Source: Alphaproteobacteria bacterium
GTDB taxonomy: Bacteria > Pseudomonadota > Alphaproteobacteria > Bin95
NCBI GenBank assembly: GCA_022827685.1
Contig: JAJEIH010000139.1
Span: 1 to 57,148, forward strand
Length of the DNA stretch: 57,148 bases
Reading direction: 5' to 3'
Shown: positions 1 through 57,148 of the stretch, piece after piece
Layout: the number at the start of each line of letters is the position of its first letter
Numbering within the stretch: the first letter of the stretch is position 1
Translations under genes and position numbers: made by a program
Notes under the pieces: generated by a model
The model's database searches: none
What the model saw: the letters and a program-made list of their open reading frames with translations, nothing else
What the model was told of the DNA's origin: nothing

Positions 1-169
1 CCCCGGAACCTCAACACAAAAATAAAATGGCACTACACCGACAAGCCCAAAACCACAATCAAGCTATATCAACACCTTGCCGAACCAGAACACTTCAATA
101 TCAACCGAAGCCACCGCCAAACTGTTAAACTTGGGTTAGGCTTTCCCGGCGCGACGAAGGGGGGCGGCG
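1..169. other. AT-richer left edge, possible 3' remnant of a transposase
   Basis: This stretch is visibly poorer in G+C than everything after base 140. Frame 1 is open from base 1 and reads KWHYTDKPKTTIKLYQ, which loosely resembles the C-terminal tails of IS630-type transposases (W-x-[FY]-T...K-L-x-x-L-Y). The frame has no stop before the first gene, so it would be a truncated or fused tail. I see no terminal inverted repeat. The assignment is a guess; the compositional change is what is actually visible. Confidence 0.2.
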
Positions 170-998
170 ATGAAGCTCGGCATTTTCAGCTACAACACCG
201 AATACGGAACCCGGCCCGACGAGCTGGCGAAGGCCGCCGAGGAACGGGGCTTCGAGTCCTTCTGGGTCGGCGAGCACACGCACATCCCGGCGAGCCGCGA
301 CACGCCCTATCCGGGCGGCGATCCCCTGCCGAAGCCCTACTACCACATGGCCGACCCCTTCGTGTCGCTGATGGCCGCTGCGGGCGCGACCTCCACCATC
401 AGGGTCGGCACGGCCGTCTGCCTCGTCATCGAGCGCGACCCCATCGTGCTGGCGAAGGAGGCGGCGACGCTCGACTACCTCTCGAACGGCCGCCTGCTGC
501 TCGGCATAGGAGGCGGCTGGAATCGGGAGGAGATGGCCAATCACGGCACCGACTTCGCGCGGCGCTGGCAGGTGCTGCGGGAGCGGGTCGAGGCCATGAA
601 GGCGATCTGGACCGAAGAGGAAGCAAGCTACGAGGGCGAGTTCGTCAGCTTCGCACGCATCGTCTCCTTTCCCAAGCCGGTCCAGCAGCCGCATCCGCCG
701 ATCATCTATGGCGGCGCGACGCCGCTCGGGCTGAAGCGCACCGTGCGCTACTGCGACGGCTGGATGCCGATCGACGTGCTGCTGGCCGACTTCCCCGCCG
801 CCATCGCCGAGCTCGACCGGCAGGCCGAGGAGGCCGGGCGCGACCCGGCGTCCATCCCGGTCTCGGTGTTCGCCTTCAACGGCGCCAATGAGGAAGCGCT
901 CAGGCGGCTCGCGGAGAACCCGCGCATCGAGCGCGCCGTGCTGGTGGCGCCCCGCTACACGGAGAAGGCCCTGCCTTTCCTGGACGCGTTCGGCGCGC

Positions 999-1018
<20 letters not shown>
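170..1018 (+). CDS. LLM class F420/flavin-dependent oxidoreductase (TIGR03619-like)
   Basis: Cytoplasmic TIM-barrel oxidoreductase of the luciferase-like superfamily, 282 aa, the usual size of the short F420-dependent subgroup. The protein starts on the first barrel strand (MKLGIFSYNTEYG), then shows SFWVGEHTHIP near residue 30, a hydrophobic strand with IRVGTAVCLV near 77, and LLGIGGGWNREEM near 110, all subgroup landmarks. ATG 170 is preceded by AAGGGGG (about 157-163), a good ribosome site. It overlaps the convergent acyl-CoA ligase by 20 bp. F420 rather than FMN as cofactor is inferred from family resemblance; the substrate is unknown. It is one of four LLM genes in this window. Confidence 0.88.
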
Positions 1019-2642
<1,624 letters not shown>

Positions 2643-2714
2643 CGGCGCTCCCCGATAGCCGTGAATGGCATCCCTCGCATCGTCGAATCCTTCCCCGAAT
2701 GCCGGGCCGCTCGC

Positions 2715-2743
2715 TTGACCCGTCGGCGCGGAGCGGCTAGAAG
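2715..2743 (+). promoter_or_regulatory. Sigma-70 type promoter of tRNA-Phe
   Basis: TTGACC at 2715-2720, a 17-bp spacer and TAGAAG at 2738-2743, followed by a C-rich discriminator (ccgcccc) just before the tRNA at 2756. The GC-rich discriminator is what stringently controlled stable-RNA promoters show. The hexamers are seen in the sequence; activity is inferred. Confidence 0.6.
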
Positions 2744-2755
2744 CCGCCCCTTGTC

Positions 2756-2831
<76 letters not shown>

Positions 2832-2859
2832 TTCCCTTCCGTGTTTTCGATCCGTCCCG

Positions 2860-3171
2860 TCAGGCGTCCGTCAGCACATGGATCGTCCGGTTGGCGAGCA
2901 GGTCCTTCACCTTCGCCGCATAGGCGGCCATATGGGCGGACGCGCCATGCGCGCGGAGTGCATCCAGGCTCGCCCATTTCTCCACGACGACAAAGGTGTC
3001 CTCGCCGTATTTCGTCTGGATCGCGCCTGCATCGGCGTCCACGGCCGCGCCGTATTCGATGCAGCCGTCCTCCGCATGCACCGCCGGCACATTGGCGTTG
3101 AAGGCTTCGAGGACCTCGGCGCGGCGGCCGGGCTTGGCCTGGATGACGGCGATTACATGGACCCTGGACAT
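2860..3171 (-). CDS. Antibiotic biosynthesis monooxygenase (ABM) domain protein, YgiN-like
   Basis: Small ferredoxin-like alpha/beta-barrel protein, 103 aa, a single ABM domain. It begins VHVIAVIQAKPGRRAEVLEAF, continues with AEDGCIEYGAAVD, then FVVVEKWASLDALRAHGAS and a C-terminal helix AAYAAKVKDLL: the classic order for cofactor-free quinone/heme-type monooxygenases such as YgiN. Such proteins act as dimers in the cytoplasm, often on quinols or reactive carbonyls; the substrate here is unknown. ATG 3171 has GGAG seven bases upstream. It stands alone between tRNA-Phe and a divergently transcribed molybdoenzyme, with which it may share the 110-bp promoter region. Confidence 0.85.
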   Translation of the reverse strand: MSRVHVIAVIQAKPGRRAEVLEAFNANVPAVHAEDGCIEYGAAVDADAGAIQTKYGEDTFVVVEKWASLDALRAHGASAHMAAYAAKVKDLLANRTIHVLTDA

Positions 3172-3280
3172 GGATGTTCTCCTGTTCCCGCCGCCCCCTC
3201 GGCAACGGTTGTCCGGCTGTTATTGACCGCTTTCGGCCTCCGGGGTCAAGATTGGGGCGTTCCCCGACCGGCCGGAGGCC

Positions 3281-5431
3281 ATGCCGATGCCCGAAGCGCG
3301 CGCCCTCTGCTCTTCCTGCGACATTTACTGCCAGGTCATGGTCGAGACCGACGCCGGGGGCGCGGTCCGGGTCAAGGCGATCGACCCGAGGCCGGGCAGG
3401 GCCAACATCTGCATGAAAGGCGTGCATGCGCCCGCGGGCTTCGCCCACCCCGACCGGGTGTTGCATCCTCTCCGCCGCAAGGGGCCGCGCGGCTCGGGGG
3501 AATGGGAACGGGTCGAATGGGACGAGGCGCTCGACGACATCGCCGAACGCCTTCACCGGGTCGTGGACCGCTACGGGCCGGAAGGGTTTGCGGTCTCGAC
3601 AAGCTCCTGGAACACGCAGACCGACAATGGCATGTGCCGGCGCTTCATGAACCTTGTCGGCTCGCCGAACTGGATTTCCGGTGTCGCGCTCTGCGCCGGC
3701 AACACGGCCGCCGTCAACCGGCTGGTCTATGGCTGGTTCCCCTATCCCGACTTCACCAAGACGCAGTGCATCGTGCTGTTCGGGCACAACCCGAAGCCGC
3801 ATTCCTGGACGCCGGAATACAACGCCATCCGCCGCGCGCAGGAGCGCGGCGCGAAGCTGATCGTGCTCGACCCGCGCCGGTCGGAGAATGCCGAGCTCGC
3901 GGATATCTGGCTGCCGCTCAAGGTCGGCACGGACGCCGCCATGTGTTTCGGGTGGCTCAAGGTCATCATGGACGAGGGGCTCTGGGACCGGGATTTCGTC
4001 AAGCGCTGGACAGCGGGCTTCGATGAACTCCGCGCCCGCGTGGACGAGTTTCCGCTGGACCGGGTCGCGGAGATCACCGGCGTGGCGCCGGAGCGGATCG
4101 CCGAAGCCGCGCGCCTCTATGCGCAGTCGGGCCCGGCGGTGATCCCCTGGTCTCCGATCACCGACCAGCAGCGCAACTCGACCTCCGCCATCCGGCTGCA
4201 AGCGATCCTGCGCGCCGTCTGCGGCAATCTCGACGTTCCGGGCGGCGACGTGCTGCACGGCTTCCACCCGCGCATCGTGCCGGAGACCGACCTGGAGTTT
4301 CACGACGCGCTGCCGCAGGCGCAGAAGGCCAAGCAGCTGGGGTCCGACACGCACCCCGTGTTCACCTATCGCGGCGCCGCGCCCCTGGAAGAGCCGACCT
4401 TGCGCGTCTGGGGGCGGCGATACGCCAATCTCGTCTCCGGCTGCTACATGGCGACGCCCTCGGCGGTCTTCCGCGCCATGGCGGACGGCGAGCCCTATCC
4501 GGTCAAGGCCTTTTTCGCGCTCGGCAACAACACGCTGCTGAGCTTCGCCAACATGCAGCTGATCCAGAGGGCGCTCCTGAACCAGGACCTGCTCGTCACG
4601 TTCGAGCACATGAAGACGCCGACGGCCGCGCTCTCCGACTACATCCTGCCGGGCGATGCCTGGACGGAACGCAAGGCGCTGGCGGACGGCTTCGGCTGGA
4701 CCGCCATCTGCCGCAGCTCGCAGCAGGCGACGGAGCCTCCGGGAGAGGCGCGCAGCGTTTACGATTTCTGGCGCGGCCTGGCGGTGCGGTTCGGCCTCGG
4801 CAACCATTTCCCGTGGGAAACGGCGGACGCCGTGCTGGACCATCGCGTGGCGGGCCTCGGCATGGATTTCGACAGCTTCGCGCGGGAGCACGCCGCGCAT
4901 ACGGACGGCCTCCGGTTCCGGAAATACGAAAAGACGGGCTTCGCGACGCCCTCCGGCAAGGTCGAGCTTTCCTCCTCCGTGCTGGCCGAATTCGGCTTCG
5001 ACCCCTTGCCCTACTGGCGCGAGGAGCCGGCGGCGTCGGACGACATGCCGCTTCGCCTCTTCACGGGCCTGCGCGAAGACGCCTATTTCCAGACCGGCCA
5101 CCGCCATATCGCGGCGCTTCGCGCCCGCGCTCCCGAACCGCTGCTCTTCCTGCATCCGGAAGACGCGGAGGAAGCCGGCATCGCGGACGGCCAGGCCGCC
5201 ATCGCCGAAACGGCGCAGGGACAGGTTCGGATGAAGGCCGCCGTCCGCGGCGACATGCAGAGAGGCCTGGTGCGGATACCGCATGGCTGGTGGCTGCCCG
5301 AGGTCGGGCTGGAGAGCGCCTGGGAAATGGCCGACGCCCAGCTCTGCCCCGACGACGAGGACTTCCTCGACCGCGAACAGGGCATCCCGCACTTCAAGGG
5401 CATCCCCTGCCGGGTAGCGCCGGCGGCTTAG
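3281..5431 (+). CDS. Molybdopterin-dependent oxidoreductase with N-terminal [4Fe-4S] site
   Basis: Molybdenum/tungsten-bis-MGD enzyme of the DMSO reductase family, 716 aa, catalytic subunit. Cys10, Cys13, Cys17 and Cys44 form a C-x2-C-x3-C-x26-C iron-sulfur motif. Cys138 in SGVALCAGN sits where formate dehydrogenase H has its Sec/Cys metal ligand. The middle domain has FGHNPKPHSW and LIVLDPRRSENAELADIW (MGD binding), and the C-terminal molydopterin-dinucleotide-binding domain spans about 600-716 (HPEDAEEAGIADGQ). No Tat signal is visible, so a cytoplasmic location is likely. No electron-transfer or membrane-anchor subunit lies nearby, which is common for this stand-alone subgroup often called formate dehydrogenase-like. 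The substrate is unknown. Confidence 0.88.
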   Translation: MPMPEARALCSSCDIYCQVMVETDAGGAVRVKAIDPRPGRANICMKGVHAPAGFAHPDRVLHPLRRKGPRGSGEWERVEWDEALDDIAERLHRVVDRYGPEGFAVSTSSWNTQTDNGMCRRFMNLVGSPNWISGVALCAGNTAAVNRLVYGWFPYPDFTKTQCIVLFGHNPKPHSWTPEYNAIRRAQERGAKLIVLDPRRSENAELADIWLPLKVGTDAAMCFGWLKVIMDEGLWDRDFVKRWTAGFDELRARVDEFPLDRVAEITGVAPERIAEAARLYAQSGPAVIPWSPITDQQRNSTSAIRLQAILRAVCGNLDVPGGDVLHGFHPRIVPETDLEFHDALPQAQKAKQLGSDTHPVFTYRGAAPLEEPTLRVWGRRYANLVSGCYMATPSAVFRAMADGEPYPVKAFFALGNNTLLSFANMQLIQRALLNQDLLVTFEHMKTPTAALSDYILPGDAWTERKALADGFGWTAICRSSQQATEPPGEARSVYDFWRGLAVRFGLGNHFPWETADAVLDHRVAGLGMDFDSFAREHAAHTDGLRFRKYEKTGFATPSGKVELSSSVLAEFGFDPLPYWREEPAASDDMPLRLFTGLREDAYFQTGHRHIAALRARAPEPLLFLHPEDAEEAGIADGQAAIAETAQGQVRMKAAVRGDMQRGLVRIPHGWWLPEVGLESAWEMADAQLCPDDEDFLDREQGIPHFKGIPCRVAPAA

Positions 5432-5533
5432 GACGCAGCCCGATCCGGATGACCCGACGGCCATTCGGGACAGAACCGCCCGTCGCCGGCTTCCGGTGGA
5501 GGCGGCGCGGCGGCGGGGACATGCTTGCGGAAG

Positions 5534-5600
5534 TGTCATGAGATGTCATGTTCCGTCATGCGGGGGCCGCGCGATGTCATGGGATGTCATGTTTTGCATG
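5534..5600. repeat. Direct repeat of ~30 bp built from GTCATG units
   Basis: Two similar blocks lie 41 bp apart. Each reads TGTCATG-purine-GATGTCATGTT, then two bases, then G(T)CATGCGG. The TGTCATG unit occurs at 5534-5540, 5544-5550, 5575-5581 and 5585-5591, with shorter GTCATG/GCATG versions at 5555-5560 and 5596-5600. It lies 100 bp after the molybdoenzyme stop codon. It could be a cluster of regulator binding sites or a repeat-born element; nothing in the sequence decides which. Confidence 0.7.
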
Positions 5601-5988
5601 CGGACGGCGCATAGCCTGCAGCCGTTCCGGGCATGAGGCCGTCGGGCCCGGCCGGCGCCCCGGACATTCCATCCGGTATCTCCGGCTTCTCGTTTTCGCC
5701 ATGGTCTCTCCTTTCCGTCCGTCCTCTCTCCGTTCTCCCCGCCGCCGCGCCGAACGCGGCGGGACCCTGTTTCGCGCGTAATGCGCGCCGGCGCCCGCGC
5801 GCCTGCCCCCGCGCGTTTCGCGGCGGCGCGGTTTGCGCGCCTGATTGCGCCTGCGCCCGCGCGCGCGAGCCGGACGCAGGGCGCACCTTGCCCGTCTGCC
5901 GAATCGGGGTCGTTCCGCGCCGGCGCCGGCGCGAAGGAACAGGGCGGTGTCCGGACGCCGCCCCGTCGGGACCAATATGGGCGCATAA

Positions 5989-6022
5989 TTTTGATCAGTC
6001 AAATGATTTTAGGAATTATTAC
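5989..6022 (+). promoter_or_regulatory. AT-rich promoter/operator candidate for the dehydrogenase pair
   Basis: A perfect inverted repeat TTTGA-TCAG-TCAAA occupies 5990-6003 inside an AT-rich island. TTGATC (5991-5996) could serve as -35 with AATTAT (6014-6019) as -10, spacer 17. An operator overlapping the -35 would be a normal arrangement for a GntR-type regulator of hydroxyacid oxidation, but no regulator gene is nearby, and the distance to the start codon (about 215 bp) is long. Confidence 0.35.
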
Positions 6023-6237
6023 GAAAAATTAACGAACGACAATCCATCTGCTTCTTCACATCCTGTTCGTCTCCCCGGATCGAAATGCGGTTCCGTTGGG
6101 AGAAGTTCCGCACAGACAGCAGGTAGCGCCCCGGGGGTGAGCCTTTGGGATGGGACAGTTTGCGGCTGACAGAATGGAAACGGTTGGGAATACTCTGGCG
6201 AACCGAGCCGGGGCGGCCGGCGCCGGGGGAGGGCCGG

Positions 6238-7413
6238 ATGAATATCGACAAGTGCATCAATCTGGACGACCTGCGCGTACTCGCGAAGAAGCGCGTGCCG
6301 AAGCTGGTTTACGACTTCATTGAGGGCGGCGTGGACGACGAGGAAGGGCTCTGGCGCAATGAGGACGCCTTCCAGCGGCGCTCGCTCGTGCCGCGCTACA
6401 TGGTCGATGTCTCGACACTGGACCAGTCGGTGGAACTGTTCGGGCGCCGATGGTCCAGCCCTTACGGCATCGCGCCCACCGGAGGCATCGGCAATTACCG
6501 GCGCGGCGGCGACATGATGCTGGCGCGCGCGGCGCGCGACGCCAATATCCCCTTCATCATGTCGGGCGCCGCCAACGCATCGATGGAGGAGATGGCGCGC
6601 GAGGCGCCGGAGCATGGCTGGTACCAGATGTACACGGCGAATGACCGGGCGATCTCCGAGGACATGATCCGGCGCGCGGCCGACCTCGGCATTCCGGCGC
6701 TCGTCGTCACGGTCGATGTGCCGGTCCATTCCAACCGGGAGCGCAACCGGCGCAACGGCTTCGGCCGCCCGCTCAGGCTGACGCTCGGGACGAAGCTGGA
6801 CACGCTCCGCCATCCCGCCTGGCTCCGGGACTACATGAAGCAGGGCTTCGCCATGCTGGAAAACTGGAAGCCCTATGCGCCCGAGGGCGCGAGCGCGCTC
6901 GAGGTGGGCGAATTCATGGCCGGGCAGGTCCCGGCCAACCTCACCTGGGCGGATATCGAGCGGTTCCGGGCGCTCTGGCCGCGCACATTCATCCTGAAGG
7001 GCGTCATGCGCACGGACGATGCGCTCCGCGCGGCGGAGACGGGCGTGGACGGCCTGATGGTCTCCAACCACGGCGCGCGCCAGCTCGACCGGGCCCCGTC
7101 CCCGCTGGACGTGCTGCCGGCGCTCGACGCGGCGGTGGGCGACCGCATGGCGCTGATGCTCGACGGCGGCGTGCGCCGGGGCGCGGATATCCTGATCGCG
7201 CTGGCCAGCGGGGCGAAATTCGTCTTCCTCGGCCGGCCCACCCTCTACGGCGCGGTTGCGGGCGGCGCGGCCGGGGCCGTGAAGGCCGTCGATATCCTCC
7301 GCGACGAGATCGACAAGGTGATGGCCCAGATCGGCTGCCCGTCTCTCGACCTGCTGGGACCCGATTTCCTCCACCGGGACCAGGAGGACGCGGGGCGCAA
7401 CATCCGGCTCTGA
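6238..7413 (+). CDS. FMN-dependent alpha-hydroxy-acid dehydrogenase (LldD/glycolate oxidase family), copy 1
   Basis: 391 aa, full-length TIM-barrel flavoenzyme oxidising an L-2-hydroxy acid (lactate, glycolate or mandelate type) to the 2-keto acid. Landmarks: YDFIEGG near residue 25 (substrate/FMN Tyr), SSPYGIAPTGG, WYQMY with Tyr132 at the place of glycolate oxidase Tyr129, VTVDVP (Asp), the lysine in LKGVM, and SNHGARQLD with catalytic base His278 and the substrate Arg three residues on. ATG 6238 is chosen because it matches the start of the adjacent paralogue (MKIDNCVNLDDLR); a longer in-frame extension to 6145 has no counterpart there. GGGGGAGGG precedes it. It is followed after 30 bp by copy 2, so both are probably co-transcribed. 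Confidence 0.9.
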   Translation: MNIDKCINLDDLRVLAKKRVPKLVYDFIEGGVDDEEGLWRNEDAFQRRSLVPRYMVDVSTLDQSVELFGRRWSSPYGIAPTGGIGNYRRGGDMMLARAARDANIPFIMSGAANASMEEMAREAPEHGWYQMYTANDRAISEDMIRRAADLGIPALVVTVDVPVHSNRERNRRNGFGRPLRLTLGTKLDTLRHPAWLRDYMKQGFAMLENWKPYAPEGASALEVGEFMAGQVPANLTWADIERFRALWPRTFILKGVMRTDDALRAAETGVDGLMVSNHGARQLDRAPSPLDVLPALDAAVGDRMALMLDGGVRRGADILIALASGAKFVFLGRPTLYGAVAGGAAGAVKAVDILRDEIDKVMAQIGCPSLDLLGPDFLHRDQEDAGRNIRL

Positions 7414-7443
7414 CGGCCGCGGCGGGCGCCGGGAGAGGGCCGG

Positions 7444-8613
7444 GTGAAGATCGACAATTGCGTCAACCTCGACGATCTGCGCGTGCTGGCGAAAAGGCGC
7501 GTGCCGAAGCTGGTTTACGACTACATCGAGGGCGGGGTGGACGACGAAGGCGGGCTCCGGCGCAACGAGGAGGCCTTCCGGCGACGTTCCCTCGTGCCGC
7601 GCTACATGGTGGATGTCTCCGCGCCCGACCGGTCGGTGGCGCTGTTCGGACGCACATGGTCGAGCCCCTACGGCATCGCGCCCACCGGGGGCATCGGCTA
7701 TTTCCGGCGCGGCGGCGACGCGATGCTGTGGCGGGCCGCGCGGGACGCGAATATCCCCTTCGTCATGTCGATTGTCGCCACCGCCCCGATGGAGGAGATG
7801 GCGCGCGAGGCGCCCGAGCATGGCTGGTACCAGTTATCCGCGGCGAAGGACCGGTCGATCTCCGAAGACATGATCCGGCGCGCGGCCGACCTCGGCATTC
7901 CCGCCCTGGTGGTCACGGTCGATGCGCCGGTCGATTCCAACAAGGAGCGCAACCGGCGCAACGGCCTCGGCGGCAGGCTCACGCTCGCGACGAAGCTGGA
8001 TGCGCTCCGCCGTCCGCTCTGGCTGAAGGACTACATAAGGCACGGCCCCGCCATGCTGGAGAACTGGCGGGCCTATGCGCCGGCGGGCTCCAACGCCAGG
8101 CAGGTCGATGAATTCGTGGCCGGGCAGAGGCCGACCGGCCTTACCTGGGCCGACATCGAGCGGTTCCGGGCGCTCTGGCCGCGCACGCTGGTCCTGAAGG
8201 GCGTCTTGCGCCCGGACGACGCGCTCCGCGCGGCGGAGGTCGGCGCGGACGGGCTGATCGTGTCCAACCACGGTGCCCGCCAGCTGGACCGCGCGCCGTC
8301 TCCGCTGGACGTACTGCCGGCGCTCGACGCGGCCGTCGGCGACCGGGTGGCACTGATGATGGACGGCGGCGTCCGCCGGGGCGCGGATGTCCTGATCGCG
8401 CTGGCCAGCGGGGCGAAGTTCGTCTTCGTCGGCCGGCCGACCCTCTACGGCGCGGTTGCGGGCGGCGCAGCCGGGGCCGCCAGGGCCGTGGACATCCTCC
8501 GCGACGAGATCGAAAAGGTCATGGCCCAGATCGGCTGCCCGTCGCTCGACCGGCTGGGGCCGGAATTCCTGCACCGGGACCCGGAGGATGCGGCGCGCAA
8601 CGTCCGGCTGTGA
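7444..8613 (+). CDS. FMN-dependent alpha-hydroxy-acid dehydrogenase, copy 2 with altered active-site tyrosine
   Basis: 389 aa, GTG start preceded by GGGAGAGGG, paralogue of the gene directly upstream (roughly four fifths identical by eye) and clearly a tandem duplication. It keeps YDYIEGG, SSPYGIAPTGG, VTVDAP, LKGVL and SNHGARQLD (His276 as catalytic base). It differs at WYQLS: Ser132 stands exactly where copy 1 has Tyr132, the residue equivalent to glycolate oxidase Tyr129 that contacts the substrate. It also has SIVATAPMEE where copy 1 has SGAANASMEE, in the substrate pocket, and a two-residue gap near 185. The copies therefore probably differ in substrate or rate. The function stays general: flavin-dependent oxidation of a 2-hydroxy acid. 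Confidence 0.88.
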   Translation: MKIDNCVNLDDLRVLAKRRVPKLVYDYIEGGVDDEGGLRRNEEAFRRRSLVPRYMVDVSAPDRSVALFGRTWSSPYGIAPTGGIGYFRRGGDAMLWRAARDANIPFVMSIVATAPMEEMAREAPEHGWYQLSAAKDRSISEDMIRRAADLGIPALVVTVDAPVDSNKERNRRNGLGGRLTLATKLDALRRPLWLKDYIRHGPAMLENWRAYAPAGSNARQVDEFVAGQRPTGLTWADIERFRALWPRTLVLKGVLRPDDALRAAEVGADGLIVSNHGARQLDRAPSPLDVLPALDAAVGDRVALMMDGGVRRGADVLIALASGAKFVFVGRPTLYGAVAGGAAGAARAVDILRDEIEKVMAQIGCPSLDRLGPEFLHRDPEDAARNVRL

Positions 8614-8640
8614 CAGTCACGGCCGGCGCCGGCGGCTTCC

Positions 8641-8843
8641 AGAGCATGATCCGGTCCAGTTGAAGCAAGTCTGAATGCGCAACTCCACTTGTCACCCCGG
8701 ACGGAGCGAACCGGAGATCCGGGGTCCAGCCTGTCGAGGTTTTTGCCATGCTTTGCCGGCGGTGCTGGGCCCCGGCTCGGGGGCCGGGGCGACAATTTCG
8801 GACTTGGCCTCAATGTCGTTTCAATCCGAATGGAGTGCGCTCT
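8641..8843. repeat. MITE-like / REP-type intergenic repeat, 203 bp
   Basis: The left end AGAGCATGATCC... (8641-8664) and the right end, read on the minus strand from 8843 (AGAGCGCACTCC...TTGAA), form imperfect 24-bp terminal inverted repeats: about 15 of 24 positions match, with AGAGC and TTGAA at the two ends of each. Inside are two hairpins: CCCCGGA (8695-8701) with TCCGGGG (8718-8724), and GCCCCGGC (8769-8776) with GCCGGGGC (8783-8790). The phrase CACCCCGGACGGAGCG...GATCCGGGGTCCAG is a widespread intergenic repeat type in Alphaproteobacteria. There is no coding capacity. The right end supplies the TAG stop of the neighbouring PhyH gene. Confidence 0.6.
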
Positions 8844-9903
8844 ACGCGGACGCGACATGCGTGGCGCCGCTTTCCTGTTGGCCCGTCATGGCGGCGAGTG
8901 CGATCAGCGCCTCTTCGGCGCGGCGGCGCTTGGCCTTGTCGGGGTCGCGCTGGACGATGCGGAGCAGCGCGTCGCGCGCCGCCGGGTCGCCCTCTGCGGC
9001 CATGTCGAAGGCCATACGGTCGCGGCGGTCGTAATATTGCCGGTCCAGCGGCACGACCCTGGGCGAGAGCGCGCGCCAGAAATATTTGCCCTCGTCCGAG
9101 GACCAGTCCGCATAGACCTCCTCCCAGGTCCCGCAGCCGGAATAGGGCACCATGTTGGTGTCCGCGACCGGCTTGCTCGCCGGCTGGTAGCGGTCGTCGA
9201 AGGACTGCCTGATCTCGTCCGTGCGGTTGGGCAGCGCGCAATGCACGACGGTGTCCGCGAAGATCAGCGCATCGCCCGCCTCGAAGGCGCCCGTCACCCA
9301 CTCGCCCGGAATCGGCACGGCAATGTCCATGCCGCCCGCGCCATTGCCGACCCTGGTGTCGAGCACGCCGGCGCGGTGCGAGCCGGCGGCCACGGCGAGC
9401 GCGCCCTTCTCCAGCGGGCAGTCGCCGAGCGGCGCCCAGAGCGCATGGTTGGTCGCCCCGCCGATATGCACCTTGTCCTGGTGCGCGCCGGTGGTGAAGT
9501 CGAAGGTCTCGGTCTGCGGGAAGATGTTGCGCTGGATGAACATCGGGTGCGCCAGCACCGGCTCGCCGAAGATGCGCTCGAACAGCGCCAGCACATTGGG
9601 ATGGATGCGGAGCCGGTGCAGCGCCTCGTCCTTCCACATGCCCCGGAACACCTGCATGTAGCGCTCCTCGGGGTCCTTGCAGGCCGCAGCCTTGTTGGCG
9701 ACGCCCTTCTCCACCGGGTGCGCCGGGTCCAGCCAGCCGCCTTCCGCCGCCGTCTCCAGCATCCGCCGGCGGACTTCCATGACGGCGTCGCGCGGCAGGA
9801 GGCCGCGAAGGAAGAGATAGCCGTCGCGCTCCAGCCGCTCGGCGAGCGCCGGGCCGTCCGCCATGAGGCTGGTCGAATCGAGGAATTCGCCCATCGCATC
9901 CAT
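8842..9903 (-). CDS. Phytanoyl-CoA dioxygenase (PhyH) family protein 1
   Basis: Fe(II)/2-oxoglutarate-dependent oxygenase, 353 aa, double-stranded beta-helix. His141-x-Asp143 (GAHQDKVH) and His221 (ADTVVHCALPNR) are the iron ligands; Arg232 (IRQSFDDR) is placed to bind 2-oxoglutarate. The N-terminus has the usual ERDGYLFLRGLLP helix-strand. ATG 9903 follows GGGAGGAAC at good spacing. About 75 residues after the core are helical and charged, rich in Arg/Ala, and the TAG stop coincides with the end of the repeat element at 8641-8843, so the native C-terminus may have been altered. It is the last gene of a minus-strand run. The substrate (small molecule hydroxylation) is unknown. Confidence 0.88.
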   Translation of the reverse strand: MDAMGEFLDSTSLMADGPALAERLERDGYLFLRGLLPRDAVMEVRRRMLETAAEGGWLDPAHPVEKGVANKAAACKDPEERYMQVFRGMWKDEALHRLRIHPNVLALFERIFGEPVLAHPMFIQRNIFPQTETFDFTTGAHQDKVHIGGATNHALWAPLGDCPLEKGALAVAAGSHRAGVLDTRVGNGAGGMDIAVPIPGEWVTGAFEAGDALIFADTVVHCALPNRTDEIRQSFDDRYQPASKPVADTNMVPYSGCGTWEEVYADWSSDEGKYFWRALSPRVVPLDRQYYDRRDRMAFDMAAEGDPAARDALLRIVQRDPDKAKRRRAEEALIALAAMTGQQESGATHVASA

Positions 9904-9942
9904 GTCCGTTCCTCCCTGTCCGCGCCTGCCGGCGCCGACGTG

Positions 9943-11112
9943 TCAGATCGCCAGGTCCTTCGTATTATAGTCGCGGATCACCCGCTCGAAGGTCTCGTCA
10001 TTGTAGCGGAACCGCTCTTCCAGCCCGTCGAAAGGCCGGTAGCGGAAAGACGCCTCCTCGGGAAAGCGCTGCCGCCGCGCGTCTATCGCGACCTGGATGA
10101 CGGCCGAGCGCTCGAAGATGCGCTGTTCGTCATAGACCTCGCCGGCCTTCATGCTGAGCTTGCCCTTCTGGCCCAGCACCGAGCGGCGGCGGTGGAAGCC
10201 CATGGTGATCGAGATGCGCTTGTCGGGCGAAGTGTTGGCGAAGGAGCCGTGCAGCATCTGGCGGTTGACGGCGGTCACATCGCCCGGCTCGCAGATGAGC
10301 GGCACGGCGTCCGGGAACTTCTCGTCGCCGCCGTTTTCCCGGACCCGGCCCGGAATGTCGATCCGCCCGCCCTTGTGGGTGCCGGGCACGACCCAGAGGC
10401 AATTGGCAGGCGTCGTCGGGTAGAGCTGCACCTGGAAGTTGAAGCCGTGGCTGCCCTCGTCCCAGTCGGGCGAATCCCAGTGGGTCACGCCGTCCTGGTG
10501 CCAGGCGACGGAGCCGCCGACGCCGGCCTGCTTGACGAAGATGGCGTCGTTGTAGGGCACGAAATCCGTTCCGTTGATCGCCTCGGCCACCGCGAGCAGG
10601 TGCGGATGGCCATAGACGCGCAGCGCCGCCGGCATCGCCTGGCACATGCCGTACATCAGGAAGACCACATAGTCCGGCGCATCGGAGTCGGGCTGCGGCT
10701 GGGTCATACGGTGGGGATGGCGGCCGTTGAGCTTGTCGGTGCCGCCCCAGGGGTCGGAGAGCGGTTTCACCAGCGTGTAGGGATCGCGGGCATAGTCTCG
10801 GCCGAGGGCGGGGCGGCCCTCCGCGTCCACATCCGCCCCGGGATGGACCGGCGCGCGCCCGATCATCATGTCGGCGTCGGCGCGCAGCTCGTCCAGTTCC
10901 GCCTCGCCAACCACGCCCTCGAAGACATAGAAACCGTGCTTCCAGTAGGCTTCGAGTATGTCGGGGTGGAGCCCGCCGTCCGGGCCGAAGCGCACCGGCC
11001 CGCGGTTTGCGAGGCCGCGGGCGCGTTCCTCGCCGGCGCTGAGATAGGCCGCCATGCCTGCGGCATGTTCGGCCCTGGTCGGCTCCGTCTCAAGGGTCGA
11101 AACATGGTTCAT
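9943..11112 (-). CDS. Phytanoyl-CoA dioxygenase (PhyH) family protein 2
   Basis: Second Fe(II)/2-oxoglutarate oxygenase, 389 aa. His205-x-Asp207 (AWHQDGVTHWD) and His288 (VNRQMLHGSFANTS) form the facial triad, and Arg299 (SPDKRISITMGF) is the 2-oxoglutarate site. GFYVFEGVVGEAELDEL near residue 60 is the standard N-terminal strand. It is only distantly related to PhyH 1, so this is not a recent duplication. The genes lie 39 bp apart on the same strand. The paired oxygenases next to a flavin monooxygenase suggest successive oxidations of one compound, which is inference. ATG 11112 is chosen as the first Met of the open frame. Confidence 0.88.
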   Translation of the reverse strand: MNHVSTLETEPTRAEHAAGMAAYLSAGEERARGLANRGPVRFGPDGGLHPDILEAYWKHGFYVFEGVVGEAELDELRADADMMIGRAPVHPGADVDAEGRPALGRDYARDPYTLVKPLSDPWGGTDKLNGRHPHRMTQPQPDSDAPDYVVFLMYGMCQAMPAALRVYGHPHLLAVAEAINGTDFVPYNDAIFVKQAGVGGSVAWHQDGVTHWDSPDWDEGSHGFNFQVQLYPTTPANCLWVVPGTHKGGRIDIPGRVRENGGDEKFPDAVPLICEPGDVTAVNRQMLHGSFANTSPDKRISITMGFHRRRSVLGQKGKLSMKAGEVYDEQRIFERSAVIQVAIDARRQRFPEEASFRYRPFDGLEERFRYNDETFERVIRDYNTKDLAI

Positions 11113-11193
11113 CGCGTGTCTCCGGCTACGGCGCTGCGGGGCGAAATCCTATGCATGGGCCGGTTCGGTGGCAACCGGACCGGGGCGGCGGCG

Positions 11194-12300
11194 TCAGGCC
11201 CGCCCGTCCAGCGCCCCGCAATGCTGCGAGAAGGCCGGCAGGACATCCCCGGCGAGGCGGCGCATGGACGCGCGGCAGAGTTCCGGGTCCTCCCAGTCAT
11301 GCATCCCGATGAGCAGCGTGCCGAACGCGCCGATCTCCTCGCGCAGCGCGACCAGCCGGTCGAGCACGGTGCGGGCCGTGCCGCAGATCGGGATTTCCGC
11401 GACCGCCTCCTCGACGTCGAGCAGCGCGTTCAGCTCTTCGGCCGGCGCGTCCGCAATCGCCTTCACCTCCGGCAACCGGCGCAGGCTGCGCAGGTAGCGG
11501 AAGTAGAAATGGAACAGCCCGTCCGGGTCGCCGAGAATGTCGTTCGCCTGGCTCTCGCTTTCCGTCACCAGCAGGTTGCGCGCCACCCGCCAGACCGACG
11601 GGTCCGCCGGCCGGCTCGCCTTCTCGGCCGCCTCAGCGTAGAGCGGCCAGTGGGTCGCCACGTCGCGCGAGGGGATGAAGTTCGCCGAGATGGGTATCCA
11701 GCCGCGCCCGCCGCAGACGCCCGCCGACCCCGAGTTCGCCGAGACCATCGCCATGGCGATGGGCGGGTGCGGGTCCTGGTAGGGCTTGGCGATGAGGCCG
11801 ACGCCGTGGCGCGGATAGACCGCCTCGTCGATGGCGATGTCCCACCACGGGTTCTCGAAGCGGTAAGGCGGCTCGCCGCGCCAGAGCTCCAGCACGATGT
11901 CGATGGCGGCGAGCATCATGCGCTGGCGCTCCGCCGGGTCGTGGTGGCCATACATCTCGGCGTCGCTGACGAGGCCGCCCGGCCCGATGCCGAACAGGAA
12001 CCGGCCTTCGGAGAGCTGGTCGAACAGGGCGACATGGCTCGCGACCGTCACCGGATGATGGTGGGGGATGTTGATGACGCCGGTGCCGAAGCGGATCGAG
12101 CGCGTCTCGCGGATGAGCGTCGCGAGGAAGATCAGCGGCGAGGTGATCTGCTCGACCTTGGAGGTGAAATGCTCGCCGATCCAGGCCTCGGAATAGCCGA
12201 GCCGGTCCGCCAGCAGGATCGCCTCGCGGTCCTCTTCCAGGGTCTGCAGGAACGGCTTTTCGGGCCGATGCAGGGGCATCGAGAACAGGCCGAGCTTCAT
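11194..12300 (-). CDS. LLM class flavin-dependent oxidoreductase (limonene monooxygenase-like)
   Basis: Bacterial luciferase-like monooxygenase, 368 aa, in the length range of LimB/alkanal-type enzymes that need a separate flavin reductase. Landmarks: MKLGLFSMPLHRP at the N-terminus, GYSEAWIGEHFTSKVEQ near 35, IRFGTGVINIPHHHPV near 68, LFDQLSEGRFLFGIGPGG near 92, and a C-terminal TLLIGMHDWEDPELCRASM helix close to the active-site mouth. It sits between the PhyH genes and the broken acyl-CoA dehydrogenase, all on the minus strand with gaps of 81 and 52 bp. No flavin reductase is nearby. Substrate unknown. Confidence 0.87.
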   Translation of the reverse strand: MKLGLFSMPLHRPEKPFLQTLEEDREAILLADRLGYSEAWIGEHFTSKVEQITSPLIFLATLIRETRSIRFGTGVINIPHHHPVTVASHVALFDQLSEGRFLFGIGPGGLVSDAEMYGHHDPAERQRMMLAAIDIVLELWRGEPPYRFENPWWDIAIDEAVYPRHGVGLIAKPYQDPHPPIAMAMVSANSGSAGVCGGRGWIPISANFIPSRDVATHWPLYAEAAEKASRPADPSVWRVARNLLVTESESQANDILGDPDGLFHFYFRYLRSLRRLPEVKAIADAPAEELNALLDVEEAVAEIPICGTARTVLDRLVALREEIGAFGTLLIGMHDWEDPELCRASMRRLAGDVLPAFSQHCGALDGRA

Positions 12301-12352
12301 GCCGCGCTTCCTCTCCGGCGCCGGGACGGGGGCAGGCTACAGCACCTCCGCC

Positions 12353-13393
12353 TCAGGGGGAATCGCCGCCGCGCGCCTCGCGCCCGAGCGCGGCCAGGCG
12401 GAGGGCGTGGACCCTGCCGGCGACGTTCTCCGAGGCCTTCATGTCGGCGATCAGCGCCCCCCGCGCCGGGTCTTCCGGCAGGTCCAGCGCCTCATAGGCG
12501 GCGAGGAAATCGCGCTGCTGCTGCTTCGCCGCCAGCAGGCGGGCGTCGTCCCTGCCGGGGAAGGCGGCCAGCGCCTCGAAGGACACCAGCCTTGCCGCGA
12601 GTCCGCCGAGCGCCTCATCCCCGAGCCCGGCGTCGGCCGCGTCGTCGAGCAGCGCCTCCATCGCGCCCCGCTGCGAGCCGAGCTTCAGCAGGTCCTCGAC
12701 ATTGCGCAGCGGCTTCGCGAAGGCGCGCCATATGTCGATGTCCGGGCCGAGCTCCGCCGAGGCGGGCAGGCGGACATCGCGGAGGTCGAGGCCGCAATGG
12801 CCGGTCGGGCGCAGGAACTCGACAGCGCCGGCCTCCGTGCGCGCAAGGCCGGGCGCGTCCGCCGGCACCAGGAAGGCGCCGAACCGCTTGCGCCCGCCGC
12901 TCTCGCCCTTGACCGCCACCACGATGAAGAGGCCGGCCGCGGGGCCGTTGGTGATCCAGGCCTTCTCGCCGTCGAGCCGCCAGCCGCCCCCCGGCAACTC
13001 TTCGGCGCGCGCCTTCAGATATTTGGGATGCGCGCCGGCCCCGGGCTCCGAGATCGCCGCCGCCAGCGTGGTTTCGCCCCTCGCCAGGCGCGGCAGCCAT
13101 TCCCGCTTCTGCGCCTCGTCGCCGAGGCGGGCGAGCGCGAAATGCGAGAGCGTGCAGTGAACCTTCCAGGCGAGCATGGCGCCGAGGCTGCGGCCGTGGC
13201 GCACCATGTCCCGGCAATCCTCCGCAAGCCGTTCGAGGTCCCGGCCGCGGCCGCCATATTCCCCGGGAACGGTGAGGCCGAGCAGGCCCGCTTCGGCGAG
13301 GCCCCGTCAGAGGTCGGCCGGATAGTCCCGGCGGGAACGCAGGTCCTCGCGGCCGCGGATCAGGCGGGCGGCCGCCGCCGCGACATCGTTCAC
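12353..13393 (-). pseudogene. Acyl-CoA dehydrogenase family gene interrupted by an in-frame TGA
   Basis: The reading frame starts at GTG 13393, overlapping the cupin stop codon (GTGA). After 28 codons it meets TGA at 13309-13307, then continues in the same frame with RGLAEAGLLGLTVPGEYGG, the hallmark N-terminal segment of acyl-CoA dehydrogenases, and runs to 12353. The TGA sits exactly where family members commonly have Trp (ADL[W]RGLAEAGL), so one G-to-A change of TGG explains it. The middle part keeps AAAISEPGAGAHP and AWITNGPAAGLFIVVA (FAD/substrate domain). The C-terminal third is atypical and the total of 346 codons is a little short. The longest intact product would start at ATG 13207 and lack part of the N-terminal domain. 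A sequencing error cannot be excluded. Confidence 0.72.
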
Positions 13394-13809
13394 CGGCGGT
13401 GGATCGGGTAGCCGTGCTCGTCTGACGCGCCGTCGCGGTAGTTCACGATCCGCTTCGGGCTGAGGTGGATGCCCATGAGCCGCATCGGCTTCTCGCCCAC
13501 GGCGGCGAAGTTGTGCCGGCGCTCCGGGGGCAGGGCGACCGTGTCGCCGGCTTCGAGGCGGGTGCGCTCGTCCTCCGCGCCCTCCAGCCAGACATCGCAG
13601 CTGCCTTCGAGGATGTGCAGGATTTCCACATAGGGATGCGCGTGCAGCCCCGGCTCGTAGCCGGGCTCGGCGGTCTGGATGCCGACCCGGATGGGGAACC
13701 CGGCCTCCTCGCCAAGCAGGATCGGGTTGTAGAAGGAATCGGCCGCGAAGGGCACGGTATCTGTCTCGGAAAGACGGACGATCTTCGCTTCGGTCATGGT
13801 CTCGGACAT
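13390..13809 (-). CDS. Cupin-domain protein
   Basis: Small single-domain cupin, 139 aa. Cupin motif 1 reads EPGLHAHPYVEILHILEGS (two His and a Glu as metal ligands), and motif 2 includes GDTVALPPERRHNFAAVG with the third His. It may be a metal-dependent oxygenase/isomerase or only a small-molecule sensor. ATG 13809 (MSETMTEAK) is preferred because GAGGA lies about nine bases upstream; an earlier ATG at 13842 would add an Arg-rich tail without family counterpart. The stop codon overlaps the GTG start of the acyl-CoA dehydrogenase frame (GTGA), implying coupled translation and a common pathway with that now broken gene. Confidence 0.8.
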   Translation of the reverse strand: MSETMTEAKIVRLSETDTVPFAADSFYNPILLGEEAGFPIRVGIQTAEPGYEPGLHAHPYVEILHILEGSCDVWLEGAEDERTRLEAGDTVALPPERRHNFAAVGEKPMRLMGIHLSPKRIVNYRDGASDEHGYPIHRR

Positions 13810-13878
13810 GGGGCGCATCCTCCTCGGGCGCCATTCTCGCAAAAGCCCCGCCCGGCGTCGAGGCGTTGCGGCCCGGGT

Positions 13879-14571
13879 TTACGGGAACCCCTTGCGCTCC
13901 AGATGCTTCAGCGCCTCGCGCCGGCTCAGGGGCGAGAGGCCGGGGTGGCTGTCGATGAACGCCGTCACCCAGCCGGGATCGGTCTTTGAATATTCGCGCA
14001 GCGCCCAGCCGATGCCCTTGCGCAGGAAGAACTCCGATGAGCCGATGGACGGCCGGATGGCGTCGGCCAGCAGCGCGGTGTCCGTCGCCCGCTTCGCCCG
14101 AAGCTGCGCGAGCATGGCGGTCCGCCGCTTCCAGATGTCGCCGTCCCGCGCCCAGTCGCGGAGCAGGGCCTTCACCGGGTCGGGGTGGGCGGCGAGCATC
14201 GTCCCCATCCCCCGGGCGGCGATCGGGTCCACATAGTCCCACCAGGCGCCGGTGACCACCAGTTCCTCGACCATGGGCACGCGCGCCGGCTCCAGCCAGC
14301 GCGAATAGCGCCCGGCCAGCAGAAGCTCTACCGCCGCATAGCGTTCCTCGCGGTGGGCGGCCCCGCGCCAGAGGTCTAGGACCGCCGCTTCCCATGCGCC
14401 GGCGTCCGGCAGCGGATGCGCCCCGGCCACCGAGCCCACGATGCGCCGGCACTGCGGCACAGCCACGCCGAGGAAGGGCATGCCGGACTTCATGTAGGCC
14501 TGCTGCCGAGGCGCCCTCGCCGGGTCGGCGGCCTCGCGCAGGGCGGCGATGACAATATCCCGAAGGTTCAT
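13879..14571 (-). CDS. DNA alkylation repair protein, AlkD-like HEAT-repeat glycosylase
   Basis: 230 aa, all-helical HEAT-like repeat protein that removes N3/N7-alkylated purines from DNA without base flipping. Signature segments in order: QQAYMKSGMPFLGVAVPQCR near residue 23, TGAWWDYVDPIA near 107 (conserved Trp and Asp of the catalytic cleft), DIWKRRTAMLAQLR near 145 (conserved Arg), and FFLRKGIGWALREY near 184 (conserved Trp). These match the key Trp, Asp, Arg and Trp residues known in Bacillus cereus AlkD. It is the first gene of the minus-strand run; its link with the metabolic genes downstream is probably positional only. Confidence 0.9.
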   Translation of the reverse strand: MNLRDIVIAALREAADPARAPRQQAYMKSGMPFLGVAVPQCRRIVGSVAGAHPLPDAGAWEAAVLDLWRGAAHREERYAAVELLLAGRYSRWLEPARVPMVEELVVTGAWWDYVDPIAARGMGTMLAAHPDPVKALLRDWARDGDIWKRRTAMLAQLRAKRATDTALLADAIRPSIGSSEFFLRKGIGWALREYSKTDPGWVTAFIDSHPGLSPLSRREALKHLERKGFP

Positions 14572-14738
14572 TTCCCATTCTTAGCCGCAAGCTGAGGGCC
14601 GGTGAACGGCTTCGGCGGTGAGGGCCGGCCTGCGGACCGGCCGTCGGTCGACGCCCGCCTGCCTCAAATGCGCTAACCTGCCCCGGCGCCGCACGCTATG
14701 GCCGCGGCAGCCACGAACCGGAAGACGGGAGGACCCCC

Positions 14739-15023
14739 ATGGCGCTCAACAGATACATCATCGAACGCGACATTCCCGAGGTCGGGACGCTGGAGCGGCA
14801 GCAGCTGGCCGAGGCGGCCGCGAAGTCGAACGGGGCTTTGGCCGAACTCGGGCCGGACATCCAGTGGGTGGAGAGCTTCGTCGCCGCCGACAAGACCTTC
14901 TGCGTCTATCTGGCGAAGGACGAGGCCATCATCCACAGGCACGCGGAGATCAGCGGTTTCCCCGCGACCAAGGTCACCGCCATCGGCAAGACCATCGACC
15001 CGACCACCGAAAAGGCCGGCTGA
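14739..15023 (+). CDS. DUF4242 family protein (SCO4226-like)
   Basis: 94 aa, a compact alpha/beta protein of the DUF4242 family. It begins MALNRYIIERDIPEVG, then LAEAAAKSNGALAELGPDIQ, the strand SFVAADKTFCVYLAKDE, and ends with HAEISGFPATKV and IDPTTEKAG. A Streptomyces homologue (SCO4226) binds nickel, but the metal role here is not shown. ATG 14739 has GGGAGGACCCCC upstream. It is a single gene with its own 167-bp upstream region, divergent from the AlkD gene. It is cytoplasmic with no signal peptide. Confidence 0.85.
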   Translation: MALNRYIIERDIPEVGTLERQQLAEAAAKSNGALAELGPDIQWVESFVAADKTFCVYLAKDEAIIHRHAEISGFPATKVTAIGKTIDPTTEKAG

Positions 15024-15071
15024 CGGTTTCCCTGCCGGGTCGGGGCCAGGTCCCGGCCGTTCGCATAAGCG

Positions 15072-15377
15072 CTACGCAGCCGATTGGCGGGGCGTCACGC
15101 GCGCCGCGATCTCCCGGCCCGACTCGATTTCCGCCCGGCGAAGCTCCCAGGTCTTTTGCAGGTTCATCCATAGTTGCGGCGTGGTGCCGAAATACCGCGC
15201 GAGCCTGAGCGCCGTGTCCGCGCTCACGCCTCTCTCGCCGTTCAGGACCGCCGTTACCCGGTTCGCCGGAACGCCGAGCGCCTTCGCCAGCCCATTGGCC
15301 GAAAGGCCGAGTTCCTCGAGTTCCTCGCGCAGGACTTCGCCCGGATGGACCGGCCGCATTCCGTTCCTCGCATTCAT
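15072..15377 (-). CDS. higA: HigA-type XRE antitoxin (orphan)
   Basis: 101 aa, HTH-XRE antitoxin/autorepressor of the HigA addiction-module family: PVHPGEVLREELEELGLSAN at the start, helix-turn-helix LAKALGVPANRVTAVLNGER (about 31-50), the family signature SADTALRLARYFGTTPQLWM and a C-terminal helix. Normally HigA follows higB on the same strand. Here only a decayed higB end remains upstream (15390-15480), so this antitoxin has no local toxin. Domesticated HigA proteins may persist as transcriptional regulators or as anti-addiction antidotes. ATG 15377 lies 12 bp after the remnant's stop codon, which keeps the usual higB-higA spacing. Confidence 0.88.
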   Translation of the reverse strand: MNARNGMRPVHPGEVLREELEELGLSANGLAKALGVPANRVTAVLNGERGVSADTALRLARYFGTTPQLWMNLQKTWELRRAEIESGREIAARVTPRQSAA

Positions 15378-15389
15378 GCCCGCACCCCT

Positions 15390-15480
15390 TCAGTGATAGT
15401 CCACGATTTCCACGTCGCACGGTCCGTCACCGGTCCAACGGAAACAAATCGGGATACTTGAAGCCCCTTATCGTCCCCAC
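15390..15480 (-). pseudogene. higB: higB toxin remnant (last ~35 codons, frameshifted)
   Basis: On the minus strand the frame ending in TGA at 15392-15390 reads SIPICFRWTGDGPCDVE then IVDYH, matching the end of the intact HigB at 23.4 kb (CFRW...DIEIVDYH). The conserved RINDQWR segment between SI and ICFRW has been deleted, and an in-frame TAA precedes it. The preceding GDDKGLQ, equivalent to GNRNGFH, lies in another frame. Nothing upstream resembles HigB. It is therefore a truncated, frame-broken toxin gene. Confidence 0.7.
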
Positions 15481-15629
15481 TCACCTGCTTGCAACCCGCC
15501 ACCGTTACATTTTCCGTGAAGGTATGGCAGCGAGCGAATTCATGTGACCCTCCCTGGCGCCTTCTTCGGCGGGGACGCTATGCTTCCGGAGACGGCACGG
15601 CGCTGCGGTGGAAGGGACTGTTTCCAGTC

Positions 15630-16502
15630 ATGCATTACGGACGATTCGGCTTCTGGTATCCGACCGACCGGCTGGACGGGGCGGGGCTCGGCGAACTGGT
15701 GCGCGGCGCGGAGGCGCTCGGCTGCTCGCATCTCTGGTATCCGGAATCGACCGGATACGAGAGCCTGTCGCTGGCGGGGCACCTGCTGGCCGGGTCCTCG
15801 CGGATCGCCGTCGGCAGCTCCATCGCCAACATCTATGCCCGCGACCCCGTCACGGCGCGCAACGGGCGGCGCACGCTCGCGGACTTCTCCGGGGAGCGCT
15901 TCGTGCTCGGGCTCGGCGTCAGCCATCCGCCGCTGGTCGAGGGACTGCGCGGCCACCGCTATGCCGGGCCGGTGGCCACCATGCGCCGCTATCTGGAGGG
16001 CATCGCGGCCGACGGGCCGCCGCTCGACGACCCGGACCGGCCGGTGGTGATCGCCGCGCTCGGGCCGCGCATGCTGGAACTGGCCGCCGAACTCTGCCGG
16101 GGCGCCATCCCCTACAATGTCACGCCGGAACACACGGAACGCGCCCGCGCCATCCTCGGCCCCGGACGCTGGCTCGCGGTGGAACAGAAAATCTGCCTGC
16201 TGGAAGACGCCGGCGCGGCCCGCGCGGCGGCGCGCAAGGAACTCGCGCGCTACATGACGCTCGACAATTACCGCAACAACTGGCTCCGCACCGGCTTTAC
16301 CGCCGACGACATGGAAGGCGGCGGCTCGGACCGGCTGATGGACGCCATGGTGGCATGGGGCTCCGCGGAGGCGGTGGCGGAGCGGCTCCGCGCGCATTTC
16401 GACGCCGGCGCCGACCAGGTCTGCATCCAGCCGATTGCAGCCGCCGGCCCGCCGGACTGGCCGGCGCTCCGGGCAGTCGTGGCCGCGGCAGGCGGGCCGT
16501 AA
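15630..16502 (+). CDS. LLM class F420-dependent oxidoreductase (TIGR03620-like)
   Basis: 290 aa when started at ATG 15630 (MHYGRFGFWYPTDRLDGAG), the normal length of the TIGR03620 group. Landmarks: GAEALGCSHLWYPESTGYES near residue 26, IAVGSSIANIYARDPVTARN near 62, FVLGLGVSHPPLVEGLRGHR near 93, then a YLEGIAADGPPLDDP segment and AALGPRMLELAAE near 145. An in-frame extension to 15489 exists but has no family-like sequence. The ribosome site is modest (GGAAGGG about 13 bp upstream). The protein should be cytoplasmic, transferring hydride between a deazaflavin or flavin and an unknown substrate. A DHA2-type exporter follows on the opposite strand. Confidence 0.87.
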   Translation: MHYGRFGFWYPTDRLDGAGLGELVRGAEALGCSHLWYPESTGYESLSLAGHLLAGSSRIAVGSSIANIYARDPVTARNGRRTLADFSGERFVLGLGVSHPPLVEGLRGHRYAGPVATMRRYLEGIAADGPPLDDPDRPVVIAALGPRMLELAAELCRGAIPYNVTPEHTERARAILGPGRWLAVEQKICLLEDAGAARAAARKELARYMTLDNYRNNWLRTGFTADDMEGGGSDRLMDAMVAWGSAEAVAERLRAHFDAGADQVCIQPIAAAGPPDWPALRAVVAAAGGP

Positions 16503-16531
16503 CCGGACGCGGCCCCGGTGACGAAGCCGCG

Positions 16532-18076
16532 CTAGCCGGCCGTCGCCGCCGTCGGTTTGCGGACGAAGAAGAGCAGCGGGATGCAGACGAAGGCCGTGGC
16601 GGCGAAGAAGTAGAAGGCGTTCACATAGCCGATCATCTGCGCCTGGCGGCCGATCTCGCGCACCAGCGCCGCCATGCCCGCCCCGCCCTCCAGGCTCCAC
16701 GGCCCCTCCGATGCGGCCCGGCCGAGCGCGTCATTGTAGGGGTTCACGAAGCTGGAAAGCTCGGAATAGCTCATCTTGGCGGTGTGGATCACCAGCGCCA
16801 CCGACAGCGAGATGTGGATGGACGAGCCGATATTGCGCATGAGGTGGAAGACCGCCGTGCCTTCCGTCATGTCCTTGGCCTCCAGCGTCCAGAAGGTCGC
16901 GATCGAGAGCGGCACCCAGATCAGCCCGACGCCGAAGCCCTGCAGCATCGAGGTCCAGGCGACGCCGAAGGTGGTGAGGTTGATGTCGAACTGCGCCATG
17001 GCGAGCCCGGAAATGCCCTGGGTGAGGAAGCCCGCGAGCAGCAGCAGGCGCGGGTCGATGCGCTGGCCGTAGAACATGATGAACAGGAAGCCGCAGAACG
17101 TGCCGAGGCCGCGCACCGCCAGCAGGTAGCCGATGATGCTGTCCGGATAGCCGCGCAGGCCCTGCAGCAGCGACGGGAACAGCACCATGGGCGTGAAATT
17201 GAGCAGGCCGAACACGAAGGTGAGCGCCAGCCCGATGACGAAATTGCGGTTTGTGAGGATGCGCGGCTGCAGGAAGGGGCGGTCGGTGGTGAAGATGTGG
17301 GCGACGAACACATAGAAGGCGAGGCAGGCGACGAACGCCTCCAGGATGATCTCGTTGGAGTTGAACCAGCCGAGCCGCTCGCCCCGGTCGAGCATGAGCT
17401 GCAGCGAGGCGATGGCGAGCGAGAGCGCGATGAAGCCGGTCCAGTCGAGCGTCGTCGGATGGCGCTGCGCCCGGCGGCGCACGAAGGCCGCGGCGCACAG
17501 GAACGCGACCATGCCCACCGGCACCAGCAGGAAGAAGATCCAGCGCCAGTTGTAGAGTTCGGTGACATAGCCGCCGAGCGTCGGCGCAATGATCGGCCCG
17601 ATGGTGACGCCGATGCCCCAGACCGCGAGCGCGGTGCCGTGGCGCTCGCGCGGGAAGATCGTCATCACGATGGCCTGGCTCACGGGCACCAGGGGCGCGC
17701 CGGCGAGGCCCTGCAGGATGCGGAAGAAGACCAGTTGCTCCAGGCTCTCGGCGAGGCCGCAGCCGGCGGAGACCAGGGTGAAGACCGCGATGCCCCAGAC
17801 CATGACATTGCGCCGCCCGACCTTCTCCGCCAGCCAGCCGGTGGCCGGCGTCATCACGGCGGTGGCGATGATGTTGAAGGTGACGACCCAGGCGATCTCG
17901 TCCTGCGTCGCGCCGAAGGTCCCCTGCATCTTGGGCAGCGCGACATTGGCGATCGTCACCGTCATCGCGTAGAGCGTGGTGGCGAGCGTGACCGTTATCA
18001 GCGTCAGCCAGCGCTGCAGCTCGGTGTATTCGGGCTGCGCGGCGGCGGGCGCGGCGGGGGCGGAACTATCGGACAT
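16532..18076 (-). CDS. DHA2 family MFS drug:H+ antiporter (EmrB/QacA type)
   Basis: 514 aa inner-membrane protein with about 14 transmembrane helices, as expected for EmrB/QacA exporters. MFS motif A is GWLAEKVGRRNVMVWG near residue 80 and the antiporter motif C is GIGVTIGPIIAPTLGGYV near 155. ATEW-like WVVTFNIIATAVMTPATG precedes motif A. The N-terminal 18 residues are Ala/Pro-rich and cytosolic. EmrB usually works with an EmrA-type (HlyD) periplasmic adaptor and TolC; no adaptor is adjacent, so the partner lies elsewhere or export ends in the periplasm. It is divergent from the lactonase operon, sharing a 65-bp intergenic region. Confidence 0.9.
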   Translation of the reverse strand: MSDSSAPAAPAAAQPEYTELQRWLTLITVTLATTLYAMTVTIANVALPKMQGTFGATQDEIAWVVTFNIIATAVMTPATGWLAEKVGRRNVMVWGIAVFTLVSAGCGLAESLEQLVFFRILQGLAGAPLVPVSQAIVMTIFPRERHGTALAVWGIGVTIGPIIAPTLGGYVTELYNWRWIFFLLVPVGMVAFLCAAAFVRRRAQRHPTTLDWTGFIALSLAIASLQLMLDRGERLGWFNSNEIILEAFVACLAFYVFVAHIFTTDRPFLQPRILTNRNFVIGLALTFVFGLLNFTPMVLFPSLLQGLRGYPDSIIGYLLAVRGLGTFCGFLFIMFYGQRIDPRLLLLAGFLTQGISGLAMAQFDINLTTFGVAWTSMLQGFGVGLIWVPLSIATFWTLEAKDMTEGTAVFHLMRNIGSSIHISLSVALVIHTAKMSYSELSSFVNPYNDALGRAASEGPWSLEGGAGMAALVREIGRQAQMIGYVNAFYFFAATAFVCIPLLFFVRKPTAATAG

Positions 18077-18141
18077 GGGCGCCGGCGGCTTATACGCCTC
18101 GCGCCCGGCGCGCGCTATGCTGGCGGGAGGGAGGTGCCTGC

Positions 18142-18939
18142 ATGACCCCGAACTACGAGATCTACGGCCTGCGCTACGGACGCGAGGATTTCCGCCCGGA
18201 GAGCGAGATGTATCTGGACGGCGACCCGGCGAAGCAGGCGCCCGGCCTCGATTTCTATTTCTGGGTCATACGCGGCGGCGGGCGGGTCTGGGTGGTCGAT
18301 TGCGGCTATGCGGTGCGCGTCGGCGACCGGCTCGGCCACGACACGCTCTACGACCCGGCCGACGGCCTGCGCCGGCTCGGCATCGACCCCGCGACCGTCT
18401 CGGACGTCATCGTCACCCACTGCCATTACGACCATGTCGGCAATCTCGAAGCCTTCCCGCAGGCGGTGTTCCATATCCAGGACCGCGAGATGCTGACCGT
18501 GACCGGCCGGGACGTGACCCATCCGGCGCTCAAGATGTACGGCAAGCGCAACACGCTCACCCTGGTCGGGTTGAACTATGACGGGCGCTGCCGGTTCTAC
18601 GACGGCGACGGCGCGCTCGCGCCCGGCCTTTCGCAGATCCTGATCGGCGGCCATTCGCGCGGCCAGATCGCGCTGGAGGTGGCGACCCGGCGGGGACCCG
18701 TGATCGTGGCCTCCGACGCCGTGCATCTCTACGAGGAGATGGAGCAGGTGCGGCCCTTCCGCGTCTTCTACGACCTGCGCGAAATGCTGGAGGGCTACCG
18801 GACGCTGGGCGCGCGCATGCTCTCCCGCGACCACCTGATCCCCGGCCACGACCCGGAGCTTGCGCGGCGCTTCCCGGCGGCCGGGCCGGAGTTCGAGGGC
18901 GAAATCCTGCGCTTCGACCTGGAGCCGGCGCAGGCATGA
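18142..18939 (+). CDS. MBL-fold hydrolase, N-acyl homoserine lactonase (AiiA)-like
   Basis: 265 aa metallo-beta-lactamase fold enzyme. The dinuclear zinc motif is H93-C-H95-Y-D97-H98 (VTHCHYDHVGN); Asp in VIVASDAVHLYEEM (about 195) bridges the metals, and LIPGHDPEL (about 235) gives the last His. The N-terminal EIYGLRYGREDFRPESEMY and the placement of motifs resemble AHL lactonases, which open homoserine-lactone rings. In this operon context (acyl-CoA ligase, carrier, enol-lactonase-like hydrolase) a catabolic lactonase role is equally plausible. ATG 18142 follows GGGAGGGAGG. Its stop overlaps the next start (ATGA). Confidence 0.85.
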   Translation: MTPNYEIYGLRYGREDFRPESEMYLDGDPAKQAPGLDFYFWVIRGGGRVWVVDCGYAVRVGDRLGHDTLYDPADGLRRLGIDPATVSDVIVTHCHYDHVGNLEAFPQAVFHIQDREMLTVTGRDVTHPALKMYGKRNTLTLVGLNYDGRCRFYDGDGALAPGLSQILIGGHSRGQIALEVATRRGPVIVASDAVHLYEEMEQVRPFRVFYDLREMLEGYRTLGARMLSRDHLIPGHDPELARRFPAAGPEFEGEILRFDLEPAQA

Positions 18940-20546
18940 TCGTCGAGCGCCGCGAGAGCTGGGAGGCGGTGCGCGCGGCGTTCCGCTGGCGGGTGCCGGC
19001 CCGCTACAACATCGCGGAGCACGCCTGCGAGCGGCATGTCGGGAGCGACCGCCCGGCGATGATCTGCCCGGACCCGGCAGGGGGCGAGCCCCGGCTCTGG
19101 TCGTTCCGGGAGCTCTCGCGGCTCTCCAACCGGCTTGCCAATGCGCTCGCCGCCGCGGGCGTCGGCCGCGGCGACCGGGTGGCGGTGCTGCTGGGGCAGG
19201 GCGTGGAGACCGGGCTTGCCCATCTCGCCGCCTACAAGCTCGGCGCAGTGGCGCTGCCGCTCTTCACGCTCTTTGGCGAGGAAGCGCTGGCCTACAGGCT
19301 CGGCCATTCCGGCGCGAAGGCGCTCATCACCGACGCGGAGGGCCGCGAAAAGGTCGCCGCGCTAGACCTGCCGGCGCTCTCGACCGTGATCGCGGAGGAC
19401 TTCTGGGAGGTGGTCGAGCGGGCCTCCGACCGCTTCGTGGCGGCCGATACGGGGCCCGACGACCCGGCGCTGCTCATCTACACCTCCGGCACCACGGGCC
19501 CGCCCAAGGGCGCGCTGCATGGCCACCGGGTGCTGCCGGGGCATCTGCCGGGCGTGGCGCTGCCGCAGGAGTTCTTCCCGCAGCCCGGCGACCTGTTCTG
19601 GACGCCGGCGGACTGGGCCTGGGCCGGCGGGCTACTGGACGTGCTGCTGCCGGCCTGGGCGGCGGGCGTGCCGGTGCTGGCCTCGCGCGCGGGCAAGTTC
19701 GACCCGGAGGAGGCGTTCGCTCTGATTGCGCGCTACGAGGTCCGCAACGCCTTCCTGCCGCCGACGGCGCTCAAGATGATGCGCCAGGCGTCCGGGGCCG
19801 CGCAGCGCACGCCCGGGCTTGCCATGCGCAGCATCGGCAGCGGTGGCGAGAGCCTGGGCGAGGAGCTGCTCGGCTGGGGGCGCGAGGTGTTCGGCCTCAC
19901 CATCAACGAGTTCTACGGGCAGACGGAATGCAATCTCGTGGTCGGCAATTGCGCGAGCCTGTTCCCGGTCCGGCCGGGCTGGCTCGGGCGCGCGATACCG
20001 GGCCACGAGGTCGCGGTGCTGGACGGCGCCGGCGAGCCGCTGCCGCCCGGCGAGTCGGGCGAGATCGCGGTCCGCCGCCCGGACCCCGTCATGTTCCTCG
20101 GCTACTGGCGGGACGAAGAGGCGACGGCGGCCAAGTTCAACGGCGAGTGGCTGCTGACCGGCGACCTCGGCGTCATGGACGAGGACGGCGCGTTGCGCTT
20201 CGTCGGGCGCGGGGACGATGTGATCTCCTCGGCCGGCTACCGCATCGGCCCCGGCGAGATCGAGGAGTGCCTGATGGGCCATCCGGCGGTCGCCATGGCG
20301 GCGGCCGTCGGCGCGCCGGACCCGGTGCGCGGCGATATCGTGAAGGCGTTCGTGGTGCTGCGCGGGGGCGAGGCGCCGACGGAAGCGCTGGAAGCCGCGC
20401 TCCGCGCCCATGTCCGCGAGCGCCTCTCCGCCCACGAATATCCCCGCGCGGTCGAGTTCGTGGACGAGCTGCCGATGACCGCCACCGGCAAGATCCGCCG
20501 CCGCGACCTGCGCCAGCGGGAGCGCGAGAAGGCGGGCCTCGCGTGA
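18936..20546 (+). CDS. AMP-dependent acyl-CoA synthetase (medium-chain/ACSM-like)
   Basis: 536 aa ANL-family ligase. P-loop LLIYTSGTTGPPKGALHG near residue 182; FWTPADWAWAGGLLDVLLP, typical of medium-chain and acetyl-type synthetases; INEFYGQTECNLVVGN near 325; hinge FVGRGDDVISSAGYRIGP near 425; and the catalytic lysine in MTATGKIRRRDLR near 515. It forms an acyl-CoA from a carboxylic acid at the expense of ATP to AMP. Start ATG 18936 overlaps the lactonase stop by 4 bp, so the two are translationally coupled: ring opening of a lactone followed by CoA activation of the acid is a natural order, though inferred. Confidence 0.9.
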   Translation: MIVERRESWEAVRAAFRWRVPARYNIAEHACERHVGSDRPAMICPDPAGGEPRLWSFRELSRLSNRLANALAAAGVGRGDRVAVLLGQGVETGLAHLAAYKLGAVALPLFTLFGEEALAYRLGHSGAKALITDAEGREKVAALDLPALSTVIAEDFWEVVERASDRFVAADTGPDDPALLIYTSGTTGPPKGALHGHRVLPGHLPGVALPQEFFPQPGDLFWTPADWAWAGGLLDVLLPAWAAGVPVLASRAGKFDPEEAFALIARYEVRNAFLPPTALKMMRQASGAAQRTPGLAMRSIGSGGESLGEELLGWGREVFGLTINEFYGQTECNLVVGNCASLFPVRPGWLGRAIPGHEVAVLDGAGEPLPPGESGEIAVRRPDPVMFLGYWRDEEATAAKFNGEWLLTGDLGVMDEDGALRFVGRGDDVISSAGYRIGPGEIEECLMGHPAVAMAAAVGAPDPVRGDIVKAFVVLRGGEAPTEALEAALRAHVRERLSAHEYPRAVEFVDELPMTATGKIRRRDLRQREREKAGLA

Positions 20547-20568
20547 GCGCTCCGCGGAAGACGACGAT

Positions 20569-21831
20569 ATGGCGCGCGCCTGGCGTCTCGCGCCGATGAA
20601 CACGACGGCCCTCATCGTCACCGTCTGCTTCGCCCAGTTCATCGGACAGATGGGCTCCACCACGTTCAACGGCCTGCTCCCGGTTCTCCGGGACGAGTGG
20701 GGGATGAGCAACACCCAGGGCGGTCTGATGTCGGGCATCATCTTCGGCGTCTATGCGCTGTCGGTGCTGGTGCTGGTAACGGCGACCGACCGGTTCCAGG
20801 CCCGCCGGATCTACCTGATCGGCGTCTTCGCCAGCACGGTCAGCCATCTGGGCATGGCCTATGTGGCCCATGACTTCGTCACGGGCATGGTGTTCCGCGC
20901 GATCGCCGGCTTCGGCTGGGCCGGGACCTACATGGTCGGGCTCCGGGTGCTGAGCGACGAGCTGGAAGGACGCATACGCTCGCGCGGCGTGGCCTTCCAT
21001 GCGGCTGCGATGGGCATAGGCGGCTCGCTCTCCTTCTTCCTTGCCGGCGAGATCGACCGGTGGCTCGGCTGGGAGGCGGCCTTCCTGGTCAGCGCCGCCG
21101 GCACGGCGGGCGCCTTCCTGGTCGCGCTTGTGCTGTTCCCGCGCCGCGAGCCGACGCCCTCCGGCACCAATCCGCTCGCCGATTTCGGGCATGTGTTCCG
21201 CAACCGCTCCGCCATGGCCTATATCGCCTGTTACGGCGTGCATACCTGGGAGATGTTCGCGGTGCGCTCCTGGGCGGTCGCGTTCCTGACCTTCGCGGCG
21301 ATACATGCCGGCTATGAGCCCGAATACTGGTTTGCGCCAACCGTGATCGCCATGCTGATGGAACTTCTCGGGACCGCGAGCAGCATCGCCGGCAACGAGC
21401 TCGCGATCCGCATCGGGCGCCAGCGCTGGGTATTGCTTGCGATGAGCGTGTGCATGGTACTCGCCTGCGCCACGGGCTTCATCTCCGAGTGGGGCTACTG
21501 GGCGGCGGCGGCGCTCTGCATCCTTTACAATATGGCGATCTACGCGGATTCGGCGTCGCTCACGGCCGGCACGGTCGGCGCCTCGGAGCCCGAACGGCGC
21601 GGCGCCACCCTCGCTGTCCACTCGCTCTGCGGTTACGGGCTGGGCTTCGTCGGGGCGGTGGTGCTGGGCGGCATCCTCGACCTCATGGGCGGCGAGAGCG
21701 TGCTGGCCTGGGGCGTGGCTTTCGCGCATATAGCGCTGGTGATGGCGCTCGGGCCGCTGGCGCTGTTCTTCCTGAAGCCGGCGGACCTTGCGGGCGACCG
21801 GGCGATCCGTCCCGGACCGGGAAGGACATGA
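20569..21831 (+). CDS. MFS transporter
   Basis: 420 aa, 12-helix major facilitator protein in the inner membrane. The N-terminus ALIVTVCFAQFIGQMGSTTF and LLPVLRDEWGMSNTQGGLMS form helix 1 and its loop, a pattern seen in sugar/organic-acid and oxalate-type carriers. Motif A-like VLVTATDRFQARRIYLIG lies near 65 and the central loop FPRREPTPSGTNPL near 185. It could equally start at ATG 20596. It lies 22 bp after the acyl-CoA synthetase and overlaps the next gene by ATGA. The operon suggests import of the acid or lactone processed by its neighbours; direction of transport is not decided by the sequence. Confidence 0.85.
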   Translation: MARAWRLAPMNTTALIVTVCFAQFIGQMGSTTFNGLLPVLRDEWGMSNTQGGLMSGIIFGVYALSVLVLVTATDRFQARRIYLIGVFASTVSHLGMAYVAHDFVTGMVFRAIAGFGWAGTYMVGLRVLSDELEGRIRSRGVAFHAAAMGIGGSLSFFLAGEIDRWLGWEAAFLVSAAGTAGAFLVALVLFPRREPTPSGTNPLADFGHVFRNRSAMAYIACYGVHTWEMFAVRSWAVAFLTFAAIHAGYEPEYWFAPTVIAMLMELLGTASSIAGNELAIRIGRQRWVLLAMSVCMVLACATGFISEWGYWAAAALCILYNMAIYADSASLTAGTVGASEPERRGATLAVHSLCGYGLGFVGAVVLGGILDLMGGESVLAWGVAFAHIALVMALGPLALFFLKPADLAGDRAIRPGPGRT

Positions 21832-22202
21832 CGGCCATGCACGAAGACGAGGCGCTTGCCGCGAACGAGGCCTTCTACCGCGCCTTCGACGACGGCGACC
21901 GCGAGGCGATGCGCCGGCTCTGGGCCGAACGCGCGCCCGTCGTCTGCGTCCATCCGGGCGGCGCGGCGATCATCGGGCGCGAAGCCGTGCTCGCAAGCTG
22001 GGACGCGATCCTGGGCGCGCCGACCCGGCCCGCCATCGTCTGCCTCTCGCCGAACGCGCTGTGCTATGACGGTTTCGCTCTGGTAAGCTGCGTGGAGCGG
22101 CTGTCCGGCGGCGTTCTGGTCGCAACCAACGGGTTCGTGCTGGAAGACGGCGTCTGGCGGATGGCGCTCCACCAGGCCGGCCCGGCGCCCGGAGGCCGCT
22201 GA
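21828..22202 (+). CDS. SnoaL-like / NTF2-fold protein (DUF4440-type)
   Basis: 124 aa, one cone-shaped NTF2-like domain. ALAANEAFYRAFDDGDREAM gives the N-terminal helices, RLWAERAPVVCVHPGGAAI the first strand pair, and LVATNGFVLEDGVWRMALHQ the last strands, as in ketosteroid-isomerase/SnoaL relatives. WAE and CVHP are common in this calcium/calmodulin-II-like subgroup, whose roles range from isomerases to accessory proteins. ATG 21828 overlaps the MFS stop codon (ATGA), a strong sign that it belongs to the same operon. Its function is not known. Confidence 0.8.
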   Translation: MTAMHEDEALAANEAFYRAFDDGDREAMRRLWAERAPVVCVHPGGAAIIGREAVLASWDAILGAPTRPAIVCLSPNALCYDGFALVSCVERLSGGVLVATNGFVLEDGVWRMALHQAGPAPGGR

Positions 22203-22241
22203 CACGGCCGCCCCGTTTCCGCGTGGAGGAGAACACGCACC

Positions 22242-23069
22242 ATGCCGACCGCCCATGTCAACGGCACCGAGATCTTCTATTCCCTCGAGGGCCCGCAAAC
22301 CCGCCCGGTGGTGACGCTGTCGCACTCGCTGATGGCGAGCCACCGCATGTGGGATGCGCAGATGCCGGCGCTCCGGGACTATTGCGTGCTGCGCTACGAC
22401 ACGCGCGGCCACGGCGCCTCGGCGGCCCCGGAAGGCCCTTACACGCTGGAGATGCTGGCCGACGACGCCATCGCCCTGCTGGAAGAGCTGGGCATCGAGA
22501 AGACGGTGTTCTGCGGGCTCTCCATGGGCGGCATGACCGCGCAGACCCTCGCGCTCAAGCGCCCGGACCTGCTGCGCGGACTGATCCTTTGCGACACCTC
22601 CAGCCGCTACGATGCCGAAGCGCGCGAGCAATGGCGCGAGCGCATTGCGGCGGCGGAGGAGAACGGCATGGAGTCCATGGTGGAGGCCACCATCGACCGC
22701 TGGTTCTCGCCGGAATTCTGCGAGCATCACGGGCAGGAAGTGGACGCGGTGCGCGCCATGATCCGCACAACCCCGCTTGCCGGCTACAAGGGCTGCGCGG
22801 CGGCGATCTCGCAGCTGGACCTGACCGACCGGCTGCACGAAATCCACGTGGCGACGCTCGCCATCGTGGGCGAGAACGACCCCGGCACGCCGGTTTCCGC
22901 GCATGAGGTGATCGCGGCCAGGATCCCCTCGGCGGACCTGCTGGTGCTGCCGCGCGCGCGCCATCTCTCGAACATCGAGGACTCGCTCGGCTTCAACACC
23001 GCGCTCCGCGCCTTCCTGATGGAGCACTCCGGCGCCCGCAGCAAGGCCGGCGAGATGTACGGGTTCTAG
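22242..23069 (+). CDS. Alpha/beta hydrolase, 3-oxoadipate enol-lactonase (PcaD)-like
   Basis: 275 aa alpha/beta hydrolase. The nucleophile elbow is GLSMGGM (Ser94), the acid is Asp in VGENDPGTP (about 212) and the catalytic His lies in RARHLSNIED (about 245). The N-terminus HVNGTEIFYSLEGPQ, LSHSLMASHRMWDAQMP and YDTRGHGASAAP closely follow the 3-oxoadipate enol-lactonase pattern. PcaD converts the enol-lactone to 3-oxoadipate, but no other beta-ketoadipate genes are here, so a related lactone or ester is possible. ATG 22242 has GGAGGAG upstream. It ends the plus-strand operon that starts at 18142 and converges with higBA 13 bp on. Confidence 0.85.
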   Translation: MPTAHVNGTEIFYSLEGPQTRPVVTLSHSLMASHRMWDAQMPALRDYCVLRYDTRGHGASAAPEGPYTLEMLADDAIALLEELGIEKTVFCGLSMGGMTAQTLALKRPDLLRGLILCDTSSRYDAEAREQWRERIAAAEENGMESMVEATIDRWFSPEFCEHHGQEVDAVRAMIRTTPLAGYKGCAAAISQLDLTDRLHEIHVATLAIVGENDPGTPVSAHEVIAARIPSADLLVLPRARHLSNIEDSLGFNTALRAFLMEHSGARSKAGEMYGF

Positions 23070-23081
23070 GCGGCCCGCGTC

Positions 23082-23360
23082 CTAAGCCGCAACCAGGGAT
23101 TCGATGGTATCGGTGCTGACCGAATTCCGCGCGCAATCGAGATCGTAGGCAGCCTGCAGATTCAGCCAGAATTCGGGTGTCGTGCCGAGGGCTTTTCCTA
23201 TGCGCAGGGCCGTGTCGGCCGTTACCGACCTGCGCCCGAGCACGATCTCGTTTATCCGCCGCGGCGCGACGCCGATCGTCTTGGCCAGGCGGTATTGGCT
23301 GATATCGAGTTCGTCCAGGAACTCCGCAAGGTGTTCTCCGGGGTGAATTGGGGCTGTCAT
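23082..23360 (-). CDS. higA: HigA antitoxin of an intact HigBA module
   Basis: 92 aa XRE-family antitoxin. PIHPGEHLAEFLDELDISQ leads into the helix-turn-helix RLAKTIGVAPRRINEIVLGR (about 24-43), then VTADTALRIGKALGTTPEFW, the HigA signature. It binds HigB to neutralise it and normally represses its own promoter. It follows higB by 18 bp on the same strand, the usual higBA order. Its C-terminal helix (LQAAYDLDCARNS) differs clearly from the orphan HigA at 15.1 kb, so the two are related modules rather than a fresh duplication. Confidence 0.92.
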   Translation of the reverse strand: MTAPIHPGEHLAEFLDELDISQYRLAKTIGVAPRRINEIVLGRRSVTADTALRIGKALGTTPEFWLNLQAAYDLDCARNSVSTDTIESLVAA

Positions 23361-23378
23361 GGGCGGCTCCGGTGCGCT

Positions 23379-23657
23379 TCAGTGGTAATCGACAATTTCG
23401 ATGTCAGCGGCTCCGTTCTCCGTCCAGCGAAAGCACACTCTCCATTGATCGTTGATCCGTATGCTGTGGAACCCATTGCGGTTCCCGGATAGGGCTTCGA
23501 GGCGGTGCGAAGGAGGATTCCGGAGGTCCGAAAGTTCCTGCGCCGCAACCACCCGCTGAAGGCGCATCCTGGCCCGTCGCAGGATCGTCGGTGGAAGCCT
23601 TCGAACGCTCCTTCCGGCGAAGACATCGGCTGTCGTTTTATCCTTGAACAGTTGCAT
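23379..23657 (-). CDS. higB: HigB toxin (RelE-superfamily mRNA interferase)
   Basis: 92 aa, full length. HigB toxins cut mRNA on the ribosome. RLEALSGNRNGFHSIRINDQ followed by WRVCFRWTENGAADIE and IVDYH is the complete diagnostic C-terminal half; the N-terminal FKDKTTADVFAGRSVRRLP is the typical first helix. The basic surface (RRARMRLQR) suits RNA binding. The Arg, His and Lys positions used for catalysis by the family appear present. The start ATG 23657 lies only 7 bp from a candidate -10 element, so the mRNA may be nearly leaderless. It is upstream of higA, as expected. Confidence 0.92.
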   Translation of the reverse strand: MQLFKDKTTADVFAGRSVRRLPPTILRRARMRLQRVVAAQELSDLRNPPSHRLEALSGNRNGFHSIRINDQWRVCFRWTENGAADIEIVDYH

Positions 23658-23664
23658 TCAGCCC

Positions 23665-23702
23665 ATCATAACGGCACAGGATAATAACGAGAAGAGATAA
23701 TA
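23665..23702 (-). promoter_or_regulatory. higBA promoter and candidate HigA operator
   Basis: On the minus strand TATGAT (plus 23665-23670) is a good -10, with a poor -35 (TTCTCG) 17 bp further up. Upstream, TATTATC occurs twice 16 bp apart (plus-strand GATAATA at 23680-23686 and 23696-23702), inside an AT-rich patch unlike its surroundings. Direct repeats overlapping a promoter fit an XRE autorepressor site; binding is inferred. Confidence 0.45.
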
Positions 23703-23795
23703 TTTTGGCGCGGCGCGGCGGCTTTTGTTCGCAAGGAAGCGGGGCCGCGCCCGTGCAAGGCGCGGCCCCGTCGAGGCGCAAAGGGTTGACCCGCT

Positions 23796-25094
23796 TCAGC
23801 CCGCTGCGGCCAGCGCCTGGTCGAGGTCGGCGAGGATGTCGTCGATATGCTCCAGGCCGATGGAGAGGCGCACATAGCCGGGCGTCACGCCGGTGGCCGC
23901 CTGTTCTTCCTCCGAGAGCTGCGAATGGGTGGTCGTCGCCGGGTGGATGGCGAGGCTGCGCGCATCGCCGATATTGGCGACATGGAAGAGCAGCTCCAGC
24001 GCATCGATGAACGCCCGCCCGGCCTCGCGGCCGCCCGCGAGCTCGAAGCCCACCAGCGCACCGTAGCCGCCATCCAGATAGGCGTCGGCGCGGCGCCGCG
24101 CCTCGCCGTCCATCAGGCCCGGATAGATCGTCTTCGCGACCCTGGCGTGGCCGTTCAGGAAGTCGGCGACGGCCGCGGCATTGGCGTTGTGGCGCTCCAT
24201 GCGCAGCGGCAGCGTCTCCAGCCCCTGCAGGAACAGGAAGGCGTTCATCGGCGTGGTCGCCGCGCCGAGGTCGCGCAGCAGCGTCGTCCGGGCCTTGATG
24301 ATGTAGGCGATGGGGCCGAGCGGCTTGACCGCCTCGGTCCAGACCGCGCCGTGATAGCTCGGGTCGGGTTGGTTCAGATAGGGATGGCGCTCCGGGAAGG
24401 CCTCCCAGTCGAAATTGCCGCCGTCGATCAGCAGGCCGCCGATGGAGGTGCCGTGCCCGCCGATGTATTTCGTCGTGGAATACATGACGACCGCCGTCCC
24501 GTGGTCGAAGGGCCGGCAGACCAGCGGCGCGGCCGTGTTGTCCATGATGAGGGGGATGCCGTATTCGCGCCCGATATCGGCGACTTCCCTGATCGGGAAG
24601 ACTTCGAGCTTCGGGTTCGGCAGCGTCTCCGCGTAGAAGGCGCGCGTCCGGTCGTCGATGGCGCGGCGGAAGTTCTCGGGATCGGCCGGATCGACGAACC
24701 GCACCTCGATGCCCTGGTCCTTCAGCGTGTTGGCGAACAGGTTCCAGGTGCCTCCGTAGAGGTCGGTCGAGCTCACCACATTGTCGCCGGCATGGGCGAC
24801 GTTCTGGAGCGAGAACGCCGTCGCCGCCTGGCCCGAGGCCAGCGCCAGCGCCGCAACCCCGCCCTCCAGCGCCGCCATTCGATCCTCGAACACGGCCTGG
24901 GTCGGATTCATGATCCGGGTGTAGATGTTGCCGAGCTCGCTCAGCGCGAACAGGTTCGAGGCGTGTTCGGTGTCCCGGAACTGGTAGGACGTGGTCTGGT
25001 GGATCGGAACGGCGACCGAACCGGTATTGGGGTCGCCCCGGTGGCCCGCATGGAGCACGATGGTCTCCGGACGCAGGCTGCGGTTGCTTGACAC
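23796..25094 (-). CDS. metY: O-acetylhomoserine aminocarboxypropyltransferase (MetY-like PLP enzyme)
   Basis: 432 aa Cys/Met-metabolism PLP enzyme that makes homocysteine from O-acetylhomoserine and sulfide. Landmarks: LHAGHRGDPNTGSVAVPIHQ, YTRIMNPTQAVFEDRMAALE, LASGQAATAFSLQN, the aspartate in MDNTAAPLVCRPF and the PLP lysine in MYSTTKYIGGHGTSIGG near residue 205. ATTTHSQLSEEEQAATGV and VRLSIGLEHIDDI near the end are characteristic of this family. GTG 25094 is preferred since AGGAG lies ten bases upstream; ATG 25136 would add 14 residues without counterpart. No SAM riboswitch is recognisable upstream. It is divergent from the next gene. Confidence 0.88.
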   Translation of the reverse strand: MSSNRSLRPETIVLHAGHRGDPNTGSVAVPIHQTTSYQFRDTEHASNLFALSELGNIYTRIMNPTQAVFEDRMAALEGGVAALALASGQAATAFSLQNVAHAGDNVVSSTDLYGGTWNLFANTLKDQGIEVRFVDPADPENFRRAIDDRTRAFYAETLPNPKLEVFPIREVADIGREYGIPLIMDNTAAPLVCRPFDHGTAVVMYSTTKYIGGHGTSIGGLLIDGGNFDWEAFPERHPYLNQPDPSYHGAVWTEAVKPLGPIAYIIKARTTLLRDLGAATTPMNAFLFLQGLETLPLRMERHNANAAAVADFLNGHARVAKTIYPGLMDGEARRRADAYLDGGYGALVGFELAGGREAGRAFIDALELLFHVANIGDARSLAIHPATTTHSQLSEEEQAATGVTPGYVRLSIGLEHIDDILADLDQALAAAG

Positions 25095-25183
25095 TGGCAG
25101 GGAACTCCTCTCTTGCCTGAACGGGCGCGCGAACATAGGCGAGCGGCTGGGGAAATCAATTCGGGCGGGAGGCCGAACTCAAG

Positions 25184-26248
25184 ATGCAGGTGCTGATTCT
25201 GCCGGGCGACGGCATCGGTCCCGAGATCGCGGCGGCGGCGCGGCGCGCGCTGAAGGCGCTGGACGCCCGCTTCGCGCTCGGATTGCAGCTTTCGGAAGGC
25301 CGCGCCGGCCTCGATGCGCTGGAGCGGGACGGGACGACGTGGCCGGATGCCGCAGAGGCGGCGGTGCGCGCCGCGGACCTCACCATTCTGGGGCCGGTCG
25401 ATACAGCCGCTTATCCGCCGCCGGAAGAAGGCGGCGTCAACCCGAGCGCCGCCGTCCGCACGCGGCTGGAACTCTATGCCAACATGCGCCCGAGCCGCGC
25501 GCTCCGGGGCGTGCCGGCGCTCGCCCCCGGCATGGACCTGCTGGTGGCGCGCGAGAACACCGAGGGCTTCTACGCTGACCGCAACATGTTCGCAGGCACG
25601 GGCGAATTCATGGCGACCGAGGATGTCGGGCTCGCGGTCCGCAAGATCACCCGCAAGGGCTCGGAGCGTATCGCCCGGGCCGCCTTCGCCGCGGCGCGCG
25701 ACCGGCGGCGCAAGGTGACGATCGTCCACAAGTCGAACGTGCTGAAACACACGGACGGCCTCTTCGAGCGGGTGGCCTACGAGGTTGCCGCTGAATGGCC
25801 CGATGTCGAGACGGACGACGTGCATGTCGATGCCGCCGCCGCGCTGCTCGTGCGCGAGCCCGAGCGGTTCGACGTGCTGCTCTGCACCAATATGTTCGGC
25901 GACATCCTCTCCAACCTCGCTGCGGAGCTTTCGGGCGGCCTTGGGCTCGGCGGTTCGATCAATGCCGGCGACCGGGTGGCGGTGGCGCAGGCCGCGCATG
26001 GCAGCGCGCCGGACATCGCCGGCAGGGACGAGGCCAACCCGAGCGCGCTGCTTTTCTCGACGGCCCAGCTGCTGGCATGGAAAGGGGTCCGGGAGCAGAA
26101 CAACACGCTCATGGAAGCCTCGCGGGTGCTGGAAGGCGCCGTCGAAACGCTGCTTGCCTTGCCCGAAACGCGCACGCCGGACCTCGGCGGCCCGCTCGGC
26201 ACGCGCGCCTTCGCCGACAGGGTCGTTGCCGGCATTTCCGGGGGTTAG
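25184..26248 (+). CDS. Isocitrate/isopropylmalate dehydrogenase family protein
   Basis: 354 aa NAD(P)-dependent metal-requiring beta-decarboxylating dehydrogenase (isopropylmalate, homoisocitrate, tartrate or isocitrate group). ILPGDGIGPEI opens the protein, RPSRALRGV (about 103) and RENTEGFYAD hold substrate, VHKSNVLKHTDGLF contains the catalytic Lys, and AAHGSAPDIAGRDEANPSA binds NAD. In NMFGDILSNLAAE the first metal Asp is present (Asp240) but the second is Asn244, where most relatives have Asp. The short loop PSRALRGVPAL suggests neither a canonical leuB nor icd. Start ATG 25184 is the first Met of the conserved strand. It shares an intergenic region with divergent metY. Confidence 0.85.
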   Translation: MQVLILPGDGIGPEIAAAARRALKALDARFALGLQLSEGRAGLDALERDGTTWPDAAEAAVRAADLTILGPVDTAAYPPPEEGGVNPSAAVRTRLELYANMRPSRALRGVPALAPGMDLLVARENTEGFYADRNMFAGTGEFMATEDVGLAVRKITRKGSERIARAAFAAARDRRRKVTIVHKSNVLKHTDGLFERVAYEVAAEWPDVETDDVHVDAAAALLVREPERFDVLLCTNMFGDILSNLAAELSGGLGLGGSINAGDRVAVAQAAHGSAPDIAGRDEANPSALLFSTAQLLAWKGVREQNNTLMEASRVLEGAVETLLALPETRTPDLGGPLGTRAFADRVVAGISGG

Positions 26249-26261
26249 GAGCCGCCGGCGA

Positions 26262-26972
26262 TCACCGCCCCTCGGCGAAGCCGGAATTGACCCAGGTGAT
26301 GAAGCTGTAGATGTCGTGGACGGGCAGGCCCGTCTCGCGGCGCACGGCGGCGGCATAGGGAGCCATGTTGGCGCATTCCAGCACGATGGCGCCGACCTCC
26401 GGGCAACGCGCCACGAGGCGGCGGGCGGCGGCCGTGACATCGGCTTCCGCGGCGCCCATGTCGAGCCAGGGCTGGTTGCCGATCAGCACGCGGGTGAGTT
26501 CGCGCCCGCTTTCCGTGCCTTCGACCGGCGTGTCGGCGGGCGCGCCGACGGCGGTGAAATGGTCGTCCCAAAGGCTCTCGCGGCTGACCGTCACCACGCC
26601 GGTCCGCTTTCCGGGCGGGAGCATGCGGTCGAGCGCCGGCACCTGCATCAGGGTCGATGAGGCGACCGGCACGCCGGCATGGGCGGCGAGCTCCGGCTGG
26701 AAGAGCGACAGGAAGCCGCAAACGGTGGTGACGGCCGCAGCGCCGCGGTCCACCAGCCGCCGGGCGGCGTCGAGGAAGTCGCCGTCCAGCCCTTCGGCGC
26801 GGCGGCGCACGACCCGCTCCGGCGTGGCGCCGCGCACGATCTCGTAGAGCACCGGGAAGGGCCAGGTGTCGCCATTGCCCATGTCGCCCGGCACGCGCGG
26901 GAAGCGGGCGTCCAGCATGAGGATGCCGAGCGCCGCCCCGCCGACGGGCGCGCCTCCGACCGCGACCGTCAT
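26262..26972 (-). CDS. Aspartate/glutamate racemase family protein
   Basis: 236 aa Asp/Glu racemase-superfamily enzyme, PLP-independent, using two cysteines as acid and base. Cys85 in VTTVCGFLS and Cys200 in IVLECANMAPY are both in place, each at the end of a beta strand. The N-terminal LGILMLDARFPRVPGDMGN and DTWPFPVLYEIVRGA define the subgroup often annotated simply as aspartate/glutamate racemase, which may include hydantoin racemase-like activities. It is translationally coupled to the upstream homologous gene by an ATGA overlap. It is tail to tail with the dehydrogenase, 13 bp away. Confidence 0.85.
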   Translation of the reverse strand: MTVAVGGAPVGGAALGILMLDARFPRVPGDMGNGDTWPFPVLYEIVRGATPERVVRRRAEGLDGDFLDAARRLVDRGAAAVTTVCGFLSLFQPELAAHAGVPVASSTLMQVPALDRMLPPGKRTGVVTVSRESLWDDHFTAVGAPADTPVEGTESGRELTRVLIGNQPWLDMGAAEADVTAAARRLVARCPEVGAIVLECANMAPYAAAVRRETGLPVHDIYSFITWVNSGFAEGR

Positions 26973-27592
26973 CGCGGAAAGACCCTCGGCGCGAGGCTCG
27001 CATGGAACCAGGCGAGGAAGCGGGTCCGGTCATAGACGGGCCGGTTGGTGGCGGCGCGGATATCGGAGGCGAAGGGCCCCATCTCCGGCTCTTCCAGCAG
27101 CCAGGCGGCGATGGCGGGCCGGTTGGACGCGGCCTGCGTCGCCGCATCCAGGAGGCTGTCCCGCGCGCGCTCCACATCGAGCCTGTCCTCGTCCGCCGCT
27201 ACGGCGTCGGCCAGATAGCCGGGCGCGGCGATCCTGTCATTGTCCCCGGAGAAGGCCAGTACGCCGACCTCCGCGTCGGGCGGAAGCATGGCTTCGACGA
27301 GGCTGCGCTGCACCGCGAGCCCGCCGGCGAAGGGTGCGTCGAGAGCGTCCGCCAGGTCGAATTCGGCGTTGAAGGCAAGGCCGATGCCTTCCGCGCCCTC
27401 GTCCAGCAGGCGCTCGGCGGCTTCCAGCGCCGCCGTCCTGTCCGCCTGCTCCAGCACCGCATGGCGCACGCTGAAGGGGAAGCTGCGGGCATTGGCCGGG
27501 TCGCCGGGAAGTCGGGGAAAGCGCGTCGGGCGCACCAGCAGCCCGAGCCGGGCGCCGTAGAAGCTCCTGCCGCCGGATGCGACTGTGCCCAC
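26969..27592 (-). CDS. Racemase-like protein lacking both catalytic cysteines
   Basis: 207 aa, clearly homologous to the racemase that follows it: LGLLVRPTRFPRLPGDPANA and SFPFSVRHAVLEQ line up with LGILMLDARFPRVPGDMGN and TWPFPVLYEIV. At the two catalytic positions, VCGFL is replaced by LAFNA and LECANM by LEEPEM, so neither cysteine exists. The C-terminal ATNRPVYDRTRFLAWF still matches ETGLPVHDIYSFITW. It is about 30 residues shorter in the middle. It cannot racemise by the known mechanism; it may be a structural or regulatory partner of its neighbour, or use other chemistry. ATG 27592 opens a two-gene operon divergent from the yjgN-like gene. Confidence 0.7.
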   Translation of the reverse strand: MGTVASGGRSFYGARLGLLVRPTRFPRLPGDPANARSFPFSVRHAVLEQADRTAALEAAERLLDEGAEGIGLAFNAEFDLADALDAPFAGGLAVQRSLVEAMLPPDAEVGVLAFSGDNDRIAAPGYLADAVAADEDRLDVERARDSLLDAATQAASNRPAIAAWLLEEPEMGPFASDIRAATNRPVYDRTRFLAWFHASLAPRVFPR

Positions 27593-27702
27593 GGTTCCGT
27601 TGCCCTCCGTTCTTCCCTCGCAGCGGCCCGCCAGCTTACGGGGCCGCGGCGGCGGATGCTATAGAGGCGCCGGCGGCTTCGCGGCAACGGGGCGACCAAC
27701 GC

Positions 27703-28908
27703 ATGACGGACGACATGCCGGGGCGGGCGGCGCAGTTCGAGGGTCGACGGGGCCCGCTGGCGGGGCTGCTGCTGCGCAACCTCGTGTTCTCGATCCTGAC
27801 GCTCGGCATCTACCGCTTCTGGGGGCGCACGCATGTCCGCCGCTTTGTCTGGCGCCATACCGTGTTGCTCGACGATGCGCTCGAATATCTCGGCACGGGC
27901 GGGGAGCTGTTCATCGGCTTCCTGATCGCCGTCGCGGTCCTCCTGCCGGTGTTCGCTGCCTACTCGCTATTGCAATTCCTGTTCGCGGACGGGCCGGACC
28001 ATGCGCTGCTCGCGCTCGAAATCCTCTACTATCTGGTGCTGTTCTTCCTGGTCCAGATCGCCATCCACCGCATGCGCCGCTACCGCCTGACGCGCACGGC
28101 CTGGCGCGGCGTCCGCTTCGGGCTCGGCGGCTCGTCGCTCGCCTATGCGCGCATCGCCTTCGGCTACGGCCTGCTGACGGCCGCAACCCTTGGGCTTGCC
28201 TATCCGTGGATGCGTGTCGCGACTCTCCGTTACTTCGCGCAACATGCCTATTTCGGCACGGCGGGTCTCGGTCTTGCACCGAATCCCGTCTGGCTCTTTC
28301 GGCGCTGGGCAGCCGTCCCCGGGTCGTTTGCCGGGGCGTTGGGGCTTTTTGCGATCCTGAATTTCGGAAGCCTCCAAACGATTGCGTCATTCATCGATCA
28401 GGAGCTTTATGACACGGCCGATATTGTCTTCGGTTTCATGACCTATTGGCCGCTGTTTCTCCTGTCTGCGAGCTTTTTCCTCTGGATTTGGTACCGGGTG
28501 GTCGAGTTCCGGCATATGGCAGGGTGCCTGACCGTCGGCGGCACAAGCTTTTCGTCTGCGGTGCGGAGCCAATTCGTTATTGGCCGGTTCTTTGTCTTTG
28601 CTCTTGTCATGTTTGCGTTGAGTGCGCTGCTCGGGAGCATTGCGTTTTTCATCGCGTACGGCGCTGCGAGAGCTGGGGAGGTGGAAGCTGCAGTTGTCGT
28701 TGTAGCTGTCTTTATTCCAGTTCTGTTGGTGCTGTTGTTCTCCGGAATAATCCGAATCCTGTTCCTCGACATTCCGCTGCTGAGACATGCCTGCGAGACG
28801 CTGGACATCTCGAACGCCGGGGCGCTCGACGAAGTCGTGCAGGCCTCCGCCACCGTGCCGAGTTACGGCGAAGGGACGGCAGAGGCCCTTGATGTCGGCG
28901 GGTTCTGA
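27703..28908 (+). CDS. YjgN/DUF898 family integral membrane protein
   Basis: 401 aa polytopic membrane protein. The soluble start FEGRRGPLAGLLLRNLVFSI runs into LTLGIYRFWGRTHVRRFVW, the defining DUF898 motif, repeated in degenerate form later (ATLGLAYPWMRVATLRYFAQ, near 165), so the protein seems built of two related halves with about eight helices. Function is unknown. ATG 27703 is chosen because the extension upstream is non-hydrophobic and unlike the family. From about 28260 to 28800 the coding sequence is noticeably less G/C-biased at third positions than its neighbours. It is followed after 3 bp by the M48 protease, a pairing often seen for this family. Confidence 0.85.
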   Translation: MTDDMPGRAAQFEGRRGPLAGLLLRNLVFSILTLGIYRFWGRTHVRRFVWRHTVLLDDALEYLGTGGELFIGFLIAVAVLLPVFAAYSLLQFLFADGPDHALLALEILYYLVLFFLVQIAIHRMRRYRLTRTAWRGVRFGLGGSSLAYARIAFGYGLLTAATLGLAYPWMRVATLRYFAQHAYFGTAGLGLAPNPVWLFRRWAAVPGSFAGALGLFAILNFGSLQTIASFIDQELYDTADIVFGFMTYWPLFLLSASFFLWIWYRVVEFRHMAGCLTVGGTSFSSAVRSQFVIGRFFVFALVMFALSALLGSIAFFIAYGAARAGEVEAAVVVVAVFIPVLLVLLFSGIIRILFLDIPLLRHACETLDISNAGALDEVVQASATVPSYGEGTAEALDVGGF

Positions 28909-28911
28909 CGC

Positions 28912-30039
28912 ATGGCCCGGTATCCGGCGCGCTACTATGACGGGCTGACGGCGCGCTCGCGGGCGGTCGAGGTCGAGATTGCGGCGACGGGGCTCGCCAT
29001 CTTCGACGAAGCCGGACCCGTTGTCGGGTCCTGGCCGGGCAAGGGCATAAGGCTGGTGGAGAGGCCGCGCGAGGGGGAGCCGGTACGGCTGGGTCTGGCC
29101 GGCACGACGGCCAGGCTCATCCTTGACGATCCGGGCATCGTCGAACCGCTCCGGCGGGCGGCGCCGCATCTGCTGCGGCGGCACCGGACTTCGCGGAGGA
29201 CGGTCGGGCGAATCGCGCTCTGGGGGGTGCTGGCCGCGGCGTCGCTGGCAGGCATCGTGCTGGTGCTCATCCCACTGATGTCGGCCCAGCTTGCGGCCGT
29301 CACTCCCGACTCCGCCAAATACCGGCTCGGCCGGACGGTCCTCGTCCATCTCGTCGATCTGCTTCCCGGGCCGCGAACCGCAAGCGCCGGCCGCTATTGC
29401 GCGAACGAAGACGGGCTGGCTGCGCTGCGGCGCCTCGTCGAACGCCTCGGCGCGGATCTTGAGGACCGGCCGACGGTGCATGCGGTCGTCGTGAATGTCC
29501 CGCTGGTCAACGCCTTCGCGCTGCCGGGCGGCATCATGGTGTTCACGCGGGGGCTGCTCGACGAGGCCGGGAGCCTGGAGGAAATCGCGGGCATCGCCGC
29601 GCATGAGCTCGGCCATCTCGCGCATGACCATTCCACCCGCGCCCTCTACCGGTCCTTCGCCGTGGCGCTGCTGGTCGGCGTGCTGTTCGGCGACCTGACG
29701 GGCGGCACCCTGGCCGGCGGGCTCGCCGAATGGCTGGTCAACACCGGCTATTCGCGCGAGATCGAGCGGGACGCGGACGCCTTTGCGCTCGAACGGCTCA
29801 AGGCTGCGGGCATCGGGACAGAGGGGCTCGCGGACTTCTTTGCCCGCCTCGAGGAAAAGCACGGGGAAGAGAGCGGACCGCTCTTCGGGCTGCTCTCCAC
29901 CCATCCAGCGACCGCCGAAAGGCTGGCGCATATCCGTGCTGCCGGACTTCCGGGGCTTCGACAGGCCATGGGCGACGAGGACTGGACCTCTGTCCGCCAG
30001 ACATGCCTGACGCTTCAAACGACGCCGCCGCTGCCCTAG
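28912..30039 (+). CDS. M48 family metallopeptidase, membrane anchored
   Basis: 375 aa zinc protease. The catalytic motif H231-E-L-G-H235 sits in GIAAHELGHLAHDHSTR, and the third ligand Glu in SREIERDADAFALERLKAAG (about 285). One strong transmembrane segment, RIALWGVLAAASLAGIVLVL (about 100-120), splits a cytosolic N-terminal part (with the sequence LAIFDEAGPVVGSWPGKGIR typical of this group) from a protease domain facing the periplasm. FALPGGIMVFTRGLLDEAGS is the usual active-site flanking loop. ATG 28912 starts 3 bp after the yjgN-like stop, so the pair is an operon. A quality-control role in the envelope, as for BepA-like proteins, is inferred. Confidence 0.9.
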   Translation: MARYPARYYDGLTARSRAVEVEIAATGLAIFDEAGPVVGSWPGKGIRLVERPREGEPVRLGLAGTTARLILDDPGIVEPLRRAAPHLLRRHRTSRRTVGRIALWGVLAAASLAGIVLVLIPLMSAQLAAVTPDSAKYRLGRTVLVHLVDLLPGPRTASAGRYCANEDGLAALRRLVERLGADLEDRPTVHAVVVNVPLVNAFALPGGIMVFTRGLLDEAGSLEEIAGIAAHELGHLAHDHSTRALYRSFAVALLVGVLFGDLTGGTLAGGLAEWLVNTGYSREIERDADAFALERLKAAGIGTEGLADFFARLEEKHGEESGPLFGLLSTHPATAERLAHIRAAGLPGLRQAMGDEDWTSVRQTCLTLQTTPPLP

Positions 30040-30081
30040 AAAACCGGTCTTGCAGCGGAGGCGCCAGCGGGAGGACGGTCG

Positions 30082-31233
30082 ATGACGGAAGCCGGCCTGA
30101 CATTCACCTTCGGCATCGAGGAAGAGTTCTTCCTGGTCGATCCGGAAACGCGCGACCTCATCGCCGATCCCGACCCGGGCATCATGGAGCGATGCGAGCG
30201 CGAGAGCGGCCCGCATACTGTGGTGCCGGAGCTGCTGCGCTCCCAGGTCGAGACCAACACGCGGGTCTGCTCCTCGATAGCGGACCTGCGCGCGGCGCTC
30301 GCCGAGACGCGGCGGCTGGTGGTCGAGTCGGCGGAGGCCCACGGCGCGCGGGCGATGGCGGCCTCCACGCACCCCTTCGCGGCCTGGCGGGAGCAGCGGG
30401 TGACGCCGAAGGCGCGTTACCGCGACTTCGAGATAGAGATGCAGGAGGCCGTGCGCCGCTTCCTGGTGGGCGGCATGCACATCCATGCCGGCTTCGGCGA
30501 TCCCGATTCCCGCATCCGCGTGATGACGGCGATCCGGTGCCATCTGCCGGCGTTCATCGCGCTCTCGGCGTCCTCTCCCTTCAATGCCGGCGGCTTTACC
30601 GGCTTCAAATCCTACCGCCCCGTCATCATCGGGGCGCTCCCGCGCACCGGGCTGCCCCGTCCGTTCCGTTCGCGGGCCGAGTTCGACGGCCTGGTGGAGG
30701 ACTTCCGGCGCATCGGCGCCATACGGGACAGCAGCGAACTGCGCCCGGATATCCGCCCCTCCCACGCCTATCCGACGATCGAGCTCAGGAGCTGCGACAT
30801 CTGCCCGCGCATGGACGAGTCGATGGCGCTCGCCGCCCTCTATGCCGCGCTGCTGCGGCGGCTGTTGCGGCAGGACGAAGGGGAAGGGCTGCCGCCCGAG
30901 CCGGCGACGGAAATCATCGCCGAGAACTGCTGGCTGGCCCAGCGTTACGGGACGCTGGCCTTCATCGGCGATGCGGAGCGGGGCGGGCGGGTGGATATCG
31001 CGGACTGCGTCGAGGCGCTGGTGGAGGATGTCGCGGAAGATGCCCGCGCGCTCGGCTGCGAAGCGGACCTCCGCCGGATTTCGGCGATCCTCTATGACGG
31101 CCCGTCAGCGGACCGGCAGATCGAGCGCTACCAGCTTTGCCGGATCGAAGGGGCGGACCACCGCGAGGCGCTCTGCGCCGTGGTGGACCAGGTGCTGGAA
31201 GAGACGCGCACGCTCGACATCCACGGGAAATGA
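30082..31233 (+). CDS. Carboxylate-amine ligase, YbdK/GCS2 family
   Basis: 383 aa ATP-grasp-like enzyme of the glutamate-cysteine ligase 2 family, which joins a carboxylate with an amine through an acyl phosphate. FTFGIEEEFFLVDPETRDL at the N-terminus gives the metal-binding glutamates, VPELLRSQVETNTRVC the substrate segment, ASTHPFAAWREQRVTPKARY and FLVGGMHIHAGFGDPDSRIR the catalytic core, and AYPTIELRSCDICPRMDESM the C-terminal signature. E. coli YbdK shows only weak gamma-glutamylcysteine ligase activity, so the product here is open. It is spaced 42 bp from both neighbours in a plus-strand series that ends with glnE. Confidence 0.9.
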   Translation: MTEAGLTFTFGIEEEFFLVDPETRDLIADPDPGIMERCERESGPHTVVPELLRSQVETNTRVCSSIADLRAALAETRRLVVESAEAHGARAMAASTHPFAAWREQRVTPKARYRDFEIEMQEAVRRFLVGGMHIHAGFGDPDSRIRVMTAIRCHLPAFIALSASSPFNAGGFTGFKSYRPVIIGALPRTGLPRPFRSRAEFDGLVEDFRRIGAIRDSSELRPDIRPSHAYPTIELRSCDICPRMDESMALAALYAALLRRLLRQDEGEGLPPEPATEIIAENCWLAQRYGTLAFIGDAERGGRVDIADCVEALVEDVAEDARALGCEADLRRISAILYDGPSADRQIERYQLCRIEGADHREALCAVVDQVLEETRTLDIHGK

Positions 31234-31275
31234 GCGCAGCCTTTTCCGAACCCCCTGATCGCGAGGCGGCTCCGG

Positions 31276-34200
31276 ATGGCGGGTCCTGCGGGAGAATGGA
31301 TCGACGGCGAAGCACGGCTGCCGGTCGTCGCCGATGCCGAGGCGGCGGAGACCTGCTGGCGGCGCTGGCGCGAGGCGGCGGACGAGGCCGAAGACGGCGG
31401 GCTCCGCGCCTTCATGCTGGAGGCGGAGGAGGATGCGGCGGCCGGACGGCTCCTCTCCTCGGTGTTTGCGAACAGCCCCTATCTGAGCCAGAGCCTGATC
31501 GCCGATCCGGATTTTGCGCGGCTGGTGCTCGAAGCCGGGCCGGACGCGGGTTACCGGGCGGCTTGCGACGAGGCGGCGGACCGGACCGGCTTTGCCGGGG
31601 AATCCACGGCAGACATCATGCTCCGCCTGCGCCGCGCCAAACGGCGTGCGGCGCTCGCCATCGCGCTCGCCGACATTGCGTCCGTCTGGCCGCTGGAGAA
31701 GGTGACCGGAGCGCTCTCCGAATTCGCGGAGGCCGCGCTGGGCGCTGCGTTCCGGCATTTGCTTCGCGAACTGCATGAAGCGGGCGAACTGGCCTTGCCG
31801 GAGCCCGATGATCCGGAGCATGGCTCGGGGCTGTTCGCCCTCGGCATGGGCAAGCTCGGCGCCTCGGAGCTCAACTATTCCAGCGATATCGACCTGATCC
31901 TGTTCTACGACCAGGACCGCGCGCCCTATATCGGCAGGCGCGGCGTGCAGCGGGCCTTCGCGCGGCTGGCGCAGGGGCTGATGCGCATCATGGGCCAGCA
32001 GACCGCGCAGGGTTATGTCTTCCGGACCGACCTCAGGCTGCGTCCCGATCCGGGCTCCACCCCGCCCGCCGTCTCGGTCCGCTCGGCGGAGGTCTATTAC
32101 CGCACGGCCGGGCGCAACTGGGAACGCGCGGCCATGATAAAGGCCCGCCCGGTCGCCGGCGACATTGAGGCGGGCGAGGCGTTTCTGGAGGCCCTGCAGC
32201 CCTTCATATGGCGCCGCCATCTCGATTTCGCCGCAGCCCAGGACATAAGGGCGATCAAGGAGCAGATCGACGCCTCGCGCGGCGCGGGCGGCGACGGGCT
32301 GGAGGGGCACAATGTCAAGCTCGGCCGCGGCGGCATCCGCGAGATCGAGTTCTTCGTGCAGGCGCAGCAGCTTCTCTGGGGCGGGCGGAACCCCGGCCTT
32401 CGCGGATGCGCCACGCTGGAGTCGCTGGAGGCGCTCGTGTCGGCGGGCCATGTCGAGCCCGATGCGGCGGCGGAGCTGCGCGCGGCCTACGGCTTCCAGC
32501 GCGGCGTGGAGCACCGCCTGCAAATGGTGGATGACCGGCAGACCCACAGCCTGCCCGACAGCGACTCGGGTATCGCCGGCATTGCGGCCTTCCTGGCCTT
32601 CCCCTCCGCCGGCGCGTTCGAGGACCGGCTGAATGCGCATATCGCGGCAGTGGAACGCCATTACGGGGCGCTGTTCGAGGACCGGCTGGACGCGCCGGGC
32701 GCCGAGGGCGTGGATTTCCAGGCGGAGGGCGCGGCGGAAACGGCGCTGGCGGGCATGGGCTATGCCGGCGCCGGAGAGGGCGCGGCGATGGTGCGGCGCT
32801 GGCTCGCGGGCGGGGCGCCGGTGCTGCGAAGCGATGACGCGCGCGCGCTGCTTGCAAGGCTGCTGCCGAATATCCTTGCGGCTTTCGCGGCCGCGCCCGA
32901 CCCCGATGCGGCCCTGTCGCGTTTCGACCGGTTCCTGGCCGGGCTGCCGCCCGACCGGCGTCTGTTTTCGCTGCTGGCGGCGCGGCCCGAACTGCTCGGC
33001 ATCGTCACGGATGTCGTCGGGTCCGCGCCGCTGCTTGCCGGCTGGATGACGCGCCGTCCGCTGCTGCTGGAAAGCGCGCTCAGCCGCGATTTCACCGATC
33101 TCGACCTGCCGGACGAGGAGGGACTGGAACCGGAGATGGCGGAAGCCGCCCGGAGGGGCCTGGTGCGGCTCTTCTATGCGCGGGAGTTCGGCCGGGCGGA
33201 GATGCAGGCGGAACTGGAGGCGGCGGCCGGCCGTGCAGACGACCTTCCGGACCTGCTCGATGTCGTGCGGCGCTGGGCGAACGACCGCCTGTTCCAGATC
33301 GGTACCCATATGCTGCGCGGGCGGCTCTCTCCGGAAGAGGCCGCGCCGCCATTGGCCGACATTGCCGATGTGTGCGTCGGCGCGCTGATGCCGGCCGTGC
33401 AGGAAGTGTTTGCGGGCGCCCATGGGCGCGCGCCGGGCGGCAGGGCGGCGGTGCTGGCGTTCGGCGATCTCGGCGGGCGCGAGATGACGGTCAGCTCCGA
33501 GCTCGACCTCATGCTGCTTTACGACCATGAAGGCGCGGCGTCGGACGGCCCGAGGCCCCTGGACCCGGACACCTACTATGCGCGGCTCTGCCGCCGCCTG
33601 ATGGCCGCATTGACGGCGGAAACGGCGGAAGGCGGTCTTTACCGAACCGACATGCGCCCGCGGGCGACGGGAAGCAGCGGCCCGCTCGCCTGTTCGCTGC
33701 AGGCCTTTCTGGATTATCCGCACGAACGCGCCGAGGCGCCGGAATTCGCGGCGCTGCGGCGCGCCCGGGTCGTCTGGTCCGAGGGCGGATTGGGAGAGCG
33801 GTTCGAGGAAGCGCGGCGCTCCGCGCTGACGGCGCCCCGCCCGGCGGGCCCGCTCGCCGCCGGGCTGGCCGCGATGCGCGGACAGAGGCCGGACGCCGGC
33901 GGCGGCATCCGGGACATCGAGCACAGGCCGGGCGGGCTGCGGGACGTGGGCGCTGCGGCGGATTTCCTGCGGCTGCTCCACGCTGCCGAGCGGCCGGCGA
34001 TCCTGGAGGCCGGCGCGGCGGAAGTCTTCGAGGCCGCGCACGCGCTGGGCTCCATCGGCGCGGAAGCGGCGGAGGACCTCGCGGAAGCCGCGCATCTCTG
34101 GCGCAACCTCTGGGGCCTCGTCCAGCTGGCCGCGGATGGAGGGCCCGCCGGGGAGTCCGGGGAGCCGGCGCTGGCGGGCGTGATCGGCCGGTCCGGCGGT

Positions 34201-34293
34201 AAATTGGTGTTCGAAGCGCTTTCCCGGTCGGTCGAGGAGGTCTCCGCCCGGGCCGCCGGGCATGTCGATGCGCTGCTTGCGGCCGGTCGCTGA
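31276..34293 (+). CDS. glnE: Glutamine synthetase adenylyltransferase/adenylyl-removing enzyme
   Basis: 1005 aa bifunctional GlnE, of normal length, which adds AMP to or removes it from glutamine synthetase according to nitrogen status and PII. The N-terminal nucleotidyltransferase domain (deadenylylation) has GMGKLGASELNYSSDIDL at 190-207 with Asp204/Asp206. The central region carries GRGGIREIEFFVQAQQL and YGFQRGVEHRLQMVDDRQTH. The C-terminal domain (adenylylation) reads FGDLGGREMTVSSELDLMLL from 729, where the first Asp of the expected DxD is Glu742, followed by Asp744. ATG 31276 is the first in-frame start. The gene is downstream of the carboxylate-amine ligase and possibly co-transcribed with it. 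Confidence 0.93.
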   Translation: MAGPAGEWIDGEARLPVVADAEAAETCWRRWREAADEAEDGGLRAFMLEAEEDAAAGRLLSSVFANSPYLSQSLIADPDFARLVLEAGPDAGYRAACDEAADRTGFAGESTADIMLRLRRAKRRAALAIALADIASVWPLEKVTGALSEFAEAALGAAFRHLLRELHEAGELALPEPDDPEHGSGLFALGMGKLGASELNYSSDIDLILFYDQDRAPYIGRRGVQRAFARLAQGLMRIMGQQTAQGYVFRTDLRLRPDPGSTPPAVSVRSAEVYYRTAGRNWERAAMIKARPVAGDIEAGEAFLEALQPFIWRRHLDFAAAQDIRAIKEQIDASRGAGGDGLEGHNVKLGRGGIREIEFFVQAQQLLWGGRNPGLRGCATLESLEALVSAGHVEPDAAAELRAAYGFQRGVEHRLQMVDDRQTHSLPDSDSGIAGIAAFLAFPSAGAFEDRLNAHIAAVERHYGALFEDRLDAPGAEGVDFQAEGAAETALAGMGYAGAGEGAAMVRRWLAGGAPVLRSDDARALLARLLPNILAAFAAAPDPDAALSRFDRFLAGLPPDRRLFSLLAARPELLGIVTDVVGSAPLLAGWMTRRPLLLESALSRDFTDLDLPDEEGLEPEMAEAARRGLVRLFYAREFGRAEMQAELEAAAGRADDLPDLLDVVRRWANDRLFQIGTHMLRGRLSPEEAAPPLADIADVCVGALMPAVQEVFAGAHGRAPGGRAAVLAFGDLGGREMTVSSELDLMLLYDHEGAASDGPRPLDPDTYYARLCRRLMAALTAETAEGGLYRTDMRPRATGSSGPLACSLQAFLDYPHERAEAPEFAALRRARVVWSEGGLGERFEEARRSALTAPRPAGPLAAGLAAMRGQRPDAGGGIRDIEHRPGGLRDVGAAADFLRLLHAAERPAILEAGAAEVFEAAHALGSIGAEAAEDLAEAAHLWRNLWGLVQLAADGGPAGESGEPALAGVIGRSGGKLVFEALSRSVEEVSARAAGHVDALLAAGR

Positions 34294-34392
34294 TATTGCG
34301 CCGGGACCGGCTTCTGTGCGTCCCCGGACGGCTGCGGCCTCCGGTCTCTGCGGGTTGCCGGCAGAGGCAGGCTATGTCCCGGTGCGGGATCG

Positions 34393-34422
34393 TGTAAGAA
34401 TGGGGCGAATAACCGCTATAAT
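34393..34422 (+). promoter_or_regulatory. Promoter candidate for the STAS gene
   Basis: A perfect -10 TATAAT lies at 34417-34422, 60 bp before the STAS start codon. The matching -35 (TGTAAG at 34393-34398, spacer 18) is poor. The region is locally AT-richer than the coding DNA. Good -10 and weak -35 may mean activator dependence. Confidence 0.45.
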
Positions 34423-34482
34423 GCGATGGAACGGTGCATGGGCAGCGCCGGAATCTGTCAAGCGAGGCCAGGAGGAAACGGG

Positions 34483-34821
34483 ATGGAAGTAAGGATGGAA
34501 CGGCGCGGCGGCGCCCTGCTCGCGGTGCCGGAAGGCCGCATCGACAGCGCCACGGCCCGCGACTTCGAGAGCAAGATGAAGGCCGCGATCCAGGACGACG
34601 ACCGCGCCGTCGTCGTGAATCTGTCCCAGTTGTCCTATATCAGCAGTGCCGGCCTCCGCGCGGTGCTGGTGATCGCCAAGGGTCTTTGGCGGCGCGATGC
34701 CAGCTTCGCGCTTTGCGCGCTGCCCGATACCGTCCGGGAGATCGTGCAGCTTTCCGGCTTCGACAAGATCATCCAGATTCACGGGTCCGAGGGCGAGGCG
34801 CTGGACGCGGTGGAGAACTGA
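34483..34821 (+). CDS. STAS domain anti-sigma factor antagonist-like protein
   Basis: 112 aa, a single STAS domain. VRMERRGGALLAVPEGRIDS is the first strand pair, and AVVVNLSQLSYISSAGLRAV holds the conserved phosphorylatable serine (ISSAG) of SpoIIAA-type antagonists; LCALPDTVREIVQLSGFDKI is the closing helix. Such proteins act in partner-switching with a HATPase kinase, releasing a sigma factor or controlling an enzyme. No kinase or phosphatase gene is nearby, so its partner is elsewhere. ATG 34483 is preferred because AGGAGG precedes it by 7 bp; an earlier ATG at 34426 has no such site. Confidence 0.87.
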   Translation: MEVRMERRGGALLAVPEGRIDSATARDFESKMKAAIQDDDRAVVVNLSQLSYISSAGLRAVLVIAKGLWRRDASFALCALPDTVREIVQLSGFDKIIQIHGSEGEALDAVEN

Positions 34822-34925
34822 CGGGCCGGCCGGCGGCTCGCCGTATTCGGGCGGCCCGGGGATGTTTCGGAATATTGGATTCGACGCCTGAAAAGGCGCG
34901 GCAAACCTGTATTGAGAGCGGCGCA

Positions 34926-34950
34926 GGCGGCTTTTCCGCCGCCTTCTTTT
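34926..34950 (+). terminator. Weak intrinsic terminator candidate after the STAS gene
   Basis: GGCGG (34926-34930), loop CTTTT, CCGCC (34936-34940), followed by GCCTTCTTTT. The stem is only five GC pairs and the T-run is broken, but the position between STAS and the binding-protein promoter fits. Confidence 0.4.
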
Positions 34951-34982
34951 GGTGCTGCATTTGCGCCGCGCATGGTTCCGGC

Positions 34983-35011
34983 TTGGCAGAGCGGAACGGG
35001 ACCGACATAAT
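34983..35011 (+). promoter_or_regulatory. Promoter of the first ABC importer operon
   Basis: TTGGCA at 34983-34988, a 17-bp spacer, and CATAAT at 35006-35011: one of the best sigma-70 matches in the window. Transcription would start about 30 bp before ATG 35048, after which GGGAGGGA gives the ribosome site. Confidence 0.6.
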
Positions 35012-35047
35012 CCCTGCGGCGTCATGCTAACCGGGAGGGATACAAGC

Positions 35048-36646
35048 ATGGGTTATCTGACACGCGCCGCGGCGCTCGGCCTCGGCGTGGCAATGCTCGC
35101 GGGCTATGCCGGGACGGCGCTCGCGCAGAAGGACGGCGGCGTCCTGAAATTCTACCATCGCGGCACGCCGCCGAGCGGCTCGATCCACGAGGAGGCGACG
35201 AACTCGACGGTCTCGCCTTACATGGGCGTCTTCAACAATCTCGTCATGTACAGGCAGGACGTGGCGAAGAACAGCCTAGACACCATCGTGCCGGACCTGG
35301 CCGAGAGCTGGAGCTGGAACGGTGACGGCACCGAGCTCACCTTCAAGCTGCGCCAGGGCGTCGAGTGGCATGACGGCAAGCCGTTCACCTCGGCGGATGT
35401 CAAATGCACCTGGGAGCTCGTGCTTGGCAAGAGCAAGGCGAAGCTGCGCAAGAACCCGCGCAAGGCCTGGTACAAGAACCTCGAGGAAATCACCACGAAC
35501 GGCGACCATGAGGCGACCTTCCACCTGAAGCGCCGCCAGCCGGCCTTCATCGCGCTGCTGGCCTCAGGCTATTCGCCGGTCTATCCCTGCCATGTGCCGC
35601 CGAAGAAGATGCGGACGAACCCGATCGGCACCGGCCCGTTCAAATTCGTGAGCCTCAAGCAGAACGAGCATGTGAAGTTCACGAAGAACGACAACTACTG
35701 GAAGGAAGGCAAGCCGCATCTCGACGGGCATGAGTGGACGATCATCAAGAGCCGTGCGACCCGTGTGCTGGCCTTCATCGCCGGCGAATTCGATATGACC
35801 TTCAATGTCGATGTCACCGTTCCGCTGCTGAAGGACGTGCGGTCGCAAGCGCCGCACGCAGTCTGCGAACTGGTCACGACCAATGTCAGCTACAATCTGA
35901 TCGTGAACCAGGACAACCCGCCCTTCGACAATGCGGACATCCGCAAGGCCATGGTGTTCGCGATCGACCGGCAGGCGTTCATCGACATCCTCGCCGACGG
36001 AGAGGCTGTGGCGGGCGGGGCGATGATGCCGCCGCCGTCGGGCGTCTGGGGCATGCCTCCGGAAGTTCTGGAGAAGGTGGCCGGTTACGGCCCGGATATC
36101 GAGGCGAACCGGGCGGAGGGCCGCAAGATCATGGAGGGCCTCGGCTACGGGCCTGATAAGCCGCTTGAAGTGAAGGTATCGACCCGGAATATCGCGGTCT
36201 ATCGCGATGCGGCCGTCATCCTGATCGACCACCTGAAGCATATCCACATTGCCGCCGAACTCGACACGGTCGAGACCAGCAACTGGCATGCAAAGGTGGC
36301 CCGCAAGGACTACATGGTCGGCCTGAACCTGACCGGCTCGGGCGTGGACGATCCGGACTCCAACTTCTACGAGAACTACTCCTGCGGCTCGCAGCGGAAC
36401 TACACGGGCTACTGCAAGGAGGAGATGGAGGCGCTGTTCGAGAAGCAGTCGATGATGACCGACCAGGAGGAGCGCAGGAAGCTCGTCTGGGAGATCGACA
36501 AGAAGCTGCAGGAAGATGCGGCCAGGCCGATGATCATGCACAGCAAGGGAGCCAATTGCTGGCAGCCCTATGTCAAGGGCTTCGTCACGCATGTGAACAG
36601 CCTCTACAACAACTGGCGCCTGGAAGACGTCTGGCTCGACAAGTAG
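35048..36646 (+). CDS. ABC importer substrate-binding protein, family 5 (peptide/nickel type), Sec-exported
   Basis: 532 aa periplasmic solute-binding protein of the DppA/OppA class. A Sec signal peptide spans 1-26 (RAAALGLGVAMLAGYAGTALA, cut before Gln27). SWSWNGDGTELTFKLRQGVE and DGKPFTSADVKCTWELVL near residue 105-125 are the family signature; GTGPFKFVSLKQNEHVKF lies near 198. The substrate could be a di/oligopeptide, opine or other compound; family membership does not tell. ATG 35048 follows GGGAGGGA. It is the first gene of the operon and is followed by a stem-loop that may let it be expressed more than the permeases. Two cysteines (in NYSCGSQRNYTGYC) are unusual for this class. Confidence 0.9.
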   Translation: MGYLTRAAALGLGVAMLAGYAGTALAQKDGGVLKFYHRGTPPSGSIHEEATNSTVSPYMGVFNNLVMYRQDVAKNSLDTIVPDLAESWSWNGDGTELTFKLRQGVEWHDGKPFTSADVKCTWELVLGKSKAKLRKNPRKAWYKNLEEITTNGDHEATFHLKRRQPAFIALLASGYSPVYPCHVPPKKMRTNPIGTGPFKFVSLKQNEHVKFTKNDNYWKEGKPHLDGHEWTIIKSRATRVLAFIAGEFDMTFNVDVTVPLLKDVRSQAPHAVCELVTTNVSYNLIVNQDNPPFDNADIRKAMVFAIDRQAFIDILADGEAVAGGAMMPPPSGVWGMPPEVLEKVAGYGPDIEANRAEGRKIMEGLGYGPDKPLEVKVSTRNIAVYRDAAVILIDHLKHIHIAAELDTVETSNWHAKVARKDYMVGLNLTGSGVDDPDSNFYENYSCGSQRNYTGYCKEEMEALFEKQSMMTDQEERRKLVWEIDKKLQEDAARPMIMHSKGANCWQPYVKGFVTHVNSLYNNWRLEDVWLDK

Positions 36647-36671
36647 CCGGATCCTTTCGACATGCGATGAG

Positions 36672-36701
36672 CCGGGGCGTCTTCTGAGGCGTCCCGGTTT
36701 T
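36672..36701 (+). terminator. Intra-operon stem-loop / partial terminator
   Basis: CCGGGGCGTC (36672-36681) pairs along all ten positions with GGCGTCCCGG (36688-36697), counting two G-U pairs, with a six-base loop and TTTT directly after. It lies 25 bp after the binding-protein stop and 48 bp before the permease start. Such hairpins commonly protect the upstream message and reduce read-through, giving excess binding protein. Confidence 0.6.
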
Positions 36702-36748
36702 CCTGCAATCGATCTGCTGCCTGGAGCACGGGCAAGAGGGGGCAAGCC

Positions 36749-37696
36749 TTGAGCGCCTATATCGTCAAGCGCTTCCTGCTGATGATCCTGACCCTGATCG
36801 GGATGTCGATCATCATTTTCGTGCTGCTGCGGCTTATGCCCGGCAACATCGCCGACATCATGTTCGACTCCGCCGGCTTCGTGGACCCGGAGGAGAAAGC
36901 CAATATCGAGCGGGAACTCGGCCTCGACCAGCCGATTCCGGTCCAGTATTACGAATGGATTCGCGGCCTGATCGTCTGGGACCTCGGCTTCTCCTATGTG
37001 TCGGAGATGCCGGTGGTGGACGAACTGCAGCCGCGTATCCCGATCACCGCCAAGCTCGCCGCGCTCTCGCTCTTCTTCTCGGTCCTGTTCGGCCTTCCGC
37101 TCGGCGTCATCAGCGCCGTGCGCCAGAACTCGGCGATGGACTACATCCTGCGCTGCATCTCGCTGAGCGGCCTCTCGCTGCCGTCCTTCTGGCTCGCCCT
37201 GCTGATCCTGATGGCCTTCGTCCAGTATGCGGGCACGATCCCGATCTACACGGACCCGCCGGACAATCTGTGGGACGAACTGCTGCTCTACAGCATCCCG
37301 GCCGCTGCGGTCGGCTTCCGGTCGTCCGCGCTCATCATGCGGCTTACACGCTCCTCCATGCTGGAAGTGATGCGCCAGGACTATATCCGCACGGCGCGCT
37401 CCAAGGGGGCGACCGACAACTCCGTCAACTACCACCATGCGCTCAAGAACGCGGTGCTGCCGGTGACGACCATCATCGGCATCGAGGCCGCCTTCCTGAT
37501 CGGCGGGCTCATCATCACCGAGACGGTCTTCAACATACCCGGCGTCGCCCACTTCCTGGTCGAGGCGATCCTGATGCGCGACTACCCGATCGTGCAGAAC
37601 CTCGTGATGCTGATCGCGCTCGTGACCGTGCTCATCAACTTCCTGGTGGACATGCTCTACGCCGTGCTCGACCCGAGGATCAAATATGCGGACTGA
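36749..37696 (+). CDS. ABC importer permease 1 (DppB-like)
   Basis: 315 aa inner-membrane permease with six predicted helices. AYIVKRFLLMILTLIGMSII is the first helix, RLMPGNIADIMFD follows, and the EAA coupling motif is MRQDYIRTARSKGATDNSVN near residue 212, then ALKNAVLPVTTIIG. The end, YAVLDPRIKY, is typical for DppB. The start is TTG 36749, preceded by AAGAGGGGG; no ATG fits the conserved N-terminus. It pairs with the DppC-like permease 35 bp downstream. Confidence 0.9.
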   Translation: MSAYIVKRFLLMILTLIGMSIIIFVLLRLMPGNIADIMFDSAGFVDPEEKANIERELGLDQPIPVQYYEWIRGLIVWDLGFSYVSEMPVVDELQPRIPITAKLAALSLFFSVLFGLPLGVISAVRQNSAMDYILRCISLSGLSLPSFWLALLILMAFVQYAGTIPIYTDPPDNLWDELLLYSIPAAAVGFRSSALIMRLTRSSMLEVMRQDYIRTARSKGATDNSVNYHHALKNAVLPVTTIIGIEAAFLIGGLIITETVFNIPGVAHFLVEAILMRDYPIVQNLVMLIALVTVLINFLVDMLYAVLDPRIKYAD

Positions 37697-37731
37697 GCGA
37701 CCCACCGACTCTCCGTCCCCGGAGCGCCGCG

Positions 37732-38625
<894 letters not shown>

Positions 38626-38647
38626 GCCGGAACATGGGATGCGAGAC

Positions 38648-39714
38648 ATGACCTCCGACACCATGCCCGCCCTCGACGAGGGAGCGGCGGCGGCCACGGA
38701 AGCCCCGGCCGGGGACAGCGCGCTGGAGGTGAAGGACCTGCAGACCTGGTTCTACACGCGCCAGGGCATCGTCAAGGCCGTGGACGGGGTTTCCTTCAAC
38801 CTGCGCAAGGGCGAGACGCTCGGGATCGTGGGCGAATCGGGCTGCGGCAAGAGCATCACCGCGCTTTCCGTCATGCGCCTCGTGCCGGACCCGCCGGGCC
38901 GCATCATCGGCGGCCGCGTGACCCTGGACGGGCGCGACCTGCTGGACCTCGACGAGGCGGAGATGCGCCTCGTGCGCGGCAACGACATCTCCATGATCTT
39001 CCAGGAGCCGATGACCTCGCTCAACCCGGTGCTGACCATCGGCTACCAGATCGCCGAGGCGCTGATCCTGCACCGGGACCTGAGCCGGGCGCAGGCGCTT
39101 TCGCGGGCGGTGGAGATGCTCGACATGATGCGCATTCCCGAGCCGGCGCAGCGCGCGAGGGAATATCCGCACCAGCTTTCCGGCGGCATGCGCCAGCGCG
39201 CGATGATCGCGATGGCGCTCGCCTGCAACCCGAAGGTGCTGATCGCCGACGAGCCGACCACCGCGCTCGATGTCACCATCCAGGCGCAGATCCTGGACCT
39301 GATCGTGCGCCTGCAGCAGGAGCTCGGCACGGCCGTCATCCTGATTACCCACGACCTCGGCGTCGTGGCGGAAACGACCCAGCGCATCATCGTCATGTAT
39401 GCGGGCCGGAAGGTGGAGGAGGCGGATGTCGTGCCGCTCTTCTCCAACCCGATGCACCCCTACACGCACGGCCTGATGGCTTCCGTGCCGCGCCTCGCCA
39501 TCATGAGCGGCGAGGACAGCGCCGCCGCCGAGCGGCTCGAGGAGATTCCGGGCATCGTGCCGCCGCTGAACAACCTGCCGCCCGGCTGCGCCTTCGCGCC
39601 CCGCTGCCGCTTCGCGGACGACCGCTGCCGCGCGGAGTATCCGCCCTACCAGGAAAAGCAGCCCGGCCACTGGGCCGCCTGCTGGCATTCCGAGCGCCTG
39701 TTCGGAGCCGCCTC

Positions 39715-39718
<4 letters not shown>
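38648..39718 (+). CDS. ABC importer ATPase 1 (DppD-like)
   Basis: 356 aa ATP-binding subunit. Walker A is GESGCGKS near residue 60, the Q-loop lies in [11 protein letters not shown], the ABC signature is LSGGMRQR, Walker B is [12 protein letters not shown] and the switch His lies in [12 protein letters not shown]. The C-terminal oligopeptide-transporter extension carries [17 protein letters not shown], a Cys cluster that in some relatives binds an iron-sulfur centre. ATG 38648 (MTSDTMP) is chosen; ATG 38639 is an alternative. The stop overlaps the next gene's GTG by 4 bp. Confidence 0.9.
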
Positions 39719-40704
<986 letters not shown>

Positions 40705-40813
40705 GGCGGAGGCCGGGCCGTCAGCGCCTTGACAGTGCCGCCGCCGAACACGCAGTCTGCCCGGCGGAGCGAGGGGAGGGCGTTCGTCACGATGCGCGGC
40801 TGGCGGGAACCGG

Positions 40814-41776
40814 ATGTATAGCTATATCGTGCGCCGGTTTGCGTTCGGCGGGATCACGGTGTTCGGCGTGTCGATCATCGTGTTCCTCATCATGCGGATC
40901 ATGCCGGGCGATCCGCTGACGGCCATTTTCGGCCCGGAGGGCATGACCAAGCTCACCGAGGCGCAGCGGCAGAGTTACATGGAGGAGCTTGGCCTCGCCG
41001 ACCCGCTGATCGTCCAGTATCTCAACTGGATTCTCGACATTGTGAAGGGCGAGCTCGGCCGCTCCTTCTTCCGCGCGGAAAGCGTCGGCGAGATGGTGAT
41101 GCGGCGCGGGCCGCTGACGGCGCAGATCGCCATCCTGTCGGTCGTCCTGTCCTGGATCCTCGGCATCCCGGTGGCGATCATCAGCGCGCTGCGGCCCAAC
41201 ACCGCCGCCGACAACACCGCCCGCGTGATCTCGATCACCTGCCTCGCCGTGCCGGGGTTCTGGCTCGGCATGCTGATCGTGCTGGGCCTGCTGTTCGGCT
41301 TCGGCTACCGCGCGCCGCAGACCGCCGGCGGGGCGGGGCTGTTCGAGGACCCCGGAACCGTGCTGCAGATCATCATCGGGCCGGCATTCGTGCTCGCGCT
41401 CGGCCAGGCCGCCTATATCGCGCGCATGGCCCGCTCCAGCCTGCTGGAAGTGATCCGCGAGGACTATGTGCGCACCGCCAGGGCCAAGGGGCTCAACGGG
41501 CGGCTCGTGGTCAGCCTCCACGCGCTGCCCAATGCGCTGCTGCCGGTCATCACGCTGTCGGGCATCCTGCTCGGTTTCGTGCTGGCGGGCTCCATCCCGG
41601 TGGAACGCGCCTTCGGCACGCCGGGCCTCGGCTACGCCATGTTCACGGCGGTCAATGAGCGCGACATCTTCGTCATGCAGAACCTCGTTTTCCTCTATGC
41701 GGTGGTGTTCGTGATGCTGAACATCACCGTCGATATCATCATCGCCTGGATCGACCCGAGGATCAGATACCAATGA
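40814..41776 (+). CDS. ABC importer permease 1 of second system (DppB-like)
   Basis: 320 aa permease, six helices. MYSYIVRRFAFGGITVFGVS starts helix 1; RIMPGDPLTAIFGPEGM and the EAA motif IREDYVRTARAKGLNGRLVV (about 216) are canonical, and it ends IAWIDPRIRYQ. It differs enough from the 36.7-kb DppB-like gene to be a separate system rather than a recent copy. It is 109 bp after the first importer's last gene, so read-through from that operon is possible. Overlaps the next gene by ATGA. Confidence 0.9.
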   Translation: MYSYIVRRFAFGGITVFGVSIIVFLIMRIMPGDPLTAIFGPEGMTKLTEAQRQSYMEELGLADPLIVQYLNWILDIVKGELGRSFFRAESVGEMVMRRGPLTAQIAILSVVLSWILGIPVAIISALRPNTAADNTARVISITCLAVPGFWLGMLIVLGLLFGFGYRAPQTAGGAGLFEDPGTVLQIIIGPAFVLALGQAAYIARMARSSLLEVIREDYVRTARAKGLNGRLVVSLHALPNALLPVITLSGILLGFVLAGSIPVERAFGTPGLGYAMFTAVNERDIFVMQNLVFLYAVVFVMLNITVDIIIAWIDPRIRYQ

Positions 41777-42684
41777 GCGCGCAACCGGAAACCCCGACCG
41801 CGGAAGAGTCCCGCCGGGCCGGGCGGCCGCTGCCGGCCCGCATGTGGGGCGGCCTCAGGCATTTCGGGCGGCGCTCGCCGCTGTCGGCGTTCTGGGGCTG
41901 CGTCGCGCTCCTGATCGTGGCGATGGCGGTGGCCGCGCCCGTGATCTCGCCCTATCCGCCGCTCAAGTCCGATTTCCGGAGCATGCAGAAGGCGCCCTAT
42001 GACGAGCATCTGTTCGGCACGGACCAGATCGGCCGTGACACGCTGAGCCGCGTCATCCACGGCAGCCGCACCTCGCTCATCGTCGCCTTCGCGGCAGTGC
42101 TGCTCGGCACCACGCTCGGCTCGCTCTGGGGCCTGGCCTGCGGCTATCTCGGGGGGCGGTTCGACATCGTGAGCCAGCGCATCATCGAGTTTCTCCAGTC
42201 GTTCCCGGACCTGATACTCGCCATGGCGATCGCCATGGCGCTCGGCTCCGGCACGGTGACGGTCATCATTGCCATTGCGATCACGCGAATACCGTTCGGC
42301 GGGCGCGTGATCCGCTCCGTCGTGCTGTCGCTCAAGGAAATGTCCTTCGTGGAGGCGGCGCGCAGCCTCGGCGCCTCCAACATGCGCATCATGCTCTTCC
42401 ACATCCTGCCGCAATGCGTGGCGCCCTACCTGATCCTCGCCACGACCCATCTCGGCGTGGCGATCATCATCGAGGCCTCGCTCGGCTTCCTCGGCGTCGG
42501 CATTCCCCCGCCCGCGCCGACCTGGGGCAACATGCTGGCGGACGCGCTCAATGCCGGCATCGTGCCGCCCTGGTGGCTGGTGCTCTTCCCCGGCGTGGCG
42601 ATCACCATCACCGTGCTGGCGTTCAACCTGTTCGGCGACGGCATCCGCGACGTGCTCGACCCGCGCCTGCGCGGCGCGGTCTGA
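41773..42684 (+). CDS. ABC importer permease 2 of second system (DppC-like)
   Basis: 303 aa permease. The N-terminus is soluble (MSAQPETPTAEESRRAGRPL), helix 1 is FWGCVALLIVAMAVAAPVIS, then LFGTDQIGRDTLSRVIHGSR and the EAA motif MSFVEAARSLGASNMRIMLF. It ends FNLFGDGIRDVLDPRLRGAV. Start ATG 41773 overlaps the preceding stop. It meets the ATPase genes tail to tail, 19 bp away, so the second system's ATPases are on the opposite strand. Confidence 0.9.
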   Translation: MSAQPETPTAEESRRAGRPLPARMWGGLRHFGRRSPLSAFWGCVALLIVAMAVAAPVISPYPPLKSDFRSMQKAPYDEHLFGTDQIGRDTLSRVIHGSRTSLIVAFAAVLLGTTLGSLWGLACGYLGGRFDIVSQRIIEFLQSFPDLILAMAIAMALGSGTVTVIIAIAITRIPFGGRVIRSVVLSLKEMSFVEAARSLGASNMRIMLFHILPQCVAPYLILATTHLGVAIIIEASLGFLGVGIPPPAPTWGNMLADALNAGIVPPWWLVLFPGVAITITVLAFNLFGDGIRDVLDPRLRGAV

Positions 42685-42703
42685 CGCGGCCCGGCTCTTC
42701 CGT

Positions 42704-43735
42704 CTAAGCGGTTGCTGCGCCGGGCAGCCCCGCCGTTGCGCCCTCGCCGTCATGCAGGTGGCAGGCGGCCCAGTGGCCGGTCTGCACCTCGCGCAGCGCG
42801 GGCACGTCGCTGCGGCAGCGCGCCATCGCATAGGGGCAGCGCGAGTGGAAATGGCAGCCTGAGGGCGGGTTGATCGGGCTCGGCACGTCGCCCTCCAGAA
42901 TGACGCGCTTGCGGCCGCGGGCGCGTGCCTTCGGCATCGGCACCGCGGAGAGCAGCGCCTCCGTGTAGGGGTGCAGCGGGCTGTCGAACAGGCTCGTCTT
43001 GTCGGTGATCTCGACGATGCGGCCGAGATACATGACCGCGACCCGGTGGCTGATATGCTCGACCACCGCAAGGTCGTGGGCCACGAACAGGTAGGAGAGC
43101 TTCAGCTCGTCCTGGAGGTCCATGAGCAGGTTGATGATCTGCGCCTGGATCGACACATCGAGCGCCGAAACCGGTTCGTCGCCGACAATGAGGTCCGGAT
43201 TGAGCGCCAGCGCGCGTGCGATGCCGATGCGCTGGCGCTGCCCGCCGGAGAACTCGTGCGGATAGGAGTCCAGGTGCCGGCGGCCGAGGCCGACGCGCTC
43301 GAACAGCGCCTCCACCCGCTCCTCGCGCTCCGCGCCTTCCGACACGCCGTGGATGGTCATGGGCTCGCCGACGATTGAACTGGCCGGCATGCGCGGGTTC
43401 AGCGAGGCATAGGGGTCCTGGAAGATCATCTGCATGCGCTGGCGGTAGGGCATCATGTCCGCGGCGCCGAGCTCGGTGATGTCTTCGCCGTCCAGGCGGA
43501 TGCGCCCTTCGGTCGGCTCCAGCAGCTTCAGCACGGTCCGGCCGACGGTGGATTTCCCGCAGCCCGACTCGCCGACCAGCCCCAGCGTCTCGCCTCGTCC
43601 GATCTGGAAGCTCACGCCGTCCACGGCATAGACATGCCCCCGGACCCGGGAGAAGACGCCCTTGTAGATCGGGAAGTGCTTCTTGAGGCCCTGCACGTCG
43701 AGCAGCGGTGCGGCGTTCCCGGTCGCGGCGCTCAT
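42704..43735 (-). CDS. ABC importer ATPase of second system (DppF-like)
   Basis: 343 aa ATP-binding subunit starting at ATG 43735 ([20 protein letters not shown]), which overlaps the upstream stop by 4 bp; a longer frame to 43846 is not family-like. Walker [41 protein letters not shown], Walker [12 protein letters not shown], switch [11 protein letters not shown] and the C-terminal [18 protein letters not shown] cluster are intact. It is close kin of the 39.7-kb DppF-like protein. Confidence 0.9.
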
Positions 43736-44793
43736 GCCGTTCCTCCCAGCAGCCTGTCCGCGTGCCAGCATGCGACCCAATGTCCCGGACGGTGGTGTTC
43801 GAGCGGCGGAAATTCCTGCCGGCAGCGCTCGCTCGCGTAAAGGCATCGCGGCGCGAAGGTGCAGCCCGGCGGCAGGTTGGCGAGCGAGGGCACCATGCCC
43901 TCGATCTCGTTCAGCCGCCCTCTGCCGGTCTCGCTGTGGGCGGCCGTCTCGAGGCTCGGAATGGCGCCGAGCAGGCCCTCCGTATAGGGGTGGCCCGGAT
44001 GGTCGAAGAGTTCGTCCACCTCGGCCTCCTCGACCTTGCGGCCCGCATACATCACCACCACCCGGTCGGCGTTTTCGGCAACGACGCCCATGTCGTGGGT
44101 GATCAGGATGACGGCCTGGCCCTGGGTGCGCTGCGTCTCGCGCATGAGGTCGAGGATCTGCGCCTGGATGGTGACGTCGAGCGCCGTGGTCGGCTCGTCG
44201 GCGATCAGCACCTTCGGGTTGCAGGAGAGCGCCATGGCGATCATCACCCGCTGGCGCATGCCGCCCGAGAGCTGGTGCGGATATTCGTGCGCCCTGCGCT
44301 CAGGCTCGGGGATGTGGACCTCGCGCAGCATCTCGATGGCGCGGTCCATCGCGTCGCGTTTCGAGAGGCCCTGGTGGAGAGCGATGGCCTCGCTGATCTG
44401 CCTGCCGACCGTGAACAGCGGATTGAGGGAGGTCATCGGCTCCTGGAAGATCATGGAAATCTCGTTGCCCCGGACTTCCTCCATCTCGGTCTCGGTCGCT
44501 TCGAGGAGGTTCCGTCCTTCAAGCCGGATGGCGCCGCCGACGATGCGGCCGGGCGGACTCGCCACCAGGCGCAGGATCGAAAGCGCCGTCACGCTCTTGC
44601 CGCAGCCGGATTCCCCGACGACACCGAGGGTCTCGCCCCGGCGCACGCCGTAGGAAACGCCGTCCACCGCGCGCACCACCCCGTCATTGGTGAAGAAATG
44701 CGTCTGCAGATTCTCGACTTCGAGAACGCTCTCGCCCGCTCCCGCCGGGGCCTCCTGTCCGCCCCCTTGTTCGAGCGCTTCGGTTCGGTCCAT
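43732..44793 (-). CDS. ABC importer ATPase of second system (DppD-like)
   Basis: 353 aa. Walker [13 protein letters not shown] near residue 62, [13 protein letters not shown], signature [15 protein letters not shown], Walker [14 protein letters not shown], switch [13 protein letters not shown] and the C-terminal Cys cluster [18 protein letters not shown]. It is first in a two-gene minus-strand operon with the DppF-like gene and divergent from the second binding protein; the shared 169-bp region contains the tandem repeat at 44884-44948. Confidence 0.9.
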
Positions 44794-44883
44794 AATCGAG
44801 GCTCCTTAGAATGCGGCGGGCTCCCGCGACGCCCGACGGAGAGCCGCCGACACGGGAGCATAAAGCGTCCGGGGCCGCAACGG

Positions 44884-44948
44884 TTCCGATTCAATTCGGG
44901 GGGACATCGCCTCCGATTCAATTCGGGGGACACCGCCTCCGATTCAGG
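44884..44948. repeat. 26/27-bp tandem repeat, about 2.3 copies
   Basis: The unit CTCCGATTCAATTCGGGGG + ACAYCGC begins (counted from CCGATT) at 44886, 44913 and 44939. The first two copies are complete and differ by one G and one transition; the third breaks off after CCGATTCAGG. It ends 15 bp before the binding-protein start codon, so it lies in its 5' leader or promoter and in the promoter region of the divergent ATPases. It could be an operator array or slippage product. Confidence 0.75.
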
Positions 44949-44962
44949 CAGGGAGGAGCATT

Positions 44963-46654
44963 ATGGCTCGCAAAGGATTCATGAACCCGCACTGGTCGCG
45001 GAGGCACTTCCTTCAGGGAAGCGCGGCGCTGGCCGCCGCGGGCGCATACGGCTTGTCTTCGCGCAAGGCGAACGCCGCCATTCCGATGGAATATGACGGC
45101 TCGAAATTCCAGCTTGCGGCAACGGAGCCGAACCCGAAATCCGGCGGCGTGCTGCGCTACGGCATCACCATGCGTCCGCCGCATCTCGACTTCCACCAGT
45201 CGGGCACGATCAACAATCTCGGCAGTCAGGCCTGCATGTACGACAACCTGATCCGCCATGACCCCCGCGACAGCGGACAGTCGATCATTCCCGACCTTGC
45301 CCACAGCTGGGAAATCTCGAAAGACGGCAAGACCTACACCTTCTTCCTGCGCAAGGGCGTGCTTTTCTCCGACGGCGCCGAACTCACTTCCGCGGATGTG
45401 AAGGCGACCTTCGACCGCATCACCAAGCCGCCGGAGGGCATCAACATTCCGCGCAGCGCGCTGTTCACCTCGGTTGACGAGGTCACCGCGCCCGACAAGT
45501 ACACCGTCCAGTTCAAGCTGGCCGCGCCCAGGCCGCCGGCCTTCATCATGGGCGCGATCTCCAGCGGCTGGAACGGCATCGTCCGCAAGAAGACGCTCGA
45601 GGACAACAACTACAATCTGCGCAAGACCCTCGACGTCCCCGGCACCGGTCCGTTCCGCAGCGTCCGGCGCGTCGAGCAGGAAATCTGGGTGATGCAGAAG
45701 AACCCGGACTACTGGATGGAAGGGCTGCCCTATCTCGACGGGATCGAGTTCTACCACGGCCTGCCGTTCTCGCCGGAACTCGGCTCCGCTTTCCTGGCGG
45801 GCCGGACGGATTACGCCCGGCTGATCGACCCGGTGACGCGCAGGGAAGCCGACGCCCGCGACGACATGACGGCGACCGACTACTACCAGAGCGTCATCCA
45901 GGCGGTCTGGCTCAATGCCGACCGCGAGCCCTTCAACGACCCGAGGGTGCGCCGGGCCATGCATCTGGTCTTCGACCGGCCGGTGCTGGTGGAAGCCGTC
46001 AAGGATGTGGCGCCGATGCTGGTCGGCGGCTTCATCTATCCGTTCTCCGATGTGGCGACGCCGACGGAGGAGCTTACCAAGCGCGTCGGCTACCAGCCGG
46101 ACACGACAGCCTCCATCAAGGAAGCCAGGGCGCTGCTGGAGGCCGCCGGCCACGGCGGCGGCATGAAGGGGCTCGACTTCGTGGTGCGCGACGTGGCGAC
46201 CTTCAAGATCTGGTCGCAGGCGGTCCAGGCGATGCTGGCGCAGGCGCTCAACATCGAGTGCGAGCTGCGCACCGTGGTGGAGTCGGTCTGGTTCGACGAC
46301 ACCAACAACGGCAAGTTCGACCTTTCGGTCGGCGCCATCGTCTCGACCCTGATCGACCCGTCGGACTACTTCAACACCTGGTACGGCCCGAACGGCCCGC
46401 AGAACTACTCGCAGTGGGAAGACCCGCGCTTCACCGAGCTGCTGGCCACCATCGACAACGAGGTCGACCCGGTGAAGCGGCAGGAGGCGATCACCGCGGC
46501 CGAGTTGGTGATGGAGGAGAACCCGCCGGTGCTCCCGATCTGCTGGGAGAAGATCAACGACGGCTGGTACAACTACGTCAAGGGCCACAACCCCTACAAC
46601 TATTTCGGCCTCTACGATGTCGGGCGGTTCGACACCTTCTGGCTCGACAAGTAG
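44963..46654 (+). CDS. ABC importer substrate-binding protein, family 5, Tat-exported
   Basis: 563 aa periplasmic binding protein for the second system. The N-terminus has a twin-arginine motif SRRHFLQG (12-19) before a hydrophobic stretch, with a cut after ANA38, so it is exported folded via Tat, unlike the Sec-type binding protein at 35.0 kb. SWEISKDGKTYTFFLRKGVL and DGAELTSADVKATFDRITKP are the family signature; GTGPFRSVRRVEQE lies near 225. Ligand unknown. ATG 44963 has GGGAGGAG upstream. It is the only gene between its promoter and a strong terminator, suggesting independent expression from permeases and ATPases. Confidence 0.92.
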   Translation: MARKGFMNPHWSRRHFLQGSAALAAAGAYGLSSRKANAAIPMEYDGSKFQLAATEPNPKSGGVLRYGITMRPPHLDFHQSGTINNLGSQACMYDNLIRHDPRDSGQSIIPDLAHSWEISKDGKTYTFFLRKGVLFSDGAELTSADVKATFDRITKPPEGINIPRSALFTSVDEVTAPDKYTVQFKLAAPRPPAFIMGAISSGWNGIVRKKTLEDNNYNLRKTLDVPGTGPFRSVRRVEQEIWVMQKNPDYWMEGLPYLDGIEFYHGLPFSPELGSAFLAGRTDYARLIDPVTRREADARDDMTATDYYQSVIQAVWLNADREPFNDPRVRRAMHLVFDRPVLVEAVKDVAPMLVGGFIYPFSDVATPTEELTKRVGYQPDTTASIKEARALLEAAGHGGGMKGLDFVVRDVATFKIWSQAVQAMLAQALNIECELRTVVESVWFDDTNNGKFDLSVGAIVSTLIDPSDYFNTWYGPNGPQNYSQWEDPRFTELLATIDNEVDPVKRQEAITAAELVMEENPPVLPICWEKINDGWYNYVKGHNPYNYFGLYDVGRFDTFWLDK

Positions 46655-46695
46655 CCGCAACCCGACGGTCCGCAGTGGCCGTATCGGAACCATGC

Positions 46696-46728
46696 AAGCC
46701 CGCGCCTACCCGGCGCGGGCTTCTTTGT
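46696..46728 (+). terminator. Strong intrinsic terminator
   Basis: A perfect 11-bp stem AAGCCCGCGCC (46696-46706) with GGCGCGGGCTT (46712-46722), loop TACCC, followed by CTTTGTT. It lies 42 bp after the Tat-type binding-protein stop codon. The T-tract is short but the stem is very stable. Confidence 0.8.
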
Positions 46729-46750
46729 TGAAGGCGGGAACGGCGCGGGG

Positions 46751-46819
46751 ATGCCGCATCTGGTGATCTTCCTCGGGCTCTGCCTGCTCGGCCTCCTCGT
46801 GGGCTGCATCCTTGTCTAG
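46751..46819 (+). CDS. 22-aa hydrophobic micro-ORF
   Basis: ATG 46751 to TAG 46819 encodes MPHLVIFLGLCLLGLLVGCI followed by LV: one transmembrane-length segment with two cysteines and no charge apart from the His. Its last 8 bp overlap the TTG start of the lipoprotein gene, an arrangement expected for translational coupling. It lies just after a terminator, so it would have to be transcribed from a promoter between 46728 and 46751 or by read-through. It may be a chance frame. Confidence 0.3.
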   Translation: MPHLVIFLGLCLLGLLVGCILV

Positions 46820-47675
46820 GGCGGCCGGCCTTCTCGCCGCCGCGCTGTTCGCGGCGGCCTGCCAGCCCCTGCCGCAGGTCATGGAGCGCGACAAGGCCAG
46901 CGCCCTTCTGGCGCTCCCGGAAAGCGTCGGGGTGCGGGTCGGACCTGTCCACGGAGCCACGCCCGAACTCGAAGACCGGTTGCGGCGGGACCTTGAGGAG
47001 GCGCTGCACCGCCGCGGACTGCCGGCCAGCCGGCGCGCCGGCAATCGACTGAGCTACCGGGTGACCGGCCGCGTCGAGCTCGCGGCAATGGCGGACGGAG
47101 TCGCTCCGTCCGGCCTTGTCTGGGAGCTTCGCGACTGGGACGGCAGGCTGGCCGCGCGTTTCGAGCAGGAGGTCGAGGGCGGCCGGGAGGAGGCGCTGGC
47201 CGTGCTTCTCGAAGAGCTGGCGGACGGGGTCGCCGGACGGGTCCGCGCCGAAAGCCCGGGCGAGGGCAATCCCGTCCGGCTGAAAATCTCCATTGCGCCG
47301 ATTTCCGGCGCCGCCTCCGAAGCGACGGAGCCGCTGCTGCGCGCGCTCGAAGCGGCGCTTGCGAGCAGCGGGCTGGATGTGGTGCCGCCGGCCGCGCCGA
47401 GCCACCTGCATGTCTTCGGCAGTGTGGAGGCCGGCCCGGCCCATGCGGGTCTGCGGGAGCTGCGGCTCGGCTGGTCCGTGGTCTGGTCGGACGGAAACGA
47501 GGTCGGCAGGGTGGAGCAGGCCAATGCCGTGCCGGCCGAATGGCTGGAGGGCGCATGGACTTCGCTTGCCGATGCAGCTGCCGGGGGCGCGGCCTCGGGC
47601 ATTGCGGACCTTGTGTTCAAGGCGCGGATGGAGCTCCGGCCGACGGGTGGAGCAGCGGGGCGTAGCCGGCCCTGA
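46812..47675 (+). CDS. Putative lipoprotein of unknown function
   Basis: 287 aa starting at TTG 46812. The N-terminus MSRAAGLLAAALFAAACQPL looks like a lipoprotein signal with the modified cysteine at 17, although the -3 position is Ala rather than Leu. The rest is acidic and soluble, with two similar-looking halves: VGVRVGPVHGATPELEDRLR with a following LEEALHRRGLP, and LKISIAPISGAASEATEPLL with LEAALASSGLDVVPP, hinting at an internal duplication. No family is recognised. Its 3' end overlaps the convergent gene by 59 bp. Starting at a later ATG (about 46880) would remove the signal. Confidence 0.65.
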   Translation: MSRAAGLLAAALFAAACQPLPQVMERDKASALLALPESVGVRVGPVHGATPELEDRLRRDLEEALHRRGLPASRRAGNRLSYRVTGRVELAAMADGVAPSGLVWELRDWDGRLAARFEQEVEGGREEALAVLLEELADGVAGRVRAESPGEGNPVRLKISIAPISGAASEATEPLLRALEAALASSGLDVVPPAAPSHLHVFGSVEAGPAHAGLRELRLGWSVVWSDGNEVGRVEQANAVPAEWLEGAWTSLADAAAGGAASGIADLVFKARMELRPTGGAAGRSRP

Positions 47676-48225
47676 GCGCCCTGAGCGTGGCGGGCGGCGT
47701 CAGCACCTCGACCACGCCGCCGGGGCGCTCGACCGCGGCGTCATATCCACCGGGCGTGTAGCGCAGCAGCAGCGGCCCCCTCACCAGCCAGGCCGCCCCC
47801 TCCCGGCTCACGAACGCGCCGTCGGGGAGCGTGTCGGCTTCGCGGACATGGATGCGCCGGCGGCGTCCGTCGAGACGTTCGGCATGCAGCACGCGGTCCA
47901 TCTCTCCGGCTCGGGGGCTGGCGCCCCAGCAGGCGGCATAGGCCCTGGCGGCCTCGCGCCGGCATTCGAAGCAGGGCCGGTGCCCGGCGGCGAGCGCCAC
48001 CGCCTCGTCGAGAAAGAAGAGCTCCGTGTAGCGCCCCGGAGCCATGACCTGCCGCGTCCTGCCGCGGAATTCGGTGACGCAGCAGATCCATGCCTTGTGT
48101 GTCCAGCGCCGCCGGCCGAGCCGCCGATGCCCGTCGTGCAGGATGCCGCGATTGCCCATCATGAGCCCGCGCTCTGGCGTGGCGATGATGTCTCCGAAAG
48201 GCGTCACGCGATTTTGCAGCGGCAT
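47617..48225 (-). CDS. Conserved hypothetical protein with CxxC motif
   Basis: 202 aa, start ATG 48225 (MPLQNRVTPFGDIIATPERG) preceded by AGGAAGG at suitable spacing. It reads RGLMMGNRGILHDGHRRLGR, WTHKAWICCVTEFRGRTRQV, then ELFFLDEAVALAAGHRPCFE with a C-x2-C pair and further Cys in AYAACWG, and ends in several beta-like stretches. The N-terminal block looks like that of a conserved alphaproteobacterial protein family without known function; the Cys pattern could hold a metal. An upstream open extension is not family-like. Soluble, no signal peptide. Confidence 0.75.
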   Translation of the reverse strand: MPLQNRVTPFGDIIATPERGLMMGNRGILHDGHRRLGRRRWTHKAWICCVTEFRGRTRQVMAPGRYTELFFLDEAVALAAGHRPCFECRREAARAYAACWGASPRAGEMDRVLHAERLDGRRRRIHVREADTLPDGAFVSREGAAWLVRGPLLLRYTPGGYDAAVERPGGVVEVLTPPATLRALRAGYAPLLHPSAGAPSAP

Positions 48226-48348
48226 CCGGGGTCCTTCCTGCGCGGTTCCGGCGGGGAAGGGTATAAGGCATGAAGCGCGGGACGGCTTCACGGCTCTTCG
48301 GAGCTGCGGGATGGGGGGCAGCGGTTTGAGCAGGATAGGACGGGCGCG

Positions 48349-49980
48349 ATGAAGGACCGTTCGTTGTCCTGCGACTATCTCGTCGTCGGCTCCGGGGCGG
48401 CCGGCTCCGTGGTCGCCGCGCGGCTGTCCGAGGACCCGGACGTCTCGGTCACGCTGCTGGAAGCGGGCGGGCCCGACCGCAGCCCGCTGCTCCGGCTTCC
48501 CGGCCTCGGCTTCGCCGCCGCGAACCATCCGAGGTTCAATTGGGGGTTCAGGGCGGACCCTGTCCCGGAGATGGAGAACCGGGAACTCACCTGGCTTCAG
48601 GGCCGGGTGCTGGGCGGGTCCAGCTCCATCAACGGCATGATCTACACGCGCGGCCACCCGCGCGAATACGACATCTGGCGCCAGATGGGCTGCGCCGGCT
48701 GGGCGTTCCAGGACCTGCTTCCCTATTTCAGGCGTTCGGAGGCGAACGAGCGCGGCGACGGGCCGTGGCACGGCGGCGCGGGCCCCGTGCATGTCCGGCG
48801 CGCCCGCCCGGACCTGCCGATCTGCGACGCCTTCCTGGCGGCGGCGGCGGAAGACGGGTTCCCGGTGCTGGACGACCTCAACACCGATGCGGGCGAGGGG
48901 TTCGCCCTCTACGACATCAATGCCGGCCGGGGCCGGCGCATGAGCGCCGCCGCGGCCTATCTCGAACCGGCGGCGGGGCGGGCGAACCTCCTTGTGCGCA
49001 CCGGCGCCCTCGCCCTGCGGGTCCTCTTCGAGGGCGGGCGGGCTTCCGGGGTCGAGGCGGCGGTCGGCGGCCGGCAGGTCCGTATTGCGGCCCGGCGCGG
49101 GGTGGTCCTTTCCGCCGGCGCGATCAAGACGCCGCAACTCCTCATGCTCTCGGGCATTGGGCCGGCGGGCGCCCTCGCGTCGCACGGGATTCCCGTCATC
49201 CACGACGCGCCGAATGTCGGCCGCAACCTGCAGAACCATGCCTGCTACCGGCTGCAGTATCTCTGCAATGCGCCCGTTTCCGCGAGCCGGCACCTCCGCC
49301 CGCACAACGCGGCGGCGGCGGCGCTGCGCTACGCGCTCTTCCGCAGCGGGCCGCTCGCCGAGACCTATGCCGTCGCCGGCGGCTATTTCCGCACCGATCC
49401 CGCGCTGGAAGTCCCGGACGCCCAGGTCGTGCTGCTCTCCGCCCTCGGCCCCGCGAGGACCGGCGGGGCGGCCTTCCGCATCCGCGACCTGCTTCCCGAC
49501 CGGCACGGCTTCGGCCTGACGGTCTATCAGGGCTCGCCGCTGAGCCGGGGCGCGGTGTCGCTGCGTTCGGCGGACCCGCTCGACCAGCCCCGGATCGAGC
49601 CGGGCTACTTTTCCGACCCCCGCGACATGGAGGTGCTACTGAAGGCCGTGAAGCGGATGCGGGGCATGATGCGCCGTCCCGCAATGGCGAAATATATCGA
49701 CCGCGAACTGCTGCCCGGCGAAGCGGTCTCGGACGACCGGAGCCTGGAGGCGGACATACGCCGGAACGGCGCCACCGCCTACCACCAGTGCGGGACCTGC
49801 GCGATGGGGCCGGGGGCCGACGCCGTCGTGGACAGCGGGCTTCGGGTGCGCGGCGTCGAAGGGCTGTGGGTTGCGGACGCCTCGATCATCCCGCGCATTC
49901 CGAATGCGGCCCTGCACGCGCCCGCGCTCATGATCGGCGAAAAGGCCGCCGCGCTTATCGGGGGAGGAGAGCCGTTATGA
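48349..49980 (+). CDS. GMC family oxidoreductase (choline dehydrogenase-like)
   Basis: 543 aa FAD enzyme that oxidises an alcohol to the aldehyde or ketone. The FAD motif is YLVVGSGAAGSVVAARL (Gly14/16/19), GMC signature 1 lies in WLQGRVLGGSSSINGMIYTR near residue 85, signature 2 in GAIKTPQLLMLSGIGP near 255. The catalytic His is in TAYHQCGTCAMGPG near 475, and the second catalytic position in PNAALHAPALMIGEKAA is His. No signal peptide, so cytoplasmic. ATG 48349 begins just before the FAD strand. Its stop overlaps the amidohydrolase start (ATGA), so alcohol oxidation and a hydrolytic step are probably linked. Confidence 0.92.
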   Translation: MKDRSLSCDYLVVGSGAAGSVVAARLSEDPDVSVTLLEAGGPDRSPLLRLPGLGFAAANHPRFNWGFRADPVPEMENRELTWLQGRVLGGSSSINGMIYTRGHPREYDIWRQMGCAGWAFQDLLPYFRRSEANERGDGPWHGGAGPVHVRRARPDLPICDAFLAAAAEDGFPVLDDLNTDAGEGFALYDINAGRGRRMSAAAAYLEPAAGRANLLVRTGALALRVLFEGGRASGVEAAVGGRQVRIAARRGVVLSAGAIKTPQLLMLSGIGPAGALASHGIPVIHDAPNVGRNLQNHACYRLQYLCNAPVSASRHLRPHNAAAAALRYALFRSGPLAETYAVAGGYFRTDPALEVPDAQVVLLSALGPARTGGAAFRIRDLLPDRHGFGLTVYQGSPLSRGAVSLRSADPLDQPRIEPGYFSDPRDMEVLLKAVKRMRGMMRRPAMAKYIDRELLPGEAVSDDRSLEADIRRNGATAYHQCGTCAMGPGADAVVDSGLRVRGVEGLWVADASIIPRIPNAALHAPALMIGEKAAALIGGGEPL

Positions 49981-50969
49981 GCGAACCGGTGGAACCCGTT
50001 CTGGAGCCGGGGCTCCGGATCGTCGATGCCCACCACCATCTGATGGACGGGCCGGGCCACCGCTACACCGTCGACGACTATGCGGCCGATTGCGCCCTGG
50101 GCCACGATATCCGCGCCTCGGTCTATATCGAGGTGCGCCAGCACTACCGGGACGCCGGCCCCGAGCATCTGAGGCCGGTCGGCGAGACGGAGTTCGTCGC
50201 GTCGCTGGCGGAGCGGGCCGAGCAGGGCGCCTGGGGAGGCCGCAGGCTCTGCGCCGGCATTGTCGGCTATGCGGACCTCGCCATCGGGGACAGGGCGGGC
50301 GAGGTTCTGGACGCCCATATCGAGGCCGGCGGTGGGCGCTTCAGGGGCATCCGCCGGGGCGTCTATTGGGACGCCGACGAGGCCGTTTACGGCCATATCG
50401 GCATGCGCCCGCCGCCGGGCCTGCTGCTGGACGCGGAATTCGCGCGTGGCTTCCGGCAATTGCACGCCCGCGGTCTTTCGTTCGACGCCGTGCTCTTCCA
50501 CCCGCAGCTGCCGGAACTCGCGGACCTGGCGCGGCGGTTCCCGGACACGCCGATAATCCTCAACCATCTGGGCTTCCGCCTGGGCGTCGGGCGCCATGCC
50601 CTCGACCCGGCCGGGGCGACGGAGCAGTGGCGGCGGGGGCTGGCCGCGGTCGCCGAATGCCCGAATGTCCTGATGAAGGGCGGCGGCTTCGGCATAAGGC
50701 TGTGGGGGTTCGACATTGCCGAGGGCGAGCGGCCCCCTTCGGACGTGCTGGCGGAACTCTGGCGGCCGTTCTTCGAGACCGGCCTGGAACTCTTCGGGAC
50801 CGAGCGCGTCATCCTCGAGAGCAACTACCCCGTGGACGGGCAGACGACGACCTTCACGGCCCTCTGGAATGCCTTCAAGCGCCTGACGGGCGGCTGTTCC
50901 GACGAGGAGAAGCGCCTGCTCTACCGGGAAAACGCCAACCGGGCCTACAGGCTCGGCCTGGAGACGTGA
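49977..50969 (+). CDS. Amidohydrolase 2 family TIM-barrel metal-dependent hydrolase
   Basis: 330 aa amidohydrolase-2 (ACMSD/lactone hydrolase-like) enzyme. IVDAHHHLMDGPGHRY near residue 18 holds the HxH metal site, FHPQLPELADLARRFP and IILNHLGFRLGVG give further ligands, and ILESNYPVDGQTTTF has Asn where classic amidohydrolases have the catalytic Asp, a change typical of a known subgroup. Reactions in the family are decarboxylation or lactone/amide hydrolysis. ATG 49977 overlaps the GMC stop by 4 bp. It converges with the NtaA-type monooxygenase 8 bp on. Confidence 0.87.
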   Translation: MSEPVEPVLEPGLRIVDAHHHLMDGPGHRYTVDDYAADCALGHDIRASVYIEVRQHYRDAGPEHLRPVGETEFVASLAERAEQGAWGGRRLCAGIVGYADLAIGDRAGEVLDAHIEAGGGRFRGIRRGVYWDADEAVYGHIGMRPPPGLLLDAEFARGFRQLHARGLSFDAVLFHPQLPELADLARRFPDTPIILNHLGFRLGVGRHALDPAGATEQWRRGLAAVAECPNVLMKGGGFGIRLWGFDIAEGERPPSDVLAELWRPFFETGLELFGTERVILESNYPVDGQTTTFTALWNAFKRLTGGCSDEEKRLLYRENANRAYRLGLET

Positions 50970-50976
50970 GCGCCGC

Positions 50977-52290
50977 CTATGCGCCGACCAGGTTTCCCCT
51001 CAGCGTCGTCGCCTCGTATTCCCGGCGGAAGATGCCGCGCTCCTGCAGGACCGGCACCACCCGGTCCACGAAGTCCTCGTAGCCGCCGGGCACGACCGCC
51101 GGGGTGACGTTGAAGCCGTGGCAGCCGGTCTCCCGCCAGATCGCCTCCAGCTCGTCCGCGATCTCCTCCGGCGTGCCCAGGAGCTGCGGAATCAGCCCCG
51201 CCAGGCCGGAGAGCCGGACGGCCTCGCGAAGCGAAATCCGCTCGTCGCCGAACATGCCCGCCATCGCCTTGACGAGACCCCGCGAGGCCTGCGTGTCGAT
51301 GTCCTGGAGCGGCCTGTCGATATCCACGGTCGCGAGGTCGACGCCGAATGTGCCGGATATGCGCGTCAGCGCCGCGTCGATGGGAATGCGCGCCAGCATG
51401 TCGTCCCGGCGCCGGGCGGCTTCCTCGCGGCTGCCGGCCACGAAGGGCTGGACCGCGAAGGTGACCTTCGGTTCGCCCGCGCCTCCCCCTTCCCGGGCGG
51501 CGGCGCGGATCTGCGCCATGAAGGCCTTCATGCGCTTCAGGTCCGGCTGGATGGAGAAGATCACGTCGGCATGGGTGACGGCGAAGCGCTGCCCCCGGCC
51601 CGAGGACCCCGCCTGGAAGAGCACCGGGCGGTCCTGCGCCGAAGGGAGGACCGAGGGCGTGGCGCGGCAGCGGAAATACCGCCCCTCATGCGCGATCCTG
51701 CCGATCCTCGAAGGGTCCGCCAGCACCCCGGCGGGCCTGTCTGCGGCAATCGCGTCCGCCGGGATGCCCCGCCACAGCTTGTAGCAGACCTCCATATATT
51801 CATCGGCCCGGTCGTAGCGCTCGTCATGGTCCATGACATCGAGCCCGAGCGCCCGGTGCTCCGAGCGCGCATTGCCGGTCACGATGTTCCACCCGACCCG
51901 GCCGCCGGTCAGGTAGTCGAGGCTGGAGAGCGACCTCACGGTGAGGAACGGGTGCTGGCTCGCGACGGAGACGGTCGCCGCGATGCCGAGATGCCGGGTG
52001 GCCGCCCCCATCACGCCGATGAGCGCGACCGGATCATGCGCCGGCCAGCTGACCCCGTGCCGGACGGCGACATCGGTCGTGTCCTTGTAGAAATCGTAAA
52101 CGGCGGGCACGTCGGCGAAGAACAGGCCGTCGAAGCGCCCGCGCTCCATTGTCCGCGCGAGGTCCTGCCAGTGCTCCATCGAGCCGAAGCCCTCGACCTG
52201 CCGGTCCTCGGGGTCGGCCCAGCTGAGCGTCATGTGGTTGATGGGCGTGTACATCATGAAGCCCAGCAGGTGCATCTTGCGCGCCGCCAT
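50977..52290 (-). CDS. NtaA/DmoA family FMN-dependent monooxygenase (LLM class)
   Basis: 437 aa, the long LLM subgroup that uses FMNH2 from a separate reductase (NtaA, DszA, SnaA type). KMHLLGFMMYTPINHMTLSW starts the barrel; FDGLFFADVPAVYDFYKD, SVASQHPFLTVRSLSSLDYL and GRVGWNIVTGNARSEHRALG near 130 are the subgroup signature, and VLFQAGSSGRGQRFA near 225 holds phosphate. These enzymes cleave C-N or C-S bonds by oxygenation. It is the last gene of the SDR-hydantoinase operon (20 bp from the hydantoinase). No flavin reductase is adjacent. Confidence 0.9.
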   Translation of the reverse strand: MAARKMHLLGFMMYTPINHMTLSWADPEDRQVEGFGSMEHWQDLARTMERGRFDGLFFADVPAVYDFYKDTTDVAVRHGVSWPAHDPVALIGVMGAATRHLGIAATVSVASQHPFLTVRSLSSLDYLTGGRVGWNIVTGNARSEHRALGLDVMDHDERYDRADEYMEVCYKLWRGIPADAIAADRPAGVLADPSRIGRIAHEGRYFRCRATPSVLPSAQDRPVLFQAGSSGRGQRFAVTHADVIFSIQPDLKRMKAFMAQIRAAAREGGGAGEPKVTFAVQPFVAGSREEAARRRDDMLARIPIDAALTRISGTFGVDLATVDIDRPLQDIDTQASRGLVKAMAGMFGDERISLREAVRLSGLAGLIPQLLGTPEEIADELEAIWRETGCHGFNVTPAVVPGGYEDFVDRVVPVLQERGIFRREYEATTLRGNLVGA

Positions 52291-52310
52291 CGAACCGGAC
52301 CTTCCGGGGC

Positions 52311-55300
52311 CTACCCGCCGGGCGTTCCGTAACCGCCGGCGCCGCTCGTGCGGATGCTCAGCACGTCGCCGCGCTTCAGGGTGCGGATTTCCTTGGAGCC
52401 GAGCCGTTCGCCGTTGCCGTCGGGATTGAGCACCGTCTCCCCGAGCGCGCCGGGCCCGCCGCCGAACACGCCGTAGGGCCGGCTCTCATGCCGGTCGCCG
52501 AGCAGGGTCAGCACGCCTTCCCCGGCCAGCAGCTCGATATCCTTGCGCAGGCCGCTGCCGCCCTTGTGCCGGCCCGCGCCGCCGGTGCCGTCGAGCAGCT
52601 CCACCCGGTGTATCAGCACCGGCAGGTTGGTCTCATGCACTTCCACCGGGATGTTCGAGCAGTTCATCACCGGGCTCAGCCCCTCGGGCCCGTCGCTGTC
52701 CGCCCGGCCGCCATAGCCCGCCAGGATCAGGTCGTAGAAGACGTAGGGCTTGCCCGTGCGGTCGTCGATCCCGCCGATATTGGGGTTGGACCAGTGGCTG
52801 AAGGCGCCCATCGCGCGCTCCGGCATCGCCCCGGCCATCGCGCCGTTGATGGTGTCGAAAATGCGGACCTGCAGCGCGGCCCGGCCGCCCGAAGGAGCGG
52901 GGAATTTCGGATTGAAGAAGCTGCCTTCCCGCGCCACCAGCCTTATCGGCCGCATCGCGCCCGCATTCTGCGGGCTGAACGGGTCGCAGAACACCTTGAC
53001 CGCGAAATATGTATAGGCGCGGGTGTAGTTGATGTAGCTGTTGATCGCCGCCGGCACCTGGTCCGAGGAGCGGGAGAAATCGACCGTCACCTCCGCGCCC
53101 TCCGGCCCTTCGGCGAAGGTGATATCGACGCCGAAATGGATCGGCGCCGTGCCGGGGCCGTAATCGTCCATCCGGTCGTCGAAGCTGTAGGTGCCCGGCG
53201 GCACCTTCGCCAGCGCGGCGCGCATGCGCGCTTCGCTGCGGTCGAGAATGTCGTCGAAGGCCTGCTCGACAGCGGGCCGGCCGTGGTCCCGGAAAAGCTG
53301 GCGGAAGCGTTCGGCGGCGGTCAGGTTGGCGGTGTGCTGCGCCATCACGTCGCCGCGCACCTTGTCCGGCACGCGGGTGTTGGCGAGCACCATCGAGAGG
53401 ATGTCGCGGTCGATCTCGCCCTCCCGGCAGAAGCGCACGGGCAGGATGCGGAAGCCCTCCTGGAAGGATTCGGTCACGCCGTGGACCTTCTGCGAGCCGG
53501 GTGCCGCGCCGCCCACATCCATCTGGTGGGCCGAGGCCGCCACATAGCCCAGCAGCTCCCCTCCCTCGAACACCGGCATGACCTGGAAGAAGTCCGGGAA
53601 ATGGCCGGACCCCATCCAGCTGTCGTTCATCAGGATGCTGTCGCCGGGCCGCAGCGTCTCCGGCGGATAGACCTCGGTCGCATGGCGAATGACGAAGGGC
53701 ATGGAGCCCAGATGGCCCGGCGAGAAATTGCCCTGCGCGATCATCCGGCCCTTCGCATCGAACACGGCGGTGGAGAAATCGTCCCCTTCCCGGACGGCTT
53801 CGCTAAAGGCCGTGTGCCGCATGGTGGTGCCGAGTTCCTCGGCGATGGAAACGACGGAGTTCCAGATGACGGTGAAGGTGATGGGGTCGATGGACGTCCC
53901 CGCCGCCCTGCCGCCGCTGCACGGGCCGGCGGCGGCGGGCCCGGCCCGGTCTTCCGGTTCCTCTCCGGGCGCCGCCTGCTCGATGTCGATCGTCAGGTGG
54001 CCGCCCGGCCCGAGCCGCGCGCGGTCGCCCGGCGGGATGACGGTCGTCGCCTCGGCGTCCTCCACGATGGCCGGCCCCTCGATGACGGACTCCGGGCCGA
54101 TGGCCTCGCGCCGCCAGACCGCTGTCTCCGTCATGCCGCCCGCCTCGGGGAACCAGGCCCGCCTCATGCCCGGCGGCTCGCCGGTTGGCCGCGCGCCGGC
54201 TTCCACCGCGGACAAGTCCCGCGAGCCCGGCACCACGGCCGCCAGCGCCCAGTCCACGCCCTCGACCGTGCTTGCCGGGTCTTCCGTGCGGTAGCGGGCC
54301 TTGTAGGCGGCGCGGAATGCGGCCTCGCAGGCGTCGATATAGCCTTCGCCGATCGGGCCCGCCGGCAGGTCCACATGGATTTCGAAGCCCTGGCCCGTGT
54401 GCCGCATATAGGCGAAGCGCCGGAACTCCGGCTCCGATGCTTCGGGCAGGCGGGCAAGGTCCTTCGCCAGCCGCGACTCCAGCCCCGCATAGATGGCGGC
54501 GATGTCCCCGGGCGCGGCCTCGTCCAGGCGCAGCAGGCGGGTGACGGAGGCGTCCAGCCGGCTCTCCGCCGCCAGCATGCCGACGGCCGAGCCGACGCCG
54601 GCGGCCCTCGGCACCACGATCTGCCGGACGCCCAGCCTGCGCGCGATCCGCGCCGCATGCAGCGGCCCGGCCCCGCCGAAGGCGACGAGCGCGTATTTGC
54701 GGGGGTCGCGGCCGCGCTCCACCGAAACGACGCGCAGCGCGTGCTCCATGTTGCCGGTCGCGACCAGATGGACGCCCCAGGCGGCCTCCGCCGCGGACAG
54801 GCCGAGCGGCCCGGCGACATGGCTGCTGAGCGCCGCCTCGGCCGCCGCCGGGTCGAGCGCCATCGCGCCGCCGTTGAAATAGGCGGGGTTGAGGTAGCCG
54901 AGCGCCAGGTTCGCGTCTGTCACCGTCGGCCGCAGGCCGCCGGCGCCGTAGCAGGCAGGGCCGGGGTCCGCGCCCGCGCTTTCCGGCCCCACCCGGATGG
55001 CGCCGTCCACGGCCGCGGCGATGGAGCCGCCGCCCGCGCCGATCTCGATCAGCTCCACCGCCGGCACATTGATCGGCAGGCCGGAGCCCTTCTTGAACCT
55101 GACCGGATCGACCTCGAAGACGGGCGCAATCGCCGGCTCGCCGCCGTCGATGGCGCCGAGTTTCGCCGTGGTGCCGCCCATGTCGAAACTGAGCACGCGG
55201 TCCGCGCCGATGTCCCGGCCGATCCGCCCCGCCAGCAGCACGCCCGCGGCCGGGCCGCTCTCGACGATGCGCACGGGGTATTCCCCCGCCAGCGCGGGCG

Positions 55301-56057
55301 AGACGAGCCCGCCGTTCGACTGCATGATGGAAAGTCCGGCCGTCGAGCCGGCCGCTGCGAAATCCTCCGCCAGCCGCCGCACATAGGCGCCGACCAGGGG
55401 CTTCACGAAGCTGTTCGCCACCGTGGTGTTGGTGCGCTCATATTCCCTGAGCTTCGGCGAGACATCGACCGACAGGCTGAGTGCCGCGCCCGGCAGGCGC
55501 GCCGCGACGGCCCTGCCGACGGCCCGCTCATGTGCCGGGTTGGCATAGGCGTGCAGCAGCGCGACCGCGACCGCCTCGTAGCCGTCCTCCGCAACGCGCT
55601 CCAGCACCAGCGCAAGCTCTTCGGCGTCGAGCGGCTCCAGCACCTCGCCCTCGAAGCTCACCCGCTCCCGCACCTCGAAAATCCGCTCGCGGGGAATCAG
55701 CGGGTCCGGCTTCAGCATGTGCAGGTCGTAGGTCTCGTAGCGTTTCTGCCGGCCGAGGATGAGCACGTCGCGGAAGCCGCGCGTGGTGATCAGCGCCGTC
55801 TTCGCCCCGCGCCGCTGGATGATCGCGTTGGTCGCGACCGTCGTCGCGTGGAGAAGCTGCCCTATGCCGGCCGGGCCCGCTCCGGCCTTTTCGAGCAGCG
55901 CCGGCAGGCCGTTCCGGACCGCCTCGGACGGGTCGGCGGGCGTGGAAGGAACCTTGTGGACCGCAACGCGGCCCGTCTCCTCGTCGCGGAGCACGAAGTC
56001 GGTGAAGGTGCCGCCCACATCGACGCCGATCCGGTACGGGGCTCCATTGCCTGTCAT
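52311..56057 (-). CDS. Fused hydantoinase/oxoprolinase, HyuA-HyuB
   Basis: 1248 aa. Residues 1 to about 690 form a HyuA (ASKHA-type ATPase) domain: IGVDVGGTFTDFVLRDEETG, LLHATTVATNAIIQRRGAKT, VLSFDMGGTTAKLGAIDGGE, IGAGGGSIAAAVDG and FGGAGPLHAARIARRLGV. A Gly/Pro/Glu-rich linker follows at about 692-718, then HyuB from IDPITFTVIWNSVVSIAEEL to the end (SIRTSGAGGYGTPGG). HyuA and HyuB are usually separate subunits in bacteria; 5-oxoprolinase has the same fused order and length, so either N-methylhydantoinase/carboxylase or oxoprolinase-type ring opening with ATP is possible. ATG 56057 is the family start. It lies between an SDR and a C-N cleaving monooxygenase. Confidence 0.93.
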   Translation of the reverse strand: MTGNGAPYRIGVDVGGTFTDFVLRDEETGRVAVHKVPSTPADPSEAVRNGLPALLEKAGAGPAGIGQLLHATTVATNAIIQRRGAKTALITTRGFRDVLILGRQKRYETYDLHMLKPDPLIPRERIFEVRERVSFEGEVLEPLDAEELALVLERVAEDGYEAVAVALLHAYANPAHERAVGRAVAARLPGAALSLSVDVSPKLREYERTNTTVANSFVKPLVGAYVRRLAEDFAAAGSTAGLSIMQSNGGLVSPALAGEYPVRIVESGPAAGVLLAGRIGRDIGADRVLSFDMGGTTAKLGAIDGGEPAIAPVFEVDPVRFKKGSGLPINVPAVELIEIGAGGGSIAAAVDGAIRVGPESAGADPGPACYGAGGLRPTVTDANLALGYLNPAYFNGGAMALDPAAAEAALSSHVAGPLGLSAAEAAWGVHLVATGNMEHALRVVSVERGRDPRKYALVAFGGAGPLHAARIARRLGVRQIVVPRAAGVGSAVGMLAAESRLDASVTRLLRLDEAAPGDIAAIYAGLESRLAKDLARLPEASEPEFRRFAYMRHTGQGFEIHVDLPAGPIGEGYIDACEAAFRAAYKARYRTEDPASTVEGVDWALAAVVPGSRDLSAVEAGARPTGEPPGMRRAWFPEAGGMTETAVWRREAIGPESVIEGPAIVEDAEATTVIPPGDRARLGPGGHLTIDIEQAAPGEEPEDRAGPAAAGPCSGGRAAGTSIDPITFTVIWNSVVSIAEELGTTMRHTAFSEAVREGDDFSTAVFDAKGRMIAQGNFSPGHLGSMPFVIRHATEVYPPETLRPGDSILMNDSWMGSGHFPDFFQVMPVFEGGELLGYVAASAHQMDVGGAAPGSQKVHGVTESFQEGFRILPVRFCREGEIDRDILSMVLANTRVPDKVRGDVMAQHTANLTAAERFRQLFRDHGRPAVEQAFDDILDRSEARMRAALAKVPPGTYSFDDRMDDYGPGTAPIHFGVDITFAEGPEGAEVTVDFSRSSDQVPAAINSYINYTRAYTYFAVKVFCDPFSPQNAGAMRPIRLVAREGSFFNPKFPAPSGGRAALQVRIFDTINGAMAGAMPERAMGAFSHWSNPNIGGIDDRTGKPYVFYDLILAGYGGRADSDGPEGLSPVMNCSNIPVEVHETNLPVLIHRVELLDGTGGAGRHKGGSGLRKDIELLAGEGVLTLLGDRHESRPYGVFGGGPGALGETVLNPDGNGERLGSKEIRTLKRGDVLSIRTSGAGGYGTPGG

Positions 56058-56076
56058 GGCTTTGCGCGACCGGCGG

Positions 56077-56877
56077 TCAGCCGATGCGGGCGGTCATGCC
56101 GCCATCGACCGGCAGGTTGACGCCGGTGATGAACCGGGCCTCGTCCGAGGCGAGGAACAGGGCGGCATGGGCCGTGTCCCAGCCCGTCCCCATCTTCCGG
56201 TTCAGCGGGATCTGGGCGTCGCGGGACGCGCGGACCTCTTCGGCGGAGACGCCGCTCCTGCGGACGCGGTAGCCGATGGAGATCGGCGTGTCCATCAGGC
56301 CCGGCATGATGACATTGCAGCGGATGCCATAGTCCCAATTGGTGCTGGCGAGCATGTGGCAGAAGGCGTTCATGCCGGCCTTCGACGCCTTGTAGATCAC
56401 GCGGTCGGCCGCGCAGACGGCAATGATCGAGGAGACCGCGACAATCGCGCCGGACCGCTGCTCGCGCATGATCGGCACCACCAGCCGGGAGGTGCGGTAG
56501 AGGCCCTTCAGGTTGACGTCCATCACCCGGTCCCAGACCTCTTCCGGCAGCGTCATCGGGTCGTTGTCGAGCCCGTCTCCGGTGATGCCGACATTGTAGT
56601 GCAGTATGTCGATGCGCCCGTGGCGGTCGGTGCAGGCCTTGACGAACGCGGCGCAGTCCCCGTTGTCGGTCACGTCGCCCCTGACGGCCGCGCAGTCGCC
56701 GCCCTCGGCGCGGATCATGGCCGCGGTCTCCTCGGCCGAGGCGAGATTGCTGTCCACCGCCACCACCTTCGCGCCCTCGCGCGCGAACAGGACCGCCGCC
56801 GCGCGGCCGTTGCCGACCGTGTCGCCCTCCTGCTGCCCGGCGCCGACCACCAGCGCCACCTTGTCCTTCAGCCTCAT
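56077..56877 (-). CDS. SDR family NAD(P)-dependent oxidoreductase
   Basis: 266 aa Rossmann-fold short-chain dehydrogenase. The nucleotide site is an extended variant, VVGAGQQEGDTVGNGRAA near residue 10, as in a subgroup with an inserted loop. Asp in VAVDSNLAS suggests NAD preference, LHYNVGIT replaces the usual NNAG, and the catalytic residues are Ser in VAVSSIIAV, Tyr and Lys in YKASK. It ends with VNLPVDGGMTARIG. ATG 56877 (MRLKDKVALVVG) is chosen over the earlier ATG 56991, whose extra 38 residues are not family-like. First gene of the operon with the hydantoinase 19 bp downstream. Confidence 0.9.
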   Translation of the reverse strand: MRLKDKVALVVGAGQQEGDTVGNGRAAAVLFAREGAKVVAVDSNLASAEETAAMIRAEGGDCAAVRGDVTDNGDCAAFVKACTDRHGRIDILHYNVGITGDGLDNDPMTLPEEVWDRVMDVNLKGLYRTSRLVVPIMREQRSGAIVAVSSIIAVCAADRVIYKASKAGMNAFCHMLASTNWDYGIRCNVIMPGLMDTPISIGYRVRRSGVSAEEVRASRDAQIPLNRKMGTGWDTAHAALFLASDEARFITGVNLPVDGGMTARIG

Positions 56878-57033
56878 CGCCCTCGCCCGCCGACCGCTAC
56901 CGGATACCGCTTCCATCTTGCCCCCGCCGCCGGCCGTCCTCAACCGCAACCCGAATCCCTGCTCCCGCGTTTCCTGTTCCAGCATATTCATGAAAAAAAT
57001 CTAATGTAATTGCTTTTTGTTCGTGCTTTGGGC

Positions 57034-57060
57034 TTGACATCTGGCGGATTGTGCTATGAT
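57034..57060 (+). promoter_or_regulatory. Promoter for a gene beyond the right edge
   Basis: TTGACA (57034-57039) and TATGAT (57055-57060), both near consensus, but with a 15-bp spacer, shorter than ideal. Downstream are a small hairpin (GCGGC 57074-57078 with GCCGC 57086-57090) and a T6 tract at 57123-57128, so the leader may be structured. The region from 56992 to 57060 is AT-rich. Confidence 0.5.
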
Positions 57061-57148
57061 GGTCCCCAGGGAAGCGGCATCCGGAGCCGCGTCCCGGGCG
57101 TTGCGCGGCCGGGCGGCGCCACTTTTTTGAAAACCCGTGAGAAGCCGA

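Follow-up and report, generated by a model that had tools for sequence, protein, structure and literature searches.

A probable recent nonsense pseudogene of a short acyl-CoA dehydrogenase in an alphaproteobacterial lineage

The locus and its interrupted reading frame

The window analysed here, a stretch of DNA of 57,148 nt, is one contig of a draft alphaproteobacterial genome of 4.3 Mb in 167 contigs. It carries on its minus strand a cupin gene, an acyl-CoA dehydrogenase frame interrupted by a stop codon and a gene for a luciferase-like monooxygenase (Table 1). The three form a conserved block of 2.7 kb (window 11194-13876), within which gene order is kept and the flanks of which are rearranged between congeners. 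The GTG start of the dehydrogenase (13393-13391) and the TGA stop of the cupin gene (13392-13390) share the overlap GTGA, as the first-pass annotation had pointed out. This overlap is also kept in four congeners (G003 to G006). The stop falls at codon 29 in the context CTC TGA CGG, base 13307 of the plus strand being T, and after the TGA at 13309-13307 the same frame goes on as RGLAEAGLLGLTVPGEYGG. That the two parts share one frame with no indel between them had been claimed from the first, and reading the frame directly bears it out.

Table 1. Position of the features discussed in the text (window coordinates).
Feature	Position	Strand	Remark
Cupin gene (PF07883), upstream	13390..13809	-	intact, constrained
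Acyl-CoA dehydrogenase frame, read through	13393-12353	-	GTG 13393 to TGA 12355-12353
5' fragment, 28 codons from the GTG start, then the stop	13307..13393	-	GTGA overlap with cupin gene
In-frame TGA, codon 29	13307..13309	-	TGG (Trp) in four congeneric orthologues
3' remnant, remaining acyl-CoA dehydrogenase frame	12353..13306	-	ends at TGA 12355-12353
First in-frame start after the TGA (ATG, residue 63)	13205..13207	-	possible but unlikely restart
Lineage-specific early C-terminal TGA	12353..12355	-	alignment with congeners
Luciferase-like monooxygenase gene (PF00296), downstream	11194..12300	-	intact, constrained

Read through the stop, the frame encodes a protein of about 346 residues that belongs to the acyl-CoA dehydrogenase superfamily, with both the N-terminal domain (PF02771, residues 9-107, E 7.8e-18) and the middle domain (PF02770, residues 111-206, E 6.8e-16) recognised by Pfam. 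Its closest solved relatives in the PDB are isovaleryl-CoA and glutaryl-CoA dehydrogenases. With sequence profiles only, no match of the read-through protein to the C-terminal family (PF00441 or equivalent) was obtained at E 0.001. The dehydrogenase of the genus is short and has no recognisable C-terminal acyl-CoA dehydrogenase domain; because full-length congeners measure 356 aa, the short C-terminal part is best read as a trait of the group, separate from the lesion.

Elsewhere in the window, a formate-dehydrogenase-like frame free of in-frame stops occupies positions 3281-5431, with a match to TIGR01591 (3305-5302) that lies below the cut-off of this model. A small protein with a helix-turn-helix domain (PF01381), perhaps an antitoxin of the HigA type, is encoded at 15072-15377.

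Comparison with congeners

The comparison set comprised this genome and seven others of the genus, and the dehydrogenase gene was found in six of these eight, this one among them. The codon is covered in four of the others (G003, G004, G005 and G006), all of which present TGG and an open frame. In the fifth congener with the gene, G002, a contig end cuts off the part containing the codon, and in G007, whose contig breaks off within the adjacent monooxygenase gene, the absence of the dehydrogenase is not callable as a loss. No orthologue outside the genus was retrieved at E 1e-60 from the family's six further genomes. Among related records, those with a name are alphaproteobacterial assemblies from metagenomes.

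The first-pass annotation had guessed that relatives commonly have tryptophan at this position, and had proposed a single TGG-to-TGA change; the four intact orthologues with TGG bear out the guess and confirm the proposal. A TGA conserved among relatives, which it had named as an argument against simple decay, was looked for and seen in none of them. Because all four congeners that cover the codon have TGG and an intact frame, the comparison demonstrates, at the level of sequence, a Trp-to-stop change in this lineage. A chance effect of open frames would not explain the stop, since the interruption is a single one in an otherwise conserved frame with 88-92% amino-acid identity to congeners.

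The 3' end of the frame is altered as well. The codon aligned to the ancestral stop, still the stop of the congeners, is TGC here, 9 nt are missing upstream of it, and a new TGA closes the frame several codons before the ancestral position. Because C-termini can drift in working genes, these changes count as no more than supporting evidence for decay.

Constraint on the dehydrogenase

The changes unique to this genome amount, in the dehydrogenase, to 14 replacement and 8 silent, close to the neutral expectation of about 2.25 to 1, vs 51 replacement and 74 silent in three congeners taken together, a difference of modest significance (one-sided Fisher p = 0.04). The replacement to silent ratios of the neighbour genes in the same genome are 4:14 and 2:5. 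Similarly, a codon branch model on a six-species tree gave an omega of 0.197 on this branch vs 0.074 elsewhere, with a p-value that is again modest (p = 0.025), five branches having been examined and the branch of this lineage fixed in advance. None of the other four branches tested displayed a rise in omega for the dehydrogenase, and the branch omega of the two neighbouring genes was not raised (0.046 vs 0.035, p = 0.52). The dehydrogenase is under weaker constraint than its neighbours in all species.

An omega of 1 over the entire branch was rejected (p = 0.003), and decay is thus either recent or partial. If the dN/dS of the branch mixes constraint (0.074) and neutrality (1), roughly its last 13% would have been unconstrained. 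The gene combines two traits of a nonsense pseudogene, namely a premature stop where relatives are intact and a relaxed constraint in the lineage that bears this stop, the latter with modest significance.

Decoding of TGA in this genome

Termination at TGA is normal in this genome. TGA is the commonest stop codon and ends 159 of 249 long genes sampled over about 454 kb of the genome, RF2 is present, and the focal context is ordinary, TGA followed by C ending 55 of the 159 sampled TGA genes. The tRNA-Trp found reads CCA at the anticodon, the stem of which has 5 bp, and carries A9 and G24; its sequence does not vary among the eight genomes of the genus. Neither a UCA anticodon nor a known suppressor variant of tRNA-Trp was found, about three quarters of 42 tRNA genes having been read by anticodon. 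A codon-usage scan of these 454 kb, in which the focal site scored about zero, failed to tell interrupted genes from the ends of genes that simply lie in tandem, and yielded no rate of in-frame stops.

The genome contains SelA, SelB and tRNA-Sec; selA adjoins selB, and was assigned by its position before selB and by its sequence. The selB/selA region lies at L120 827-4059 (G000:C112) and tRNA-Sec at L111 1501-1595 (G000:C91). Formate dehydrogenase families were searched as positive controls for selenocysteine; the formate-dehydrogenase-like genes found contain no in-frame TGA.

Interpretation

We consider it probable that the interrupted frame is a real and recent nonsense pseudogene. The set of cupin, short acyl-CoA dehydrogenase and luciferase-like monooxygenase recurs in species of this alphaproteobacterial genus, and in this lineage a tryptophan codon early in the dehydrogenase has turned into TGA. 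Ribosomes restarting at GTG 13393 after the cupin gene would then make 28 residues and stop, and no full-length protein is expected, the next in-frame start being too distant for synthesis of the enzyme to resume. From the sequence we infer that the protein may be absent and its function lost.

Other readings have to be weighed against such a pseudogene. The stop could be a consensus base error, or a base of a minor strain, in a gene that is intact in the organism; one base accounts for the stop, the draft is fragmented in 167 contigs and the congeners come from metagenomes. However, the replacement rate is raised in the dehydrogenase and not in its neighbours, and several lineage-specific changes have accumulated at the C-terminus, which a single miscalled base would not explain, and we regard this reading as unlikely. 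The 3' part might also still yield a truncated protein of 284 residues, begun at ATG 13207. An SD-like GGAGG at 13219-13223, 11 nt upstream of this ATG and absent from the four congeners compared, speaks for such a restart, as does a branch omega that remains below 1. On the contrary, the fragment would lack most of the N-terminal domain, its PF02771 match shrinking to profile positions 78-113 (E 2.8e-5), and five of eight replacements unique to this genome fall after residue 63. In the acyl-CoA dehydrogenase superfamily, the N-terminal domain forms part of the site for substrate and flavin. A functional restart thus appears very unlikely.

Direct tests speak against decoding of the TGA as sense. 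Bacterial selenoproteins read UGA as selenocysteine by means of SelB and a SECIS element, and the machinery described above would permit it here, but relatives have tryptophan and not cysteine at the position. The strand following the TGA folds no better than shuffled sequences (z +1.07 and +0.82), hence with no SECIS-like fold, and matches none of the Rfam SECIS models. We consider selenocysteine insertion extremely improbable. Programmed or leaky read-through as tryptophan, giving enough full-length enzyme, would fit the tryptophan of relatives through decoding by tRNA-Trp, and variants of this tRNA that read through UGA are known in bacteria (PMC13092985). Yet the tRNA-Trp of this genome matches none of those variants and does not differ from that of its congeners, RF2 and an ordinary TGA-C context stand against it, the TGA is not conserved in relatives, and constraint on the gene has fallen; we therefore judge sufficient read-through highly improbable. 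It is equally improbable that read-through reaches a useful level in this single lineage, with UGA serving as a tryptophan codon inside one metabolic gene under the standard code and with an unmodified tRNA-Trp. Among the three options initially offered by the first-pass annotation, the fresh pseudogene is thus favoured by the intact orthologues and the raised omega, recoding is strongly disfavoured, and a lone base error moderately so.

A recent nonsense pseudogene at this locus would show how gene loss usually begins, beside sister species that keep the gene. It would also clear up a locus liable to be taken for recoding, with little wider consequence. In annotation, the frame would be better marked as a pseudogene, pending reads, than as a dehydrogenase of 284 aa.

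Comparison with known systems

This genome shares with those encoding bacterial selenoproteins the presence of the selenocysteine machinery. The locus itself differs from them by the tryptophan of its relatives and by the lack of a SECIS-like fold after the TGA, and the acyl-CoA dehydrogenase family is not known for selenocysteine. A parallel in codon position is the read-through of UGA by variants of tRNA-Trp with anticodon CCA (4-bp anticodon stem, G24A, A9C; PMC13092985), since here too a UGA stands at a tryptophan position. Unlike in that system, the tRNA is free of these variations and is the same as in species with an intact gene, and UGA is the main stop codon. The interrupted dehydrogenase resembles the nonsense pseudogenes of decaying symbionts such as Sodalis (PMC7067036) in combining a single stop, a recognisable gene, intact relatives and relaxed constraint. 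It differs from those of decaying symbiont genomes in being one case, with intact and constrained neighbours and no evident genome-wide decay.
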